From NCBI RefSeq assembly GCF_034259325.1, contig NZ_JAXIVS010000009.1, forward strand, positions 248,001-312,000: a stretch of DNA of 64,000 nt, written 5' to 3'. The notes under the pieces are model-generated. The model searched no databases. It had not been told where the DNA came from and worked only from the letters and a program-made list of their open reading frames with translations. The translations under genes and the position numbers were made by a program. Each line of letters begins with the position of its first letter. Position 1 is the first letter of the stretch. Positions 1 through 64,000 of this stretch are shown one piece after another. This DNA is from Hyalangium ruber. Its GTDB lineage: Bacteria; Myxococcota; Myxococcia; Myxococcales; Myxococcaceae.

Positions 1-49
1 GTGGGCATGGTCCTCCTGGGCCCCAGCGCTGCCTACGCAAGCCAGGACG

Positions 50-238
50 GTGAGCGTGAAGAGACGAATCAAGGTCTTCTTCATGGATGGCACTCCGGAG
101 CGTGGTGCTGCAAGGCGCACCTTCGGTGGACTGAACTCTCGAAGAAGCAAAGCGCTTGCCAAGGCATGGCCTGCTTGGAAGCGCTTGAAAGAGCAAGGTC
201 AGCTCCCTCGATTCCGCTCATTCGGTAGGCCCGGCTAG
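50..238 (+). CDS. possible small basic protein, unrecognised
   Basis: A 62-residue open frame from a GTG, rich in Arg and Lys, with no signal peptide, membrane segment or family motif that I recognise. There is no strong ribosome binding site before the GTG. It lies alone at the left edge, and its neighbours to the left are not visible. It may be a chance frame or the remnant of a larger gene. I include it only because nothing else explains this stretch. Confidence 0.2.
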   Translation: MSVKRRIKVFFMDGTPERGAARRTFGGLNSRRSKALAKAWPAWKRLKEQGQLPRFRSFGRPG

Positions 239-247
239 TGATGGTTT

Positions 248-265
248 GGGTTACACCGTGATGAC
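248..265. promoter_or_regulatory. palindromic TYAC-N3-GTGA motif, copy 1
   Basis: The core TTACACCGTGA (251-261) is an inverted repeat TTAC/GTGA around three bases, preceded by GGG and followed by TGAC. Close copies lie at 12992-13002 and 15981-15991. This copy is downstream of the DUF305 gene, so it would have to serve a gene to the left, outside the window. A regulator-binding role is inferred from the repetition only. Confidence 0.3.
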
Positions 266-322
266 GTGGAGCAAGACTGCAGAGGAGGCGCGCCCCTTCA
301 GCCTCAAGTGAATCCTGGCCAG

Positions 323-907
323 CTACGGCTGGCTGCCGTACCAGCTTTTGCGCCACTCGATCATCCTGCCGATTTCTTCCGACTGCGCGTCGATGATGGC
401 TCGGGACATGGAGCGGATCTGCTCGATATCGCTGCGCTGGAGAGCAACCGTGGCCATCTGAATCGCCCCTGCATGATGGGGGAGCATCGAGTCGATGAAG
501 GCTTTGTCGACGTCCGGCTGCTGGGCCATCTCGGCGGGCATCAGCATGCCGGCGTTCTCCATGTCGGCGTGATTCATCATCGTTGGCACTTCGGAGGTAC
601 CGAAGTGGGACTGCTTGAGGGCCTTGAGTTCGTCGATCTCCTTGCGCTGGTCCTCGATCATCTTCGCGGCGAGCGTTTTGAGCTCCGAGCGGGTGCCTTT
701 CTGCTGTTCAACCTCCGCCATCTCGGTGGCCATCTGATGGTGCGCCGCCATCATGTCGATGAAGCGCTCATCCGAATAGCTCCCGTCCATGACTAGCCGC
801 TCGGGCGCCATCTCGTCGCCCATGTTCAACCCCTTGTCGTCTCCGCAGGCCACGGCGAGCGTGACAACGGCGAGCGCGAGCACCCTACCCAGCTTTGACG
901 GTGTCAT
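323..907 (-). CDS. DUF305 family lipoprotein
   Basis: A 194-residue exported protein of the DUF305 family, a four-helix ferritin-like fold often encoded beside copper and other metal-resistance genes; its biochemical role is not established. The start at 907 is chosen because GGGAGG lies just before that ATG, and it gives a clean lipoprotein signal ending LAVAC. The mature part has the two family repeats, each with a His pair: MAAHHQMATEMA and MLPHHAGAIQMA. It is probably anchored in a membrane facing the periplasm, where the His and Met residues could bind metal (inferred). It is monocistronic, with about 245 bases upstream before the next gene. Confidence 0.85.
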   Translation of the reverse strand: MTPSKLGRVLALAVVTLAVACGDDKGLNMGDEMAPERLVMDGSYSDERFIDMMAAHHQMATEMAEVEQQKGTRSELKTLAAKMIEDQRKEIDELKALKQSHFGTSEVPTMMNHADMENAGMLMPAEMAQQPDVDKAFIDSMLPHHAGAIQMATVALQRSDIEQIRSMSRAIIDAQSEEIGRMIEWRKSWYGSQP

Positions 908-1152
908 AAGCCTCCCATGTAGCGGCATGGTCGGCTGCTCCTCCCCTTCGAGGCGCAGGGCATACCGCTGAGCTACGAGGGTGTTCACTGCCTGCGGGGG
1001 TGCCATCTGTGACGTAGAGCGTCACGTATTCAAGGGCAGGGGCTCTGTCCCGTACTCGCCGGAGCGCAGGGCAATGTCCAAGAGCCCATCGCAAGCCCGC
1101 TCTGGTCCTCGCGCCTACTGCGGCCTCTCGAGAGCCAGTATTCGAAGGAGGA

Positions 1153-2238
1153 TCACTCCGTGAAGTTCGCGTTGGGCTGCATCTGGAAGACCCATAGAGG
1201 AAGCACGCTGCGCGAGTAGTCGAAATCTGGTGGGATGAGGTTTGTGTACTCGCCAGGCTCGAAATCCGTGCGCACGCCGGCAATCCGTCCCTTCCTCATC
1301 GTCTTGTGGTGGTAAAGCCGAGAGAGCATTCCGCTCAACGTTCCGACGACGTCGAAGCCTTGTTTCTCCTGCTGCGAGCTCTCAGGATCAGGTTCAACGG
1401 GGATCTCCACGGCGACAATTCCCCCGTGTTCATCCGTCTCCACGCGTTGCTCCCCTTCTTGCCATCTCCCGTAAAACATGAGGAAGGCCGCGATGCGCAA
1501 TTCAGTGGGGTCGGTAATCCGTCCATGATCCGAATAGATCCCGACCGACTGAATCTCCAGGAGTTGTTTCTGGCGGCGTGCAGGTCGACCCTTGCGAGTG
1601 AGCTGGGCTCCAGAGATGGGCTTGGTCTCCACCCGAAAGCGTAGTGGGGCTCTGGATGCTACGCTCAGGTCACCAACGAGAGCCATTTCGTTGACGGCTA
1701 TTGCCTTTTTGAACGTAAGGCTGCGCTGTCCACCGGTGTGCGCGAGATGGTGCTCGCGCACCAGAGTCCAGGTGCTCCAGCGCGCCCAGTAGGTGGCGAA
1801 GAACAGCTCGCACCTCATTGCGTGAGCATATGCCGTGAGTTCCATCACATAATCCGACTTGAATGTCTGCGGCTCGAAGCCCCCCTTCTGATGGTAGTTC
1901 TTGACCTCCGCTAGCGCCTGGGTGTCGTCGGCAAGGAGCAGCCGGAAATCAGGGGGACGTATGGCATGAGGGAGCTTGTGAAAGACGTCCCCCTCATCCT
2001 CGCGCTTGAGCAGCTTCACCTGACCGAGTGTGGCAACCACCATCTCGAAGAGTGCCTCGGTGCGCTGGCCGTGGAGGAAGGTCGGGCTCGCCAGGGAGGC
2101 TTTGGTAGACGCCTTAATGTTGTCGATGAAGCGACGGAGCGCCGCCCGGTGGTTCAGTGGAAGCTTGGCCTGCTGCAAATGGTGCGCGAACAGGGCGAAG
2201 GTATCGAAGCGGAGTGGATCTCTGGGAATGCGCTTCAC
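1153..2238 (-). CDS. PD-(D/E)XK nuclease-like protein of unknown role
   Basis: A 361-residue soluble protein without a signal peptide. I do not recognise a named family. Residues about 60-115 carry a pattern typical of PD-(D/E)XK nuclease folds: a helix with E62, then PPDF with D97, a short strand-turn, and AEVK with E111 and K113, followed by a Tyr/His-containing turn. The C-terminal half has no visible motif. The start is a GTG with AGAGG nine bases upstream. It stands alone between DUF305 and the cupredoxin genes, with no methylase or helicase next to it, so a classical restriction role is not supported. It could also be an inactive member of the fold. Confidence 0.55.
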   Translation of the reverse strand: MKRIPRDPLRFDTFALFAHHLQQAKLPLNHRAALRRFIDNIKASTKASLASPTFLHGQRTEALFEMVVATLGQVKLLKREDEGDVFHKLPHAIRPPDFRLLLADDTQALAEVKNYHQKGGFEPQTFKSDYVMELTAYAHAMRCELFFATYWARWSTWTLVREHHLAHTGGQRSLTFKKAIAVNEMALVGDLSVASRAPLRFRVETKPISGAQLTRKGRPARRQKQLLEIQSVGIYSDHGRITDPTELRIAAFLMFYGRWQEGEQRVETDEHGGIVAVEIPVEPDPESSQQEKQGFDVVGTLSGMLSRLYHHKTMRKGRIAGVRTDFEPGEYTNLIPPDFDYSRSVLPLWVFQMQPNANFTE

Positions 2239-2499
2239 CTGCGTGAACCTCTGGCGTGGTCAGGGAGCGGGCTGCACCTTCCGGATAGCACGCTCAGGCT
2301 GCAATGAGAGTGTGCAGTAGACACGAGGTGCTGCCGAACAACACACCCACTCCCGCTTGGGACCCGGTACGCTCCCTCATCGATCAGAACTGCATGTGGG
2401 GTTGCCGCAGCCCCTGGGCAGGGCACAGATGGAGGTGGTGTAGCCCACGGGGCCGCGGTAGCAGGGGTTGTTTGTGTGACTCGGATGCTGGGAAGAGGC

Positions 2500-3900
2500 T
2501 CAGTCCTGTACGACGAGGGTCCCGCGCATCATGTCCATGCCGCAGCTGAAGGCGAAGGTGCCGGTCTTCGTGGGGGTGAGCAGCACCACTGTCTCCTTCA
2601 GCGGGGTCAGCTCCTGCTCGATGCCGAACTCGGGGATGCGCAGCTCGCGCGAGCACTCGCTGGTGTCCTTGCGCAGGAAGGTGAGCCGGGCGGGGACCCC
2701 CTTCTTGAGGACGATGCGGTCAGGGGAGTAGCCGCCCTGGACCTCCACCTTCACCGACTGCACGCCACCCGTCTCAACGGTCGTGGAGGGCGGGGTGCCC
2801 CCCGGATCGAGGAGGAGCGTGATGAAGTAGTCGGGATCCTCGGGTACCGGAAGCCGGACGGTGGCTTCGAGCTGGGAGGTGCCGAAGGGGTCGAACCTGG
2901 CCGAGAGGAAGTCCCCGCCAGCAGAGGGCACCAACTGCGCCGTCTTCGCGGGGGAGGCCCCTGACACAATCTCCACCTGGCCCTTCCTGCCCGTCAGTGG
3001 CACTGGGCGGCGGAAGGCGTCGGTGAGGTACACGCGCACTTCCCCTTCCTTGCGTGCCAGCACCTCCAGGTGGAGGTCTCCGATCATCACCACCATGCCG
3101 CCCTGGAGCGGGGTGTGGTCGTGCTCGGGGGTCACCGCCGTCACTTCCATGCGGGCCGGCTCGCCCTCCAGGGGCTTGCCCGACAGCGACACCTTGCGAC
3201 CCACGTGGGGCACTAGCTTCGCCAGCGAAACGCCATTGGCCGGGATGAGGGCGCGGGGAACCGCCTCGCCCTCCGTCGTGAAGAGGAACACCTGCCCGTT
3301 CACACAGGCGGCGGCGAGTGGGCCACCACCAGCAGGGCAGGGCTTCGTCGACAGGGTGCCTAGCACCGAGCCCGGAGCCCCATGCGAATGCGCTGGTGTG
3401 CCCGGGGCATGAGGGTGTCCGTCGCCGTGTCCTCCCGCTTCGAGGTGCAGGGCGAAGCGCGCCGTCTGGGTGGCTCCGCCGGTGGTGACGCTCACCACGG
3501 CGGTGGCGTGCTCGGCTTGGAATGCCGCGCCCTTGCCCTCCAGGTGGTCTCCAACGGGGGCGAGCTTCACGTCCGCGTAGCCAGGCACAGTCAACTTGAG
3601 CGTGCCACTGGCGCCGGTGATAGAGCGTACCGCGAGCTGTTCATCGAGCACGTACAGCTTGAAGGTGCCGTCCTTGCTCGCGACGAGCTCAAGGTGCCCC
3701 TGGCTGGTGCTCTGCACGAGCCCTCCATGCGGAGCCTCATGGGCGTGATCCTGCGCCGCGTGGCCTTGGGCGGCCGGGGTGCGGCCGCCTTTCTCCGCGC
3801 TGGTGCCGCTCGACCCTGGAGTCTCTGGCGTCTTGGACTTCTCGCAGGCCGCCAGCGACAGCGCGGCCATCGACAGCATCGCAACCCACGTGCGTGTCAT
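2500..3900 (-). CDS. cupredoxin-tailed periplasmic lipoprotein
   Basis: A 466-residue lipoprotein (signal ending LAAC, Cys19). After a low-complexity linker come an N-terminal beta-sandwich-like region (about 60-155) closely similar in sequence to that of the upstream gene, a His-rich segment, a middle region, and a C-terminal cupredoxin-like domain (about 378-466) ending in FSCGMDMMRGTLVV. There the Cys, Met and His-poor loop resemble the metal-binding end of single-domain cupredoxins. It probably binds or passes on copper or another soft metal outside the cytoplasm (inferred). It is the last gene of the first efflux operon, 10 bases after the upstream paralogue, which points to tandem duplication. 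Confidence 0.7.
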   Translation of the reverse strand: MTRTWVAMLSMAALSLAACEKSKTPETPGSSGTSAEKGGRTPAAQGHAAQDHAHEAPHGGLVQSTSQGHLELVASKDGTFKLYVLDEQLAVRSITGASGTLKLTVPGYADVKLAPVGDHLEGKGAAFQAEHATAVVSVTTGGATQTARFALHLEAGGHGDGHPHAPGTPAHSHGAPGSVLGTLSTKPCPAGGGPLAAACVNGQVFLFTTEGEAVPRALIPANGVSLAKLVPHVGRKVSLSGKPLEGEPARMEVTAVTPEHDHTPLQGGMVVMIGDLHLEVLARKEGEVRVYLTDAFRRPVPLTGRKGQVEIVSGASPAKTAQLVPSAGGDFLSARFDPFGTSQLEATVRLPVPEDPDYFITLLLDPGGTPPSTTVETGGVQSVKVEVQGGYSPDRIVLKKGVPARLTFLRKDTSECSRELRIPEFGIEQELTPLKETVVLLTPTKTGTFAFSCGMDMMRGTLVVQD

Positions 3901-3910
3901 GGACAGTTCC

Positions 3911-5560
3911 TCACTGGACGACGATTGCGCCGCGGTACATGGCCATGCCGCAGGTGAAAGTGAGTTCTCCGGTCTTCGGCGGATCCAGCGTGACCGTAAC
4001 CGTCTGCCCCACGGGCAGCTCTCGCTCGATACCCAAAGCGGGGAAGACCACCTTGTCCCCGCAGTTCTTGGCGTCCGTGCGCTGGAAGGCGAGGGTGACG
4101 GGTTGGCCCGGGCGGGCCGGGACGCGAGAGGGCTCGAAGCCGGCGGCGCTCACCTTCACCAGGATGGCGTTCGCGGGAGCGGGAGTCATCGCGCCCTGCG
4201 CACCGTGTCCAGTGTGCTTGGGCGCTGGGCCTGCCGCTTCAGCCACGCGCACGACAAACGGGACGGTGATGACCCGCCCGCCGCGCTGCAGCTGGGTCCA
4301 CACCTTGTAGAGGCCGGCGCGTGGGAACGACGTGTGCGCGCTCACCTCCGAGGGACTCTTCCCGCCGGGCGCTCCCTGCTTGTGCGCGTGGCCGGCCATG
4401 GTGCCGCCGCTGGGCTCCTGTGCCTCGAGTGGGTGGGCGTGGAGGAAGTCCTTAGTGTCCTCGCTGAGGATGACGAAGTGCGCGAGCGCTCCGAGGTAGG
4501 GCTGCAAGTCCGTCACAGGCTTACCCGTCTTCGCATCCGCCACGGCGAAGCGCAGCAGGGCCTCCGAGCCCGCGCGCAGCGGTTGAGCGGTGCTCATCGT
4601 CACGCGCACCCCCTCCACCGTCTTGACGGGGGTAGCATCCTCCTTGAGCCGGGCCGCTGGGCGGGGGGGGCCTTCCACGGTGAGATCGATCTGGTCCACC
4701 ACCTGCGGCGAGCCGCTCGGGGTGTAGTCCGCGTAGAGCTTGTAGGCGCCGCCGCTGGGGAAGGTGTGCCGCACCTGGTAAGTGCCGTCCGGCTGGGGCT
4801 GCGGGTGCAGGTGGGCGAACTCGGCCAGGTCGCGGGAGATGGCGAGCAGGTGCATCGGCTTCTCATGCACCTGCGGTAGCTCGCGGACGAGGGTGCCCTT
4901 CGCATCCTTGACGGAGAAGGTGAGAGTCACTGGCTGGCCAGCCTTGACGCTGGAGGGAGTGGTCTTGAGCTCAGCGCGGAAGCTGGGCCGGGTCCCGGTC
5001 TCCGCCCCGCCGTGGGAGTGCGCCATGCCGCCGTGGTCTGCTCCTTGCCCACTTCCCTCGAGGTGCAGCGCGAATCGAGCCGTCTGCGTAGTGCCCCCGG
5101 TCGTGACGCTCACCACGGCGGTCGGGTGCTCGGCCTGGAAGGCAGCCCCTTTGCCCTCGAGGTGGTCTACCACAGGGGAGAGCTTCACATCCGCGTAGCC
5201 AGGGACGGTGAGCTTCAGCGTCGCGCTCGCACCCGCCACGGACAGCGTCGCCAGCTTCTCGTCGAGCACGTACAGCTTGAAGGTGCCATCCCGTCTAGCG
5301 ACGAGTTCCAGATGCCCCTTGCTGGTGCTCTGCACGGCGCCTCCATGCGGCGCGTCATGAGGATGGTCCTTGTTTCCAGCTCCTTGAGCTTGCCCCCCGC
5401 TGTGCGAGCCGTGGGCGCCGCTTGGGGCAGGGGAGGGAGTTGCCTGGGGTGTTGGCTTGGTGCCTGGAGTGGCGTGAGAGCCTTCATGCGCGTGTGCGGC
5501 CCGTGCGGCTCCCAGGGAGACCACGCCAAGCGCGAGCAGGACATTCAACAGGTTCTTCAT
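3911..5560 (-). CDS. His-rich periplasmic protein with C-terminal cupredoxin domain
   Basis: A 549-residue exported protein; the signal peptide ends ARAAHAH and is followed by a His/Gly/Pro-rich stretch. The order is: an N-terminal domain (about 75-170) shared almost word for word with the downstream gene, two immunoglobulin-like domains bearing HLHP (FAHLHP) and HAHP (FLHAHP) motifs (about 195-305 and 315-445), and a C-terminal cupredoxin-like domain (about 465-549) ending FTCGMAMYRGAIVV. The His motifs and the Cys/Met end suggest periplasmic metal binding. It lies between the YVTN propeller gene and its paralogue in the first efflux operon, so a role in handling metal for that pump is likely but inferred. 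Confidence 0.7.
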   Translation of the reverse strand: MKNLLNVLLALGVVSLGAARAAHAHEGSHATPGTKPTPQATPSPAPSGAHGSHSGGQAQGAGNKDHPHDAPHGGAVQSTSKGHLELVARRDGTFKLYVLDEKLATLSVAGASATLKLTVPGYADVKLSPVVDHLEGKGAAFQAEHPTAVVSVTTGGTTQTARFALHLEGSGQGADHGGMAHSHGGAETGTRPSFRAELKTTPSSVKAGQPVTLTFSVKDAKGTLVRELPQVHEKPMHLLAISRDLAEFAHLHPQPQPDGTYQVRHTFPSGGAYKLYADYTPSGSPQVVDQIDLTVEGPPRPAARLKEDATPVKTVEGVRVTMSTAQPLRAGSEALLRFAVADAKTGKPVTDLQPYLGALAHFVILSEDTKDFLHAHPLEAQEPSGGTMAGHAHKQGAPGGKSPSEVSAHTSFPRAGLYKVWTQLQRGGRVITVPFVVRVAEAAGPAPKHTGHGAQGAMTPAPANAILVKVSAAGFEPSRVPARPGQPVTLAFQRTDAKNCGDKVVFPALGIERELPVGQTVTVTLDPPKTGELTFTCGMAMYRGAIVVQ

Positions 5561-5590
5561 GGTGCGTTTCCTTGAGTAGAGCGAATGGAG

Positions 5591-6631
5591 TCAGTTCTTG
5601 CGGAAGACGAGGCCGTTGGGCTTGTCTCCGACGGTGAGGGTCTTGCGTACAGAGCGTGAGGCGACATCCACCACGCTGACCGTGCCCGCGGCTTGGTTGG
5701 TGACGAAGGCCGTCACGCCATCCGGCGAGAAGGTGATCGCGTGAGCTCCTTCGCCGGTGGTGAGCTCTTGCAGGCTTGTCGTGGTCCCCGCCGCGAAGAA
5801 GATGAGGCGGCCGTTCTCCGTGTCCGTGACCCAGAGTTCCCCAGTGGGAGCTGTCGCGGCCATGGCCGGGGTGAAGCCCAGGGCATAGGTATGGACGACA
5901 GCGTGGGTGCTGGCGTCGATGACGGTGAGGCTCTTGCCGTCCTCGTTGTCGACGTACATCAGCCCGTCGTTGCCGGGCCAGGCACCCACGGGGTTCGCCC
6001 CCACCGGTACCGTCTTCACCACCGTTTTCGTGGCCGCATCGATGACGGTCACGTTGTCGGAGGCACCGTTGGCGACGAAGGCGTACTTGCCATCTGGCGA
6101 GAACGTCACCTCAGCGGGCATGTCCCCGACGTCAATGGTCTGCCGGGGCGCGAGCGTCTTCGCGTCCACCACGACAACCGAGCCGGGCATGGTCATCTGG
6201 GCCGTCCACACCTCGGTGCCGTCTGGCGAGAAGGCGCCATTGTGGTTCATCGCATCGAACTGCCGGGCTGCTCGCGTGGCCCCGGTTCGTGCATCCAGCA
6301 GCAGGAGTTTTCCCTTTACGCCATGCCCTGCATGGCCGCCTCCATGGCCTTCGCTCAGGTCCGCGCCGGGGATGGCCACCACGAGGGAGTCCCGGTCAGG
6401 GCTCAGGCTGATGTGGTGCGGAAAAGGGGAGTCCTCCAGGCGGATGGTCCCCAGGCTCTCCAGGCTGGCGGCGTCGAGGACGCTGATCATGCTGCTGGCG
6501 CCGTTGACGACGAAGACGGCATCCCGATCCACTGCCTTGATGGGGACGCTCGAAGAGTCTCCACCACACCCCCATAGGGCCACGACCGCTAAGGGAAGCA
6601 CTGCTGCCAGGATTCGCTTGAGGGTCTCCAT
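5591..6631 (-). CDS. YVTN/YncE-like beta-propeller lipoprotein
   Basis: A 346-residue lipoprotein (signal ending LWGC, Cys22). The rest is a series of about 40-residue beta-propeller blades with the YVTN signature, for example FSPDGKYAFVANGASDNVTV and FSPDGVTAFVTNQAAGTVSV, giving a single seven-bladed propeller. Proteins of this type bind partners or ligands in the periplasm; none is a known metal enzyme by sequence. A His/Gly segment near residue 95 (EGHGGGHAGHG) could bind metal. It is placed between the RND pump and the cupredoxin genes with 30-base gaps, so it is probably co-transcribed. Confidence 0.8.
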   Translation of the reverse strand: METLKRILAAVLPLAVVALWGCGGDSSSVPIKAVDRDAVFVVNGASSMISVLDAASLESLGTIRLEDSPFPHHISLSPDRDSLVVAIPGADLSEGHGGGHAGHGVKGKLLLLDARTGATRAARQFDAMNHNGAFSPDGTEVWTAQMTMPGSVVVVDAKTLAPRQTIDVGDMPAEVTFSPDGKYAFVANGASDNVTVIDAATKTVVKTVPVGANPVGAWPGNDGLMYVDNEDGKSLTVIDASTHAVVHTYALGFTPAMAATAPTGELWVTDTENGRLIFFAAGTTTSLQELTTGEGAHAITFSPDGVTAFVTNQAAGTVSVVDVASRSVRKTLTVGDKPNGLVFRKN

Positions 6632-6661
6632 GAGGGTCGTCCCTTCCTTGGGAAGTGAGGG

Positions 6662-9600
6662 TTAGTGCTGGGCAGCGGTTCCTGTGTCGAATGAGGTGCC
6701 CTCGGGGGATTCGCTGGCCAGCTTCTTCTGCCGCTCGGCGCGGGCGGCGAGGAACTTCTCCAGCGCCGGCCGACCGAACTTGAAGAACACGGCCGGCGTC
6801 ACCGCCATGTCGAGCAGCGTGGAGCTGATGAGGCCACCGAGGATGACTGTGGCCACCGGGTGCAGGATCTCCTTGCCCGGATCCCCAGCCGCGAGCACGA
6901 GGGGGATGAGCGCCAGCCCCGCGGTGAGCGCCGTCATGAGCACCGGCACCAGCCGCTCCAGGGAGCCGCGCACGATCATCTTCTCGTCGAAGTGTTCCCC
7001 CTCTACCTGCACCAGGTGCATGTAGTGGGAGATCATCATGATGGTGTTGCGGCTGGCGATGCCGCACAGGGTGATGAAGCCCACCAGCGTCGCCACCGAG
7101 AGCGTTTGGGTGGTGAGAAGCACCGCCGCCACGCTGCCGACCAGAGCCAGCGGGATGTTGAGCATCACCTGGAGCACCAGTGTCACCGAGCGGAAGTGCG
7201 CGTAGAGGACGAGGAACATCCCCGCCAGGGAGAACAGAGAGAGCAGGCCGATCAGCCGCGTGGCTGCCTGCTGGCTCTCGAACTGTCCCTCGTAGGAGAC
7301 GAAGTAGCCCGTGGGCAACTGCACCTGGTCCGCGACACGCTGCCGGATATCACCCACCACGCCGCCGAGATCACGCCCGGACGTGTTAGCCATCACCACG
7401 ATGCGGCGCTGGATGTTGTCGTGGTTGATGACGTTGGGGCCTCTTCCCTCCTCGACTTCAGCGATGGCCGACAGCGGCACCTTCGCCCCGGAGGGCGTGT
7501 CCACCAGCGTGCGCCGGAATGCGTCCACGTCCGCGCGCGTCCTCTCGTCGTAGCGCACGAGCACGTCGAAGGTGCGCTGGCCCTCCACCACCTGGGACAC
7601 CACCTTGCCGTTGAAGGCTGTCTCCAACAGCTCCGCCATAGCCCCCGGCCTGACGCCGTAGCGTGCGGCCTCCTCGCGCTTGAGGCGGATCTTCAGTTGG
7701 GGAATGAGGGTCTGCTGCTCCACCTGGAGGTCAACGACGCCCGGCACCCCGGCCATCACTTGGCGGACCTCCTCCGCCTTCTGGCGCAGGGTGTCCATGT
7801 CGCTGCCGAAGAGCTTCACGGCGATCTGCGCGCGGATACCGGACAGCAGGTGATCCAGCCGGTGTGAGATGGGCTGGCCGATATTGGTGGCGACCCCTGG
7901 CAGCTGGTCGAGCCGGTGGCGGAGGTCTTCCAGCACCACCTCGCGCTCACGGCCACCGGCTTTGAAGTCAACATCGATCTCCGTGTAGTGCACGCCCTCC
8001 GCGTGCTCATCCTGCTCGGCCCGGCCGGTGCGCCGGCCCACCGAGGCCACTTCGGGCACGGCCTTGATGAGTTGCTCGGCCAGCGTCCCGATGCGATTGG
8101 ACTCCTCTAGCGAGGTGCCGGGCTTGGCCAGGAGGTTGATCGTCGCCGTGCCCTCGTTGAAGGGCGGCATGAACTCGCGGCCGAAGAAGGGCACGGCCGC
8201 CAGCGCTGCTACCACCAACACCCCCGCGATGATCATCACCTTGTACGGGTGGGCGAGTGTGACGTGGAGCAGCCGCCTGTCCTGCTGCTTGAGGAAGCGC
8301 ACCAAGAAGCCGTCTTTCTCGTCTTCCATGTGCTTCATCTTCGGCAGCAGGTATGAGCAGAGCGCGGGTGTCACCGTGAGGGACACGAAGAGCGAGGCGA
8401 TGATGGAGATGATGTACGCCAGGCCGAGCGGAATGAAGAGCCGCCCCTCGATGCCGCCCATGGCGAACAGGGGGATGAAGACGAGCACCACGAGGATGGT
8501 GGCGAAGACGATGGAGTTGCGCACCTCGCTGGACGCCTTGTAGATGACCGTGAGGACCGGCTCCGGGTCTGGCTTGTGCCGGTTCTCCTTGAGGCGCCGG
8601 AAGACGTTCTCCACATCGACGATGGCATCGTCCACCAACTCGCCGATGGCCACCGCGAGGCCGCCCAGCGTCATCGTGTTCACCGAGATGTCGAACGCTT
8701 TGAGCACCAGGCCCGTGATGATGAAGGACAGCGGGATGGCGGTAAGGGTGATGGCCGTGGTGCGGAAGTTGAGCAGGAAGAGGAACAGGACGATGACGAC
8801 CAGGATGGCGCCGTCACGCAGCGCCTCCACCACGTTGTCGATGGCCTTCTCGATGAAGACAGCCTGCTTGAAGAGCGTCTGGACCTTCACGTCCGCGGGC
8901 AGGGTGCGGCGCAGCTCTTCGAGTGAGGACTCCACCTGCTTCGTCAGCTCAATGGTGCTGGCCCCCGGCTGCTTCTGGATGGCCATGATGACAGCGGGCG
9001 CACCGTTCATTCCGCCGTCTCCTCGCTTCACCTGGGCTCCGAGCTTCACCTCGGCCACCTGCCGCAGGCGGATGGGCACGCCCTCGCGGAAGGCCACCAC
9101 CGTGTCGGCCAGCTCCTCCACCGAGGAAGTGCGGGCCAGGTTGCGCACGAGGTACTCCTGGCTCTTGCGCTCGAGGAAGCCGCCCGTGGTGTTGCTCTGG
9201 GCGAGGCCCGCGGCCTCCTCCACCTCTTGCAGGGTGAGGTTGTAGGCCAGGAGCTTCCGTGGATCGACGAGCACCTGGTACTGCTTCACCCCGCCACCCA
9301 TGACCGTGACCTGAGCGATGCCTGGCAGGGTGAGCAGACGCTGGCGGATGACCCAGTCGGCCAGGGAGCGGACCTCGAGCGGGGAGGTCTTTCCCCCTTC
9401 GCTCTGGATGCCGAGCAGGAGGATCTCGCCCATGATGGAGGAGATGGGGGTGAGCGTGGGCGACACGTCGCGTGGCAGCCGCTCCTCGGCCACCTGGAGG
9501 CGCTCGGCGACGAGCTGCCGGTCCAGGTAGATGTCAGTGCCCCAGTCGAACTCGACGTACACCACCGAGAGGCCCACGCCCGACGTCGAGCGCACGCGCT

Positions 9601-9838
9601 TGACGCCCGGGGCGCCGTTCATCGCCGTCTCGATGGGCAGCGTGACGAGCGTCTCCACCTCCTCGGGAGACAGCCCTCCCGCCTCCGTCATCACCGTGAC
9701 GGTCGGGCGGTTGAGGTCCGGGAAGACGTCCACCGGCATCTGGAGGACGACCCAGGTCCCCCAGACGAGGAGCGCCGCCGCCGACGCGAGGACGAAGATG
9801 CGGTTGCGCAGGCTGAACTGGATGATCCAATCGAACAT
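6662..9838 (-). CDS. heavy-metal RND efflux permease (HME-RND), metal unknown
   Basis: A 1058-residue inner-membrane proton/metal antiporter of the CzcA/CusA superfamily, of full length. The N-terminal membrane helix (12-34) is followed by the first porter loop, the central helices and the second loop. Helix 4 reads GELVDDAIVDVEN (399-411), which differs from the DFG-x3-D-x6-E signature of CzcA. The second loop lacks the three CusA methionines: the first site reads NEGTATINLLAKPG. It therefore belongs to another HME branch and its metal cannot be named from sequence. The adaptor gene ends 4 bases upstream and the TolC-like gene is two genes further up, forming one complete tripartite pump. 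Confidence 0.9.
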   Translation of the reverse strand: MFDWIIQFSLRNRIFVLASAAALLVWGTWVVLQMPVDVFPDLNRPTVTVMTEAGGLSPEEVETLVTLPIETAMNGAPGVKRVRSTSGVGLSVVYVEFDWGTDIYLDRQLVAERLQVAEERLPRDVSPTLTPISSIMGEILLLGIQSEGGKTSPLEVRSLADWVIRQRLLTLPGIAQVTVMGGGVKQYQVLVDPRKLLAYNLTLQEVEEAAGLAQSNTTGGFLERKSQEYLVRNLARTSSVEELADTVVAFREGVPIRLRQVAEVKLGAQVKRGDGGMNGAPAVIMAIQKQPGASTIELTKQVESSLEELRRTLPADVKVQTLFKQAVFIEKAIDNVVEALRDGAILVVIVLFLFLLNFRTTAITLTAIPLSFIITGLVLKAFDISVNTMTLGGLAVAIGELVDDAIVDVENVFRRLKENRHKPDPEPVLTVIYKASSEVRNSIVFATILVVLVFIPLFAMGGIEGRLFIPLGLAYIISIIASLFVSLTVTPALCSYLLPKMKHMEDEKDGFLVRFLKQQDRRLLHVTLAHPYKVMIIAGVLVVAALAAVPFFGREFMPPFNEGTATINLLAKPGTSLEESNRIGTLAEQLIKAVPEVASVGRRTGRAEQDEHAEGVHYTEIDVDFKAGGREREVVLEDLRHRLDQLPGVATNIGQPISHRLDHLLSGIRAQIAVKLFGSDMDTLRQKAEEVRQVMAGVPGVVDLQVEQQTLIPQLKIRLKREEAARYGVRPGAMAELLETAFNGKVVSQVVEGQRTFDVLVRYDERTRADVDAFRRTLVDTPSGAKVPLSAIAEVEEGRGPNVINHDNIQRRIVVMANTSGRDLGGVVGDIRQRVADQVQLPTGYFVSYEGQFESQQAATRLIGLLSLFSLAGMFLVLYAHFRSVTLVLQVMLNIPLALVGSVAAVLLTTQTLSVATLVGFITLCGIASRNTIMMISHYMHLVQVEGEHFDEKMIVRGSLERLVPVLMTALTAGLALIPLVLAAGDPGKEILHPVATVILGGLISSTLLDMAVTPAVFFKFGRPALEKFLAARAERQKKLASESPEGTSFDTGTAAQH

Positions 9839-9842
9839 GGGC

Positions 9843-11015
9843 CTACTGCCCTCCAGCGGCGGACCGCAGCTGGTACGTGCCGCGTGTGACGACGCGCTCG
9901 CCCTCTTTCAACCCCTGGCGGACCACGTGGTACTCGCCATCCCGTGCGCCCAGCGCCACGTCCCGGGCAACGAACTCCTCGGGGCCCACATGGACATAGA
10001 CCCGCTTGCGCCCCTCCACCTCCACGACAGCCGCGTCGGGGACGGCGAGGCTCTCCTGCTCGCCCCCGGAGCCGATGGCCACCTCGGCGAACGTGCCCGG
10101 CCTCAGGCGTCCGTCGTCGTTCTGGACCTCGAAGATGACCTTCACCGTCCGGGTGGACTCCTCCACCACCTGGCCGAGGTTGAAGAGCTTCGCGGGGAAC
10201 CAGCGGTCCGCGTAGCCCTCCACCTTCACCAGCGCCTCCCGGGCCTCTTCGATCCGTGGAATGTCATCGGGGAAGACGTTGGCCTCCACCCAGACGACCT
10301 GCGGGTCGAGCACGGTGAAGAGCACCTTGGACGGCTCCACCTGCTCGCCCAGGGTCGCGTTCGCCTCGACCAGCACCCCGTCGAGAGGGGATACCAGGGG
10401 GAATTGGGAGAGCTTGCCGCCGGTGCCACCCTGGCCCGCGCCCGCGTACAGCTCCCGCTCGCGGACAGCGCGGGTGTGCTCCTGCTCGGCCACCTGCACC
10501 GCGAACTCCGCCTGCTGAACTTCCTTCTGGGCCACCACGCCGGCGAGGGACTTCACCCGGTCGAGGTCGCGCCGGGCCTGCTCGAGCGCGGCCTGGGCCT
10601 GTCCCACCGCCGCCTCGGCCTGGATGCGCCCCGTGGCAAGCCCGCTGGCCTCGGAGGCCGAGAGGCTCTGCTGGAGCACGGCGAGCACCTGTCCCTTCTT
10701 CACGCGCGTCCCAACGAGGGGGATCTGGCTGCCCTGCGAGAGCACCCGGCCCGCGACGGGGGCGAAGATCTGCGCGTGCCGGTCGGTCCGGGGGATGACC
10801 TTCCCGGGAACGGTCGTGCGCATTTCGAGCTTGCGGCGGCTCACCGGCTCGGTGCGTACCCCGAGCAGAAACTGGGACTCCTTGGGGAGCAGGATGACAC
10901 CGGCGGGGGCAGCGGACGCGGCCTGCTTGGGCCCCTCACCATGGTCCTCTCCGCCATGAGCGAAGGCAGCCACCGGCGCCAGCAGGATGAGCGCAGAGAG
11001 AAGGAGCTTACGCAT
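9843..11015 (-). CDS. RND periplasmic adaptor (membrane fusion protein)
   Basis: A 390-residue adaptor that would bridge the RND pump and the outer-membrane channel. The cleavable signal peptide (MRKLLLSALILLAPVAAFAH) is followed at once by GGEDHGEG, a short metal-binding-like His/Asp/Glu segment. Then come the first half of the lipoyl domain, a long helical hairpin (about 125-210), the second lipoyl half, and beta-barrel and membrane-proximal domains ending in VTRGTYQLRSAAGGQ. It overlaps the upstream YtkA-like gene by 8 bases and is followed by the pump gene after 4 bases, so translational coupling is likely. Confidence 0.9.
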   Translation of the reverse strand: MRKLLLSALILLAPVAAFAHGGEDHGEGPKQAASAAPAGVILLPKESQFLLGVRTEPVSRRKLEMRTTVPGKVIPRTDRHAQIFAPVAGRVLSQGSQIPLVGTRVKKGQVLAVLQQSLSASEASGLATGRIQAEAAVGQAQAALEQARRDLDRVKSLAGVVAQKEVQQAEFAVQVAEQEHTRAVRERELYAGAGQGGTGGKLSQFPLVSPLDGVLVEANATLGEQVEPSKVLFTVLDPQVVWVEANVFPDDIPRIEEAREALVKVEGYADRWFPAKLFNLGQVVEESTRTVKVIFEVQNDDGRLRPGTFAEVAIGSGGEQESLAVPDAAVVEVEGRKRVYVHVGPEEFVARDVALGARDGEYHVVRQGLKEGERVVTRGTYQLRSAAGGQ

Positions 11016-11601
11016 CGGACACCTCGGTGGAGCGGCGGCGCGAGCGGGTGAGGCGACGGCCCCCCCACAGTGCGGCCACCGCGAGCACGGCTAGCCCCAG
11101 TGCCGCGAGCAGGACTGTGCGCCAGGGAAAGCCATGAGAGTGCGGCTCGGCCTGATCCGTTGCGGCCACGCCGACCTTGAGTGCGCCGAGCGCGAGGACC
11201 TCTGCCTCCTGCCCGCGGTTCACGGAGGCCATTACCTCCCAGTCGCCCTCTCCGGGGAAGGTCACGGTGGCCGTGTAGATGCCGGCGTGCTCGGTCGGAG
11301 TCGCGTTCGACTTCACCTCACTAGCGCCCAGGAAGCTGAGCTCGACCGCTGCTCCCTCGATGGGAGCATTGGTGCGTGGATCAGCCACGAACACCCGGAA
11401 GGGCGCCTCAGCGCCAGGCGCCGCCATGGCTCCCTTCATGAGGACCTCGAAAGCCTCTCCGGTGGCTCCCACCGACTGGCCCTGTCCAGTGGTCGCGGCG
11501 GGTGGGGGAGGCGCATCGCCGTGATCTTCTCCGCCGTGAGCCCAGGCGAGCCCTGGCAGGACCAGTCCAAGAGTGAGAACCGCAGCCATCCATCGCATCA
11601 C
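11008..11601 (-). CDS. YtkA/FixH-like membrane-anchored periplasmic protein
   Basis: A 197-residue protein with a signal peptide ending GLAWAH and then GGEDHGDA, the same His/Asp start as the adaptor downstream. Residues about 50-140 form an immunoglobulin-like domain of the YtkA/FixH kind, with FPGEGDWEVMASV near its end. A single membrane helix (about 162-182) is followed by a basic RRLTRSRRRS tail in the cytoplasm. It overlaps the TolC-like gene by 4 bases and the adaptor by 8 bases. The placement between channel and adaptor suggests an accessory part of this pump or a metal donor; no function is known to me. Confidence 0.65.
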   Translation of the reverse strand: MMRWMAAVLTLGLVLPGLAWAHGGEDHGDAPPPPAATTGQGQSVGATGEAFEVLMKGAMAAPGAEAPFRVFVADPRTNAPIEGAAVELSFLGASEVKSNATPTEHAGIYTATVTFPGEGDWEVMASVNRGQEAEVLALGALKVGVAATDQAEPHSHGFPWRTVLLAALGLAVLAVAALWGGRRLTRSRRRSTEVSDA

Positions 11602-12926
11602 TGACGTGCCTCCATTGGGAGCTGTCCGGTTGCCCGCATCAGCTCATCCAGCGCGCGCACGTACTCCACGCGCGCTTCCACGTACTCCTGCCGCGCCTGC
11701 TGGGAGCGATCCCGGGTGTTGAGCAGTTCGAGAAGGTCTACTTGGCCGGCCTCGAAGCTCTTGCGGATGAGTTCCAGGTTTCGCTCCACCTTGGGCAGGG
11801 CCGCGGTGACCGCTTCGAGCGCCTCCCGGCTGCGCTCCACCGCCGCGAACGCCGCCGCTACCTCGGTATCCACCAGGCGCTCGGTCGCCTCACGCTCGAT
11901 GGTTGCCGCTGCCTTTTCTGCCTGAGCTGCCCGGATAGGGCCCTGCTGGCGGTTCCACAGCGGCAGCGGAATCGAGATGCTGCCCATGAGCAGTGAGGAG
12001 ACCTCTCCGCCTCCACCAGGCGAAGCATCCAGAGGGTCGAAGCGCTCGCGCTCATAGCCCAGGCGGAGCGTGGGGTTGGGGATCCGCTCGCGGTAGTGCA
12101 GGTGGAGCCGCGCCTCGGCCGCCTCCTGCGAGTAGCGGGCAGCGGCCAGGTCTGCCCGCCGCTCTCTGGCGAGAGACTGGAGGTTCTCCAGCGGCGCCAG
12201 CGTGGGAGTGGGCAGGGACAGGTCCGCTACCGTCAGGCGCATACCGTCAGGTCGGCCTAACAGCCGTGCGAGGTCCAACTGCGCCTGGACGAGCTCCGTC
12301 TCGGCGGAGGACAGCTCTCGCCGGGAGCGGGCGACATCTACCGCCACCACATTGCGCTCCAACTCGGAGATGTCGCCTGCCTGGAAGCGGGACTCGGCGG
12401 CCTTCTCCAGCGTGAGGTTGAGCTCCAGCGACTCGCGCGCCAAGGCCCGGAGACGCTCGGCCCGCCACAGCCGGAGGAAGGCGCCGGAGGCATCCCGCGC
12501 CACCTGCGCCTCCAGAGCGGCCCAGCGGGCCTGGGCCTCCCTGAGTTGAGCGGACGCCTGCGCCTTGCGCAGCCCTCGCTGCCCGGCAATCTCGAACTCC
12601 TGAGCGAGGCCGATACCGAGGCGCCGCTCGCCCTCGTTGTTGAAGGGCCGGTCGCTGCCCACTTCGGCCTCGATCTCTGGATTGCTTGGCAGCAGCTGGC
12701 GGGCCTGCGCCAGCTCGGCTTCTTGGAGTCCCAGGCGCTCGCGGGCGGCCCTCAGCTCCAGGTTACGCTCCCGAGCCTGCGCGATGACCTCGGCCCGGGT
12801 GAGCGGCACCGGTGCCTGCGCCGCAGTGGCGCCCGACAGCATGAGCATCGTGGCAACCAGGGAGAGAGACACCCGAGATGTGGATCGGCGCTGCATGTCA
12901 GCCAGGAATTGCATCAGGTGTGCCAT
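11598..12926 (-). CDS. TolC-family outer-membrane efflux channel (CzcC-like)
   Basis: About 442 residues from the ATG at 12926; an upstream in-frame start at 12995 and a downstream one at 12896 are also possible, and none has a strong ribosome binding site. A signal peptide ends GATAAQA. The mature protein shows the two repeated TolC-family halves: long coiled-coil helices with ELAQARQLLPSNPEIEAEVG in the first half and LRLGYERERFD in the second, ending with the helix that carries LLELLNTRDRSQQAR. It forms the exit duct of the first pump. It is the first gene of that operon, and a palindromic motif lies about 70 bases upstream. Confidence 0.85.
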   Translation of the reverse strand: MAHLMQFLADMQRRSTSRVSLSLVATMLMLSGATAAQAPVPLTRAEVIAQARERNLELRAARERLGLQEAELAQARQLLPSNPEIEAEVGSDRPFNNEGERRLGIGLAQEFEIAGQRGLRKAQASAQLREAQARWAALEAQVARDASGAFLRLWRAERLRALARESLELNLTLEKAAESRFQAGDISELERNVVAVDVARSRRELSSAETELVQAQLDLARLLGRPDGMRLTVADLSLPTPTLAPLENLQSLARERRADLAAARYSQEAAEARLHLHYRERIPNPTLRLGYERERFDPLDASPGGGGEVSSLLMGSISIPLPLWNRQQGPIRAAQAEKAAATIEREATERLVDTEVAAAFAAVERSREALEAVTAALPKVERNLELIRKSFEAGQVDLLELLNTRDRSQQARQEYVEARVEYVRALDELMRATGQLPMEARQ

Positions 12927-12988
12927 TTTCAACCTGTTGAAATTGGGGCTTGTTTCAGGCTGGAGCAGGCCAGGAAGTGTGATCCCCA

Positions 12989-13005
12989 AGGTCACACCGT
13001 GATGT
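12989..13005. promoter_or_regulatory. palindromic TYAC-N3-GTGA motif, copy 2
   Basis: TCACACCGTGA (12992-13002) lies about 66 bases upstream of the TolC-like start and just after the stop of the response-regulator gene. Its position suits an operator or activator site for the first efflux operon. I found no well-formed -24/-12 promoter beside it. Confidence 0.4.
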
Positions 13006-13015
13006 GTCCGAGGCG

Positions 13016-14413
13016 TCAGGTGGGCTCCTTGAAGTCATCGGACTTCAGGCCGTAGCGCTTGAGCAGGCGGTGGAGGCTCTCGCGCTCCATGCCGGCGCGC
13101 TCCGCGGCTCGCGTCACGTTGCCCCCGAACTCCCGCAGCAGCGCCACCAGGTAGTCGCGGGAGGCGCGATCCCGTGCGAGATCCACCGCCTCGCGGAACG
13201 GCATCTTCACCATCACATCGGCGGGCAGCGTTCCCTGCTGCCCACCCGAGACCTCCGAGGGCAGATCCGCGAGGCTGATCTTCGTACCGCTACAGATCGC
13301 CGCCGCGCGCTCGATGGCGTTCTCCAACTCGCGGACATTGCCCGGCCAGGAGTAGCCGGTGAGCGCTCGCAGCGCATCGGGCTCGAAGCCCTCCACCTGC
13401 TGCCGGTAGGTCTTCGCCGCCTTCTCCAAGAAGTGCATGGCGAGCAGGGGGATGTCCTCGCGCCGCTCCCGCAGGGGAGGCAGGTGCACCGGGAAGATGT
13501 TGAGGCGGTAGAAGAGGTCCTCCCTGAATCGGCCCGCGCCCGCCTCGGCTTTGAGGTCCCGATGGGTCGCGGCCACGAGGCGCACATCGATGCGGCGAGA
13601 GGCCGTATCCCCCACCCGGCGCACTTCCTTCTCTTGAAGCGCGCGGTTGAGCTTCACCTGGACCGCGAGGGGCAGCTCGCCGATCTCGTCGAGGAAGAGC
13701 GTGCCGCCATCGGCCTCCTCGAAGAGCCCTGCCTTCGTCTCCACCGCGCCGGTGAAGGCTCCTCGCACATGGCCGAAGAGCTCGCTCTCGATGAGCTCGG
13801 CGGGCAGCGCCCCGCAGTTCACCGGGATGAAGGACCCCTCCTTCCGAGGGCCCTGGTAGTGGATGGCCCGCGCCACCAACTCCTTGCCCGTCCCCGTCTC
13901 CCCGGTGACAAGCACGGTGATGTCCAGCTCCGCTGCCCGCCCGAGCAGGCCGTAGAGCGCACGCATGGGGGGACTTTTGCCGATGATGTTCTGGAAGCTG
14001 AAGATGCTATCCAGCTCGCGCCGCAGCGAGTCCGCCTGCTCCTTGAGCCGCTTACGCTCGAGCGCCCGGGCCACCACGAGCCCCACCTCGTCCGGATCGA
14101 AGGGCTTGGAGAGGTAGTCGTAGGCTCCCTCCTTGATAGCCTCCACTGCCTTGGGGATGGAGGCGTGGGCAGTCATGAGGATGACCTCGGTGTTGGGCGC
14201 GTGCTGCTTGACGGCCTTGAGGACCTCGAAGCCGTCCGCCCCCGGCATGCGAATGTCCGTCAACACCACATCGAAGCGCTGGGCCTGGATGAGGGAGAGC
14301 GCACGGCTGCCATCCTCGGCGGTCGTCACGCGGTAAGCGTCGCCGAGAATGCGGGCGATCAGCTTGAGCATGTTCTCCTTGTCGTCAGCGACGAGAATGC
14401 TCGGCTTATCCAT
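13016..14413 (-). CDS. sigma-54-dependent response regulator (NtrC/ZraR type)
   Basis: A 465-residue three-domain activator. The receiver (1-120) has the acidic pair D10/D11, phosphoacceptor D53 in VVLTDIRMPG and K103. The AAA+ domain has Walker A GETGTGKE (171-178), the sigma-54 contact loop GAFTGA (218-223), Walker B FLDEIG and the NIFPVHLPPLRER sensor segment. The C-terminal Fis-type helix-turn-helix contains NVTRAAERAGMERESLHRLL. It starts on the base after the stop of the sensor kinase gene, so the two are one unit. It probably activates the adjoining metal-efflux operon, as ZraR does for zinc-responsive genes; this is inferred from position. Confidence 0.92.
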   Translation of the reverse strand: MDKPSILVADDKENMLKLIARILGDAYRVTTAEDGSRALSLIQAQRFDVVLTDIRMPGADGFEVLKAVKQHAPNTEVILMTAHASIPKAVEAIKEGAYDYLSKPFDPDEVGLVVARALERKRLKEQADSLRRELDSIFSFQNIIGKSPPMRALYGLLGRAAELDITVLVTGETGTGKELVARAIHYQGPRKEGSFIPVNCGALPAELIESELFGHVRGAFTGAVETKAGLFEEADGGTLFLDEIGELPLAVQVKLNRALQEKEVRRVGDTASRRIDVRLVAATHRDLKAEAGAGRFREDLFYRLNIFPVHLPPLRERREDIPLLAMHFLEKAAKTYRQQVEGFEPDALRALTGYSWPGNVRELENAIERAAAICSGTKISLADLPSEVSGGQQGTLPADVMVKMPFREAVDLARDRASRDYLVALLREFGGNVTRAAERAGMERESLHRLLKRYGLKSDDFKEPT

Positions 14414-15838
14414 CTACGTGCTCCGAGGAAGAAGGAGGGTGAACTCGGCGCCGCCCTCGGGGTGGGTGCGCGCCTGGATGCTGCCGCCGTGGGCCTGAGC
14501 GATGGCTTGGGAGACAGCCAGCCCCAGCCCCGTGCCATGTGGCTTGGTGGTGAAGAAGGGCTCGAAGAGCCGCTCGCGTGCCTCGGGGGGAAGGCCAGGC
14601 CCGCTGTCACGAACCGTCAGCGCCAGCGCTTGGTCGAGCGCGTGGATGGCGACAATCACCCGGCCCCTGGCGCCCGCGGCCTCCACCGCGTTCTTCACCA
14701 GGTTGGTCAGCACCTGATGCAGCCGGCGCGGATTCCCGGCGACGTGCCCCTGTCCCTCCAGTAGGAGCGCTGGTCCGGAAGCCTGGGCGGACTCGCGCAG
14801 GCGGGAGAAGATCTCCTCGGCCATCTGGCGCAGGTCCACGGATTCTCCTGAGACCTGCTGCGGTCTGGAGAGGTCAAGCAGCCCCTCCACGATGTCCCGG
14901 GAGCGCAGCGTCTCCTCTTCGATGATGCGCAGATCCTCGGCCAGCGCTCCCTCCGCCTTGCGCTGGAGCAGCCGCACGTAGCCGAGGATGACGCCCAGGG
15001 GGTTGTTGATTTCGTGTGCCACGCCCGCCGCCAGTCGGCCAATACTCGCCAGCCGCTCGCTCTGGACCAGACGCTGCTGGTGCTCTTGAAGCGCCTCGGT
15101 CATCCGATTGAACTGGCGGGCCAGCCGCCCGAACTCGTCCTCCCGGTCCACCTCGATGCGGGTGGAGAGGTCCCCAGCGGCAAGCCTTGACGCGCCAGCT
15201 TCGAGCCGTGCCACCGGTAACGCCACGGAGCGGCCGATGTAGACACCGAAGGCGAGGGCGAACAGGGCCGCTGCGATGAACAGGACAAGGGTCCAGAGGA
15301 TGCTGGCGTGCTGGACAGCGCCTGCGTGCTCTTCGAACCCGCCGATGGTGCGTTCGTACTCCTCGGCGAGGGCGTCAGCGTGGTGCTGGATGAGGTTTAC
15401 CAGCTCAAGCGCGCGGCCGTGCTCGCGGAGCACCGTGGCACGGTCACCGCCCAGGAGGGCAGGTAGGATGGCTTCGCGGAAGAGCAGGTCCAACTCTCCC
15501 GAGGCTCGGCGCATCACATCCAGATGAGTGCGCGCCTTCTCGCCAGCAGTCTGCTCTTGTACTTCCCCCAGCAGTGCGAGCACTCGCCGGTGTGCTTCCT
15601 CGTAGAGCGGCAGATGGCTCTCGTTGCCCAGGATGATGCTGTGCGCCTGGTGAGCGTACAGATCACGCACCGCGCTGGAGAGCGCGAGGGCGGTGCGTAC
15701 CCCTGTCTCCTGCCGCTTCACTTGGTGCAGGGCCTGGTGGATCTCCGTGAGCCCCCGCAGGGCTGCGTAGGACGCGGCCCCAAACGCCAGGACCAGGAGC
15801 GCGAATGCAACGAGGAGCTTTCTGCCAGTTCCGGACAC
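14414..15838 (-). CDS. membrane sensor histidine kinase
   Basis: About 474 residues from a GTG at 15838 preceded by TTGGGGAC; the open frame continues upstream to 16066 but that part lacks kinase-like sequence. Membrane helix 1 (7-28) and helix 2 (about 180-203) enclose a periplasmic four-helix-bundle sensor of about 150 residues with several His residues. Then come a HAMP linker (about 204-255), the dimerisation domain with phosphoacceptor H275 in GVAHEINNPLG, and the ATPase domain with the N box TNLVKNAVEAAG and glycine boxes DSGPGLP and GTGLGLAV. The His-bearing sensor loop and the neighbouring pump suggest that it reads a metal or envelope stress. Confidence 0.9.
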   Translation of the reverse strand: MSGTGRKLLVAFALLVLAFGAASYAALRGLTEIHQALHQVKRQETGVRTALALSSAVRDLYAHQAHSIILGNESHLPLYEEAHRRVLALLGEVQEQTAGEKARTHLDVMRRASGELDLLFREAILPALLGGDRATVLREHGRALELVNLIQHHADALAEEYERTIGGFEEHAGAVQHASILWTLVLFIAAALFALAFGVYIGRSVALPVARLEAGASRLAAGDLSTRIEVDREDEFGRLARQFNRMTEALQEHQQRLVQSERLASIGRLAAGVAHEINNPLGVILGYVRLLQRKAEGALAEDLRIIEEETLRSRDIVEGLLDLSRPQQVSGESVDLRQMAEEIFSRLRESAQASGPALLLEGQGHVAGNPRRLHQVLTNLVKNAVEAAGARGRVIVAIHALDQALALTVRDSGPGLPPEARERLFEPFFTTKPHGTGLGLAVSQAIAQAHGGSIQARTHPEGGAEFTLLLPRST

Positions 15839-15977
15839 GTCCCCAAGGCATCTCCTGCAAGAGGCCAAGTTGCGCCTATCAAGGAGCTTGCCAACTGCCG
15901 CAGGCGCGGAAGTGCCTGAAAAGAGGAGGGTTGGAAGACGAGGACCGGAGGTCTTCAGCCACAGGGCGTGATCGATG

Positions 15978-15994
15978 GGGTTACACTGTGACGC
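15978..15994. promoter_or_regulatory. palindromic TYAC-N3-GTGA motif, copy 3
   Basis: TTACACTGTGA (15981-15991), preceded by GGGG, sits about 143 bases upstream of the sensor kinase start. With copy 2 it brackets the two-component gene pair, as expected if the pair controls itself and the pump operon. This role is inferred. Confidence 0.4.
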
Positions 15995-16053
15995 TGAGGC
16001 GCAACCCCGCAACCAGCGCGTGCCCCGCACGCCGGTTGCTATGTTCCTGGGCC

Positions 16054-16362
16054 ATGTTCGCATCAATCAGTGCATGGGCTCTTCTGATGGTCTTGGGGAG
16101 CCAGGCCACGCCAGAGCCGGTACAGCAGGCAGTGAAACGAGTCGACCCGCCCGCAGGGCCCGGCGCCATGGCTCCGAACCTCGGGCTCTCCGGGCCGGAT
16201 GAACTGCTGCTGACGTGGCTCGAGCCACAGGAGCCTCTGGAGGGGAAGCCCCAGGGGCACCGGTTGCGCTTCGCGCGTCTCAAGGAGGGCGCCTGGAGCG
16301 CGGTGACCACTCGTAGCCTATGCTCTCCCGCGCTGGAGGGCGTCCCATGGCCGCACGGCTGA
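16054..16362 (+). pseudogene. 5' fragment of an exported sialidase-like (BNR) protein
   Basis: The frame starts with a signal-peptide-like MFASISAWALLMVLGSQA. It continues with APNLGLSGPDELLLTWLEP and HRLRFARLKEGAWSAVTT, which look like the first two blades of an exo-alpha-sialidase/BNR-repeat protein. After about residue 86 (near 16312) the sequence stops resembling that family and runs into the next fragment, in another frame. So only the N-terminal quarter of the gene remains. The break probably came with the rearrangement around the insertion sequence. Confidence 0.45.
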
Positions 16363-16646
16363 CCGTTGCACTCTTGCTCTCGGCACTGGCCACTGCGTGC
16401 GGAACCACGCGGATGGTCCGCCTCGAAACCGGCCAGGGCGAGACCCTCGTCCACCTTCCTCGAACGGAAGGAGCAGATCCGGTGGAACTGGGGAGGGAAG
16501 AGTCCATTCAGGCTCTGGTAGCGCAGGCCCGGCCGGTGAGGCCCTCGGCCAACCCTGAGCAAGCCGCACGAGAGCTCTTCGGTGTTTCACCGCGCAGTGG
16601 TTGGTACGGGTACACCCCTGCATGCCCCGGCAATGTCCGAACGTGA
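16347..16646 (+). pseudogene. truncated SitA-type (swarm inhibition toxin) lipoprotein gene
   Basis: The ATG has GGAGGG six bases upstream. The frame codes for a lipoprotein signal ending LATAC (Cys18) and then MVRLETGQGETLVHLPR, DPVELG and a PEQAARELFGVSPRSGWYGY segment. This is the conserved N-terminal region I associate with the SitA5 family of myxobacterial polymorphic toxins delivered by outer-membrane exchange. After about 95 residues the frame enters the inverted repeat of the insertion sequence at 16633 and stops. The toxin domain is missing and its rest is not found on the other side of the element; no immunity gene is seen. Confidence 0.6.
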
Positions 16647-16652
16647 GGGTTG
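16633..16652 (+). repeat. left terminal inverted repeat of the IS
   Basis: ATGTCCGAACGTGAGGGTTG, an exact complement of 18177-18196. It replaces the downstream part of the sitA-like gene. Confidence 0.85.
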
Positions 16653-16696
16653 GTCGGAATATGTAACCCAGTGGGTAAGTAGTAGGGCATCCAACC

Positions 16697-18175
16697 ATGC
16701 CCGAGTCAACCTGTCCCAGCCCTGCCGAGCAGCCGAGGAAGCGGCGACGCGTGCCGCGAGACCCCACCGCGCGCTTCAAAGCGAATGACGCGCAGGGGCT
16801 GGCTGCGGCCGAGGTGTTGGTACCCGAAGAGCATCTGGCCCGGCAGGTGCTCAAGCTGATGGAGCGGGTGGAGGTGTCGCAGGTGGAAGCTCAGTACTCG
16901 GCTCTGGGGCAAAGAGGCTATCCGCCGCGGCGATTGCTGAGTCTGTGGGTGTACGCCAGCCTGATTGGACTGCACCATGCGACGAAGCTTGCGCACGCGC
17001 TGGTGACCGATGCGGCCTTGAGGTTGCTAGCAGGTGGGCATGTCATCAGTCGGCCGGTGCTCAACCGCTTCCGGATGAGTCATGCAGCGTTGTTTCGCTC
17101 GGCGTTGGAAGCAACGGTGCAGTGGGCGTTGGAAGAGGGACTGGTGGATGCCCAAGGGTTAGCCGTGGACTCGGCGCGCCTGAGGGCGCACGCCTCAATG
17201 CAGCAAGTGCGTGTGCTCAACCGCTCCACGCGCAGGTTGGAGCAGTTAGCCGAAGTGGACACCTCTGTGCTCTCCGAGCAGGAGCGAGCCAAGCACCAGC
17301 AGAAGGTGGACAAGCACACCCAGGCGGTGGAGTTGTGCACCCAGGCGCAGGCGGCCTCCGTAGTGCTTACCAGCAAAGCCGCAGCCCTCATGCAGTTTCC
17401 GGGTGAGGTGTACCTGCCCGGCCACCGTCTCACCGTGACAGCCAGCGGCGCGCAGAGTCGCCTGGTGGTGGGCGTGCTCATCAACGCGGCGCCCAACGAC
17501 ACGAGCCTCTTGGAGGAGGCTGTGCTGCAAGCGCGTCAGGTGCTGCGCCAGGCCGGGCTGCCTTCGGTGGTCCGCCTCCAGGCGGCAGCCGATGCGGGCT
17601 ACTGGAGCCAAGCAGACCTGGCCTTTGCCGCAGCCAACACCGGGTGGGTGGATTTGCTCATCAAGCAGAAGGCCGAGAGCGGTCCCCTTCGGGGCAAGAA
17701 CTACTTCGGCCGAGACGCCTTCCAACTGCTCTCCCCCGAGCAGGTGCTGTGTCCGGTGGGCAAGCGCATGCTCGGGCCCAAGCGCCACCAGCAAGGCGCC
17801 TTGCTGTACCGAGGCGATGGCTGCGCCACCTGTCCCAAGCACAGCGCGTGCACGCCCTCCAAGCGCCGCAGCCTGGTGGTCAACTGGGACTACGAGAAGC
17901 TGGGCGCTCAGATGCGTCAGCGCATGAGCCAGCAGGACGCTCCAGCGCGCTACCACCAGCGCATGGCCACTGTGGAGCCGGTCTTCTCCTCCCTGGAAGA
18001 TGGCATGGGCTTCCGCCGTGTCTCCTCGCGCAAGCCTCAGACGGTGTCCGCCGAGATTCTCCTGAAGCTGCTGGCCTACAACGTCAGCCGCCTGCTCACC
18101 CGGCGCAGGCTTTTGTGCGTCTACTTCCTGCTGCCCCTCTCCACGAGCACCGACCAGCCTTCTTCTGAATTCTGA
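16697..18175 (+). CDS. IS1182-family transposase
   Basis: A 492-residue DDE transposase, intact. A basic N-terminus is followed by the DUF772-type region (about 60-140, with GYPPRRLLSLWVYASLIGL). The catalytic core carries D158 in AVDSARLRAHAS, D299 in AADAGYWS and E427 in VEPVFSSLEDGMGFRR. A Cys cluster (C376, C379, C385) lies before the last catalytic block. It begins 44 bases inside the left repeat and ends 2 bases before the right repeat. No frameshift is visible, so the element may still be active. Confidence 0.88.
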   Translation: MPESTCPSPAEQPRKRRRVPRDPTARFKANDAQGLAAAEVLVPEEHLARQVLKLMERVEVSQVEAQYSALGQRGYPPRRLLSLWVYASLIGLHHATKLAHALVTDAALRLLAGGHVISRPVLNRFRMSHAALFRSALEATVQWALEEGLVDAQGLAVDSARLRAHASMQQVRVLNRSTRRLEQLAEVDTSVLSEQERAKHQQKVDKHTQAVELCTQAQAASVVLTSKAAALMQFPGEVYLPGHRLTVTASGAQSRLVVGVLINAAPNDTSLLEEAVLQARQVLRQAGLPSVVRLQAAADAGYWSQADLAFAAANTGWVDLLIKQKAESGPLRGKNYFGRDAFQLLSPEQVLCPVGKRMLGPKRHQQGALLYRGDGCATCPKHSACTPSKRRSLVVNWDYEKLGAQMRQRMSQQDAPARYHQRMATVEPVFSSLEDGMGFRRVSSRKPQTVSAEILLKLLAYNVSRLLTRRRLLCVYFLLPLSTSTDQPSSEF

Positions 18176-18176
18176 T

Positions 18177-18196
18177 CAACCCTCACGTTCGGACAT
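18177..18196 (-). repeat. right terminal inverted repeat of the IS
   Basis: The complement of the left repeat, perfect over 20 bases. It begins right after the transposase stop codon. Confidence 0.85.
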
Positions 18197-18224
18197 GTAC
18201 CCGACCCCCGCCAGCAACCGGGCG

Positions 18225-18653
18225 TCAATCAGGGACGTTCTGGGCTGGCTCGACGTGAGGCAGGTCCCGCCCCTTCCAGAGCGCGAAGATGGCTGGGTAA
18301 GCGGTGAGCTCCAGCAGGAAGGATGTGACAAGGCCGCCCACCAACGGCGCGGCGATGCGCTTCATCACGTCCGAGCCCGTGCCCGTGGCCCACAGCACGG
18401 GCAGCAGGCCAATCATGTCTGTCATGACGGTCATCAGCTTGGGCCGGATGCGCTTGGCCGCGCCCTCGACGATGGCCTCGGTCAGCTCCTCCATCGAGCG
18501 AAGCTGTCCCGCCTCCTTCGCCTTGCCATGGGCCAGGGTGAGGTAGAGCACCATCACCACCCCGTCTCCGCGTCGATGCCCGCCAGCGCGATGAGCCCCA
18601 CCCACACCGCGACGCTCATGTTGTAGTCCAGCAGGTAGAGCAGCCACAGGCGC
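18225..18653 (-). pseudogene. 3' fragment of a cusA-type RND pump gene, frameshifted
   Basis: The last ~140 codons of a CusA-like gene. Its translation matches the C-terminus of the intact CusA of this window (55765-58968) over RRIRPKLMTV, MTDMIGLLPVLW, TGTGSDVMKRIAAPL and YPAIFALWKGR. One base is missing in the run near 18557-18570 compared with the intact copy, so the upstream part (coding [20 protein letters not shown]) is in another frame. No start codon or porter region remains. The fragment ends abruptly at about 18653 against the ynfA-like gene. It is a decayed copy, not a working gene. Confidence 0.8.
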
Positions 18654-18661
18654 TGAGTTGA

Positions 18662-19033
18662 TTACCTGCGAGGCGCCAGCACGATGATTGCCATACCGGC
18701 CAGAGCCACTAAGGCCCCTGCAATGTCCCAAGCGCTGGGCCGCTCACCCTCCACAGCCCACAGCCATACCAGCGCTACCGTGATGTAAACGCCTCCGTAG
18801 GCTGCATAGGTGCGCGAGGCCCCCGTGGGGTGGAGCGTCAGCAGCCATGCAAAGGCGGCAAGGCTCGCGGCTGCTGGCACGAGGAGTAGCGGCGACTTGC
18901 CCTGGCGTAGCCAGAGGTAAGGCAGGTAGCTGCCCATCACGTCCGCCACTGCCGTCAGAACGAAGAGGCCCACGGCCCGCAGTAGGACGAACATGAGCCA
19001 CTGCGTCTCACGGGTGGGCCGCCTCCGCAACAT
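18662..19033 (-). CDS. YnfA/UPF0060 family membrane protein
   Basis: A 123-residue inner-membrane protein, or 110 if started at 18994, the usual family length; the longer start has GGGGTGG upstream. It has four predicted membrane helices and the family patterns [19 protein letters not shown] and [13 protein letters not shown]. YnfA proteins are small drug/metabolite-superfamily transporters whose substrate is uncertain; some small-multidrug-like exporters of cations belong to the same superfamily. It is wedged between a cusA fragment and a corE fragment, so it probably arrived with a block of metal-related genes. Confidence 0.85.
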
Positions 19034-19046
19034 GCACCACCCCCCG

Positions 19047-19140
19047 GCAATGTCGGAAAGGCCGGGACGCTGCGCAGCCAGGAGTCAGCGGTGGCCTGGT
19101 TGTACCAGACGCTGCGCAACGCCCTGATCGATCACTTCAC
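19047..19140 (+). pseudogene. internal fragment of a corE-type sigma factor gene
   Basis: About 90 bases read [15 protein letters not shown] and then LYQTLRNALIDH. This matches residues 48-74 (sigma region 2) of the intact CorE-like protein at 52249-52821, with clear DNA similarity to 52389-52470. No start, no region 4 and no Cys-rich tail are present, so it cannot work. The match ends in the sequence coding LIDHF. Confidence 0.75.
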
Positions 19141-19287
19141 CTCCTCGAATCTCGTGCGTGAGACAACGCCTTGGGGCCGTTGGCCGCAGGGTTGGGTGTC
19201 GAGTAGTGGGCTCTGACAGGGCCTTCCGGTTCCGCTTCAGTGGAGCGTGCTTACTGTCCGCGCTGACGCGACATGGCGGAGGCGGGA

Positions 19288-21864
19288 ATGAATCAACGGC
19301 GGCTCGTCGTGTTGGCCGGAATGCTTGCGTGCCTCCTGGGGCTTGGGCTGGTGGATGGGTGCCAGGAAGGAGCGGGGGGTACGCCTCCCGTCCATGAGTC
19401 CGGCGAGCGCGTGACACCCAGCCCGCCGCTCCAGGAAGTGCCGAGTATGAGCAGTGGTGAGGACCGGCCGCCAGCAGATGCGGGCTCGCCAGCTTTAGAG
19501 GCCCCCGGCCCTGCTACTCCGCCGCATGAAGCGAACGCCATACACCAGGAGAACGCGCGGCTGGGCACGGAGGCATGGCGACTCACCCGGCCGGCCAACG
19601 CGGGCCAGATCGAAGGATATGCCCTGGTGGACATGGTGACGCAGGGCGAGCGCGTCCCCGTAGCGGTCTCCGTGTCCGAGGCGCGCAAGTTCTCCTGGGT
19701 GGTGTACCGGCTCGGCTACTACGCGGGGGCGGCGGGGCGAGAGGTGGCACGAGGGGGACCTGTGCAGGGCCTCCGCCAGGCGTCGTGCCCTCCGAGGCTG
19801 CCCACGGGGCTTGTCGCCTGCGAGTGGAGGCCCACCCTCGAGGTCCAGACGGGCGCGGACTGGGTGCGCGGCGTCTACGTGGTGAAGCTGACGCGCGAGG
19901 ATGGCTACCAGCGCTACGTGCCCTTCTTCGTCCGGGAAGCGCGGCCGCGCTCCGAGGTGGTGGCCATCATCCCCACGGCCAACTGGCAGGCATATAACAC
20001 CTGGGGCGGCATGAGCCTGTACGACGACAATCACGGCGTCATGCGCCGGGTTGGGGTGCGCCGCGCCTTCCAGGTGTCCTACGACAGGCCCTACGCCCGC
20101 GGACAGGGCGCGGGGCACCTGCTCACTGATGACTTGAGCCTCGTCACCTGGCTGGAGGCGCAAGGGCTGGATGTGGCCTACGTCACCGACGAGGAACTGG
20201 ACCGCTCGGGGGAGTCCCTGGGCGGGGCGAAGGTGCTCATCATCTCTGGGCATGACGAGTACTGGACGCGCACCCTGAGGGATCGTGCCGAGCGCGCGGT
20301 GGCCTCGGGTGTGTCGCTCATCAACCTGGGCGCCAACAACGCCTACTGGCAGGTGCGCTACGAGCCCTCGGAGGACGGGCGCGAGCGCCGCGTCATCACC
20401 TGTTACAAGGGCGATGCCCCCAAGCGCGATCCGGTGGGCCCGCTGAGCCCGGAGCTGACGGTGAAGTTCCGTGATCTGCCCACGCCCCGCCCGGAGAACG
20501 CGCTCTTCGGTGTGCAGTTCTCCAGCCGCTGGCACCAGTTCGCCTTTCCCCTGGTCATCACCCGCACCGAGCACTGGGCCTTCGCCGGCACGGGCCTGAA
20601 GGCAGGCGACACCTTGTGGCAGGCCAACGGCTACGAGATGGACCAGGTGGTGGACAACGGCCACTCACCCGAGGGGCTCGAGGTGCTGGCCGAGTCGCCC
20701 GGGCTGTCGCTCCAGGGCGGCTTCGGTCTGGCGCACATGGTGCTTCACCAGAAGCCGAGCGGCGCCTGGGTTTTTTCTTCGGGGGGAGTGGACTTCGTGC
20801 GCGTGCTGGCGAACGAGCAGCTGGCGGATGCGCGGGCCGCGCGCCTGGTGGCCAACGTGCTGTACCGGGCCCTGGGCCGCCCGGTGCCTGAGAGCCTGGT
20901 GGGGTTCTCCGCCCTGGCCTCGCCCGCGCCGCGTGGCCCGTTCGCGAAGGCCGTGCTGACCGTAGCGGGCGTGCCGGGCCAGCGAGGTGACAGGGATGGG
21001 CCGGCCGGGTGGGCACAGCTCTCCGCCCCGCTCGCCGTGGCGGTCCTGCCCCAGGGAGGGTGGGCGGTGGCGGATGCGCTCGCCAATAAGGTGCGGCGCG
21101 TGCACCCGGACGGCGCCATGGAGACGCTCGCCTCTGGCCTCAACGGGCCGATGGGCATCGCCGCGGATGCGGCTGGCAATGTGTACGTGGCGGATACGGA
21201 GCACGCCTGTATCCGCCGCATCACGCCAGACGGTACTGCCTCGGTGTTTGCTGGCGCTGTGTACAAGCCGGGCGCGGTCGACGGCCCCGCCGCTCAGGCA
21301 CGCTTCAACCAGCCCGCCGGGCTGGCCCTGGCACTGGATGGCGCACTGCTGGTGGCGGACATGGGCAACGGCCTCATCCGCCGCATCGAGCTCTCCACCC
21401 CTGGCCACCCGGTGACAACGCTCCCGGCGCACAAGGGGCTCTATCGGCCCTCGGCGGTGGCGGCGGCGGCGGACGGCGCCCTGTATGTGGTGGAGACGGG
21501 CATGGCTCGCGTCGTCTCGCTGCGCCAAGGCACCGTCTCCGTCGTGGCTGGCGCCACCCCCGGCTTCGCGGACGGCGCGCCCGAGTCCGCCCAGCTGCTG
21601 CCGTACCTGGGCCTCGCGGTGTTGAAGGATGGCTCGCTGGCGGTGGCGGACCCTGGCAACTACCGCATCCGGCGCGTCACCTTCGACTCCGCTGGCAGAG
21701 CTCGCCAGGTGAGCACGCTGGCGGGCACTGGCCGCTATGGCGCCGCCGATGGGAGGGGAGAGGACGCGGACTTCGTCCTCCCCACCGGCCTCGCGGTAGG
21801 CCCCGATGGCACACTCTACGTGGCCGACGCGGGCAACGCGCTGCTGCGCGCCGTCACGCCGTGA
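19288..21864 (+). CDS. N,N-dimethylformamidase-like domain fused to NHL repeats, exported
   Basis: About 858 residues from the ATG at 19288, chosen because GGAGG lies ten bases upstream; the ATG at 19273 has no such site. A signal peptide ends near LVDGC, possibly a lipoprotein site. After a Pro-rich linker, residues about 95-545 resemble the large-subunit C-terminal domain of N,N-dimethylformamidase (RLGYYAG, ANWQAYNTWGG, DEYWT, GANNAYWQVRYE). Residues about 560-858 are five or six NHL beta-propeller repeats (GPMGIAADAAGNVYVADTE, GLAVGPDGTLYVADAGN). The reaction is not known; the DmfA-like fold appears in many secreted proteins. It has no operon partner. Confidence 0.75.
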   Translation: MNQRRLVVLAGMLACLLGLGLVDGCQEGAGGTPPVHESGERVTPSPPLQEVPSMSSGEDRPPADAGSPALEAPGPATPPHEANAIHQENARLGTEAWRLTRPANAGQIEGYALVDMVTQGERVPVAVSVSEARKFSWVVYRLGYYAGAAGREVARGGPVQGLRQASCPPRLPTGLVACEWRPTLEVQTGADWVRGVYVVKLTREDGYQRYVPFFVREARPRSEVVAIIPTANWQAYNTWGGMSLYDDNHGVMRRVGVRRAFQVSYDRPYARGQGAGHLLTDDLSLVTWLEAQGLDVAYVTDEELDRSGESLGGAKVLIISGHDEYWTRTLRDRAERAVASGVSLINLGANNAYWQVRYEPSEDGRERRVITCYKGDAPKRDPVGPLSPELTVKFRDLPTPRPENALFGVQFSSRWHQFAFPLVITRTEHWAFAGTGLKAGDTLWQANGYEMDQVVDNGHSPEGLEVLAESPGLSLQGGFGLAHMVLHQKPSGAWVFSSGGVDFVRVLANEQLADARAARLVANVLYRALGRPVPESLVGFSALASPAPRGPFAKAVLTVAGVPGQRGDRDGPAGWAQLSAPLAVAVLPQGGWAVADALANKVRRVHPDGAMETLASGLNGPMGIAADAAGNVYVADTEHACIRRITPDGTASVFAGAVYKPGAVDGPAAQARFNQPAGLALALDGALLVADMGNGLIRRIELSTPGHPVTTLPAHKGLYRPSAVAAAADGALYVVETGMARVVSLRQGTVSVVAGATPGFADGAPESAQLLPYLGLAVLKDGSLAVADPGNYRIRRVTFDSAGRARQVSTLAGTGRYGAADGRGEDADFVLPTGLAVGPDGTLYVADAGNALLRAVTP

Positions 21865-21989
21865 GCCAGGAGCGGCTCTCCAGTGAGGGCTTGTAGGGGC
21901 GTTGGCCCAGCCCCTCGCCAGCGTGACAGTATGAGAAGCCCTCTTCGGGCTGTACTATGCGGGCTCCCCTGCCCCTGGAGCCCACGACG

Positions 21990-23279
21990 ATGAGAACCCC
22001 CTCTGCCTCGGGTGGAAGGTTGCTGCTGGCACTGCTGGCACTTCAAGCTCTCCCGGCGCTGGCCCACAACGGCCTGCCCGAGACACAGAATGTCACCGTG
22101 CGCCGGGGCAATGAGAACGATCTGCTGGTGGGCGCGACCTTCGGAGCGCTCATCTCGCGGGACAAGGGGCAGAGCTGGCGGTGGATCTGCCCCGAGGGCA
22201 TGGGCGTGGGTGCCTGGCGACCGGAGCGCTACCACTGGCTGAGCGGGGGAGAGATCATCGCCGCCACGGGCAGCGCGGTGGTCCGCTCGCGCGACGGCGG
22301 CTGCTCGTGGACCACCCACCCTTTCTTCAAGGATACCTGGGCCACCAGCCTCGCCGTGGACCCGGCCAACGAGCGCCTCATCCACGTGGCCACCGGGAAG
22401 TACTCCTCGGCCAACGGCATCTACCGCTCGGAGGACGGGGGAGAGACGTGGCTGACTTCGCTGGCGCCGATCCCAGACACCCGCTACACGGCCATCCGCA
22501 TCGCCCCGTCCGACCCGCGCCGGCTCTACGTGTCCGGCCAGGACTCGAGGGGGCTGTTTCTGTCCCGGAGTGACGACGGCGGCCAGACCTGGACCCAGCT
22601 GCCGCTGGTGCTGCCCCAGGCCGTGAGCCCCTATGACTTCGTCTTGAGGGTGGTGAGCGAGGCTTCGCCAGACATCCTCTGGGTCACCGTCTCCGCCTCT
22701 GGGGGAAGCTACCTGCTCAAGAGCACCGATGGTGGAGCGACCCTGGCGCCGGTGCTCGAGGTGCCGTTAGAGATATTCATCGGCGCCGAGGCTTCCGCGG
22801 ACGGCCGGACCGTCTGGGCCTCCACCCCCGCCAACCTCTTCCGGGGCCGGGAGGGAGAAGCCTTCAGCGCGCTGCCCCTGCCCGAAGGCAACGCCTGCGC
22901 GCGGCGCGCGGGAGACCTGCTCTATGGCTGCGGTTCACCCTGGGTTCACCAGTGGGGCTTGGCGCGGAGCCGGGACGAGGGCACCACCTGGGAGCCGCTC
23001 CTCAGTTTCAAAGGTATTCAGGGCGCCCATAGCTGCCCGGCGGCCACCCCCGTTCAGCAGTCCTGCCCCTCGCTCTGGCCGCAGCTCGCGGCGACGCTCG
23101 GGGCGGACACCCCCCCTGTCGAGGGCCAGCCCCCCCCGGCGGATGAAGACCCCTCCGAGCCCCCGCTTGCCGTGAAGGATGGCTGCAGCGCCGCCGCTGG
23201 CCTGGCACCCTCCGCCCTGCTTATCCTCGCCCTTGGGTTGACCCGCCACTCGCGGCGGCTCCAGGCCCGGAGACCGTGA
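21990..23279 (+). CDS. BNR/Ycf48-like beta-propeller with MYXO-CTERM-type tail
   Basis: About 429 residues; the start at 21990 (GGAG upstream) gives a clean signal peptide ending ALPALAH. The body is a BNR/sialidase-type propeller with Asp boxes (SRDKGQSWRW, SEDGGETWL, SDDGGQTWTQL, STDGGATL). After a Pro/Glu-rich linker the protein ends in a Cys, a hydrophobic segment and Arg-rich residues (GCSAAAGLAPSALLILALGL, then RHSRRLQARR). This is the form of MYXO-CTERM sorting signals that direct myxobacterial proteins to the cell surface. It is the first gene of a four-gene operon with touching genes. Confidence 0.75.
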   Translation: MRTPSASGGRLLLALLALQALPALAHNGLPETQNVTVRRGNENDLLVGATFGALISRDKGQSWRWICPEGMGVGAWRPERYHWLSGGEIIAATGSAVVRSRDGGCSWTTHPFFKDTWATSLAVDPANERLIHVATGKYSSANGIYRSEDGGETWLTSLAPIPDTRYTAIRIAPSDPRRLYVSGQDSRGLFLSRSDDGGQTWTQLPLVLPQAVSPYDFVLRVVSEASPDILWVTVSASGGSYLLKSTDGGATLAPVLEVPLEIFIGAEASADGRTVWASTPANLFRGREGEAFSALPLPEGNACARRAGDLLYGCGSPWVHQWGLARSRDEGTTWEPLLSFKGIQGAHSCPAATPVQQSCPSLWPQLAATLGADTPPVEGQPPPADEDPSEPPLAVKDGCSAAAGLAPSALLILALGLTRHSRRLQARRP

Positions 23280-23281
23280 CC

Positions 23282-23911
23282 ATGATGACGAGACAACGCA
23301 TCCTCTGGAGTGTCTGTGCTTCCTCGGTGCTGCTGCTGGCCACCGCCTGCGGCAAAGACGAAGAGTCCCAGTGCGGCGAGCCCCTCTATGGCGGCTCCGC
23401 CTCGGACGAGACGTGGATGACGATGACGGACGCTCTGAAGAAGGAGATGGACTCCTCTAAAGCCGTGACGGTGACGTCACCGGCCGAGTGGGAGGCGTTC
23501 GCCGCCGATGCGCCGCCCCCCCTGTTCTCGTGGACCTCGCCGCTGCGCGCCTCACTGGAGCGAGACACGCAGAGCCGGTACGCTCAGGCACGCCCCCGTG
23601 TCTCGCGTGGTGTGCTGGCGTGGCTCGGCGAGCTGCTGGTGCCCACCGCCGAGGCGCACCTGCCGCCCTACACCGGGGACATCTACCTGGTGGAGGTAGG
23701 GGTGGCCAACCGTCAGTGCCCCCTCCAGGTGCTCACCACGGAGCTGTCGTGGCAGGTGGACGAAGCCTCCTGGAGGCTGATGGGCGAAGGGGGCGGCCAG
23801 GATCTCTCGCTCCGGGTGACGAGCGCCTACATGCAGGACAACCGCCTCAAGGAGGGGCCCTACCGGATGGTCGCGACGCGCACGTTTCGCCGGGAGGGGG
23901 CCAAGCCATGA
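23282..23911 (+). CDS. small lipoprotein of unknown function
   Basis: About 209 residues, with a lipoprotein signal ending LLATAC. I recognise no family. It has CGEPLYGG near the start, a Trp/Pro-rich middle and a PPYTGDIYLVEVGVAN segment. Starts at GTG 23276 (overlapping the upstream stop) or ATG 23282/23285 are possible; GGAG lies at a suitable distance for the ATGs. The gene is tightly linked to the propeller genes on both sides, so its product is likely part of one envelope assembly. Confidence 0.6.
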   Translation: MMTRQRILWSVCASSVLLLATACGKDEESQCGEPLYGGSASDETWMTMTDALKKEMDSSKAVTVTSPAEWEAFAADAPPPLFSWTSPLRASLERDTQSRYAQARPRVSRGVLAWLGELLVPTAEAHLPPYTGDIYLVEVGVANRQCPLQVLTTELSWQVDEASWRLMGEGGGQDLSLRVTSAYMQDNRLKEGPYRMVATRTFRREGAKP

Positions 23912-25152
23912 CGCGCGCCTCATTGTTGCTGGCCGCACTCGCGCCGCTCGCGCTCGGGGCCTGCCAGGAGGATGGTTCCAGCGGGCCGCTGGAGGTGCCG
24001 GAGCTGGAGTACGGTACCCAGCAGCCGTGGCAGACGCCGGAACGACTGCCGCCGCCCGGTCCCGCTGGGCGCGTCTTCATCACCAACAGCCTGGATGACA
24101 CCCTCAGCGTGTTGGACCTGGACTCGATGGGCGAGGCGAACTGGGGCGAGCGGGCGCGAATCCCCGTGGGGCTCAGCCCGGTGGAGCTGGAGGGCCCGCA
24201 CCACATGGCGGTCTCGCCCGACAGCGCCTTCTATTACGTGGGCATCTCCAACTATGTGCCGGGCGGTGGCTCAGGGCCCCACGGCGCGCACGGCACGGGC
24301 ACGGTCAACGGCTACAGCCTCAAGATGGACGCGCGCACCCACCAGCGCGTCGGCTCGGCGCGCGTGGACCGCAACCCGGGCGATCTCATCCTCAGCCCGG
24401 ATGGGCGCACGCTGTACCAGACGCACTTCGATCTGCTGAAGATCGTCGACGTCGCCCGGCGCGGCGGCACCGAGCGCGAGATGGACTCGCGTATGGCCAT
24501 CATCGACGCGGAGACGATGACTCCCAAGGCCATGGTGCCGGTGTGCCCCGCGCCTCATGCGGTGCGCCTGTCGCCGGACGGGCGCCGTGCGTACACCGCC
24601 TGCTGGTCCGACGAGGTGGCCGTGGTGGACCTGCAGGCCGAGCCCCCCTCGGTGAGGCGGGTGAAGGTGGCCGCCGTCGCTGGCACGGCCCTCTCTCCCC
24701 GGCACGAGCCCTACGCGCTCACCCTGTCGCCCACCACGGGCGCGGTGTGGGTCAGCTCGCTCAAGAGCCGCGCGGTGCAGTACCTGGACCCGGTGACGCT
24801 CACGATGAATCCCAGCCGCACCGTGTTCCTCGAAGGCTCGCCGATGTTCGGCACCTTCACCGCGGATGGCCGCACCCTCTACATGCCGTACCAGAGCGCG
24901 GAGGCGCTCGCCGTCATCGACGCGGCCACCTCCACCGTGCAGCGGGAGATTGCGCTGGCCTCCGCCGGGTGCCTCAACATCCACGAGGTGGAGCTGACGC
25001 GGGATGAGCGCCATGGGCTTGTCGTCTGCGAGGGCGACCACGTGGGCCCTGGCACGTTGCATGTGGTGGATCTGACAGAGGGAACGGTGCTGAAGACGGT
25101 GCAAGTGGGCATCTTCCCGGACTCGGTGACGCTCATGCGGGGGAGCCCATGA
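23908..25152 (+). CDS. YVTN-type beta-propeller lipoprotein
   Basis: 414 residues, starting with an ATG that overlaps the previous stop codon (ATGA). A lipoprotein signal ends LGAC. A seven-bladed propeller follows, with blades such as VFITNSLDDTLSVLDLD, LILSPDGRTLYQTHFD and VRLSPDGRRAYTACWS. It contains a Gly/His insert (GGGSGPHGAHGTG) like that of the propeller in the first efflux operon. YVTN propellers often pair with cytochromes in periplasmic dehydrogenase-like systems, and here a di-haem cytochrome gene follows at once. Confidence 0.75.
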   Translation: MTRASLLLAALAPLALGACQEDGSSGPLEVPELEYGTQQPWQTPERLPPPGPAGRVFITNSLDDTLSVLDLDSMGEANWGERARIPVGLSPVELEGPHHMAVSPDSAFYYVGISNYVPGGGSGPHGAHGTGTVNGYSLKMDARTHQRVGSARVDRNPGDLILSPDGRTLYQTHFDLLKIVDVARRGGTEREMDSRMAIIDAETMTPKAMVPVCPAPHAVRLSPDGRRAYTACWSDEVAVVDLQAEPPSVRRVKVAAVAGTALSPRHEPYALTLSPTTGAVWVSSLKSRAVQYLDPVTLTMNPSRTVFLEGSPMFGTFTADGRTLYMPYQSAEALAVIDAATSTVQREIALASAGCLNIHEVELTRDERHGLVVCEGDHVGPGTLHVVDLTEGTVLKTVQVGIFPDSVTLMRGSP

Positions 25153-25847
25153 GGTGGGGCCTGCTGGCGGCGGGGCTGGTGCTTGCGGGCTGCGGGGGCT
25201 CTGCCTCCGCGGTGGACTTCGGCGAGGAGCTGTTCCAGGAGGCGCGGCTGTCAGAGAGCCAGTTCAACCGCTTCTCGTGCTCCACCTGCCACGCGAGCAC
25301 CCCGGTGCCCGAGGGTGGGCGCATCAACGCGGGCTACTCGCTGCACAACGTGGCCTCCCGCCTCGGCTGGTGGGGAGGCAACGAGACGCGCCTGCTCGAC
25401 GCGGTGAACTTCTGCTACGTCAGCTTCATGCGCGGGGTGTCGCCGCTGGAGCCCGAGGAGCCGAAGTCCCGCGCGCTCTACGAGTACCTGGTGAGCATCA
25501 GCCCGGGCCCCGAGGCCCCGGCGCTACCGTTCACCGTGGTGAAGGACATCGTCGAGGTGCCGCGCGCGGATGCCGGACGCGGCGCCGAGGTGTACCGCTT
25601 GGCCTGTCAGACGTGCCATGGCGAGCCGCACACCGGCAAGGGCCGCCTCACCGAGGCAGCCTCCGTGCTGCCCGAGGTGGTGAACGACTACGATCAGCTC
25701 TTCCCCGGCATCCCGAAGCCGCTCGTCGTCATCGAGAAGGTGCGGCACGGGCAGTTCTTCCACGTGGGCGGCAACATGCCGCTCTACAGCCGCGAGGCCC
25801 TGTCGGACGAGGACCTGGGGGCGCTGCTGGCGTTCCTGGGGTTGTGA
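25149..25847 (+). CDS. di-haem cytochrome c lipoprotein
   Basis: 232 residues; the start overlaps the previous stop by four bases. A lipoprotein signal ends LAGC (Cys15). Two c-type haem sites are seen: CSTCH (44-48) and CQTCH (153-157), each at the start of its own cytochrome domain; a Met in GGNMPLYS is a likely axial ligand of the second. The mature protein would be tethered to the membrane and pass electrons between the propeller protein(s) and the respiratory chain (inferred). It is the last gene of the operon that begins at 21990. Confidence 0.85.
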   Translation: MRWGLLAAGLVLAGCGGSASAVDFGEELFQEARLSESQFNRFSCSTCHASTPVPEGGRINAGYSLHNVASRLGWWGGNETRLLDAVNFCYVSFMRGVSPLEPEEPKSRALYEYLVSISPGPEAPALPFTVVKDIVEVPRADAGRGAEVYRLACQTCHGEPHTGKGRLTEAASVLPEVVNDYDQLFPGIPKPLVVIEKVRHGQFFHVGGNMPLYSREALSDEDLGALLAFLGL

Positions 25848-25849
25848 CG

Positions 25850-25874
25850 GGCGCCCCCTTCACGTGCGGGCGCC
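25850..25874. terminator. possible bidirectional hairpin between convergent genes
   Basis: GGCGCCC (25850-25856) pairs with GGGCGCC (25868-25874) around an 11-base loop, between the stops of the cytochrome gene and the phospholipase gene. There is no T run, so its action as an intrinsic terminator is uncertain. Confidence 0.3.
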
Positions 25875-25878
25875 GCGC

Positions 25879-26820
25879 TCAGCGGATGGCGGCGTTCCAG
25901 GAGAACCGGTCGTCGAGCGCGATGCCCACGCGAAAGGCCGTCACCTTCTGGTTGTACCTGAGGAGCGTCTCTCCGTAGCCCGTGACGAACTGCGCGTACA
26001 GCGACCAGCTTACCGTCTCGAAGGGCAGGCGGTAGCGCGCCCAGAGCTCCGCGTAGCCCCGATCAAACCTCCGCCCGGCTCGCCCCATCACTCCCACCAT
26101 GAAGTCCCGCCAGGCCGGAGTCCCCACCGCGTGGGCGTAGCCGTCCGGGTGCTGATCCTTGCCGAGCTCGAGGGAGAGGCTGCCATAGCCGTAGTAGTCG
26201 ATGAGGTCGGGGTTGCCACCGCCCTCTGTCTCCCTGCCTGATACCCAGGGCACCCAGAGCCTGGGTTGAACCAGCAGGTGCCACTCACCCTTCAGGTACC
26301 ACCCGAAGCGCGCGGTGGAGGACAGGCGCTCCCAGCCTCGGGAGGCCTCCTTGTCCCGGCCATTGGATTCGTGTTCGTAGCCGGTGTGGATGTACAGCAG
26401 GTTGAAACCGGCGGACGGCACCGAGTGGTAGGTCCCAAAGTCCTGGTTCGTCCACGCGAAGAAGAACGCCGGGTTGTAGTTGGAGTCCTCGAAGGGGGAG
26501 GAGCCGCTGAAGTTCCAGAGGTTCCAGAGGGACTTCTGGGTGTAAGCGAAGTAGAGGGTGCAGCGGGACGTGGTGGGGACGAGGTTGTACTTCACGCTGA
26601 GCTGGAACCGGACGAAGTTGCGCGGGTGGTCGCCCGCCTGGGGCAAGCCCGTGATGAAGTAGTTGTCCCTGTATTCGGTGAAGATGGCGGTGCGGAGCGC
26701 ATTCTCGAAGGCTTGTTCCTGAGCGGGTTCACAGAGGCTCAGGAGCCCGGCGTGGACGGGAAGAGCCGTCACGAGCGCGAGTACCACGGACGCGAGGCGA
26801 GCGGAGTTCATAGGGGGCAT
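25879..26820 (-). CDS. pldA: outer membrane phospholipase A (OMPLA)
   Basis: A 313-residue outer-membrane barrel of the PldA family that cleaves acyl chains from phospholipids. A signal peptide ends LPVHAG. The catalytic block is YEHESNGRD with H150 and S152; the pattern continues SRGWERL, where E. coli OMPLA has SRSWNRL. The catalytic Asn position is thus Glu164 here. Alternating aromatic beta strands fill the rest, ending in a strand (GIALDDRFSWNAAIR) as barrels do. The gene stands alone, convergent with the cytochrome operon and divergent from the phosphatase gene. A start at 26811 is an alternative. Confidence 0.88.
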   Translation of the reverse strand: MPPMNSARLASVVLALVTALPVHAGLLSLCEPAQEQAFENALRTAIFTEYRDNYFITGLPQAGDHPRNFVRFQLSVKYNLVPTTSRCTLYFAYTQKSLWNLWNFSGSSPFEDSNYNPAFFFAWTNQDFGTYHSVPSAGFNLLYIHTGYEHESNGRDKEASRGWERLSSTARFGWYLKGEWHLLVQPRLWVPWVSGRETEGGGNPDLIDYYGYGSLSLELGKDQHPDGYAHAVGTPAWRDFMVGVMGRAGRRFDRGYAELWARYRLPFETVSWSLYAQFVTGYGETLLRYNQKVTAFRVGIALDDRFSWNAAIR

Positions 26821-26913
26821 CGCAGGGCAGGCTGGCAGGGAGGCGGGTTGCCTCGGGTTGGAATCGGAAGTTCCGAAAGCAGGTTTCTGGTCTGACTTCC
26901 GGGGGACCCGAGC

Positions 26914-28584
26914 ATGAATGAACGACGTGACCTTGCCTACCGGAGCGCCGCATTCTTCGGAGCGTGGCTGGCACTGGCTGCGGGAAGTGCCAGCGCGGCG
27001 ACTCTCAGTCGTGGCCCGTATCTCCAGTCCGTCACGTCAACAAGCGCCCTCGTCGCCTTCCGTCTCGACACCGCATGCTCGGCGCAGGTGCGCTATGGAG
27101 CAGGCGGCGACCTGTCGCTCACCGTGACCGCGGGCTTGACTGGCCGCCAGCACGCCGTACAGCTCGCCGGCCTTCAGCCAGGGACGGAATACAGCTATGC
27201 CATTGAGGGATGTGGCGCCTCTGTGGGTCCGCTTCGGCGGTTCCGCACTGCCACGGAGCCTCAGGCGCGCGAGGTCCGCTTCGCCGTCCTTGGGGACTTC
27301 GGCACGGGCGGCTCGGCTCAGAGAGCCGTGGTGAGGACGCTTCAGACAGCGCGCCCCGAGCTCATCGTCACCGTTGGGGACAACATCTACGAGTCCGGCA
27401 CTGACGCCGAGTTCGAGTCGAACTTCCTGCGGCCCATGGCGGCGCTGCTGGCCGAGGTTCCCATCTTCCCCAGCATGGGCAACCACGAGTACGTAACGAA
27501 CCAGGGCCAGCCCTACCTGAACAACCTCTACCTTCCAGCGAACAACCCCCGGGGCACCGAGCGCTACTACTCCTTTGATTGGGGGAACGTGCACTTCGTG
27601 GCCCTGGACTCCAACTGCCTGCGCGGTAGCGCCTCGGCGGACCGGTGCATCGCCAGTGAGCAGCTCGCGTGGCTCAAGCAGGATCTGGCCGCCAGCCGCG
27701 CGCAATGGAAGGTCGTCTACCTCCACCACCCGCTCTGGTCGACGGGAGAGTACGGATCCTACATGCCGCTGCGTCAGCAACTCGCTCCTGTCCTCGAGTC
27801 CGGCGGGGTCGATCTCGTCTTCGCTGGACACGAGCACGATTACGAGCGCACTCGGCCCATGCTGGGAGATGCCGAAGCTCCATTGGAAAGCGCGGCGGGC
27901 ATCACCTACGTCGTGGTGGGGAGTGGCGGAGCGAACCTGCGCCCCTTCACCCGGGCGCAGCCTTCCTGGAGCGTCACTCGGGACGCCGAGAACAACGGCT
28001 TCCTGGAGGTGAGCGTCCAGGCAGAGCGGCTGAGTGCCCGAATGGTGACGCCCTCGGGCAAGGTGGTGGATAGCTTCGCCCTCTCAAAGCCAGTGCCGCC
28101 CGAGGTGCCCCTGGAGCTGACTGTGGCGGCGGAGCCTTCGCGCGGAGTGGCTCCGCTGGAGGTGCTCCTGGGGGCCGCGGCGAATCCTTCCGATGCGCAG
28201 GTGTCGTGGAGGCTGAGCGACGGCAGGGTCCTCTCCGGGGCGCAGGTTCGCGAGCGCTTCGAGCAGCCGGGGACCCATGAAGTGGAAGTGGAGGCACGAC
28301 GGGGCAGCCAGGTGGTGACCCGGCGTCTTGCGGTGGTTGTGGACGCCGCTGGAGAGGTGGGCGAAGGCCCCAGTAACCCGGCGGAGGGGAAGCCTGGAAC
28401 TCCACCCCCCTCGCCTGAGGCTTCCGTGCCGGGTGCCGAACACCCGGCTCCCGCGCTCCCGGAGGAGCCACTTTCAGGTGGCGGGACGGGCGGGTGCAAC
28501 ACGACAGGCTCCTCGGTGATGCTCGGTGCCCTCTCTGGTCTACTCGCTGCGCTTCTCGGCTTCTGCTCGCGCCGCCGGAGGTGA
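26914..28584 (+). CDS. purple-acid-phosphatase-like metallophosphoesterase, MYXO-CTERM-type
   Basis: A 556-residue exported protein. After the signal (ending GSASA) come a fibronectin-like N-terminal domain (about 32-112) and a calcineurin-type phosphoesterase domain with the metal-ligand blocks GDFG (D128), GDNIY (D156), GNHE (N190-H191), HHP (271-273) and GHEHDYER (H306, H308). A PKD-like domain follows (about 365-455), then a Pro-rich linker and a tail with GCNTTGSSVM, a hydrophobic stretch and CSRRRR, fitting MYXO-CTERM surface anchoring. It would hydrolyse phosphate esters at the cell surface. Its last 45 bases overlap the end of the convergent ATPase gene. Confidence 0.85.
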   Translation: MNERRDLAYRSAAFFGAWLALAAGSASAATLSRGPYLQSVTSTSALVAFRLDTACSAQVRYGAGGDLSLTVTAGLTGRQHAVQLAGLQPGTEYSYAIEGCGASVGPLRRFRTATEPQAREVRFAVLGDFGTGGSAQRAVVRTLQTARPELIVTVGDNIYESGTDAEFESNFLRPMAALLAEVPIFPSMGNHEYVTNQGQPYLNNLYLPANNPRGTERYYSFDWGNVHFVALDSNCLRGSASADRCIASEQLAWLKQDLAASRAQWKVVYLHHPLWSTGEYGSYMPLRQQLAPVLESGGVDLVFAGHEHDYERTRPMLGDAEAPLESAAGITYVVVGSGGANLRPFTRAQPSWSVTRDAENNGFLEVSVQAERLSARMVTPSGKVVDSFALSKPVPPEVPLELTVAAEPSRGVAPLEVLLGAAANPSDAQVSWRLSDGRVLSGAQVRERFEQPGTHEVEVEARRGSQVVTRRLAVVVDAAGEVGEGPSNPAEGKPGTPPPSPEASVPGAEHPAPALPEEPLSGGGTGGCNTTGSSVMLGALSGLLAALLGFCSRRRR

Positions 28585-30969
28585 GGCGCGCCCCGCCGTG
28601 CCTTCCTCATAGGTCAGCAGCCGCAGCGCGTTGGCGATGACTACCAGCGAGCTGCCCTCGTGCACCAGCACGGCGGCCCCGATGCCGAAGAAGCCGGTCG
28701 TGGACGCGAGCACCAGCAGGACGATCACGGCCAGAGAGAGCAAGAGGTTCTGGCGGATGATGGCGCTGGCCTGGCGCGAGAGCCCCACCGCGAAGGGGAG
28801 GGTGCCGAGGTCGTCCGCCATCAGCGCGACATCCGCCGTCTCGAGCGCCACGGCGGTACCCGCCGCGCCCATGGCGATGCCGACGGTGGCATGGGCGAGC
28901 GCGGGCGCATCGTTCACCCCGTCACCCACCATCGCCACCTGGCCATGGGCGGCGAGCAGCTGCTTCATCACCGTCACCTTGTCCTCGGGCAGCAGCTCCG
29001 CGCGCACTTCGTCCACCCCTGCCTCCGCGCCCACCTGCTCGGCCACGCCCCGGTTGTCGCCTGTGAGCATCACCAGCCGCTGAAGCCCCACGGCTCTAAG
29101 CCGCTTCAGCACCTCTGGCGCTCCTGGGCGCAGGCGATCCGCCATCCCGATGCTGCCCAGCCACACCTCGCCGTGGCGTACCACCATCACGCTGCGGCTC
29201 AGCGCCTGAAGGCGCTCCACCTGCCCTCGAATGGCGGCGGGCACCGGGACGCCGGCCTCCTCCCACAAGCGCAGGTTGCCAATCTCCACCATTCGTCCCT
29301 CGACCGAGGAGCGCACGCCTCGCGCGGTGAGGCTCATGAGCTCACCCGCAGCGGGCAGCTCCATGTTCCGGGCCTCGGCGCTGCGCACCACGGCGGTGGC
29401 GAGCGGGTGCTGAGAGAGGCGCTCCACGGCGGCGGCCACGCGCAGCAGCCCGGCTTCGGTCACACCCTCAGCGGCAGCCAGGTCCGTCACCTCTGGGCGG
29501 CCCTCCGTCAGCGTCCCCGTCTTGTCGAAGGCGAGCGCGCGCAGGCGGCCCAGGTTCTCCAGGTGTGCTCCGCCCTTGATGAGCACCCCCCGGCGCGCCG
29601 CCTGAGCGATGCCCGCGAGGACCGCGGCGGGAGTGCCCAGGGCGAGTGCGCACGGGGAGGCCGCCACCAGCAAGGCCATGCCCCGGTAGAAGCTCGTACT
29701 CCAATTCCAGGCGCCGATCAGCGGTGGCACGAGGATGAGCGCCACGTCCGCCACGAGAACCGCCGGGACGAAGATGCGCTCGAAGCGATCCGTGAAGCGC
29801 TGAGTGGGGGCCTTCTGCGTCTGCGCCTCCTCGACGAGCTTCACCACCCGGTCCAGCGTGCGATCTCCCACGGCGCGGGTCGTCTTCACCTCCAGCGCCC
29901 CCTCGCCGTTGACCGTCCCCGCGAACACCTCGCTGCCCACGACCTTCTCCACGGGCACGGACTCGCCGGTGATGGGCGCTTGGTTCACGGTGGAGCGGCC
30001 CGATTGCACCAGCCCGTCCACGGGGATGCGCTCGGCTGGGCGGACCAGCACCACCTCGCCGGCCGCCACCGCCTCCACGGGCACCTCTGAGGAGGTGCTT
30101 CCCCGCAGCACCCGGGCCGTTGCCGGGGTCAGCGAGGAGAGCGCTCGGATGGCGTTGCGGGCCCGCCCCAGGGCGTAGTGCTCGAGCGCGTGCGCCAGTG
30201 AGAACAGGAAGAGCAGGAAGGCTCCCTCGGCCCAGTCGCCCAGCGCCGCCGCGCCAATGGCGGCCAGCAGCATCAGCAGATCGATGTCGAACGAGAGGCG
30301 GCCCTTGCGCACGGCCCCCACCCAATGCCGGACCAGATCCCATCCGCCCAACGCATAGGAGGCGGCATAGAGAGGCAGGGCCACCCCGCGGGGCAGCTCC
30401 AGCCAGCGCTGGCCAGCCCAGGCCACGGCGAGCAACAGCCCGCCCATAAGGCTCCAGGCAAGCTCCGTGTTACGGGCATACCAGCCGCCGCGCGCCTCCT
30501 CGGGGGCTCCTGCAGCGGCGGGAGCGGGCGCTGAGGCATAGCCCAGCTCGCGCAGCGCTGCTTCGAGCGATTCTCTGCTCGTCTGGTTCCGGTTGAACTC
30601 GATCCGAGCGAACTGCGCGGCGAGGTTCACCTCGACCGCGAGCACTCCCGCCAGACTGGACAGCGCCCTCTCAATACGGGGCGCGGCATCCTCACTGTCC
30701 ACCGCTCGTAAGGCGAGGAGGATGTGGCCGAACTGGCGGCTGACAGTCGCGCCGGCCGTGATGGCCAGCCGCTCGACCTGCGCCAGGGTGACGAGCCCCG
30801 GATCATAGTGGATACAGAGGGCCCGAGTGGCTGCCTCCTCGGGAAGGTGGGTGCGGGTGATGCCCTTCTCCCGGAGCAGCAGCGCCTCCAGGCGGCTTAC
30901 ACACGCATCCCGGGCGTCGGGAGCTTCAGGCAGGAGCAGGGACAGCTCGACGCGTGCGCGCTGGCTCAC
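28540..30969 (-). CDS. P1B-type metal ATPase, SPC/HEGS type (P1B-4-like)
   Basis: An 809-residue metal-exporting ATPase. It has a ~165-residue N-terminus without the usual CxxC metal-binding motif, then membrane helices. The actuator loop holds TGES (334-337). Helix 6 has SPC (438-440). The phosphorylation site is D482 in DKTGTLTEG, followed by TGDN and GDGVNDAPA. The last helix pair carries HEGSS (770-774). SPC with HEG(G/S) is the signature of the P1B-4 group, which exports Co2+ and related ions. The start is a GTG overlapping the PII-like gene stop (GTGA), so it is translated with the CzcA operon as a second, inner-membrane exit route. Confidence 0.9.
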   Translation of the reverse strand: MSQRARVELSLLLPEAPDARDACVSRLEALLLREKGITRTHLPEEAATRALCIHYDPGLVTLAQVERLAITAGATVSRQFGHILLALRAVDSEDAAPRIERALSSLAGVLAVEVNLAAQFARIEFNRNQTSRESLEAALRELGYASAPAPAAAGAPEEARGGWYARNTELAWSLMGGLLLAVAWAGQRWLELPRGVALPLYAASYALGGWDLVRHWVGAVRKGRLSFDIDLLMLLAAIGAAALGDWAEGAFLLFLFSLAHALEHYALGRARNAIRALSSLTPATARVLRGSTSSEVPVEAVAAGEVVLVRPAERIPVDGLVQSGRSTVNQAPITGESVPVEKVVGSEVFAGTVNGEGALEVKTTRAVGDRTLDRVVKLVEEAQTQKAPTQRFTDRFERIFVPAVLVADVALILVPPLIGAWNWSTSFYRGMALLVAASPCALALGTPAAVLAGIAQAARRGVLIKGGAHLENLGRLRALAFDKTGTLTEGRPEVTDLAAAEGVTEAGLLRVAAAVERLSQHPLATAVVRSAEARNMELPAAGELMSLTARGVRSSVEGRMVEIGNLRLWEEAGVPVPAAIRGQVERLQALSRSVMVVRHGEVWLGSIGMADRLRPGAPEVLKRLRAVGLQRLVMLTGDNRGVAEQVGAEAGVDEVRAELLPEDKVTVMKQLLAAHGQVAMVGDGVNDAPALAHATVGIAMGAAGTAVALETADVALMADDLGTLPFAVGLSRQASAIIRQNLLLSLAVIVLLVLASTTGFFGIGAAVLVHEGSSLVVIANALRLLTYEEGTAGRASPPAARAEAEKRSE

Positions 30970-31307
30970 AGTGCCTTCTCGCCGCTCTCGCCGGTGCGCA
31001 GCCGGACGGCCTGTTCAACCGGGGAGACGAACACCTTGCCATCGCCCACGTTACCGGTGTGACTGTGCTGCTGGATGGCCGCGAGGACCGGCGCCACCAC
31101 CGCGTCTGGAACGACGAGCAGCAACATCACCTTGGGCAGGTAATTGACCGACCCATGCGCGTGGACCTCCATCCCGTTGCGGCCGCGCTGATGGCCGAAG
31201 CCGCGCACGTCCATGACGGTGATACCTCCCACGCCTGGGATGGCCTCCAGTGCATCGGTCACGGCGCTGACCTTGAAGGGCTGGATGATGGCCTTGATCT
31301 CTTTCAT
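30966..31307 (-). CDS. PII-like signalling protein linked to metal efflux
   Basis: 113 residues with the PII fold: KEIKAIIQPFKVSAVTDAL at the start, GITVMDVRGFGHQRG before the T-loop, LPKVMLLLVV after it and GNVGDGKVFVSPVE near the end. The T-loop lacks the Tyr that GlnD modifies and instead carries HAHGS with two His residues, which could bind metal. Related PII-type genes (the PII-NG group) occur beside heavy-metal pump genes. Here it overlaps the CzcA stop by four bases and the ATPase start by four. A regulator of pump or ATPase activity in response to metal or nucleotide is inferred. Confidence 0.88.
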   Translation of the reverse strand: MKEIKAIIQPFKVSAVTDALEAIPGVGGITVMDVRGFGHQRGRNGMEVHAHGSVNYLPKVMLLLVVPDAVVAPVLAAIQQHSHTGNVGDGKVFVSPVEQAVRLRTGESGEKAL

Positions 31308-34300
31308 GACGCACCTCCTTCGTGGGCGGGGCGTGGGCCCGCCGGGGTTGGGGATTCTTCTGGGGGGGCCGGTGCTGGCGCCGGGCTCCCCCGGTCGAAC
31401 CAGGTGTAGACGGTGGGCAGCACCAGCAGGGTGAGCAGCGTCGAGGTGATCAGCCCGCCGATGACGACGGTGGCCAGGGGCTTCTGCACCTCGGCCCCCG
31501 CCCCAGTGGAGAACGCCATCGGGATAAAGCCCAGCGAGGCGACCAGCGCGGTGGTGAGCACGGGGCGCAAGCGTACATGGGCGGCGTCATGGGCCGCCTG
31601 GGCAGGAGGCAGGCCGTCCTGGCGCAGCTTGCGGATATAGGACACCAGCACCAGCCCATTGAGCACCGCCACGCCGAACAGAGCGATGAAGCCCACCGCC
31701 GCGGAGATGGACAGCGGCATGCCGCGCACCAGTAGCGCCAGTAGGCCCCCCGTCACCGCGAAGGGGATGTTGAGGTACATCAGCAGGGCCGGCCGCACCG
31801 CGTTGAACGTGGTGTAGAGCAGCACGAAGATGATGAAGAGGGTGAGCGGCACCACGATGGCGAGCCTGCGCGTGGCGGACTGGAGGTTCTCGAACTGCCC
31901 CCCCCAGTCCGTCCAGTAGCCCGGCGGCAGCTTCACCTCGCGCGCGATGATCTCCTGCGCCTCGGTGACGAAGCCCTGCAGATCCCTGCCGCGCACGTTG
32001 GCTTCGATGGTGAGCCGCCGCTGGATGTTCTCCCGGCTCACCTGCGCGGGGCCCTCCTCCACCACCACCCGGGCCAGCTGCGAGAGGGGGATGAGCTGCC
32101 CGGAAGCGCTGGCCACCTTGAGGTTCTCCAACTGCTCCACGTTGGCCCGCGCGCTCGGCGCAAAGCGCACCTGGAGGGTAAAGCGCCGCTGGCCCTCCAA
32201 CACCGTGCCTACCTCCTTGCCGCCCAGGGTCTCGATGGTGTCCAACACCTGGCGGGCGTTGATGCCGTAGCGGGCGATAGCCCGCCGATCAATCTGGATG
32301 CGTGCCACGGGCAGCCCCGCCACCTGCTCGGCCTTGACGTCGGCGGCCCCCGGCACCTTTGACAGCGCAGCGGCCAGTTTGTCGCCCGTCTGCTTCAAGA
32401 CCTCCAGGTCGTCACCGTAAAGCTTGAGCGCCACGTCCGAGCGCACCCCGGCGATCAGCTCGCTCACGCGCAGCTCGATAGGCTGCGAGTAGCTGAAGAG
32501 GGTGCCGGGTACCTCCTTGCCCAGGGCCTCGTCGAAGCGGGCGACGAGCCCCTCGCGGCTGTCCGCCGTTGTCCACTCTTCGTGGGGCTTGAGCATCACG
32601 AAGATGTCGCTGATCTCCACGCCCATCGGATCGGTGGCGATCTCCGCGCGCCCCGTGCGGGAGATGACGGTGGTGACCTCGGGGAAGCGCTTGAGCACCC
32701 GCTCGATGAGGCCCGTCTGCCGCACGGACTCCTCCAGCGAGACGGAGGGCACGCGCCAGGCTTGGAGCGCGATGGCGCCCTCGTCGAGCTTCGGCACGAA
32801 CTCCGCGCCCAGCAACGGCACAGTGGCCAGGCTGAGGACGAGCACCGTGAGGGCGATGCCCACCACCGTCTTTCGCCGGCGCAGGCACCAGGCGAGCGCG
32901 GGCTCATAGACGCGCCGCGCCCCCTGGATGATGAAGCTCTCCTTCTCTGTCCCCTTTCGCGAGAGGAAGAGCGAAGCGAGCGCCGGGATGAGGGTGAGCG
33001 AGAGGACGAAGGCCCCGGCCAGGGCGCAGATGACGGTGATCGCCATCGGCTTGAACATCTTCCCCTCGATGCCGGTGAGGGTGAGGATGGGCAGGTACAC
33101 GGCGCCGATGATCAGCAGGCCGAAGGAGGCTGCACCGCGGATCTCGACCGCCGAGCGGTACACCACCTCGTCGCGCTCCTCGGCAGTGAGGGGGCGCCGC
33201 AGTTCGTGCGTGCGCTCGGCCATGTGCCGCACCGCGTTCTCCACGATGATCAGCGCCCCGTCCACGATGAGGCCGAAGTCAATGGCCCCCAGCGACATCA
33301 GGTTGCCGGAGATGCCCAGCTCACGCATGCCGATGAAGGCGCACAGCATGCACAGCGGGATGGCGGTGGCCACGATTAGGCCCGCGCGCAGGTTGCGCAG
33401 CATGAGGAAGAGCACCACGATGACGAGCAGCCCTCCCTCGACGAGGTTCTTGGCCACCGTCTGGATCGTCTGCCGGACCAGGGCCGTGCGGTCATAGAAG
33501 GTGTCGATGGTGACGCCGGGAGGCAGGGTCGGGCGGATCTCCTCCACCGCGGCCTTGACGCGGTTGACCACCTCGCGCGAGTTCTCTCCGATGCGCATCA
33601 TCACGATGCCGGTGACGGCCTCTCCGCGCCCGTCGCGGGTGACGGCGCCCTGGCGCACCATCGGCGCGAACTTCATCTCGGCGACGTCGCGGATGAGCAC
33701 CGGCACGCCCTGGGGCGAGGCGGAGAGGACGATGTTGCCGATGTCCTCCAGCGTCTCCACCAGGCCCTCGCCGCGGATGAGCACCTGCTCGGCACCCCGT
33801 GCGATGTAGGCGCCACCAGCGTTCGCGTTGTTCTCCTCGAGGGCGTGGAACACCTCTTCGAGCGAGAGGCCGTAGGCGGTGAGGCGGGCTGGATCGAGCT
33901 GCACCTCGTAGGTCTTCAGCTCGCCACCGAAGGCGTTGATCTCCACCACGCCTGGCACGGAGCGCAGGCGCGGGGTGATCTGCCACTCGAGGATGCTGCG
34001 CAGCTCCATGGCGCTCTTGCCCTGGCCCATCACCTCGAACTGGTAGATCTCGCCCAGACCCGACGAGACAGGGCCCATCTCGGGGCTGCCGTAGCCCTCC
34101 GGGATGCTCTCCTTGGCGGAGGCCAGCCGCTCGCCGACAAGCTGGCGGGCGAAGTAGATGTCTACGTTGTCGTGGAATACGACCGTGACGACGGACAGGC
34201 CGAACTTGGAGATGGAGCGGATCTCCTCGGTGTCCGGCATGCCGCTCATCGCCGTCTCGACGGGCACGGTGATGAACTTCTCTACCTCCACCGGCCCCAG

Positions 34301-34465
34301 GCCCGGCGAGGAAGTGAGGATCTGCACCTGCACGTTGGTGACATCCGGCACCGCGTCGATGGGCAGGTTGCGCAGCGCGTTGAGGCCGAAGCCGATGAGG
34401 ACCGCCGTGAGGATGAAGACGAAGAAGCGATTCTTGATGGAGAATTGGATGAGCTTGTCGAACAT
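31304..34465 (-). CDS. czcA: CzcA-type heavy-metal RND efflux permease
   Basis: A 1053-residue HME-RND antiporter of full length. Helix 4 has the CzcA proton-relay residues in IDFGLIVDGALIIVEN: D396, D402 and E409, matching D402, D408 and E415 of the Cupriavidus protein. The porter loop lacks the CusA methionine triad and has the CzcA-like LDEGAIALQAWR and GVRSDVALKLYGDD blocks. Export of divalent ions such as Zn2+, Co2+ or Cd2+ is therefore likely, but the exact set cannot be told. It lies between the adaptor gene (11 bases upstream) and the PII-like gene. Confidence 0.92.
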   Translation of the reverse strand: MFDKLIQFSIKNRFFVFILTAVLIGFGLNALRNLPIDAVPDVTNVQVQILTSSPGLGPVEVEKFITVPVETAMSGMPDTEEIRSISKFGLSVVTVVFHDNVDIYFARQLVGERLASAKESIPEGYGSPEMGPVSSGLGEIYQFEVMGQGKSAMELRSILEWQITPRLRSVPGVVEINAFGGELKTYEVQLDPARLTAYGLSLEEVFHALEENNANAGGAYIARGAEQVLIRGEGLVETLEDIGNIVLSASPQGVPVLIRDVAEMKFAPMVRQGAVTRDGRGEAVTGIVMMRIGENSREVVNRVKAAVEEIRPTLPPGVTIDTFYDRTALVRQTIQTVAKNLVEGGLLVIVVLFLMLRNLRAGLIVATAIPLCMLCAFIGMRELGISGNLMSLGAIDFGLIVDGALIIVENAVRHMAERTHELRRPLTAEERDEVVYRSAVEIRGAASFGLLIIGAVYLPILTLTGIEGKMFKPMAITVICALAGAFVLSLTLIPALASLFLSRKGTEKESFIIQGARRVYEPALAWCLRRRKTVVGIALTVLVLSLATVPLLGAEFVPKLDEGAIALQAWRVPSVSLEESVRQTGLIERVLKRFPEVTTVISRTGRAEIATDPMGVEISDIFVMLKPHEEWTTADSREGLVARFDEALGKEVPGTLFSYSQPIELRVSELIAGVRSDVALKLYGDDLEVLKQTGDKLAAALSKVPGAADVKAEQVAGLPVARIQIDRRAIARYGINARQVLDTIETLGGKEVGTVLEGQRRFTLQVRFAPSARANVEQLENLKVASASGQLIPLSQLARVVVEEGPAQVSRENIQRRLTIEANVRGRDLQGFVTEAQEIIAREVKLPPGYWTDWGGQFENLQSATRRLAIVVPLTLFIIFVLLYTTFNAVRPALLMYLNIPFAVTGGLLALLVRGMPLSISAAVGFIALFGVAVLNGLVLVSYIRKLRQDGLPPAQAAHDAAHVRLRPVLTTALVASLGFIPMAFSTGAGAEVQKPLATVVIGGLITSTLLTLLVLPTVYTWFDRGSPAPAPAPPEESPTPAGPRPAHEGGAS

Positions 34466-34476
34466 GGGGCCGCGCC

Positions 34477-35778
34477 TTAGTGAGAGTGGCCTTCGCCCAT
34501 GCTCTCCTTGGAGAGCTCGGACTTGAGGATGAAGGCCCCTTGCGTGACGATCTGGGTGCCTGGTTCGATGCCGGAGAGCAGCTCCACCTCCCGGGCCGAG
34601 CTCTCGCCCAGCTTCACCTCCACCGGCTTGAAGCGGCCTTCGCCCGCCGGGACGAAGACGACGCTCTCCGCGCCCACCTTCTGGACCGCCTCGCGCGGCA
34701 CGACCACGCGCCCCGAGGGGACCTCACCGGCGTCGCTTGCCGTGGTGGCGGTGGTGGTGGCCACCTCCGCGGTGGCGAACATGCCTGGCTTGAGGGTCCC
34801 GTCCTGGTTGGGCACCGCGACGCGCACCGGGATGGTGCGCGTCCTCTCGGAGACGACGGCCCCCACATACTCCACCTTTCCCTCGAAGCGCCGCTCAGGC
34901 AGCGCCGGGACGGTGATGCTCACCGGCTGCCCCTGCTTGACTGCCGCCAGCTGGGTCTCGGAGACGTCCAGCAGCACCCACAGCCGGGACAGGTCGCCCA
35001 CGGTGAACAGGTGCGTGGTGCCCTCCACGGCCTGCCCCACGGTGCCGAGCACCTCGACCACGGTGCCCTCCAGCGGGCTGCGCGCGGGGAAGCGGCTGCT
35101 GTAGTGCTCGTTGTTGCGCAGCGCGGTGATCTCCGCGTCGGCGAGGCCCAGCGCGTGGAGCCGGCCGTCGGCGGCATTGCGCTCGGCCTGAGCCGTGACG
35201 AAGGCACTCTCGGCCTCGCGCATCTCCCGCTCACTGGAGATGCCCTTGGCGAGCAGCTCCTTCTCACGGCGGAAGTTCTCCTCGGCCACGCCCGCCTTGG
35301 TGGCAGCGGAGAGGTAGTCCGCGCGGGCCTGCCCCAGCTCCGGGCTCTCCAGGTAGCCGAGCACTTGGTCCTTCTTGACGCGCTGGCCCAGCTGCACCTC
35401 GATGCTGGCGAGCCGGCCCGGCACCCGCGCCGCGACCTGTGCCACCCCATCCTGGGTGAAGGCGACGCGCGCCGGGACGGACAGCCCCATCACCAGCGGC
35501 TTGCGCCGGGCCTCCTCCGTCTTCAGCTCCGCGGAGCGCAGCGCCTCGGGCGTGAGCTGAATCACCTCTTCATGGCCACCCTCCTCACCATGGCCCTCCT
35601 CACCGTGTTCACCCTCGTGCTCCTCCCCCTCCTTCTTGCCCTCGGTTCCGGTGCCGGCCTGGGGCTTCTTTTCCTGGGCGTGCTCGTGGCCATCACCCTC
35701 GGCGTGCTCCTCTTTCTTAGGACACCCGAGCAGCAGGCTCACTGCGACTCCCGACAACAGCAGCGCTCGAATCTTCAT
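34477..35778 (-). CDS. czcB: CzcB-like adaptor lipoprotein, His/Glu-rich N-terminus
   Basis: 433 residues; the lipoprotein signal ends LLLGC (Cys19). Residues 24-70 are a charged His/Glu/Gly stretch (EEHEGEHGEEGHGEEGGH) that could collect divalent metal for the pump. Then come the adaptor domains: a lipoyl half with VAARVPGRLASIEVQLGQ, a helical hairpin, the second lipoyl half with PLEGTVVEVLGTVGQ, a beta-barrel and a membrane-proximal domain ending with TQGAFILKSELS. It overlaps the TolC-like gene (ATGA) and is followed by the czcA gene 11 bases on. Confidence 0.9.
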   Translation of the reverse strand: MKIRALLLSGVAVSLLLGCPKKEEHAEGDGHEHAQEKKPQAGTGTEGKKEGEEHEGEHGEEGHGEEGGHEEVIQLTPEALRSAELKTEEARRKPLVMGLSVPARVAFTQDGVAQVAARVPGRLASIEVQLGQRVKKDQVLGYLESPELGQARADYLSAATKAGVAEENFRREKELLAKGISSEREMREAESAFVTAQAERNAADGRLHALGLADAEITALRNNEHYSSRFPARSPLEGTVVEVLGTVGQAVEGTTHLFTVGDLSRLWVLLDVSETQLAAVKQGQPVSITVPALPERRFEGKVEYVGAVVSERTRTIPVRVAVPNQDGTLKPGMFATAEVATTTATTASDAGEVPSGRVVVPREAVQKVGAESVVFVPAGEGRFKPVEVKLGESSAREVELLSGIEPGTQIVTQGAFILKSELSKESMGEGHSH

Positions 35779-37016
35779 TGAATGCTCCCGACCACACGCT
35801 TGAGTTGTGCCTGCGCGGCGTTGAGTTCCTCGAGCGCCTCGATGGAGGCGCGGCGCGCATCGAGGGACTCCCGCCGGATGATGAGCAGCTCGAAGAAGTC
35901 CACCTTCCCCGCGCGGTAGGCTTCGTTGATCAGCGCGAGGTTCTCCTCCTGCGCCGCCAGCACGTCTCCGGAGCCGGCCGCGACAGCCACCTGGGCCCCG
36001 CGCAGCCGCTCGGCGGAGAGCCTCACCTCCAGGCGGACCGCACGCTCCAGCGCCTGGAGTGAGCGCTCCGCCTGCGCCACTCTCACGGCGCTGATGCCCC
36101 GGGCGGCCTGGTTGCGTTGGAACAGTGGCAGGGCAATGCCCAGGGTGCCTTGGATGATCTGGGCACCCTCCTCACGGCTGTAGGCCACCCCCAGGCGCGG
36201 GCTGGGCAGCGCCTCGCGAGCGGCGAGCGCCCGCTCCGCCTGCGCCGCCTCCAGCTCGGCCCGTGCGGCGCGCACATCCGCGCGCCCAGCCAGGGCTTGC
36301 TCCGCCAGCGCTTCAACCTCGACGGGGGGGCTCGCGTCCGCGCTCAGGCTGCCCTCCAGCGTCAGCTCCTCCGCTGCCTCCAGCCCGATGAGCAGGCGCA
36401 GCGCGCCCAGCGCCACGGCACGCCGTTGGGTGACCGCCGCGTACTCGCGCCGGGCTCGCCCCAACTCCACCCGCGCGGCATTCACTTCGATGCGGCTGGT
36501 GGCACCCGCTTCCAGCCGCTGCTCGGCCGCCCTGAGCGCCTCCTCGGCGAGCCTCCTGGCCTCTTCGGTGATCTGCACGTCCTGCTCGGTCGCCAGCGCT
36601 CGGCCGAACGCCTCGCGCACCTCGGCGGCAAGCTCGATCCGGCGGGCCTGCAGCCGCGCCTCGCTGCCCACCACGAGGGCCTCGGCTACCGCGCGGCGGG
36701 CGCCTCGCTGGCCGAAAATCTCGAACTGCTGGCTGACGCCCAGCCCCAGATCCAGACTGTTGCCCCCCTCACGCACACGGGGCCCGGCCGCCACCTCGAG
36801 CTCCGGGTTGGACTGGAAGAGGAGCGAGGCCCCCTGGGCCTGGGCTCGGGCGAGCGCCGCCTCTGTCTCCGAGGTGACGAGGGTTGGGCTGCGCTCCAGG
36901 GCGAGGGAGACGGCTCGCTCGAGGGTGAGCGGCTTCTCGGCCAGTGCCGGGGCTGAGAGGAACAGCAGCAGCCACCAGGGACGAAGGCGGGTTGGGAGAC
37001 GGTGGAATGTTTGCAT
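35775..37016 (-). CDS. czcC: TolC-family outer-membrane channel (CzcC-like)
   Basis: About 413 residues from ATG 37016, which gives a clean signal peptide ending APALAE; the frame continues to 37124 without better evidence. It shows the two-fold TolC pattern: EAALARAQAQGASLLFQSNP in the first half and LGVAYSREEGAQI in the second, with a final helix containing LLIIRRESLDARR. It is the outer-membrane duct for the CzcA pump of this operon. Its stop overlaps the adaptor start. Confidence 0.85.
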   Translation of the reverse strand: MQTFHRLPTRLRPWWLLLFLSAPALAEKPLTLERAVSLALERSPTLVTSETEAALARAQAQGASLLFQSNPELEVAAGPRVREGGNSLDLGLGVSQQFEIFGQRGARRAVAEALVVGSEARLQARRIELAAEVREAFGRALATEQDVQITEEARRLAEEALRAAEQRLEAGATSRIEVNAARVELGRARREYAAVTQRRAVALGALRLLIGLEAAEELTLEGSLSADASPPVEVEALAEQALAGRADVRAARAELEAAQAERALAAREALPSPRLGVAYSREEGAQIIQGTLGIALPLFQRNQAARGISAVRVAQAERSLQALERAVRLEVRLSAERLRGAQVAVAAGSGDVLAAQEENLALINEAYRAGKVDFFELLIIRRESLDARRASIEALEELNAAQAQLKRVVGSIQ

Positions 37017-37340
37017 AGTCGAAGAGACCAGGAGCGGGCCTTCGGAATGAAGGCTCCGCCCGGAACAGTGGGGACAGGACAAGGGGACTCTCTGGACCCG
37101 TGACGCGTGACGCGGACGGGCCATGGGAGATGACTCCGGCTCGGGGCCTTGGATGTGCTGGCGCTTCGCGCAGACCTTGAACCACGCCAGCGTAAGCGGG
37201 GCGCCGCGGAGATGCGGTCAGCCGCTCACGTGGAACCGCATGGCTCAGGATGCCCGGCCAGGTGGCCTCGCTCGCACACGGGCCCTACGGACAGGCAGGG
37301 CCTGCGGCGTGGGTGGAGCCGAGGCTACGAGACGCCAGCC
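37017..37340. other. 324-base stretch without a convincing gene
   Basis: Between the TolC-like gene and the Cys-rich small gene. Short open frames exist on both strands but none shows a family motif or ribosome binding site. The downstream promoter of czcCBA may lie here, or the stretch may be a leader; no clear -35/-10 pair is seen. Confidence 0.4.
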
Positions 37341-37700
37341 CTACCCGCGTATCGGGGGCCGGAACAGGTTCTCGTGCACTCCAGCCGCCACTCTGGCCGC
37401 GATGTCTGGAGGGGGCTCGGAGAACTCCCGATGACTGATGGCCGACCGGGCAGCCACTGGAAGCAGAAGGGGCTGGCTTAAGCAGCAGCCGCAGTGGTGT
37501 GCCGTTGGGCCACAGCCATGCTCGGGCTCAGCGCCACCGAGGTCGGCCTCGCCTGGCTCGAAGTGCGCCAGATGGCCGGACGCCGCGTAGTGCACCACCA
37601 ACTCCACCGCCTCTCCCAAGGAGGGGGCGAGACCGTTGATGAGCACGATGAGGAGCAGCAGACGCGGCACGGGGAGGACATAACTCACGCGACGCCACAC
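37341..37700 (-). CDS. small exported Cys/His-rich protein heading the czc operon
   Basis: About 119 residues if the GTG at 37700 is used; GTG 37688 and TTG 37754 are alternatives and no start has a strong ribosome binding site. A signal-peptide-like VLPVPRLLLLIVLINGLAPSLG is followed by HYAASGHLAHFEPG and a Cys/His cluster EHGCGPTAHHCGCC. The end reads FRPPIRG. It has no named family that I know. Its place at the head of the efflux operon resembles CzcI of other bacteria, a small periplasmic protein upstream of czcC. A periplasmic metal sensor or buffer is inferred. Confidence 0.5.
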   Translation of the reverse strand: MWRRVSYVLPVPRLLLLIVLINGLAPSLGEAVELVVHYAASGHLAHFEPGEADLGGAEPEHGCGPTAHHCGCCLSQPLLLPVAARSAISHREFSEPPPDIAARVAAGVHENLFRPPIRG

Positions 37701-37754
37701 CGCAATTTGTATCGGGTGAGGTGGCTCAAGGGGACCGGTATTGGCCTGCTTCAA

Positions 37755-37804
37755 ACAACAAAAGGCCCCCGAACGCCGCCTGGCTGACAGGGCGTTCAGG
37801 GGCC
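37755..37804 (-). terminator. intrinsic terminator of the amidase gene
   Basis: On the minus strand, GGCCCCTGAACGCC pairs with GGCGTTCGGGGGCC (one wobble) around a 13-base loop, and TTTTGTTGTTTG follows directly. It lies 20 bases after the amidase stop codon. Confidence 0.8.
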
Positions 37805-37823
37805 GGGGGATGTCAGGCGTGGC

Positions 37824-38663
37824 TCAGGAGATGCCCTTGCGCAGCCGGTTCCAGTCGAAGTTGGGCGCCGGGTCATTCTTGCGCCCGCGGGGCACGGCCA
37901 CGTCCGCGTGCCCGACGATGTTCTTCATCGGCACATTGTACTGCTGCTTGAGGTAGCCGGTCAGCTGGGTGAGCGACTTCATCTGCGCCTCGGTGAAGGG
38001 CGTCTTGCCGCTGCCGTCGTTGACGATCTCGATGCCGATGGAGCGGCCGTTCACGTCGGTGGGCACGCCATTGAGCTCACCCTGGCCCGCGTGCCAGGCG
38101 CGCTTCTGGTCATTGACCAACTGGTAGATCTTCCCGTCGCGGTCCACCATGTAGTGCGCCGACACCTGGCTCTTGGGGTTGCGCATCCAGGACAGGTCGC
38201 CCGCGCCGTTGTTGGAGGCGGTGTGGTGCAGCACGATGCTGTCGATGTCCTTGCCGCCGCGCTCATTGTAGTTGGGCGAGGGCGCGCTGATGACCGGCGG
38301 CTTGGTGAAGGTGCCCGGCTTGGAGGGCGGGGTCGACGGGCCCTCGACTGGGGGCTTGGAGGTACCCTGGCCCAGCGCCTTCTTCAGGGCCGCGTTGGTC
38401 ATGGTCCCGTAGTAACCGGTGGTGGGCAGGCCCTTGTCGGCCTGGAACTTCTTCACCGCCGCCTCCGTCTTGGGACCGAAGGTGCCGTAGCCCGTGTTCA
38501 CCTGGGCCCGGGTCATGTAGCCGATCTGCACCAGCGCGTCCTGCAACTGCTTGACCTGGGGGCCCTCGGCGCCCTTCTTCAGGCCCGCCGGCGGAGCTGA
38601 CACTGTGGAAGCCGTGGCTGTAGCGCGCGGTGCTGCGGGAGAGGAAACACGATTGATGGCCAT
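37824..38663 (-). CDS. N-acetylmuramoyl-L-alanine amidase with peptidoglycan-binding domain, no signal peptide
   Basis: 279 residues. An Ala/Ser/Thr-rich start without any hydrophobic core is followed by a PG_binding_1 domain (about 30-98, GTFGPKTEAAVKKFQADKG), a Pro-rich linker and an Amidase_2 (T7-lysozyme-like) domain. Zinc ligands are H146 or H147 in VLHHTAS, H252 in VGHADVAVPRG and D264 in KNDPAP. It would cut the amide between muramic acid and the peptide. Without a Sec or Tat signal it must leave by another route, by lysis, or act when brought into a target cell. An element like that before the two VanY-like genes lies 49 bases upstream. Confidence 0.88.
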   Translation of the reverse strand: MAINRVSSPAAPRATATASTVSAPPAGLKKGAEGPQVKQLQDALVQIGYMTRAQVNTGYGTFGPKTEAAVKKFQADKGLPTTGYYGTMTNAALKKALGQGTSKPPVEGPSTPPSKPGTFTKPPVISAPSPNYNERGGKDIDSIVLHHTASNNGAGDLSWMRNPKSQVSAHYMVDRDGKIYQLVNDQKRAWHAGQGELNGVPTDVNGRSIGIEIVNDGSGKTPFTEAQMKSLTQLTGYLKQQYNVPMKNIVGHADVAVPRGRKNDPAPNFDWNRLRKGIS

Positions 38664-38711
38664 GACATTTTTCCTGGAATGTTATGGGGCCGAGCGGGCC
38701 CATGTGACTTC

Positions 38712-38721
38712 ATTATCGGCG
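38712..38721 (-). promoter_or_regulatory. CGCCGATAAT element before the amidase gene
   Basis: The minus-strand reading CGCCGATAAT lies about 49 bases before the ATG. The same decamer is at 40394-40403, and CACCGACAAT at 50494-50503, before two other signal-less peptidoglycan hydrolase genes. The GATAAT part resembles a -10 box; no matching -35 box was seen. Confidence 0.35.
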
Positions 38722-38786
38722 GGGCGGGCCCGTGGTTGCCGGGCTCGCGCTTTTTCCGAGGGCCGCCCCGTCAGTCCTCCCACCCC

Positions 38787-40271
38787 CTAGTTGGTGGGGA
38801 CGAGGAAGTCCTTGATGACGCCCATGTGCTGCATGTTGGTGGCGGCGCTGTCGCCCGCCTGGGCCGGGGCAATCTCCGACAGCGGCGTGTAGACGCGGCT
38901 GTCGAGCACCAACCCGTTGGGGAAGGCGCTCGAGCCGATGAGCGTGGGCCGCTGCAGGCTGCGCAGGTCGCCATCCACCAGCACGTCGTCGTAGGGCTTG
39001 TTGCGATTGAAGTTGGTGTTGCTGTTGCCGTTGCGGTCCGCCGGGTACGGAGCGCCGGGCGACACCACCTGGGAGAGGGTGGAGAGGCAGGGCTCGCCGC
39101 GGTTGTCGGTGTTGAAGTCGCCGCCGATGACGAGGTAGTCCCCCGGGGGCACGTTGTTGTTGATGAACTGCACCAGGCTGCTGGCCTCGGAGTTGCGCAC
39201 GGTGGCGTTGGCCGTGAGCAGGTGCACGCTCACCGCCCACAGATCCTTCGGCCCGGGGATATCGATGCGCGCCCAGGCGAAGTCCCGGTTGCTGACTTGA
39301 GGATCGTCCCACTCGCCCGAGGCGATGATGGGCCAGCGGCTGATGATTCCGTTCGGGATCTGGGCGCCTGCCTCCCGGTAGTACCGGAAGGGCACGCCGA
39401 AGGAGCTCGTCACGTAGTTGCTGATTGTCGTGGGCGTATTGTCGCCGTAGTTGAACTCTTGGATGAGCACGACATCAGGTCGCACGCCCTGCATCAGCCG
39501 GGTGCCATGGCCCGGGTCATATGACTGATTGTTTCCGCTGGACAGGTTGGACGCCATGATGCGGATGCGCACCAGGCCCGCATCTGGCATGCCGGCATCC
39601 GGTCCGCCATCTCCTGGGAAGCCTCCGTCGGTACCCGCATCACTCGGGAGGCCACCGTCAGTGCCCGCATCCGGGCCCGTGCCTGCATCCGTACCGGCGT
39701 CTACTGGGAACCCTGCATCCGCCGGGAGCCCTGCGTCCATCGGCGTGCCCGCATCCATTCGTGTGCCGGCGTCCACCGAAGTCCCCGCATCGCTCCCCGT
39801 GCCGGCATCCGTCTGGGGGCCTCCATCCCTGGCGGTGCCCGCGTCCGTTCCCTCCGGGCCCGCGTCGCTCCCCGCATCAGGGGAACCATTGGGCTCGGTT
39901 CCACCGTCTGGGCCCGGCCCGACGTCGGAGCCCGCATCCGCAACCCCGGCATCCCCTTGCTCGCACACATCGCGCGGCAGGCAGTACCCACCCACCCCGC
40001 CGTCCTCGCCACCCCCACAGCACTCCACCTCCGTCTCTCCGCACCCCAGCGTGGCGTCACAGGGGCGTGCGCACACGGAGCGCTCGTAGCGCTCTACGTA
40101 CAAGCAGTGCTCCCCAGGAGCACAGGCACCCGCGTCCTGCTCTCCGCAGACCACCCAGGTGCCACCGTCCGCGCGTGGCGGGGGCAGCGGCTGCATGTCG
40201 GGCCCGCAGGCTTGCACGATCCCAATGAGCGCCAGCCACGCTCCCAGGAGGCCAAAGAGTCTCTTCATCAT
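38787..40271 (-). CDS. endonuclease/exonuclease/phosphatase-family lipoprotein with Asp-Ala-Gly linker
   Basis: About 494 residues; ATG 40271 has AAGGA seven bases upstream. A lipoprotein signal ends VQAC. Residues about 40-105 are a Cys-rich module (CGEQDAGACAPGEHC, CCGGGEDGG). Then comes a ~125-residue linker of repeated DAG/DGG units, common in myxobacterial surface lipoproteins. The C-terminal EEP domain (about 235-495) has IRIMASNLSSG, VLIQEFN, VSVHLLTAN, IGGDFN and a final segment with NMQHMGVIKDF. It probably hydrolyses phosphodiesters (DNA, RNA or lipid head groups) at the cell surface; the substrate is not decidable. Confidence 0.78.
   Translation of the reverse strand: MMKRLFGLLGAWLALIGIVQACGPDMQPLPPPRADGGTWVVCGEQDAGACAPGEHCLYVERYERSVCARPCDATLGCGETEVECCGGGEDGGVGGYCLPRDVCEQGDAGVADAGSDVGPGPDGGTEPNGSPDAGSDAGPEGTDAGTARDGGPQTDAGTGSDAGTSVDAGTRMDAGTPMDAGLPADAGFPVDAGTDAGTGPDAGTDGGLPSDAGTDGGFPGDGGPDAGMPDAGLVRIRIMASNLSSGNNQSYDPGHGTRLMQGVRPDVVLIQEFNYGDNTPTTISNYVTSSFGVPFRYYREAGAQIPNGIISRWPIIASGEWDDPQVSNRDFAWARIDIPGPKDLWAVSVHLLTANATVRNSEASSLVQFINNNVPPGDYLVIGGDFNTDNRGEPCLSTLSQVVSPGAPYPADRNGNSNTNFNRNKPYDDVLVDGDLRSLQRPTLIGSSAFPNGLVLDSRVYTPLSEIAPAQAGDSAATNMQHMGVIKDFLVPTN
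39576..39956. repeat. in-frame low-complexity repeat coding the Asp-Ala-Gly linker
   Basis: A run of irregular units based on codons for Asp-Ala-Gly and Asp-Gly-Gly joined by Thr, Ser and Pro, within the preceding lipoprotein gene. Units vary from 4 to 8 residues and stay in frame, as expected of a selected linker. Confidence 0.7.
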
Positions 40272-40393
40272 CAAACGATCCTTGCTGCCAGAGGAGAGGA
40301 GGCGGCCAGAGCCGGCTCGCGGACGGCAGAGGGATCAATCGTACAAGAACTCATGCCGGCAAGGGGGCGCAGGACGCAACCTCACGCCCCTGC

Positions 40394-40403
40394 CGCCGAT
40401 AAT
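40394..40403 (+). promoter_or_regulatory. CGCCGATAAT element before the first VanY-like gene
   Basis: Forty-one bases separate this decamer from the ATG at 40444. The following stretch (CGTT, ATTTTC, GAGGA) also recurs before the paralogue at 50543 with nearly the same spacing. Confidence 0.4.
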
Positions 40404-40443
40404 CAGGAATAACGTTCACAATTTTCGAGAATCGAGGAACCCC

Positions 40444-41151
40444 ATGACCACCGTCAACGCCGCCCGCGCCACCGCCGCCACCCGCGGTGCCCAGGCCAGC
40501 CTTCCCACTCTGCGCGAGGGGGCCAGGGGCGCCTCCGTGACTCAGCTCCAGAACCTGCTGCGCAACAAGGGTTACAACATCGCGGCGGACGGAGTCTTCG
40601 GGCCCAAGACGGAGGCAGCCGTCAAGAAGTTCCAGCAGGCCAAGGGCCTGGCGGTGGACGGAATCGTGGGCCCGCAGACGTGGGGGGCGCTGCGCGGTAC
40701 GGGTGGCACGGGCGGTACGGGTGGCGCGGGCGGGGTCTCCCAGCCCCCCGCCTCGGGCGGCGGCAAGCAGGTGCAGGCTTACGTGGCGGGCCAGCCGCGC
40801 AACATCACCGTGCAGTCGGTGGGCAATGGCCAGTACCTCCAGGCTGACGCGGCGCGTAATTTCAAGGCGATGCAGGCGGCGGCCAGCCGCGCGGGCGTCA
40901 ATCTGTCGGCCACCAGCGGCTTCCGCACCATGGATCAGCAGCGGGCGCTCTACCAGAAGTACCTCAACGGCACGGGCAACCTGGCCGCCAAGCCGGGCTA
41001 CTCCAATCACCAGAACGGCATCTCCATGGATGTCGGCGGCGTGGGTGGCTACAACACCAAGGCGTACAACTGGCTGAAGAACAACGCCGCCAACTACGGC
41101 TTCAAGAACGACGTGGCCGGCGAGTACTGGCACTGGACGTTCAAGGGCTAA
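40444..41151 (+). CDS. VanY-type D-Ala-D-Ala carboxypeptidase with PG-binding domain, no signal peptide
   Basis: 235 residues from an ATG with GAGGA upstream. The order is: Ala/Thr-rich start, PG_binding_1 domain (about 22-86), Gly-rich linker, and a VanY/LAS metallopeptidase domain with zinc ligands H189 and D196 in SNHQNGISMDVG and H230 in EYWHWTF. It would trim D-Ala or cut peptide cross-links in cell wall. There is no signal peptide, as in phage endolysins. The paralogue at 50543-51235 is closely similar. It is a single gene with its own upstream element. Confidence 0.88.
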   Translation: MTTVNAARATAATRGAQASLPTLREGARGASVTQLQNLLRNKGYNIAADGVFGPKTEAAVKKFQQAKGLAVDGIVGPQTWGALRGTGGTGGTGGAGGVSQPPASGGGKQVQAYVAGQPRNITVQSVGNGQYLQADAARNFKAMQAAASRAGVNLSATSGFRTMDQQRALYQKYLNGTGNLAAKPGYSNHQNGISMDVGGVGGYNTKAYNWLKNNAANYGFKNDVAGEYWHWTFKG

Positions 41152-41510
41152 GCCCTCGAAGGTCCCTCTCCCTCGCGTAACAGGGTCTGAAGGTCCTCAG
41201 GAATCGGCATGAGCGTGAAGATGCCCACGCTCGTGCCGCCAGTGTTTCCCTGAGGGGCGCGTCCAAGAAGAGAGCCTGGCCCCGCCAGGAGGAGCCGGGG
41301 AAACTGCCCCAGCCATTCGCGCCAGTCCCGCCTGCGCCACGCGAAGGTGAACATGGCACAGTGCACCCGCACGTGTGGCCACGCGTGGGCCTGGCTGAGG
41401 ATGTGTGCCCGCTCGAGGAACCGCCACGCAGCGTCCTGTTCGCCGCGCGCTTCTCCCTCCAAGGACTGGGGAAGTTCCCGCTCAAAGTGCGCGCGCAATC
41501 TGGGGTTCAT
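41148..41510 (-). CDS. DUF3703 family protein
   Basis: 120 residues from ATG 41510; the open frame reaches 41549 through a TTG. The family patterns are clear: WRFLERAHILSQAHAWPHVR, GRAPQGNTGGTSVGIF and MPIPEDLQTLL. DUF3703 proteins are small, predicted helical cytoplasmic proteins often encoded among metal-resistance genes; their function is unknown. Here it is the last gene of the third efflux operon, 49 bases after the P1B ATPase. It ends against the convergent VanY-like gene. Confidence 0.85.
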   Translation of the reverse strand: MNPRLRAHFERELPQSLEGEARGEQDAAWRFLERAHILSQAHAWPHVRVHCAMFTFAWRRRDWREWLGQFPRLLLAGPGSLLGRAPQGNTGGTSVGIFTLMPIPEDLQTLLREGEGPSRA

Positions 41511-41559
41511 GTGGCCGTGTGCTCCTTGGCGGCGAGAAGCCTGTCTCAAGTCCTGGCCT

Positions 41560-43686
41560 TCAGGCGCGCAGCATGCGCAGGCCGCTGCCGATGACGACGA
41601 ACTCGCTGAGCTCGTGAGCTACGACCACGACGGGGAGGGTGAAGGCACCGCTGAGCGCCCCAGCCACCATCACGATGATGACGAGGGCGGAGAGGGCCAG
41701 ATTCTGGCGCACCACGGCGTGGTTACGCTGAGCGAGCTTCAGCGCATAGGCGAGCCGCTCCAGGTTGTCGCCCATGAGGGCCACGTCCGCCGTCTCCAGC
41801 GCGACGTCCGTGCCCGCCGCGCCCATGGCCACACCGATGGTGGCCTCTGCCAGGGCCGGCGCGTCGTTGACGCCGTCGCCTACCATGGCCACGTTCCCGT
41901 GGGTGCGGGTGAGCTCGCGCACCTGGGCCGCCTTGTCCTCGGGCTTGAGGTCCGAGTGCACCTCATCAATGCCCACCTCACGCGCCAGGGCCTGGGCGGT
42001 GCGCTCGTTGTCGCCGGTCAGCATCACCACCTTGCGCACTCCCGCCGCGTGAAGGGCTGCAATGGCGGCACGTGCATTGGGCCGGAGGGTGTCGCGGATG
42101 GCTACCAGCCCCCAGGGGGACTTCTCGTCGCCCAGCACCACCACCGTCTTGCCCTCGGCCTGGAGGCGCGCCAACTCCTGCTCGAGCGCGTCGAGGCGGA
42201 CGCCCAGCTTTTCCTGGAAGAGGGCGGGGCTGCCAACGTACAGGGGCGTGCCCTCGTAGCGCCCGGTGGCGCCGGCGCCCGTGAGGGACTGGAAGCCCTG
42301 CACCTCCGCTACCTGCACGCCCGCCTGTTGCGCATGGCGGACGATGGCCAGCGCCAGCGGATGCTGGCTGTAGCGCTCCAGCCCCGCTGCGGCCGACAAC
42401 AGCTTCGCCTCCGTGTTTCCGGGCCCGGCTGCCCAGGCGGAAAACAGGCGCACGTCTGTTACATCGGGGCGCCCGCGCGTGAGCGTCCCTGTCTTGTCCA
42501 GCGCCACCACCTTCACGGTGGCGAGCTGTTCGACGTAGGTGCCCCCTTTGATGAGCACGCCACGCCGGGCCGCTGTGCCCAGCGTCGCCACCAGGGTGAT
42601 GGGCACCGAGATGACGAGGGCACAGGGGGCCGCTGCCACCACGAAGACGACAGCGCGGGCAAGCCAGGTTCCCCAGTCGCCATGAAAGAGCAGGGGAGGA
42701 ATGACGGCCAGGAGGAGGCCGGCCAGCAGGACCAGCGGGCTATAGCGCCGGCCGAAGCGCTCGATGAAGCGCTGGCTCTCGCCCTTCTTCTCCTGCGCCT
42801 CCTCCACCAGGTGAATGATGCGAGCCAGGGTGTTGTTGGCGTAGGTGGTGGTGGCCTTCACCTCCAACGAGCCCTCGCCGTTGATGCTGCCAGCGAACAC
42901 GGTGGTGCCTTCACCCTTGTCTACCGGGACGCTCTCTCCCGTGACGGGGGCCTGATTGACGCTGGAGGTGCCCGACAGCACCACCCCGTCCGTGGGCACT
43001 GCCTCCCCAGGCCGCACGAGGAAGGTGTCCCCCACACGCACCTCCTCCACCGGCACCTCCACGTCCCTGCCGTCCCGGCGCACCAGCGCCACCTTGGGAG
43101 CGAGTTCCATGAGTGCCGCGATGGCGCCGCGCGTCTTCTGCTCGGTGTAGCCCTCCATGGCCTCGGAGATGGAGTAGAGGAAGGCAAGCATGGCCCCCTC
43201 CATGGGCTCGCCCATGAGGGTGGCCACCACGGCAGCCACCAGCATGAGCAGCTCGATCCCCACCTCGCGCTCGAGCATGAGCTCCTCCAGCGCCTCCCGG
43301 CCGAAGTAGTAGGCGCCTGAGGCAAGCGAGGCGAGGTAGAGACCCCAGGTCACGGCAGGGGGGAACCCCGCGCGTGCCACCAGCCAGCCGGCCAGCAGCA
43401 GGGCACCCGAGGCGAGCGACGTGAGCACCTTGGGGTTCTTCCACGGGCTTACCGTGCCTGCCTTGCCGCGTTGGCGCCGTACCGGAAAGCCCAGCCCCTC
43501 CAACCGTTCCTGAACGGCGTCCGGCGAGGTCCTGCCCTCGTCCAGGGTGAGGATCACCTTGGCGGCTTTGGGGTAGACGGTGACGTCCAGGACGCCAGGA
43601 GTACCCGTCAGGCCGCGCTTCAACTTGGCCGCATCGTTCTCACAGTCGAGGTTCTCGACGTACAGTTCCACCTGCTTGCCACTCAT
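41560..43686 (-). CDS. P1B-type metal ATPase with an APC motif
   Basis: A 708-residue metal-exporting ATPase. The N-terminal HMA-like domain (about 5-72) has DCEND in place of the usual CxxC, leaving one Cys (C15). The actuator loop has TGES (249-252). Helix 6 carries APC (353-355) in AAAPCALVISVP. The phosphorylated Asp is D397 in DKTGTLTRG; TGDN and GDGVNDAPA follow. The last pair has HELSEF (691-696). ZntA and CadA have CPC at helix 6, so the metal choice may be altered; Zn2+/Cd2+ is the best guess. It follows the CDF gene by 43 bases. Confidence 0.9.
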   Translation of the reverse strand: MSGKQVELYVENLDCENDAAKLKRGLTGTPGVLDVTVYPKAAKVILTLDEGRTSPDAVQERLEGLGFPVRRQRGKAGTVSPWKNPKVLTSLASGALLLAGWLVARAGFPPAVTWGLYLASLASGAYYFGREALEELMLEREVGIELLMLVAAVVATLMGEPMEGAMLAFLYSISEAMEGYTEQKTRGAIAALMELAPKVALVRRDGRDVEVPVEEVRVGDTFLVRPGEAVPTDGVVLSGTSSVNQAPVTGESVPVDKGEGTTVFAGSINGEGSLEVKATTTYANNTLARIIHLVEEAQEKKGESQRFIERFGRRYSPLVLLAGLLLAVIPPLLFHGDWGTWLARAVVFVVAAAPCALVISVPITLVATLGTAARRGVLIKGGTYVEQLATVKVVALDKTGTLTRGRPDVTDVRLFSAWAAGPGNTEAKLLSAAAGLERYSQHPLALAIVRHAQQAGVQVAEVQGFQSLTGAGATGRYEGTPLYVGSPALFQEKLGVRLDALEQELARLQAEGKTVVVLGDEKSPWGLVAIRDTLRPNARAAIAALHAAGVRKVVMLTGDNERTAQALAREVGIDEVHSDLKPEDKAAQVRELTRTHGNVAMVGDGVNDAPALAEATIGVAMGAAGTDVALETADVALMGDNLERLAYALKLAQRNHAVVRQNLALSALVIIVMVAGALSGAFTLPVVVVAHELSEFVVIGSGLRMLRA

Positions 43687-43729
43687 CAGAGCACCTCATG
43701 TGCACACGTAGCCGTCCGGGCCGCCCTGT

Positions 43730-44395
43730 TCAAACGTGACTGCCCTGGTGGGCCGTCTCGCCGGGGCGGTCTGAGCCCCGGGTGTTCCTCAGCGCCGTGA
43801 GCGCTTCCCTCAGCACCCCCCATGCGGAAGAGAGGAAGAGGGCCGCGATGATGCCGCCCACGACGATGTCCGGCCACTTCGAGCCAGTGAGCGCCACGGC
43901 CGCCGCGGCCACCAGCACGCCCACGTTGGCGATGACATCGTTGCGCGAGCACAGCCAAGTGGAGCGCATGTTGAGGTCCGCGTTGCGGTAGCGAAGCAGC
44001 AGCACCAGGCAGGTGAGGTTGGCGCCCAATGCGAGGGCGCCGATGGCTCCCATCGTCTCGGCGGCAGGCACCGTGCCCGAGAGAGTCTTCACCAGCACCT
44101 GCGCCGTCACCCCGAGGCCAAAGGCCGCCATGATGACGCCCTTGGTGACGGCGGCTCCGGCCTTCCACCGGGCGCTGCGCTCCAGGACGAAGAGGCTGAA
44201 GGCGTACACCGCGGTATCGCCCAGCATGTCGAGCGAGTCGGCGAGCAGGGCGGTGGAACGCCCCAGGACGCCAGCGGTGAACTCGATGAGGAACATGGCG
44301 GCGTTGATCGCGAGCACCACCTTCACCACGCGGCCTTGCGTGCGCCTCAGCTGGGCGAGCTCCTCGCTCTTGTCCTCACAGCAGTGGGCACTCAT
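43730..44395 (-). CDS. cation diffusion facilitator (CDF) family transporter
   Basis: 221 residues from ATG 44395; a GTG at 44404 is in frame but lacks a ribosome binding site. The N-terminus MSAHCCEDKS could bind metal. Six membrane helices follow; helix 2 has LADSLDMLGD (D53, D56, D60) and helix 5 CSRNDVIANVGV (N152, D153), taking the place of the HxxxD pairs of CzcD. The long C-terminal cytoplasmic domain of CzcD is absent; only a short tail ending in GSHV remains. This is the small CDF form often found with metal-resistance genes. It would move Zn2+, Cd2+ or similar ions out of the cytoplasm. Confidence 0.85.
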   Translation of the reverse strand: MSAHCCEDKSEELAQLRRTQGRVVKVVLAINAAMFLIEFTAGVLGRSTALLADSLDMLGDTAVYAFSLFVLERSARWKAGAAVTKGVIMAAFGLGVTAQVLVKTLSGTVPAAETMGAIGALALGANLTCLVLLLRYRNADLNMRSTWLCSRNDVIANVGVLVAAAAVALTGSKWPDIVVGGIIAALFLSSAWGVLREALTALRNTRGSDRPGETAHQGSHV

Positions 44396-44440
44396 GGCGA
44401 GCACCCGAAAGCCCAGGGAGCACGGGCGCTCAACGCTTGG

Positions 44441-47400
44441 TTAACCCGCTGCATGGCTCGCCTCCTTGTCATCCATACCAATGTCCTCATCTGCTGACAC
44501 CGGGTGAAGTCCCTCGGGCCGCTGAGCGTCCTTGCCTGCCCCGAAGACGATGTAGAGGACGGGCAGGACGACAAGCGTCAGAAGGGTAGAGGAGAGGATG
44601 CCGCCGATGACGACGGTGGCCAGCGGCCGCTGCACCTCTGCACCGACGCCGGTGTTGAGGGCCATGGGCAAGAAACCGATGGCCGCCACCGCGGACGTCA
44701 TCAGCACCGGCCGCAGGCGCGAGAGGGCCGCCTCGCGGATGGCGTCATGCAGCTCCATGCCGCGGTTGAGCAGCTGCCGCACGCGGCTCACCAGCACCAT
44801 GTCTCCCAGCACCGAGACGCCCGAGAGGGCGATGAAACCCACGGCCGCCGAGATCGAGAAGGGCAGCCCGCGCACCAGCAGCGCCAGCACGCCGCCCACC
44901 ATCGCGAAGGGAACGCCCGCGAAGATGCGCAACGAGTCCAGCACTCGCCGGTAGGTGACGTAGAGCAGGCCGAAGATGAGGGCCAGGGCGATGGGCACCA
45001 CGATGAGCAGCCGCGCCTGCGCCCGCTCCAGGTTCTCGAACTGTCCGCCGAAGCGCAGGAAGTAGCCCGGGGGCAGCTCCACCTTGTCCTCCAGCGTGCG
45101 GCGCACCTCGCCCACGAAGCCGCCCAGGTCGCGGCCCCGCACGTTCGCTTGCACGACGATGCGGCGCTTGCCCCACTCGCGTTGGATGGTGGTGGGGCCG
45201 CTCACCTCGCGGATGGTGGCCAGGCGTCCCAGGGGCACGCGCTCGCCACCGGGGGCGGTCACCAGCACCGTGGCGAGCCGGGCCGGGTCATCCCGGAACT
45301 CGTCCGACAGGCGCACGGCGAGATCAAAGCGGCGCTCCCCCTCGCGCACCTCGCCCGTCTTGCGGTTGCCCACCGCCTCCACCACGTCCAGCACCTCGTG
45401 CGCCGGGATGCCGTAGCGGGCGATGGCCGCCCGGTCCACCGTCACCTCCAGCACGGGCTGGCCCGTCACCTGCTCCACCGTTACGTCCGCGGCCCCCGGG
45501 ATGGCGCGCACGTGCCCCTCGAGCTCGCGCGCCTTCGCCTTGAGCAGGTCCAGGTCGTCGCCGAAGAGCTTGATGCCCACGTCGCTGCGCACGCCGGCGA
45601 TCATCTCGTTCACGCGCATCTCGATGGGCTGGAGGAAGGCCATGCGCATGCCGGGCATGTCCGCCAGCTCCGCCTTCATCTCGTTGACCAGCTCCTCCTG
45701 GGTGCTGGCGCGCTTCCACTGCTCGCGCGGCTGGAGGGTGATGAAGACGTCCGACAGCTCGATGCCCATCGGGTCCGTTGCCACCTCCGCCGTGCCAGTG
45801 CGCGTCCACACGCGCCGCACCTCGTCCGGGAACTTCTGCTTCAGCACCCGCTCGAGCTGGCTGCCGTAGCGCACTGACTCAGTGAGTGACACCTCGGCCA
45901 GGCGCACGGTGTTGATGACGACGGTGCCCTCCGAGAGGCGGGGGACGAACTCGCTGCCCAGCTGCGTCGCGGCGGCGCCCGCCCCGAGCACCAGGAGGGC
46001 CGCTGCGACGAGCACCGCCTTGGTGTGGGTGAGGCTCCAGGCGAGCACTGGGCGGTAGAGGCGCTTGAGAAACCCGACGAGGCGCGGCTCGTGGTGTCCC
46101 TTCACGCCTTTGCGCAGGGCGAAGGAGGCGAGCACTGGCATCAGCGTCATGGACACGAGGGCGCTGCCCAGCAGCGCGAAGATGACGGTGAGCGCCATGG
46201 GGCGGAAGAGCTTTCCCTCGACGCCGGTGAGGGTGAGGATGGGCAGGTACACCACCATGATGATGAGCTCGCCGAAGAGGGTGGGCTTGCGCACCTCCAC
46301 CGCTGCATCACGCACCACCTCCAGGATGCTGCGCTCGCCCCGGGCCTCGGCCAGCCGCCGCTCGGCGTTCTCCACGAGGATGACGGACGAGTCCACGACG
46401 AGCCCGAAGTCGATGGCCCCCAGGCTCATCAGCGTGCCGGCGATGCCAAAGCTCAGCATCGCGTTGAAGGCGAAGAGCAGCGAGAGGGGGATGGCGGCCG
46501 CCACGATGAGGCCGGCGCGCCAGTTGCCCAGGAAGACGAAGAGCACGGCGATGACCAGCAGTGCCCCCTCGAAGAGGTTCTTCTCCACCGTGCGCAGCAC
46601 GTGGTCCACCAGCTCCGTGCGCTCGTAGACGATGTCCACCTGGACATCTCTGGGCAGGTTCCTCTTCACCTCCGCGAGCCGCGCGGCCAGGGCCCGTGTC
46701 ACCGTGTCGGAGTTCTCCCCCATCAGCATGAAGCCAAGGCCCAGCACCGCCTCGCCCTCGCCATCCGCCGTGGTGGCGCCCCGGCGGATCTCCCGGCCCA
46801 CCTCCACGTGCGCCACGTCCCGCACCCGCACGGGCACGCCCTTGCGCGCGGCGATCACCACCTCCTCGATGTCCTTGCCACCTTCGAGAATCCCCACCCC
46901 GAGCACCAGGCTCGCGCCCCCGCCGCGCTCCACCACGCCGCCACCCACGTTGGCGTTGTTCTTCTCCAGCGCCTCGTAGAGATCGCCCAGCGACAGGTCG
47001 AACTTCTGCAGGCGCCGGGGGTCCACCACCACGTGCCACTGCTTCTCGCCGCCGCCCCAGGTGTTCACCTCGGCAACGCCGGGCACGCTGCGCAGCTGCG
47101 GCGCGATGGTCCAGTCATGCAGCGAGCGCAGCTCCTCGAGGCTCATCGCCTTGGACTTGACCAGGTAGTGGAAGACCTCGCCCAGGCCCGTGGCCACCGG
47201 CCCCAGCGTGGGGCGCTCCAGCCCCGCGGGCACCTCGACCCGGCCGAGCCGCTCGGCCACCTGCTGCCGGGCAAACCACAGGTCCGTGCCGTCGCTGAAC
47301 TGCAGCGTCACCTGGGACAGGCCGAACTTGGAGATGGAGCGCAGATCCTCCAGGTGCGGCAGCCCCGCGAGCGCCTGCTCCAGGGGCACCGTCAGCTGGC

Positions 47401-47587
47401 GCTCCACCTCGGTGGGCGTCAGGGCTGGGGCAAACGCGTTGACCTGCACCTGGGTGGGGGTGGTGTCCGGGAAGGCGTCCAGCGGCAGCTCCCGGAACGC
47501 CAGCAGGCCCGAGACGACGAGGGCCAGCGTGCCGGCGAGCACCACCCAGCGGTGCTTCAGCGACCAGTCGATGGTTTGGGTCAGCAT
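44441..47587 (-). CDS. CzcA-like heavy-metal RND efflux permease (third system)
   Basis: A 1048-residue HME-RND antiporter of full length. Helix 4 has IDFGLVVDSSVILVEN with D393, D399 and E406, the CzcA-type proton relay. The porter region has LSEGTVVINTVR and GVRSDVGIKLFGDD and no CusA methionine triad. A divalent metal substrate is likely. It starts three bases after the adaptor stop and is followed by the CDF and ATPase genes. No TolC-like gene is present in this operon, so the pump must borrow a channel, for example one of the three other TolC-like proteins in the window. Confidence 0.9.
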   Translation of the reverse strand: MLTQTIDWSLKHRWVVLAGTLALVVSGLLAFRELPLDAFPDTTPTQVQVNAFAPALTPTEVERQLTVPLEQALAGLPHLEDLRSISKFGLSQVTLQFSDGTDLWFARQQVAERLGRVEVPAGLERPTLGPVATGLGEVFHYLVKSKAMSLEELRSLHDWTIAPQLRSVPGVAEVNTWGGGEKQWHVVVDPRRLQKFDLSLGDLYEALEKNNANVGGGVVERGGGASLVLGVGILEGGKDIEEVVIAARKGVPVRVRDVAHVEVGREIRRGATTADGEGEAVLGLGFMLMGENSDTVTRALAARLAEVKRNLPRDVQVDIVYERTELVDHVLRTVEKNLFEGALLVIAVLFVFLGNWRAGLIVAAAIPLSLLFAFNAMLSFGIAGTLMSLGAIDFGLVVDSSVILVENAERRLAEARGERSILEVVRDAAVEVRKPTLFGELIIMVVYLPILTLTGVEGKLFRPMALTVIFALLGSALVSMTLMPVLASFALRKGVKGHHEPRLVGFLKRLYRPVLAWSLTHTKAVLVAAALLVLGAGAAATQLGSEFVPRLSEGTVVINTVRLAEVSLTESVRYGSQLERVLKQKFPDEVRRVWTRTGTAEVATDPMGIELSDVFITLQPREQWKRASTQEELVNEMKAELADMPGMRMAFLQPIEMRVNEMIAGVRSDVGIKLFGDDLDLLKAKARELEGHVRAIPGAADVTVEQVTGQPVLEVTVDRAAIARYGIPAHEVLDVVEAVGNRKTGEVREGERRFDLAVRLSDEFRDDPARLATVLVTAPGGERVPLGRLATIREVSGPTTIQREWGKRRIVVQANVRGRDLGGFVGEVRRTLEDKVELPPGYFLRFGGQFENLERAQARLLIVVPIALALIFGLLYVTYRRVLDSLRIFAGVPFAMVGGVLALLVRGLPFSISAAVGFIALSGVSVLGDMVLVSRVRQLLNRGMELHDAIREAALSRLRPVLMTSAVAAIGFLPMALNTGVGAEVQRPLATVVIGGILSSTLLTLVVLPVLYIVFGAGKDAQRPEGLHPVSADEDIGMDDKEASHAAG

Positions 47588-47590
47588 GGG

Positions 47591-49150
47591 CTACTCGCCC
47601 CCGCCTTCCTCGCAGCACCCCGCCCCGATGGAGTCCTTGAGGATCTCCGTCTTGAGGAGGAAGGCTCCGGTGGTGACGAGCTCGTCCCCGGGGGACAGGC
47701 CCTTCACCACCTCCACCTGATCGTCCTGGGCCGCGCCCAGCTCCACGACGGTGGGGTGGTACTGGCCCTCTTCCTTCCTCACGAAGACGAGCGTGCGGCC
47801 CTCCGCGCGCTGGATGGAATCTCTCGGGACGAGGAGCGCCTCGTGCTCGGCGGCCACCTGGATCTGAGCGCGGACGAAGGTGCCCGCCTTGAGACGGCCG
47901 CCCGGGTTGGGAAGCTCCACGCGCGCTGGCACCGTGCGCGTGGCCGGGTCCACGGCGGCGCCCACCCGGGTGAGGGTAGCCTCCAGCTTCTGTCCTCCGA
48001 CACCTTCGAGGCTCAGCGTCACCTTCTGCCCCGCGAGGACCTGGCCCGCGTCGGCTTCGGGAACATCCAGCTGAGCCCAGAGGGTGGAGAGGTCCGCCAC
48101 CTGGAGGACGACGTGGCCCGCGCCGACGTTGAGACCGGCGACCGCATCGCGCGCGACGACGGTGCCAGCGAATGGCGCGGTGAGGGTGTAGCGCCCCCCT
48201 GTCCCGTCGGCCGCGGCGCCCGCGGCTCCCAGGCTGGAGCGGGCGGCCTCGTACTCGGCCTCGGCCTGGGCGAGCTGGGCCCTGGCCTCATCCACGTCCT
48301 TCTGGGCGCTGATGCCCTTCTGCGTGAGGCTCTGCTCACGCTCGAGTGTGGCGCGCGCCGTGGCCACCCGGGCCCGCGCGGCCGACAGCTGCGCCTGGTC
48401 CGCGCCCACGCTGCCGGACGCGAACACCAGCAGGGGTTGGCCCGCCTTCACCGCATCGCCCACGTCCACCTTCACTTCGAGCACCAGGGCGTCCCCACGC
48501 GAGGACAGGTGCGCCAGGCGGTTCTGGTTGAAGTCCAGCCGTCCGACGACGTCCAGCGTGCGGCCAAAGCGCTGCGCCCGTACCGGCTGCGTCTGGATGC
48601 CGGCCTCCTTCACCGTCTCGGCCGAGGCCAGGCGCACCTTGGTGGTGAAGGGCTGCTCGGCTGGAGGCACCAGGCCCACCGCGCGGACAAGCTCCGGGTG
48701 GCAGAAGGGGCAGGCGGACTCGGGGAAGCCGTGCTCGCGGCAGTAGTCGCCCGCCTCGACGAACTTGGCGATGAGGTTCGGGTGGCACTTGGTGCACTTG
48801 GACTCGGGAAGGTTGTGCTCCTTGCACCAGTCGGCCGGGAGGGGGGGCTGAGCGGTGAAGGTGAGGTGGGGGTTGTGCACCTTGCAGTGCGAGAGGGGCA
48901 GAGCGTGCTCCTCGCACCAGTCTCCCTCGGCCTTGAAGACGTCGATGAGCTCCGGGGTGCACCGGGTGCACAGGTCCGCGGGCACGCCGTGCTCGCACAG
49001 CTTGAGCGCCTGCGGCCCAGCGGCCTCCGCGGTCTTGCCCGCACCGGCCGGTGGCGCCGCAGCCTTGGCTTCTGCCTTCTCCTTCGAGCAGCCCGCGCCC
49101 CCCGCCAGAAGCAGGAGCGCGAGCGCCACCGGTCCGATGCGGGCGCCCAT
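47591..49150 (-). CDS. RND adaptor lipoprotein with four N-terminal Cys/His repeats
   Basis: 519 residues from ATG 49150, which overlaps the previous stop as TAATG; the open frame continues upstream only as a shadow. The signal ends GGAGC (Cys21). Residues 52-154 hold four units of about 28 residues with the pattern C-x-EH-x-x-P-x-x-x-C-x-x-C-HP-x-L: CEHGVPADLCTRCTPEL, WCEEHALPLSHC, WCKEHNLPESKCTKCHPNL and YCREHGFPESACPFCHPEL. The adaptor domains follow (lipoyl, hairpin, barrel), ending LLKTEILKDSIGAGCCEEGG, itself with a Cys pair. The repeats probably bind soft metals and pass them to the pump. Confidence 0.85.
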   Translation of the reverse strand: MGARIGPVALALLLLAGGAGCSKEKAEAKAAAPPAGAGKTAEAAGPQALKLCEHGVPADLCTRCTPELIDVFKAEGDWCEEHALPLSHCKVHNPHLTFTAQPPLPADWCKEHNLPESKCTKCHPNLIAKFVEAGDYCREHGFPESACPFCHPELVRAVGLVPPAEQPFTTKVRLASAETVKEAGIQTQPVRAQRFGRTLDVVGRLDFNQNRLAHLSSRGDALVLEVKVDVGDAVKAGQPLLVFASGSVGADQAQLSAARARVATARATLEREQSLTQKGISAQKDVDEARAQLAQAEAEYEAARSSLGAAGAAADGTGGRYTLTAPFAGTVVARDAVAGLNVGAGHVVLQVADLSTLWAQLDVPEADAGQVLAGQKVTLSLEGVGGQKLEATLTRVGAAVDPATRTVPARVELPNPGGRLKAGTFVRAQIQVAAEHEALLVPRDSIQRAEGRTLVFVRKEEGQYHPTVVELGAAQDDQVEVVKGLSPGDELVTTGAFLLKTEILKDSIGAGCCEEGGGE

Positions 49151-49431
49151 TACTCCTTCACTCCCTTCTTCTTCAGATCCGGGTGGCAGAAGGCACACTG
49201 GCTCTCGGGCCGCTCGTGCTCCGCGCACCAGTCGCCCTTCGCCTTGTAGACGGAGGCGAGCTTCGGGTTGCAGCGCGTGCACAGGGTCTTCTGCACGCCG
49301 TGCTCGCACTTGGGCTTCTCGGCCTCAGCCGCCTTGGGCGCCTCGGCGGGCTTCGCCTCCCCGGCGAGCGCAGGGAGGACGGGAACGCAGATCAGGGACA
49401 GCACCACGGACAGGGTACGCAGCGAATGCAT
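49150..49431 (-). CDS. small exported protein with two Cys/His repeats
   Basis: 93 residues with a signal peptide ending LPALAG and an Ala/Glu/Lys linker. It has two copies of the repeat found in the adaptor downstream: CEHGVQKTLCTRCNPKL (42-58) and WCAEHERPESQCAFCHPDL (68-86). Nothing else follows except KKKGVKE. It is probably a free periplasmic metal carrier that hands metal to the adaptor repeats; this is inferred from shared sequence and the overlapping stop/start (TAATG). Confidence 0.75.
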   Translation of the reverse strand: MHSLRTLSVVLSLICVPVLPALAGEAKPAEAPKAAEAEKPKCEHGVQKTLCTRCNPKLASVYKAKGDWCAEHERPESQCAFCHPDLKKKGVKE

Positions 49432-49595
49432 GGATGGGACTCCAGCCGCGCACCTCCGAAGAGGCTGCGACGGCGGTGAAATCCCCGTGCGGGATGCACG
49501 GGGAAGGCTCGGGTCAGGGACGTGAGGAGGCCCGTGTGCGCGTCAACAGCCCTTGGGAAGGGCGCTGGGCACACGTCTCCCGTGAGCGGGAGGTG

Positions 49596-49895
49596 TCAGG
49601 CTCTCGGGGGCTGGAAGATGTCCGAGCCGACCCGGCACAGCACGGGCTCATCGATACCGGACGGGACCGGTGGCAGCTCGGGCTCGCTCCGTGGCGCCTG
49701 CACGGTCCGGCTGGCGGGCGCCGCGCGAAGAGGGCAGCACATGCACAGCGCGCAGCTCCAGGTGCAATCGCCGCACTCGTCCGCCTCTTCCCCCGCGCAC
49801 TCCACCTCTCCAGCGCTGGCGAAGGCGAGCGTCTGGAAGACGCCCCCGGTCGTCAGCAGCAGGAGCAAGGTGATGAGGCGCAAGAAGAACTGCAT
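49596..49895 (-). CDS. small exported Cys-rich protein
   Basis: 99 residues with a signal peptide (MQFFLRLITLLLLLTTGGVF) and then a dense Cys run, ECAGEEADECGDCTWSC and ALCMCC, followed by a Pro-rich tail ending FQPPRA. No named family. Like the small proteins at 37341 and 62205 it stands at the upstream end of an efflux operon, but apart from the signal peptide and Cys clusters the three are not alike. It probably binds metal in the periplasm. Confidence 0.6.
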   Translation of the reverse strand: MQFFLRLITLLLLLTTGGVFQTLAFASAGEVECAGEEADECGDCTWSCALCMCCPLRAAPASRTVQAPRSEPELPPVPSGIDEPVLCRVGSDIFQPPRA

Positions 49896-49929
49896 CAGCC
49901 AGGGGTCTTAATCAGGACAGGGGAGGGAG

Positions 49930-50457
49930 TCAATTGGCGGGGGTGGAGGGCGTGCCGGCAGGCTCACTCATCAACTTCTCCAGCAGCCGCCGCATGCCCG
50001 CAGATTTCCAGGTCCGTGGACCGGTGAAGCGAGCGACCAGGCGTCCGTTCACCACCAGGAAGCTTGAGGGGAGCTTGTCCACGCCGAAAGCCCGGGCGGC
50101 TGCCTCCCCCTCATCCAGACGCAGGTGCAGGGCAGGGGAGGGCGGCCCTCGAAGAAAGCTCTCGATGGCGGCCATGTCCTGATCGTGGCTGAAGACGGCG
50201 ACCTTCAGTCCGGAGGGGGGATCCTCAGCCAGCGCGAGCAGTTGGGGCGTCTCCTCGCGGCAGGGAGGGCACCAGGAGGCCCAGAACACGACGAGCAGGG
50301 CCTGCGAGGTAGGCACATCGCTCAGGGCTGGAGCAGCCCCGGTGATTCGGATGTAGCTCGGGGGAGCCTCGGTCCTGCAACTCAGCAATGCGAGCAGGAA
50401 GATCGCGAGCATCCCCCGGGGCTCAAGGCGGAACTGGGCACGGGAGGCAGGTGGCAT
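49930..50457 (-). CDS. TlpA-like thiol-disulfide oxidoreductase lipoprotein
   Basis: About 175 residues from ATG 50457, giving a lipoprotein signal that ends LLSC (Cys27). It has a thioredoxin fold with the active site WASWCPPCREE (C63, C66) and a cis-Pro segment KLPSSFLV. TlpA/ResA proteins reduce disulfides in exported proteins such as cytochrome c or copper carriers. It is first in line before the Cys-rich genes of the third operon (34-base gap), which suggests that it keeps their metal-binding Cys residues reduced. An alternative start is 50412. Confidence 0.8.
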   Translation of the reverse strand: MPPASRAQFRLEPRGMLAIFLLALLSCRTEAPPSYIRITGAAPALSDVPTSQALLVVFWASWCPPCREETPQLLALAEDPPSGLKVAVFSHDQDMAAIESFLRGPPSPALHLRLDEGEAAARAFGVDKLPSSFLVVNGRLVARFTGPRTWKSAGMRRLLEKLMSEPAGTPSTPAN

Positions 50458-50493
50458 CGTAGCGGTGGCCACCACACAACTTTGGCGGACTCG

Positions 50494-50503
50494 CACCGAC
50501 AAT
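50494..50503 (+). promoter_or_regulatory. CACCGACAAT element before the second VanY-like gene
   Basis: Forty bases before the ATG at 50543, in the same place as CGCCGATAAT before the paralogue at 40444. The stretch between (CGTT, ATTTTC, GAGGA) is also conserved. Confidence 0.4.
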
Positions 50504-50542
50504 AGGGACATCGTTTCTTGATTTTCAATTTCCGAGGACTTC

Positions 50543-51235
50543 ATGACCACCGTTAGCGCGACCCGCGCCGCTCAGCCCACCGCCCTTGCCGCTCGCAGCG
50601 GCGAGCCCACGCTCCGCGAGGGCGCTAAGGGCGCCGCCGTGACGCAACTGCAGAACCTGCTTCGTAACAAGGGCTACAACATCGCGGCGGACGGGGACTT
50701 TGGCCCCAAGACCGAGGCGGCGGTGAAGAAGTTCCAGTCATCCAAGGGTCTGGTCGCCGACGGCATCGTCGGGCCGAAGACGTGGGCGGCGCTCAAGGGC
50801 GGCGCGGTGTCCAACCCGGGCACGCCGGCGGGCGGCAAGCAGGTGACGGCGTATGTCCAGGGCCGGCCTTCCACCATCACCGTGGTGCCGGTGGGTAATG
50901 GCAAGTACCTGCGCGCCGACGCGGCGAAGAACTTCAAGGCGATGCAGGCGGCCGCCAGCCGCGCGGGCGTCAACCTGACGGCCAACAGCGGCTTCCGCTC
51001 GATGGAAGAGCAGAAGGTGCTGTACCAGAAGTACCTCAACGGCACGGGCAACCTGGCCGCCAAGCCGGGCTACTCGAACCACCAGAACGGCATCTCCATG
51101 GATATCGGGAACGTCGGTGGCTACAACACCAAGGCGTATAACTGGCTGAAGAACAACGCCTCCAAGTACGGCTTCCAGAACGACGTGCGCGGCGAGTTCT
51201 GGCACTGGACGTACAAGGGCGGCGGCGTGGCCTAG
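50543..51235 (+). CDS. VanY-type carboxypeptidase with PG-binding domain, second copy
   Basis: 230 residues, a paralogue of the protein at 40444-41151: PG_binding_1 domain (about 22-87), shorter linker, and a VanY domain with H180 and D187 in SNHQNGISMDIG and H221 in EFWHWTY. It also begins MTTV and has no signal peptide. The linker and the surface residues differ most, while the metal site is unchanged, so both copies are probably active. A GAGGA site lies nine bases before the ATG. Confidence 0.88.
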   Translation: MTTVSATRAAQPTALAARSGEPTLREGAKGAAVTQLQNLLRNKGYNIAADGDFGPKTEAAVKKFQSSKGLVADGIVGPKTWAALKGGAVSNPGTPAGGKQVTAYVQGRPSTITVVPVGNGKYLRADAAKNFKAMQAAASRAGVNLTANSGFRSMEEQKVLYQKYLNGTGNLAAKPGYSNHQNGISMDIGNVGGYNTKAYNWLKNNASKYGFQNDVRGEFWHWTYKGGGVA

Positions 51236-51261
51236 TCCCACGCGAGCCTTAGCTTCAAACC

Positions 51262-51305
51262 AAGGCCGCCCTTCCCAGGAGTCCTGGAGGGGGCGGCCTT
51301 CTGCG
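51262..51305 (+). terminator. intrinsic terminator of the second VanY-like gene
   Basis: AAGGCCGCCC (51262-51271) pairs perfectly with GGGCGGCCTT (51291-51300); TTCTGCGCTTC follows. It lies 27 bases after the stop codon. Confidence 0.7.
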
Positions 51306-51534
51306 CTTCAAGGCGGGAACTACTCCATGGCCGCCGTGCGGCAGTGCCCTGGCCGTAAAAGCACGTCTGCCTGTAGGCTCGCGCTTGAGAACCTGAGTCT
51401 TTCTCAGAGCTCAGGAATCTTGGCGCAACTTGGAAAACCTACGCCCGATAATGGGAGCAAGGTTCCTACTTCCCCGCCTCGAGGTTCGACTTCGCCGTAG
51501 GCTCAGGGCGCGACGACGCCACGGCTGCTTCGGC

Positions 51535-51741
51535 GACGTGATGCGGCGCATTGCCGCGCCCATGGTAGGCGGGCTCGTTTCCCTGACGGTGCTCACCCTG
51601 GTCATCGTCCCGGCCGCCGTATGTGAGCCTCCGCGCCTGGGGCTGAGGCGGAGGAGCGGAGACACCACGGCAGCCCCGCTTGGTGCCCCGTCTGCTCTGC
51701 CGCAAGACTCAGCAGAGCACTCCCCTGCGGCGCAGGGGTGA
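51535..51741 (+). pseudogene. 3' fragment of an RND efflux pump gene
   Basis: The reading DVMRRIAAPMVGGLVSLTV then LTLVIVPAAV matches the end of the last membrane bundle of CzcA/CusA pumps (compare DVMKRIAAPLVGGLVTSF in the intact CusA here). Upstream of 51535 no pump sequence remains, and the frame continues with a short unrelated tail to a stop at 51741. Remnant on the plus strand, opposite to the intact pumps. Confidence 0.65.
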
Positions 51742-51870
51742 ACTGTGGCTGGGTGTGATGCTATCGGTCACTCCGCGTTGTGATGGGCGATGGGCAGCAC
51801 ACTGGCCAGGGCTCTCCCGAATCCAAGGGGCAGGGCAGCCACTCGCACTCCAGGCACCAGGGCAGCATGT

Positions 51871-52029
51871 ATGCGACTCATCCTTCTCGTCGCAGCCTGT
51901 GCCCTATTTGATGTGGGTTGCGCCACCACACCTGACCGCAGGAGGGAGTGGTGGTTCGAGTGGTTCTCAGTTCTCGCAGGCCCGCGGTCCTGCCCGTGGA
52001 GTCCCTGGACGGCATCGATTCTCGCGTGA
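51871..52029 (+). pseudogene. fragment starting with a lipoprotein signal
   Basis: The frame MRLILLVAACALFDVGCATT has a lipoprotein signal and then DRRREWWFEW; after that it runs to a stop with no recognisable sequence. It looks like the 5' end of a lipoprotein gene cut by rearrangement. I cannot name the family. Confidence 0.3.
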
Positions 52030-52194
52030 AGGCGATGATCCCCGGCTACATGCTCATGGGCCAGGACGGCGTGGGGCATGGAGGAGATGGGCATGCCGGT
52101 GTCGGCCAACAGCCGGGGCACGGTAGCGGAGCCGGCAGAGCCGACCCGGATGGCGGAGGAGGGGATCGATCCGAACGTGCGATTCCCGGGCTGA
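52000..52194 (+). pseudogene. Met-rich fragment, possibly of a copper oxidase
   Basis: The reading VKAMIPGYMLMGQDG continues, after a one-base shift near 52070, as MEEMGMPVSANS and on to a stop at 52192-52194. Met-rich loops of this kind occur in copper-binding proteins such as multicopper oxidases. The piece is too short and broken to be sure. It lies just upstream of the corE-like gene. Confidence 0.3.
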
Positions 52195-52248
52195 TGCGTT
52201 AGCCAGGAGCCATGTCTGAGATGAATCCCACGCTGGAGGGGGCAGACG

Positions 52249-52821
52249 ATGTGGCGCGACCCATGTCGGGGCGACATCGTCTCCGTGTTGGTGGAGAACC
52301 ACCGCGAGTTCCTTCGCTTCCTCGAGCGCAGGGTAGGGAGCCGGGCGGTGGCGGAGGACATCCTCCAGGAAGCGTTCATCCGGGGAATTGGAAAGGCCGA
52401 GACACTGCGCAGCGAGGAGTCCGCGGTGGCCTGGTTCTACCAGACGCTGCGCAACGCTCTCATCGACCACGCTCGCCGCGCCGGCGCAGCGGAGCGGGCG
52501 TTGACGGCTGTGGCGGCGGAGGTTGAAAAGGCGCAGCCCCCGGATGCTGAACTGCAGGACGCGGTCTGCAAGTGCGTGGGCCGGCTGGCCAGCACGCTGA
52601 AGCCCGAGTACGCCGAGGCTCTCCGGCGTGTGGAGGTGGATGGGCTGAGCGTCACGTCTTTCGCCGAGGAGGCGGGCATCACCGCCAACAACGCGTCGGT
52701 GCGGCTCTTCCGAGCGCGTCAGGCGCTGAAGAAGCAGTTGGAGGTGTCGTGCGGCACGTGTGCGTCGCACGGCTGCCTCGACTGCACCTGCGGCCAACCG
52801 GGCGGTGGGTGCAAGCAGTAG
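52249..52821 (+). CDS. corE: CorE-like ECF sigma factor with C-terminal Cys-rich domain
   Basis: 190 residues. Sigma region 2 (about 13-80) has DILQEAF and AWFYQTLRNALIDHARR; region 4 (about 105-163) has GITANNASVRLFRARQALKK. The C-terminal tail carries six Cys: C168, C171, C176, C179, C181 and C188 (CGTCASHGCLDCTCG). This is the layout of the CorE group (ECF44) of Myxococcus xanthus, in which metal binding to the tail switches the sigma factor without an anti-sigma partner: CorE responds to copper, CorE2 to cadmium and zinc. Which of the two this is cannot be told. The start has GGAGG upstream; an earlier ATG at 52212 is in another frame. Confidence 0.85.
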   Translation: MWRDPCRGDIVSVLVENHREFLRFLERRVGSRAVAEDILQEAFIRGIGKAETLRSEESAVAWFYQTLRNALIDHARRAGAAERALTAVAAEVEKAQPPDAELQDAVCKCVGRLASTLKPEYAEALRRVEVDGLSVTSFAEEAGITANNASVRLFRARQALKKQLEVSCGTCASHGCLDCTCGQPGGGCKQ

Positions 52822-52858
52822 TCTCCTGCCGCTCCGGAACGCCCACTCCGTTGTCATG

Positions 52859-52886
52859 GCGGGCCTGTGTACAGGAGCAGGCCCGC
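52859..52886 (+). terminator. hairpin after the sigma factor gene
   Basis: GCGGGCCTG (52859-52867) pairs perfectly with CAGGCCCGC (52878-52886), 38 bases after the stop codon. There is no T run, so it may slow or stop transcription only weakly. Confidence 0.4.
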
Positions 52887-53294
52887 GCTCCAGGAAGAGC
52901 CGGCCTCTCCACGCCTCGAGCGCGGAGACGTCAGCATCCCGTGACGGGGATTGGGTTCTTCATCCTTGGGGACCCCTGATTCAAGAGGGGGGGCAGCGGG
53001 TTGTGTCACCAGGTTCTGTCACTGGGTGGACCACCCTCCAGACGAGGACATGGGAGAGCACATCACGGAATTCTGGTGCCACCGAAAATGGGTGCCAGAG
53101 AAGGGAGAGAGCCGGCTCCCAGGAACGTCTTGGAGTGCTGGAGGAGGACTCGAAGCTGAGGAAGATCAACCTCTTGCGACTCCAGCCTGAAGGCGAAGTC
53201 TCTGGGGATTTCTCAGGAAGGAGGCTCGCTGGGCGAGCCAGTTCGTAACCCGGGTCCCCCCTATTTCAGATCGCGCGAGTGGTGTGGCTGCTAC
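52887..53294. other. 408-base stretch without a recognisable gene
   Basis: Between the sigma factor and arsenate reductase genes, which face each other. Open frames on both strands are short and show no motif. Together with the fragments before corE it may be decayed sequence. Confidence 0.4.
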
Positions 53295-53696
53295 CTAACG
53301 AGCCCAGCCCTCCCGCATCAGCAGCGCCACTACCCGCGCACGGACTTCGTCGCGGATCTCGCGCACTCGCTCCAGCGGCTTCGCCTTGGGATCCTCCAAG
53401 GGCCAGTCGTCGCGTGCCAGCCCCGGTACGAAGGGACACGCGTCACCGCAGCCCATGGTGATGAGCCACTGTGCCCCCTGCGCCAGCTCGTCTGTGAGCC
53501 GTTGGGGCCTGGCGCCCGTCAGGTCGATGCCTACCTCTGCCATGGCCTCCTGCACCTCTGGGTGCACGCGCTCACCGGGCTGGGTACCCGCGGATACAGC
53601 ACGCGCCTTGCTTGGATCCGCCAGCGCGTTGAAGAAGGCTGCTGCCATCTGCGAGCGACCGGCGTTGTGCACGCATGCGAAGATGATCGTTTTCAT
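53295..53696 (-). CDS. arsC: arsenate reductase, low-molecular-weight phosphatase type
   Basis: 133 residues. The P-loop CVHNAGRSQ (C8) and the MGCGDACPF segment (C83, C87) give the three Cys of the thioredoxin- or mycothiol-linked ArsC family, which reduces arsenate to arsenite in the cytoplasm. The general acid Asp is in DDWPLEDP. It is the last gene of an arsR-aquaporin-arsC operon, 29 bases after the aquaporin stop. No arsB or acr3 pump is present beside it, so arsenite would leave through the channel. Confidence 0.9.
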   Translation of the reverse strand: MKTIIFACVHNAGRSQMAAAFFNALADPSKARAVSAGTQPGERVHPEVQEAMAEVGIDLTGARPQRLTDELAQGAQWLITMGCGDACPFVPGLARDDWPLEDPKAKPLERVREIRDEVRARVVALLMREGWAR

Positions 53697-53725
53697 GAGG
53701 TCTCGCGGCAAGACGCGGCTGGCCC

Positions 53726-54469
53726 CTATGGCCTCGGTGAAGTGGGTGTGCGCTCCATGTTCTCTCGCGGGATGACGACCTGGGATGCTGCCTGGGGCAA
53801 TGAGGGCACCAGCCACCGAAAGAGGGCCGTGGCGACTATCGCCCCGGCGAGCTGCGCTGCGATGAACGCCGGCACATCCCCCGGGCGGATGCCGGAAAAG
53901 GTGTCGGTGGCCGCACGCGCCAGCGTTACCGCCGGATTGGCGAACGAGGTGGAGGCGGTGAACCAGTAGGCCCCGACGATGTAGGCAGCCACCGCGAAAG
54001 GCACCACCGTAGCCCTCGAGCGCGACACGCCCCAAATGGTGGCCAGAAGGCCGAAGGTGGCTACCCCCTCGCTGAATGCCTGGGCCACCCCCTCGCGCAC
54101 GTGGGTGGAGGCAGTGAAGAGGGACTCTCCGAACATGAGGTGTGCGACAGCGACCCCGGTGAAGGCCCCTACCACCTGCCCCAGCACGTAGAGCGGGACC
54201 TCCCTCCAGGGGAGCCCGCCCTGAGAAGCATCCGCCAAGGTGACGGCTGGGTTGAAGTGGGCCCCGGACACCGGGCCGAAGGTGAGGATGAGCGCCACAA
54301 GGGCGGCACCCGTGGCCAGGGTATTGGCGAGCAGCGCCAGGTCCACGCTGCCCCCGGACAGCCGCTCACCCATGATGCCGCTGCCCACCACGGCTGAGAG
54401 CAGGAAAGCGGTGCCCACGCATTCGGCGGCGAAGCGACGGGACAATGAGGGGACTGCCGTTACCGGCAT
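53726..54469 (-). CDS. aquaglyceroporin-type channel of the ars operon
   Basis: 247 residues from ATG 54469 (GAGGG upstream). Six membrane helices and both half-helices are seen with their NPA motifs, GAHFNPAVTL (73-75) and SFANPAVTL (178-180). The start overlaps the arsR stop by 10 bases. In Sinorhizobium meliloti AqpS, encoded in an ars operon, lets arsenite flow out down its gradient after ArsC has reduced arsenate. The same arrangement here suggests that function. Confidence 0.88.
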   Translation of the reverse strand: MPVTAVPSLSRRFAAECVGTAFLLSAVVGSGIMGERLSGGSVDLALLANTLATGAALVALILTFGPVSGAHFNPAVTLADASQGGLPWREVPLYVLGQVVGAFTGVAVAHLMFGESLFTASTHVREGVAQAFSEGVATFGLLATIWGVSRSRATVVPFAVAAYIVGAYWFTASTSFANPAVTLARAATDTFSGIRPGDVPAFIAAQLAGAIVATALFRWLVPSLPQAASQVVIPRENMERTPTSPRP

Positions 54470-54825
54470 GAGGCGGGCCCTCGCGTCTTGAGAAGCCGCT
54501 CGACGTCGTCTCGCAGCACTTGGCTTCGGGCGAAGGAGCTCGTGAGCGTCTTGAGTTGCTCCTGGCAAAACTCATCCATCTGCGGTGCCAGCCGGTAGTA
54601 GACCCAGCTTCCCTCCCTGCGAGCTTCCACGACACCGGCCGCCCGCAGGACGGAGAGCTGCCGGGAGGTGGTGGACTGCGTCAGGCCAAGGGCTGATTCG
54701 AAGTGGCAGACGCACAGCTCCCCATGGCTGAGGAGAGCGATGATGCGCAGGCGAGTCTCGTCACCGAGCGCTTTGAAGAGGCGGCTGGCAGGGCGGACGC
54801 CCAGTGATTCAAGGGCAGCTGACAT
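54460..54825 (-). CDS. arsR: ArsR-family metalloregulator
   Basis: 121 residues. The winged helix-turn-helix includes LFKALGDETRLRIIALL and LTQSTTSRQLSVLRAAGVVE. The As(III)-binding pair is in GELCVCHFES (C38, C40), the classical ArsR motif, and a further Cys lies at FCQE and at the C-terminus. It represses the operon that it heads and releases DNA on binding arsenite. A short inverted repeat (CGACAT...ATGTCG) lies immediately before the start codon. Confidence 0.92.
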   Translation of the reverse strand: MSAALESLGVRPASRLFKALGDETRLRIIALLSHGELCVCHFESALGLTQSTTSRQLSVLRAAGVVEARREGSWVYYRLAPQMDEFCQEQLKTLTSSFARSQVLRDDVERLLKTRGPASCR

Positions 54826-54827
54826 GA

Positions 54828-54851
54828 CGACATGAGGATATTCAAATGTCG
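54828..54851 (-). promoter_or_regulatory. probable ArsR operator
   Basis: CGACAT (54828-54833) and ATGTCG (54846-54851) form an inverted repeat around ATATTC-type A/T-rich sequence, just upstream of the arsR ATG. Location and A/T-rich centre fit an ArsR-family operator. Confidence 0.5.
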
Positions 54852-54927
54852 TGCTGCCATGCCACGATCCTCTGCAACCTTTGTGTGACAGCTCATTCGC
54901 CGCCCAGGCGGGCGTGGAGGGGGCCGG

Positions 54928-55464
54928 TCAGGGGAACTCGCAGTCTCGGATGATGACGTTCCCCATCAGCCCGTCCACGCGACCGCGGACGGTGATTTTG
55001 GAGCCCTTGGAGAACTTGGCGGCCTGTGCGGCGTGGGCCTCGCTGAAGAAGCACTGAACCTGGGGGACCTCGATCAGCTGGCCGGTGCCGATGGTGATGT
55101 AGATGCTGTTGAGGAGGTCCCGCTTCACGTCACTGACGATGCCGTCGATGAGGACGTAGCGGCCCTTGAAGGCGGAGTCCGCACGCACCTCGTTGTCCCC
55201 GTACTCGGCCAGGAGCTTGCGAATGTCCACCCACCGGGAGGACTCCGCAGGACGGGGACTGGTCCCGGAGACGCCGCTGGGCTTCACGGCTGCCGCCACC
55301 ACCCCGATGAGGCAGGTACCGAGGAGCAGGCCCAGTCCGCCCAATACGAAGAGGAGCGCTTTGGACTTGGGGCGGCCCTTGGGGACGGGTGCCCCACATT
55401 TCGGGCACGCCGCCGCGGTGGTTGCCACCTCGTTGCCACACTCCGTGCACTTCACCAGAGCCAT
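54928..55464 (-). CDS. zinc-ribbon membrane protein with OB-fold (tRNA_anti-like) domain
   Basis: 178 residues. It starts with a zinc ribbon, CTECGNEVATTAAACPKCG (C6, C9, C20, C23), followed by a basic linker and one membrane helix (about 36-60). An OB-fold domain (about 80-178) of the tRNA_anti-like/OB kind follows, with VLIDGIVSDV, VQCFFSE and ITVRGRVDG. The ribbon would be cytoplasmic and the OB domain outside. AAGGAG lies eight bases before the ATG. A striking inverted-repeat array lies at 55501-55529 upstream. No function is known. Confidence 0.7.
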   Translation of the reverse strand: MALVKCTECGNEVATTAAACPKCGAPVPKGRPKSKALLFVLGGLGLLLGTCLIGVVAAAVKPSGVSGTSPRPAESSRWVDIRKLLAEYGDNEVRADSAFKGRYVLIDGIVSDVKRDLLNSIYITIGTGQLIEVPQVQCFFSEAHAAQAAKFSKGSKITVRGRVDGLMGNVIIRDCEFP

Positions 55465-55500
55465 ACGCGCTCTCCTTCAAGGCCACGGGGCCGGGCCTAC

Positions 55501-55529
55501 GTCTCTTGAGACACGTCTCTAGAGACGTG
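55501..55529. promoter_or_regulatory. tandem inverted-repeat array GTCTC-N2-GAGAC, two units
   Basis: GTCTC-TT-GAGAC-AC-GTCTC-TA-GAGAC at 55501-55526: two palindromes with exact 14-base spacing. The right one extends to the perfect 18-mer CACGTCTCTAGAGACGTG (55512-55529). It is 36 bases upstream of the zinc-ribbon gene. Such an array could hold two repressor dimers on adjacent faces, or the TTN-like -10 of its promoter. Confidence 0.5.
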
Positions 55530-55615
55530 AGAGCGCGTTGTAGGCGGTTCTAGAAGCCGCCGCAAGATGCCGTGGGGCCAGAGGAGGCGCTGGCCCGCTC
55601 GGGCCGAGCGTGGGA

Positions 55616-55662
55616 GGGCGGACGGACGGACTGGACCCAGGAGTAGGGCAGTCCGTCCGCCC
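55616..55662. repeat. GC-rich hairpin, copy A
   Basis: GGGCGGACGGACGGACTG (55616-55633) faces CAGTCCGTCCGCCC (55649-55662). It lies about 100 bases after the cusA stop. A near copy is found at 62706-62750, upstream of the same operon. No T run follows on either strand. Confidence 0.6.
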
Positions 55663-55764
55663 AGCCGCGCACAGTTACGCGATTCCAGCCATAGCGGAAT
55701 CAACCGTGGCGGAAGCGCCCAGTGCCCAGAAGAAGTTCTTGCGACCGGCTACGGGACTCGAGCT

Positions 55765-58700
55765 TCAGACGGACACCGGGGTCTCCGACGGTGGCTTGGG
55801 CTCGCCGGAAGCAGGCGAAAGGGAGGGGTCTACCAATCCCCGTCCCTTCCAGAGAGCGAAGATGGCCGGGTAGACGGTGAGCTCCAACAGGAAGGACGTG
55901 ACGAGGCCACCCACCAGCGGCGCGGCGATGCGCTTCATCACGTCCGAGCCCGTACCCGTGCTCCACAACACAGGCAGCAGACCGATCATGTCGGTCAGCA
56001 CGGTCATCAGCTTGGGGCGGATGCGCCTGGCCGCCCCCTCGACGATGGCCTCCCGGAGGTCGGCCATGGAGCGCAGCCGCCCATCCTCCTCTGCCTTGCG
56101 GTGGGCGAGGGTGAGATAGAGCAGCATCACCACGCCTGTCTCCGCGTCGAGGCCCGCGAGCGCGATGAGGCCCACCCACACCGCGACGCTCATGTTGTAG
56201 TCCAGCAAGTACAGCAGCCACACTGCGCCAATGAGGCTGAAGGGCACCGCCAGCAGCACGATGGCCGTCTCCGCCACCGAGCGCGTGCTGAAATACAGCA
56301 GGAGGCACACCAGCAGTAGGGTGACGGGCACCACCACCGTCAGCTTGTCCTTGGCGCGCTCGAAGTACTTGAACTGGCCGCTCCACTCCACGCGCACCCC
56401 AGCAGGCAGCTTCACCTCGCGGGCCACCACCTGCCGGGCCTCTGCCACGTAGTCGGCAATGGGCCGGTCGGTATCCACGAAGACGTAGGTGAGGAGCTTG
56501 CCCCCCTCGCTGCGGATCATCGGCGGCCCCTGGACGAAGCGGATGTCCGCCACCTGCGAGAGGGGCACCTGCGCGCCGCCCGGGGTGGCCACCAGCACCT
56601 GCTGTAACAACTCGGGGCTGTCGCGGTACTCGCGGGCGTAGCGCACGTTGATGGGGTAGCGCTCGCGGCCCTCCACCGTCTGGGAGATGTTCGTCCCGCC
56701 GATGGCGCCCATCACCACCTCGTTGATGTCCTTCACCGAGAGCCCCAGGCGCGCGGCCGCCTCCCGCCTTACCTCGAAGTCGAGATAGAAGCCGCCGGTG
56801 GCGCGGTCCGCGAAGGCGCTGCGGGTGCCAGGCACTTGCGAGACAGCCTTCTCGATGGCCACCGCCGCCTTCTCGATGGTGTCGAGGTTATCTCCGAACA
56901 CCTGGATGCCCAGCGGGCTGCGGATACCGGTAGAGAGCATCTCCGTGCGCGTCTGGATGGGCATCCAGAAGATGTTGGGCATGCCGGGGTACTGGAGCTT
57001 CTCGTCCATCTCCTTGATGAGGGCCTCCCAGGTAAGCCCGGCTCGCCACTCGCCCTTCGGCTTGAGCACCACTGTCGTCTCGAACATGGACAGGGGCGCC
57101 GGGTCCGTGGGGCTCTCGGCGCGGCCAGCCTTGCCGAAGACGCTCACCACCTCAGGGATCTTCTTCAGCTCTCCGTCCATGGACTGGAGGGTGCGCGTGG
57201 CCTCGGTGATGGACATGCCAGGCGGTGCGGTGGGCATGTAGAGGACGACGCCCTCGTTGAGGGGCGGCATGAACTCGTTTCCCAGGCGCAGGAAGGCCGG
57301 TACGGTGAAGGTCATAGCCAGTACAGACAGTGCGACCACGGCCTTGGGGTGCCGCACGACGAAGCGCACCACTGGGGTGTAGAGAGCCACGATCCACCGG
57401 TTGAGCGGGTTGTCCTCCTCCTTGCGGATGCGGCCGCGAATGAACAGCACCGCTAGGGCGGGAGTGAGCGTCACCGCCAGCACCGCAGCGAAGCCCATGG
57501 AGTACGTCTTGGTGTAGGCCAGCGGCTTGAAGAGCCGCCCCTCCGTGGCCTCCAGCGTGAAGACGGGGAGGAACGCCACGGTAAGCACCAGCAGCGAGCC
57601 GAAGATGGAAGGGCCCACCTCCTGCATCGCGGAGATGATGACCTCGCGCCGCTCGCCGGGCCGCCCTTGCTCCTCCCACGCCTCCAGCTTCTTGTGGATG
57701 TTCTCGATGATGATGATGGAGCCATCCACCATGGCGCCCACGGCGACGATGATGCCCCCCAGGCTCATGATGTTGGCGGTGAGCCCCTGGTAGTACATGG
57801 GGATGAAGGCCAGCAGCACCGCGATGGGCAGGGTGAGGATGGGCACCAGCGCGCTGCGCACGTGCAAGAGGAAGAGGAAGATGATGAGGCTGACCACCAG
57901 CATCTCCTCCACCAGCGCGCGGGTGAGCGTGTCGATGGCCTCCTCAATGAGCCCCGAGCGGTCATAGGTGACGACGAGCGTGACGCCCTCTGGCAGGCTG
58001 GCACGTACCTCTTCCAGCCGCTCTTTCACTGCATCGATGACCGAGAGGGCATTCTCCCCGTAGCGCATCACCACGATGCCGCCTGCCACCTCGCCCCTTC
58101 CGTCCAACTCCGCCACGCCGCGGCGGATGTCTGGCCCAAGGCCCACCACGGCGACGTTCTTCACGAGCACCGGGGTGCCGGCCTCGTTCACCCTCAAGGG
58201 GATGTTCTCAATGTCCTTCGTCGAGCGGATGTACCCGCGGCCGCGGATGACATGCTCATGGCCGGCGATCTCGAGCACCCGGCCGCCCACATCCTCGTTG
58301 GATTCACGGATGGCACGAGCCACCTCGCCCAAGGTGACTCCGTAGGCGCGGAGCTGATTCGGGTCCACCTGCACCTGGTACTGCTTCACCATGCCGCCCA
58401 CGCTGGCCACTTCGGCCACCCCGGGCACGCTGGAGAGTGCGTAGCGCACGTGCCAGTCCTGGAGGCTGCGCAGCTCCGCCAGGGAGTGCTTGCCGCTCTC
58501 GTCTACCAGGGCATACTCGAAGACCCAGCCCACGCCGGTGGCGTCCGGCCCCAGCGTCGGAGTCACTCCCTCTGGCAGTTTGCCCCGGGCAGTCTCCATG
58601 TACTCGAGGACGCGGCTGCGGGCCCAGTACACGTCCGTGCCGTCCTCGAAGATGACGTAGACGAAGGACATGCCGAACATGGACTGGCCCCGAACCGCCT

Positions 58701-58968
58701 TCACCTTCGGCGCCGCCAGCAGGGAAGAGGAGATGGGGTAGGTGATCTGGTCCTCGACCAGATCCGGACTGCGTCCCATCCACTCGGTGAAGACGATGAC
58801 CTGGGTGTCGGACAAGTCCGGAATCGCATCCAGCTTTGTGTTGCGCAGGGCGAAGACGGCCCATGCCGCCAGGGTCCCGACCAACAGGACTGTGAGGAGC
58901 GGGCTGCGAGCACTGCGGGCGATGACTCGGCCTACCAGGCCCGACTGCGTGAGCTCAGTGGCCTGCAT
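55765..58968 (-). CDS. cusA: CusA-type Cu(I)/Ag(I) RND efflux permease
   Basis: A 1067-residue HME-RND pump of full length. All three methionines that bind Cu(I)/Ag(I) in E. coli CusA (M573, M623, M672) are present at the same offset: M578 in VVLYMPTAPPG, M628 in PLSMFETT and M677 in TEMLSTGIRSPLG. Helix 4 has VGAMVDGSIIIIEN with D415, the CusA-type proton relay. Export of monovalent copper and silver is therefore well supported. It starts (ATG with GGAGG upstream) inside the end of the cusB gene with a 14-base overlap. Confidence 0.95.
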   Translation of the reverse strand: MQATELTQSGLVGRVIARSARSPLLTVLLVGTLAAWAVFALRNTKLDAIPDLSDTQVIVFTEWMGRSPDLVEDQITYPISSSLLAAPKVKAVRGQSMFGMSFVYVIFEDGTDVYWARSRVLEYMETARGKLPEGVTPTLGPDATGVGWVFEYALVDESGKHSLAELRSLQDWHVRYALSSVPGVAEVASVGGMVKQYQVQVDPNQLRAYGVTLGEVARAIRESNEDVGGRVLEIAGHEHVIRGRGYIRSTKDIENIPLRVNEAGTPVLVKNVAVVGLGPDIRRGVAELDGRGEVAGGIVVMRYGENALSVIDAVKERLEEVRASLPEGVTLVVTYDRSGLIEEAIDTLTRALVEEMLVVSLIIFLFLLHVRSALVPILTLPIAVLLAFIPMYYQGLTANIMSLGGIIVAVGAMVDGSIIIIENIHKKLEAWEEQGRPGERREVIISAMQEVGPSIFGSLLVLTVAFLPVFTLEATEGRLFKPLAYTKTYSMGFAAVLAVTLTPALAVLFIRGRIRKEEDNPLNRWIVALYTPVVRFVVRHPKAVVALSVLAMTFTVPAFLRLGNEFMPPLNEGVVLYMPTAPPGMSITEATRTLQSMDGELKKIPEVVSVFGKAGRAESPTDPAPLSMFETTVVLKPKGEWRAGLTWEALIKEMDEKLQYPGMPNIFWMPIQTRTEMLSTGIRSPLGIQVFGDNLDTIEKAAVAIEKAVSQVPGTRSAFADRATGGFYLDFEVRREAAARLGLSVKDINEVVMGAIGGTNISQTVEGRERYPINVRYAREYRDSPELLQQVLVATPGGAQVPLSQVADIRFVQGPPMIRSEGGKLLTYVFVDTDRPIADYVAEARQVVAREVKLPAGVRVEWSGQFKYFERAKDKLTVVVPVTLLLVCLLLYFSTRSVAETAIVLLAVPFSLIGAVWLLYLLDYNMSVAVWVGLIALAGLDAETGVVMLLYLTLAHRKAEEDGRLRSMADLREAIVEGAARRIRPKLMTVLTDMIGLLPVLWSTGTGSDVMKRIAAPLVGGLVTSFLLELTVYPAIFALWKGRGLVDPSLSPASGEPKPPSETPVSV

Positions 58969-60721
58969 GATCGCCTCCCGTCCAGGAGTCCGTTGCTGAG
59001 CGGATGCGGCTCTCCGCGGCGATGAGGAAATTGCCGCTCGTCACAACCCTGTCCCCAGGCTTCAGGCCCTCCACGACCTCGTAGGTGTCCTCGCCCTTGA
59101 GGCCGAGCTTCACCTCCTGGGGCTTGAGGCGCCCCTCACCCAGGTCGACGAAGACGATCCGGCGCGGGCCTGTGTAGAGGACGGCGGACTCGGGGACCTG
59201 GAGGCGCTGGCCGCCCTTCACCACGAAGCGGACGTCCGCGTACATGTCTGGCCTGAGTTCGAGCCCCGGGTTGGGCAGCTCGATACGGATACGCCCGGTG
59301 CGCGTCGTTCCTTCCAGCGCAGGGTAGATGTAGCCGACGCGGCCCGCGTACTTCTTCCCAGGTAGGTAGGGGAGGGTGACCTCCACGGGCAGCCCTGTCT
59401 TCACCTGCGGCAGATCCTGCTCGTAGACATCCGCCTCCACCCACACCTTCTCCAGCGGAGCAATGCGGAAGAGGCGCTCGCCCGCCTTCACGGCCGCACC
59501 TTCCACGACGTTCTTCTCGATCACATAGCCGCTCGCTGGGGAGAGGAAGGGCATGTTCTCGATGGGCTCGCCGCTCTGGGCGATGCGCTCGATCTGTGCC
59601 GGCGTCAGTCCCCAGAGCTCCAGGCGCTTGCGCGCCGCGCCCACAAGGGATGCGTTCGCAGCGCTCTGGCTGTTACGCGCCAGCAGGTACTCCTGTTGGG
59701 CGGCATAGAGCTCGGGGCTGTAGAGGGTAAAGAGGACGCTGCCCCGCTTCACCGGCTCGCCCGTGGCGTTCACCCGCAGCTCATGGATGTAGCCATCCAG
59801 CTTGAGGGTGACATCCACCAGCGTCTTCTCATCGTAGGTGACGCGGCCGAGTGCCCGGAAAGACAGGTCCATCGGCGCCTTCTCCACCACTGCGGTCTTC
59901 ACCCCGATGCGCTGGCGGCGCGTGTCGTCCACCAGGATGACGCCGCTCTCCACCTCCGCGCGGGTGACGGGCGTGAGGTCCATGCCGCAGATGGGGCATT
60001 GGCCTGGGCCCTTCTGCTTCACCGAGGGGTGCATCGGGCAGGTGTAGTGGGCCACCTCGTTGCCTCCATGGGTGTGCCCCTCGGCGGATATGGCGGGAAC
60101 TGGAGGGCCCCACTGGCTGGGCGAGCCGCAGGCCAACATGCGTTGGCCCATGTACGGGTTCTCGAGCCGGGCGCCTCGCTGGAGCCACTTGTTGAAGCCC
60201 TTCACCATCGGGCACTCGAAGACGTGCCAGCCCTCCTGGAGGCGAGCGTCCCCGGCCACCAGCGAGATGAGGGAATGGCTTACCTCGGCGAAGCGCTGGC
60301 GCGCCTCCTGGAGGTCCTTCTCCTCACCGAGGCGCGAGGCCGCCTCCGCTCCTTTCCGGAGCCAGCCCGCCATGTCCGCAGAGTGGTTCTCGGCGGCCTC
60401 CGCTGCCTGGCGGAGCGCAGTGGCCATCTCCTCGGCTCTGGGAGCGAGGCCCTCCACACTGTCCTGGGCGAGCTGTGCCCGTATCGCCTCGTAGGACTGG
60501 ATGGCCGCCCGGGCGTACTCGAGCGCTGGTCCTGGCAGCACAGGGGCTGTGGGAAGCGGCGCGGCATGGGGCGAGGGGAACTCGGCGCTACCGGCCCCCA
60601 TCGGCTTCCCGGTGAACCAGCTCACGAGGGGCCTCCAGAGGAGGATTGCAAGCACGGCCAAAGCCAGCAGGCCGAGTGCCTGGAGGAGATGCCGGCGGCG
60701 CGTAGGGAGTTGGGGGCTCAT
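58955..60721 (-). CDS. cusB: CusB-type adaptor with DUF3347 and metal-binding domain
   Basis: A 588-residue adaptor anchored by an N-terminal membrane helix (11-29). It carries DUF3347, a copper-binding helical domain (about 64-198, ending FECPMVKGFNKWLQ and NPYMG), then a HHTHGG-like stretch and a heavy-metal-binding module TCPMHPSVKQKGPGQCPICG (228-246) with C228, C242 and C245. Then the lipoyl, hairpin and barrel domains follow. The C-terminus ends GGDHAGH. The order DUF3347-HMBD-adaptor is found in copper pumps. It overlaps cusC by 4 bases and cusA by 14. Confidence 0.93.
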   Translation of the reverse strand: MSPQLPTRRRHLLQALGLLALAVLAILLWRPLVSWFTGKPMGAGSAEFPSPHAAPLPTAPVLPGPALEYARAAIQSYEAIRAQLAQDSVEGLAPRAEEMATALRQAAEAAENHSADMAGWLRKGAEAASRLGEEKDLQEARQRFAEVSHSLISLVAGDARLQEGWHVFECPMVKGFNKWLQRGARLENPYMGQRMLACGSPSQWGPPVPAISAEGHTHGGNEVAHYTCPMHPSVKQKGPGQCPICGMDLTPVTRAEVESGVILVDDTRRQRIGVKTAVVEKAPMDLSFRALGRVTYDEKTLVDVTLKLDGYIHELRVNATGEPVKRGSVLFTLYSPELYAAQQEYLLARNSQSAANASLVGAARKRLELWGLTPAQIERIAQSGEPIENMPFLSPASGYVIEKNVVEGAAVKAGERLFRIAPLEKVWVEADVYEQDLPQVKTGLPVEVTLPYLPGKKYAGRVGYIYPALEGTTRTGRIRIELPNPGLELRPDMYADVRFVVKGGQRLQVPESAVLYTGPRRIVFVDLGEGRLKPQEVKLGLKGEDTYEVVEGLKPGDRVVTSGNFLIAAESRIRSATDSWTGGDHAGH

Positions 60722-62088
60722 TGTGGCGCTCCTTCCCGGGGAAGCCCGGGGATCTGGCCTGTGGCCCGGTCGAGTTCCGCCTGGCGGCGCGTCACGTCCG
60801 CCAGGGCCATCTGGGAGCGCAGCTCCAGGGTGCGCAGGTTGCGTTCCGCCTCGATGAGGGCCTGGAAGGCGTTCTTGCCGCTCTCGAAGCCAGCGCGCGC
60901 GGCGGCCACCTGATCGCGCGCGGCTGGGACGAGGCGCTCGCGGTACAGCTCGACCACGCGCCGCGCCGCCACGAGGCGGGTGCGTGCCTGTTCCACCTCA
61001 ACGCGGATGTTGTCGATGAGCCCCTCCTCCTCCATGCGCAGGCGCTGGAGGTGCGCCTCGGCTTCTTGTACCGCCGCCTTCCGCTTGCCGAGGTCGAGCG
61101 GGATGTTGATGGAGACGCCGGCCATGAACTGGTGGGGTGTGTCCATCCACATGGAGTTGTACGAGCCCATCACCCGGAGGTCCGGGTAGTAGTCGCGCCG
61201 GGCCAGGCGGACGGTCGCTTCACCCCCACCGAGTCGGGCTCGCAGACCCGCCAGCTCTGGCCGATGGCGCAACGCCTCCTCCTGGAGCAGCTCACTCGGC
61301 CTGGGACCTTCCGCCGGTACGGGTAGGTTCTCCGGGGGAGGTGGCAGCGCCGCCGCTGGAGGTCGGTGCAGCAAGCCGTTGAGCTGAGCACGTAGGAGAT
61401 CGCGCTCCGACTCGAGCGACACCTTCTCGCGCAGCACGTCACTCAGTGCTACCTCTGCCTGCAGCGGGTCCTGCTGTGAGGCGCGGCCTACGACGTACTG
61501 GGCCTCGGCGCTCTTCTTGAGCTGCTCGAGCAGCCGCAGGTGCTCGTCGGTGATGCCGAGGGAGCGCTCCACAACGAACAGATCGTCGAAGAACGTGGAG
61601 GCCATGAGCGCCAGGCGAAGCCGCAACTCCTCCATGTCCTCGCGCATGATCTCCGCCTCGGCGAGCACAACCTCGCCTCGCAGCCCCCTCTTTCCGGGGA
61701 AGGGGAGCTGTTGGCTGAGCTCCACGGTTTGTCCGAAGCGCTCCCCTCCGCTGATGCTCAGTGGCGCGACGCTGTAGGAGAGCATCGGATCTTCGAGAGC
61801 AGTCTCCTGGGGGTACCGAGCGAGGGCGGCTCGCCATGCCTGGCGTGCTGCTTCCAGAGAAGGACTGCGCGCGAGCACCTGCCGGACGAGCTCTGCGCGG
61901 TCCAGGGCGAGGGCCTGCGAGAACGGATTGGCTTCAGAAGGACGTGGTGCCTGCTGGGTGAGGGCCGCTGACTGCGTCTGAAGACGACGCTCATCAGCAA
62001 CGGCCGAATCGCTCCAGAGGATGACGGTCGCGCAAGTGACAAGGGCAGCCCCCATGGTGGGCCGCCCACTTCGTCTGTGGGGTGACAT
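60718..62088 (-). CDS. cusC: CusC-type TolC-family outer-membrane channel
   Basis: About 456 residues from ATG 62088, chosen because AGGAG lies seven bases upstream; a GTG at 62166 is in frame. A signal peptide ends SDSAVADE. The mature protein has two TolC halves (SPSLEAARQAWRAALARYP, LRVMGSYNSMWMDTPHQF) and long helical segments, ending in LRTLELRSQMALADVTRRQ. It is the outer-membrane part of the Cus pump. It directly precedes cusB with a 4-base overlap. Confidence 0.88.
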   Translation of the reverse strand: MSPHRRSGRPTMGAALVTCATVILWSDSAVADERRLQTQSAALTQQAPRPSEANPFSQALALDRAELVRQVLARSPSLEAARQAWRAALARYPQETALEDPMLSYSVAPLSISGGERFGQTVELSQQLPFPGKRGLRGEVVLAEAEIMREDMEELRLRLALMASTFFDDLFVVERSLGITDEHLRLLEQLKKSAEAQYVVGRASQQDPLQAEVALSDVLREKVSLESERDLLRAQLNGLLHRPPAAALPPPPENLPVPAEGPRPSELLQEEALRHRPELAGLRARLGGGEATVRLARRDYYPDLRVMGSYNSMWMDTPHQFMAGVSINIPLDLGKRKAAVQEAEAHLQRLRMEEEGLIDNIRVEVEQARTRLVAARRVVELYRERLVPAARDQVAAARAGFESGKNAFQALIEAERNLRTLELRSQMALADVTRRQAELDRATGQIPGLPREGAPQ

Positions 62089-62204
62089 GACTCCGCTCCT
62101 GGGTGGACGAGCCAGCCGCCGGAGCACGAAGTCCCCAGCAACGGGCAGAACCCGACCGGCGGGCACACTCCCGTCGGTCGTGCCTTAGCGCACGTGTGCA
62201 GGGC

Positions 62205-62612
62205 TCAGATCAGGTAGGAGCAGTTCTGGAGGTACAGAGGCGGTGCGGTGGCGCGGTGAACGCCCCGAGTGCGCACCCACGGTGTAGGCAGCAATTCCGG
62301 TGCTGGAGGAACCGTGGGTGCTACTTGCTGCGCTACCACCACCGGGAGGGGCGCCCACGCGCTTCCGGAGGTTGCAGTGGCGGTCGGCTCGGGGGCGAGC
62401 TGGGCTTTCAACTCGCCACAGCACGTCCCATGCTCGCTCGAGACACAGGCGTCCGGCAGCCGTTGTACGGCCTGTGAGTGATCGCAGCAGCACGTCAGGT
62501 CGAACTGCACACTGCCATGGCACAGGTGGAACAGTCCCTCGACAGCCCCTACCGCTGGGGGCAGTCCCAGAACGACCACCAGTGTCAGTGCGCGCAGCGC
62601 CATCACGAGCAT
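62205..62612 (-). CDS. small exported Cys/His-rich protein heading the cus operon
   Basis: About 135 residues from ATG 62612 (62603 also possible; no clear ribosome binding site). A signal peptide ends PAVGAV. The Cys cluster HLCHGSVQFDLTCCCDHS is followed by DACVSSEHGTCCG and a Pro-rich tail. No named family. It stands 117 bases upstream of cusC. Like the small proteins at 37341 and 49596 it would be a periplasmic metal binder at the head of an efflux operon. Confidence 0.55.
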   Translation of the reverse strand: MLVMALRALTLVVVLGLPPAVGAVEGLFHLCHGSVQFDLTCCCDHSQAVQRLPDACVSSEHGTCCGELKAQLAPEPTATATSGSAWAPLPVVVAQQVAPTVPPAPELLPTPWVRTRGVHRATAPPLYLQNCSYLI

Positions 62613-62705
62613 CAACGAACGAGATAGCCCGGCAGTTACACGTCGCGCAACACCGATGAGGAGAGCCAGTTCCTCCTACACCATGTAGGCAAGCGCTGAG
62701 TGACC

Positions 62706-62750
62706 GCGGACGGACGGACTCACCCTAGGGCCTGGGCAGTCCGTCCGCCC
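62706..62750. repeat. GC-rich hairpin, copy B
   Basis: GCGGACGGACGGACT (62706-62720) faces AGTCCGTCCGCCC (62738-62750). It is the near copy of 55616-55662, on the other side of the cus operon, in the divergent region. The 385 bases from 62613 to 62997 hold nothing else that I recognise; promoters of both operons must lie there. Confidence 0.6.
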
Positions 62751-62997
62751 TGATCCCGCAGTCGGATCTCGAAGAGTCAACCTGCCCTTGTGGACGGTCG
62801 CCCAGCGGGCAGGCGCGCAAGGGCAGTGACATGACGCTGCGATCCGTTGCCGTGCAGTGAAGGGGCTTTCACATTTGGTTCACACGGCGCGGTCGTGATG
62901 GCTGGTGCGCTCCGATCTGGAGCGGCGGTCTCCCGCCTATGCGAGCTGCATGGGCGGGGGCGCTTACTGCGCTCGTGCCAATTTCCGGGAGAACCCA

Positions 62998-63261
62998 ATG
63001 TCCAAGGAAGGCAAGTTCATCGAGCTCATCTTCGTCGTGAACGGTGAGGACACGCCGGTCAAGTTCAACATCAAGGAGCCCCTCCACGCAGCGCGCAACA
63101 AAGCCTTGGCCGAGAGTGGGAACACGGGGCGTCCTCCTCACGAGTGGGAGGTCCGCACTGAGGCAGGCGTGCTGCTCGAGGCGAGCGCGAAGCTGGAAAG
63201 CCTGGGGCTCCAGTCAGGTACGCGGCTGTTTCTCTCGTTGGGAGTGGGTGGAGGAGGGTGA
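62998..63261 (+). CDS. DUF2604-like ubiquitin-fold protein with C-terminal glycines
   Basis: 87 residues, soluble, from an ATG behind GGGAGAACCCA. The beta-grasp pattern is clear: KFIELIFVVNGEDTPVKFNI (two strands), LHAARNKALAESGNTG (helix) and LEASAKLESLGLQSGTRLFLSLG (the last strands). It ends GVGGGG, like the glycine tail through which ubiquitin-like proteins are activated and joined to targets. I match it to the DUF2604 family of prokaryotic ubiquitin-like proteins. The next gene, one base on, codes for an E2-like protein. Confidence 0.8.
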   Translation: MSKEGKFIELIFVVNGEDTPVKFNIKEPLHAARNKALAESGNTGRPPHEWEVRTEAGVLLEASAKLESLGLQSGTRLFLSLGVGGGG

Positions 63262-63262
63262 C

Positions 63263-63910
63263 ATGCGAGTGGAGCCAGCGGTTAGCCGCGCGAAGTTCGA
63301 CGCGGAGATCCGACACCTCGACGAGCAGGTGGCTCCGCTGCGGAGGTGGGGCTGTTGGGTGCAGCGCGCGCGCTACCCGGAAGTGGACGTCGTCTTCGTG
63401 CCGCGCACGCCCTTACGGATCTCGTTCTCCGTTCCGGTGTCTGGAGGGCTGATCGGCCAGGCGAAGCACGCGGTCGCACACGCACGGGAGGCTGAGCTCT
63501 CGGTCTTGGCGGCCCGGGCCTTTGGCGTTCGAGTGCTGATGGACGACTACGATCAGCGTGCTCCTTCTGTCACCTTCCGCGATCCGTGGACGTGGGAGTT
63601 GCTCTCGTTCGACGAGATGCTCCGGGCAATCCTGGTGGATGAGAAGGGCAACACGCGCCCTGTCCTGGTGGAAGCCCATCCGGTGACGAAGCAGCCCTTT
63701 CTGTGTCTGAGAGGGACGCGCGAGTACCACGAGCACCCTCAGCATTCAGGAGACGACTGGGTGCTGTTGCGCGGCGGCTTCGGGCTCTTCTCCTTGCTTT
63801 CAACCGTTTGGAGGACGTGCGTGGAGAACGCACGTCCCCACCTGCTGCTGAATCCACCGGCCCAGGTGCAGGTTCAATGGGAGCCGGTGGCTTCCAGGCG
63901 GATGAGGTAG
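63263..63910 (+). CDS. E2-like (ubiquitin-conjugating-enzyme-like) protein
   Basis: 215 residues from an ATG with GGAGGAGG upstream. The order of motifs follows the E2 fold: a first helix and strands (about 10-60), a helix (64-90), DDYDQRAPSVTFRDPWTWEL (94-113) like the YP-x-x-PP-x-V-x-F stretch of E2 enzymes, then HP (H139-P140), and PFLCLRG with candidate catalytic C148, followed by EYHEHPQHSGDDW and a final helix. I place it in the prokaryotic E2 clan, of the HP/CxLxG/EYH-HP type. It would take the ubiquitin-like protein from an E1 encoded further right. Confidence 0.75.
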   Translation: MRVEPAVSRAKFDAEIRHLDEQVAPLRRWGCWVQRARYPEVDVVFVPRTPLRISFSVPVSGGLIGQAKHAVAHAREAELSVLAARAFGVRVLMDDYDQRAPSVTFRDPWTWELLSFDEMLRAILVDEKGNTRPVLVEAHPVTKQPFLCLRGTREYHEHPQHSGDDWVLLRGGFGLFSLLSTVWRTCVENARPHLLLNPPAQVQVQWEPVASRRMR

Positions 63911-63916
63911 GAACTC

Positions 63917-64000
63917 ATGGCACTGGCGCGTTTCTTCGAGCGCGTTTTTAGGGCTGCTGGCCGGGCGCTCGTCGTCTCGCGCGAGACGCTGGAGACAGCC
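63917..64000 (+). CDS. start of a third gene of the ubiquitin-like operon, cut by the window
   Basis: Twenty-eight residues, MALARFFERVFRAAGRALVV and on, from an ATG with AGGAAC upstream and 6 bases after the previous stop. They are an amphipathic basic helix and give no family. In bacterial ubiquitin-like operons the next genes are an E1 (ThiF-like) and a JAB-type protease; either or a fusion would be expected here. Confidence 0.5.
   Translation, partial: MALARFFERVFRAAGRALVVSRETLETA

What the first reader, a model, noticed from the sequence alone, without database searches (positions are those of the whole stretch)
62998..64000. Ubiquitin-like protein and E2-like enzyme open an operon at the window edge
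Seen: an 87-residue beta-grasp-like protein ending in GVGGGG, one base before a 215-residue protein with an E2-like order of motifs (P-SVTF, HP, FLCLRG with C148, EYH-HP), and a third gene starting 6 bases later. Known: operons of a ubiquitin-like protein, E2, E1 and JAB protease (for example Bil and Bub) defend bacteria against phages by conjugation. Inferred: this is such an operon in a myxobacterium. The odd points are the four-glycine end, which may need trimming or may be used as it is, and the E2 with a large His-rich tail region.
Basis: partly seen in the sequence, partly recalled or inferred. Interest (0 to 1): 0.9.

Follow-up and report, generated by a model that had tools for sequence, protein, structure and literature searches.

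The report
Bil ubiquitin-like anti-phage conjugation operon
A myxobacterium carries a complete, enzyme-intact set of bacterial ubiquitin-style tagging genes (tag, E1, E2 and tag-remover), a known anti-phage system called Bil, in an unusual arrangement where the tag-remover gene faces the other way.

Summary
Past the window edge the same contig carries the predicted E1 (rest of bilD) and, 12 bases after its stop and on the opposite strand, a JAB/JAMM protease (bilC). All four proteins match solved Bil proteins: BilA 8tyx (2e-16), BilB 8tyz_C (3e-17), BilC 8tyx_B (3e-29), BilD 8tyz_A (1e-72). Catalytic residues are intact: BilB C148/E154/H156/H161 (the CEHH spacing of published BilB), BilD C408 (= Cys417), BilC E74 and HSHP-SxxD. 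Pfam's labels ('Metal_CEHH' for BilB, 'Prok-E2_C' for the E1 N-terminus) mislead; the BilB model finds solved BilB. The four-glycine end should need no trimming: the last glycine falls in an invariant column of BilA proteins. The operon sits in a defence island (Lamassu-like, CBASS, PD-Lambda-2, ProA-like genes). What is new is modest: the window and two other loci form a fully supported separate Bil branch in which bilC is convergent (every other locus with bilC and bilD is collinear) and BilB carries a branch-specific insertion. Phage defence by this copy, and its targets, are inferred.

The parts
62998..63261 (+). bilA: 87-aa single beta-grasp ubiquitin-like modifier (Pfam DUF2604), ends ...FLSLGVGGGG; Gly87 is the predicted conjugated residue
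   Evidence: phmmer to 8tyx/8tyz BilA 2e-16; DUF2604 1.2e-20; AlphaFold model pLDDT 85 finds BilA, ubiquitin, SUMO, ISG15; Gly87 column invariant in 16 BilA proteins
63263..63910 (+). bilB: 215-aa E2 (Pfam Metal_CEHH) with catalytic C148 and E154/H156/H161; branch-specific insertion at about residues 50-88
   Evidence: phmmer to 8tyz_C BilB 3.3e-17; CEHH spacing; AlphaFold/Foldseek to 8tz0_C, TM 0.76-0.81 by target length; insertion
63917..64000 (+). first 84 bases of bilD (E1, 511 aa); the gene continues past the window edge to L006:5453 (C9:313452); catalytic C408, ATP-site GLGAVG, four Zn-type cysteines C333/C336/C484/C486
   Evidence: phmmer to 8tyz_A BilD 1.4e-72 over residues 1-501; PADLOC BilD 1.4e-21. 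Outside the window and part of the system: bilC (JAB/JAMM deconjugase) L006:5466-6074 minus (C9:313465-314073), phmmer to 8tyx_B 3.1e-29

Best explanation
This is a complete Bil (bacterial ISG15-like) operon. BilD (E1) adenylates the C-terminal Gly87 of BilA and takes it up as a thioester on C408; BilA passes to C148 of BilB (E2); BilB attaches it to lysines of target proteins, most likely phage structural proteins made late in infection, so that progeny phages are defective. BilC removes the tag. Shown here: the four genes, their homology to structurally solved Bil proteins, intact catalytic residues, the predicted BilA and BilB folds, and the defence-island setting. Inferred: the chemistry in this copy, the phage targets, and that it is active. 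In this branch bilC lies convergent to bilD and so must have its own promoter, and BilA is encoded with its reactive glycine already exposed, so BilC is probably needed here to remove the tag rather than to mature it.
For: PDB homologues of all four subunits; catalytic residues conserved; folds; same gene set in dozens of genomes; defence island: Lamassu-like, CBASS, PD-Lambda-2 and ProA-like genes to the right; reported action of Bil on phage tail fibres (PMC11364771); patchy distribution, 3 of 195 Myxococcota genomes.
Against: No experiment on this copy. Its targets may differ: BilB is only 26-43% identical to relatives and has an insertion. PADLOC's BilA and BilB models do not match it, but they also miss the NGR234 locus.
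Confidence: 0.85

Rival explanations
1. The Pfam reading: the 215-aa protein is a metal-binding accessory protein and the E2 is the N-terminal domain of the E1 (Prok-E2_C + ThiF), so the reader named the wrong gene as the E2.
For: Pfam Metal_CEHH 4.2e-19 and Prok-E2_C 2.7e-13; the 2006 survey described row 6c that way (PMC1779556).
Against: The homologue 8tyz_C is the solved E2 BilB; a review states CEHH is the E2 active site and that the BilD N-terminus is an inactive adenylation domain (PMC11354881); the predicted fold finds BilB and then the E2 Ube2W weakly.
Confidence: 0.04
2. A working conjugation system whose main role is not phage defence but a general stress response.
For: The related Bub operons have not been shown to protect against phage, and such operons can be DNA-damage regulated (PMC13373217); no phage test exists for this copy.
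Against: Bil itself does block phages (PMC11364771), and this copy lies among several other defence systems.
Confidence: 0.09
3. A sulfur-carrier or cofactor pathway (ThiS/MoaD-ThiF-like).
For: ThiF domain and a Gly-ended beta-grasp protein.
Against: An E2, a JAMM protease and the E1 catalytic cysteine are all present; the E1 matches BilD over its full length; the genome has four other ThiF-family loci.
Confidence: 0.01

Closest known systems
Bil (BilABCD, bacterial ISG15-like), Ensifer/Sinorhizobium type with solved structures 8tyx, 8tyz, 8tz0
   Same: Same four subunits, same catalytic residues and spacing, single-Ubl BilA, E1 matched over its full length
   Different: BilD only about 34-36% identical; bilC convergent instead of third in a collinear ABCD operon; BilB insertion near residues 50-88 and a shorter stretch before the active Cys; BilA ends at the mature glycine rather than one residue beyond
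Two-Ubl BilA systems (Methylobacterium 8u38; Collimonas, tail-fibre tagging)
   Same: BilA C-terminal Ubl is homologous (8u38, 5.7e-12); same overall pathway
   Different: One Ubl domain here, not several
Short-BilB Bil type (Bradyrhizobium pBb1S5b L013; myxobacterium G183 L015)
   Same: Shares BilB active-site motif, BilC and BilD; BilB here ends in the GFxLxxL...VW style of that type
   Different: Much more distant E1 (about 30%), short BilB, different first gene; collinear order
Bub (bacterial ubiquitination-like) operons and type II CBASS Cap2/Cap3
   Same: E1/E2/JAB-type conjugation logic
   Different: PADLOC BilD scores 74.7 bits against 18.8 for the best CBASS E1-E2 model; here the E2 is a separate protein and a Ubl gene is present

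Membership tests
Bil (BilABCD) | Beta-grasp Ubl modifier with a C-terminal glycine (BilA) | tested here: met
   (2e-16 to 8tyx), fold, invariant Gly87
Bil (BilABCD) | Separate E2 with the C-E-H-H active-site motif (BilB) | tested here: met
   (3e-17 to 8tyz_C); C148/E154/H156/H161, spacing as in C138/E144/H146/H151; fold
Bil (BilABCD) | E1 with inactive plus active adenylation domain and catalytic Cys equivalent to Cys417 (BilD) | tested here: met
   full-length alignment, C408 opposite C417; invariant
Bil (BilABCD) | JAB/JAMM deconjugase in the locus (BilC) with Glu and HxHP-SxxD | tested here: met
   (3e-29); E74, H135/H137, S-x-x-D; but on the opposite strand
Bil (BilABCD) | Collinear four-gene operon A-B-C-D | tested here: not met
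   A-B-D then convergent C. This is the usual layout, not a functional requirement; two related loci share the change
Bil (BilABCD) | Covalent tagging of targets and protection against phage | not testable with these tools
   Needs experiments; genomic setting in a defence island is consistent
Type II CBASS (Cap2/Cap3) | E2 fused to the N-terminus of the E1, next to a CD-NTase | tested here: not met
   The E2 is a separate gene and the E1 matches BilD best. A CBASS cyclase lies about 16 kb away, with its own 4TM effector

The most novel reading that the evidence does not exclude
A distinct branch of Bil, spread over Myxococcota and two lineages of the Desulfuromonas phylum, in which the deconjugase is uncoupled from the conjugation operon (convergent gene, own promoter), the modifier is mostly made already mature, and BilB carries a branch-specific insertion; tagging and tag removal would be separately regulated and the insertion could change target choice.
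Probability: 0.35. Interest if true: 0.45.

Novelty: new variant of a known kind. Interest (0 to 1): 0.33.

Why it matters
It extends a characterised bacterial ubiquitination-like anti-phage system to a separate branch, and shows that public labels (Metal_CEHH, Prok-E2_C) and PADLOC's BilA and BilB models fail on it, so such operons are probably under-counted. A modifier encoded in mature form beside a separately transcribed deconjugase is a clean natural case for asking whether BilC is needed for anything but tag removal.

Tried and rejected
Metal-binding role of the 215-aa protein: rejected on the solved homologue and predicted fold. Phage-borne or viral copies: none found in INPHARED phages or IMG/VR. 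The idea that a mature BilA tail explains the convergent bilC: not supported as a rule, since many collinear loci also end at the glycine (for example R. etli) and L016 has two further residues. BilC tree: the three convergent BilC proteins fall outside the large collinear group but do not form one clade (short protein, weak resolution). Empty site: the left-flank DNA is found in relatives only in pieces at about 70% identity, so no clean insertion site was obtained. The main Bil papers (Chambers 2024, Hoer 2024, Gong 2025) are not held (one search used a wrong DOI), so whether they already show convergent bilC could not be checked.

Full report
WHAT IS THERE. The window ends inside the third gene. 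The window is G000:C9:248001-312000 and the contig runs on (L006 = C9:308000-327900). The third gene encodes a 511-aa E1-like protein (L006:3918-5453). Twelve bases beyond its stop, on the opposite strand, is a JAB/JAMM protease (L006:5466-6074 minus). Homology starts at residue 43, so the true bilC start may be the ATG at residue 37.

IDENTITY. phmmer against the PDB gives for each protein the matching subunit of the solved Bil system: BilA 8tyx_A 2.1e-16, BilB 8tyz_C 3.3e-17, BilD 8tyz_A 1.4e-72 over residues 1-501, BilC 8tyx_B 3.1e-29. PADLOC agrees for BilC and BilD. Pfam calls the 215-aa protein Metal_CEHH and the E1 N-terminus Prok-E2_C, the view of the 2006 survey (PMC1779556 row 6c). 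A later review reports that CEHH is the active site of the E2 BilB (C138, E144, H146, H151) and that BilD has an inactive and an active adenylation domain with catalytic Cys417 (PMC11354881). Here C148/E154/H156/H161 has the identical spacing; C148 is invariant in the 24-26 homologues aligned; BilD C408 aligns with Cys417 and is invariant. BilC keeps E74 and HSHP-SxxD.

FOLDS. AlphaFold on 24 BilB homologues (mean pLDDT 75.7) finds BilB of the E1-E2-Ubl complex as the only significant hits (E 3.6e-9; TM 0.76-0.81 by target length), followed weakly by the eukaryotic E2 Ube2W. The BilA model (pLDDT 85) finds BilA first, then archaeal ubiquitin, ubiquitin, SUMO and ISG15.

THE FOUR-GLYCINE END. 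In the BilA alignment the last residue, G87, falls in an invariant column. Other BilA proteins either end at this glycine (R. etli, L014, L017, L040, L063 and more) or have further residues (A, V, G, C, CG, GR, NG, a long tail). The window's BilA is therefore encoded in what looks like the mature form; the BilC trimming reported for other BilA proteins should not be needed. This is inference from alignment.

A SEPARATE BRANCH WITH CONVERGENT bilC. Of the 49 loci first examined (GTDB scan, plasmids, two other myxobacteria), every one in which bilC and bilD could both be placed has them collinear, except the window and L016, a Desulfuromonas MAG. Many of the collinear loci are near-identical rhizobial copies; 35 distinct collinear BilD sequences entered the tree. 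A third convergent case, L063, was then found in another genome of the phylum of L016 (BilD 51% identical to the window's; bilC and bilD stops overlap by four bases). In the BilD tree the three convergent loci form one clade (support 100/99), beside the classical Bil proteins, with the short-BilB type (also collinear) further out; the root was placed at the midpoint. So collinear order is probably ancestral and bilC was inverted once. All three BilB proteins share an insertion at about residues 50-88 ending in A(R/Q)AFGVR, absent from the others. The window's BilD is 45-51% identical to the other two, so the arrangement is old and kept. Consequence (inference): bilC has its own promoter and can be regulated apart from conjugation.

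SETTING. To the right lie a ClpB-like AAA gene, an NrdG-like radical SAM gene and a 2084-aa kinase-helicase-nuclease related to ProA/Hhe/MADS6; then LmuB-like and Cap4/LmuA-like genes, a CBASS cyclase with a 4TM effector, and a PD-Lambda-2 Beta protein. Genes with GC3 of about 0.9 or more (phoU-pst) start near L064:8207, while the operon has GC3 about 0.79. Only 3 of 195 Myxococcota genomes carry a Bil E2 or E1. This is an accessory defence island.

MECHANISM. Adenylation and E1-E2-target transfer follow from the established Bil structures and biochemistry. Phage structural targets follow from the Collimonas Bil report (central tail fibre), as cited in PMC11364771. Neither was tested for this copy. 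Bub operons, by contrast, have not been shown to protect against phage (PMC13373217).

VERDICT. A real, complete Bil operon: a known kind of system with a locus architecture that I did not find elsewhere outside its own branch. I could not read the primary Bil papers, so the claim that convergent bilC is undescribed is provisional; interest is accordingly modest.

Noticed in passing
L037:4485-5462, L038:4170-5516, L044:4296-5462, L053:3191-4357: BilA and BilB are one continuous reading frame in four Bil loci (Adhaeribacter, Methylorubrum, Hymenobacter, an Acetobacteraceae MAG): the Ubl tail runs straight into the E2, so a cut after the tail glycine, presumably by BilC, would be needed to release it.
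   Followed up: partly
L006:6501-15474 (right of the window): A set of a ClpB-like AAA protein, an NrdG-like radical SAM protein and a 2084-aa Zn-ribbon/kinase/DUF4011/helicase/REase protein, the reading frames overlapping by four bases; related to anti-phage ProA/Hhe/MADS6 but far below their cut-offs, so possibly an undescribed defence system.
   Followed up: partly
L006:17969-19882 and L064:547-4992: Lamassu-like pair (LmuB-like, Cap4/LmuA-like), a CBASS cyclase with 4TM effector, and a PD-Lambda-2_C Beta protein: a dense defence island.
   Followed up: partly
L055:4327-7405: Bil locus of Mesorhizobium sp. ORS3324 has bilB and bilD broken into several frames: a decaying copy.
   Followed up: no
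L010, L013, window proteins: PADLOC v2.0.0 BilA and BilB models match neither the window's proteins nor the NGR234 or Bradyrhizobium ones, so Bil loci of these types are likely to be missed or called incomplete.
   Followed up: partly
L063:5792-6655: A 287-aa gene just upstream of the convergent bilC in G387, same strand, with no Pfam match; could be a co-transcribed partner.
   Followed up: no
window 55765-62166, minus strand: CzcA/CusA-type heavy-metal efflux set (RND pump, membrane-fusion protein, TolC-like protein) directly left of the operon, judged from the translated ORFs.
   Followed up: no
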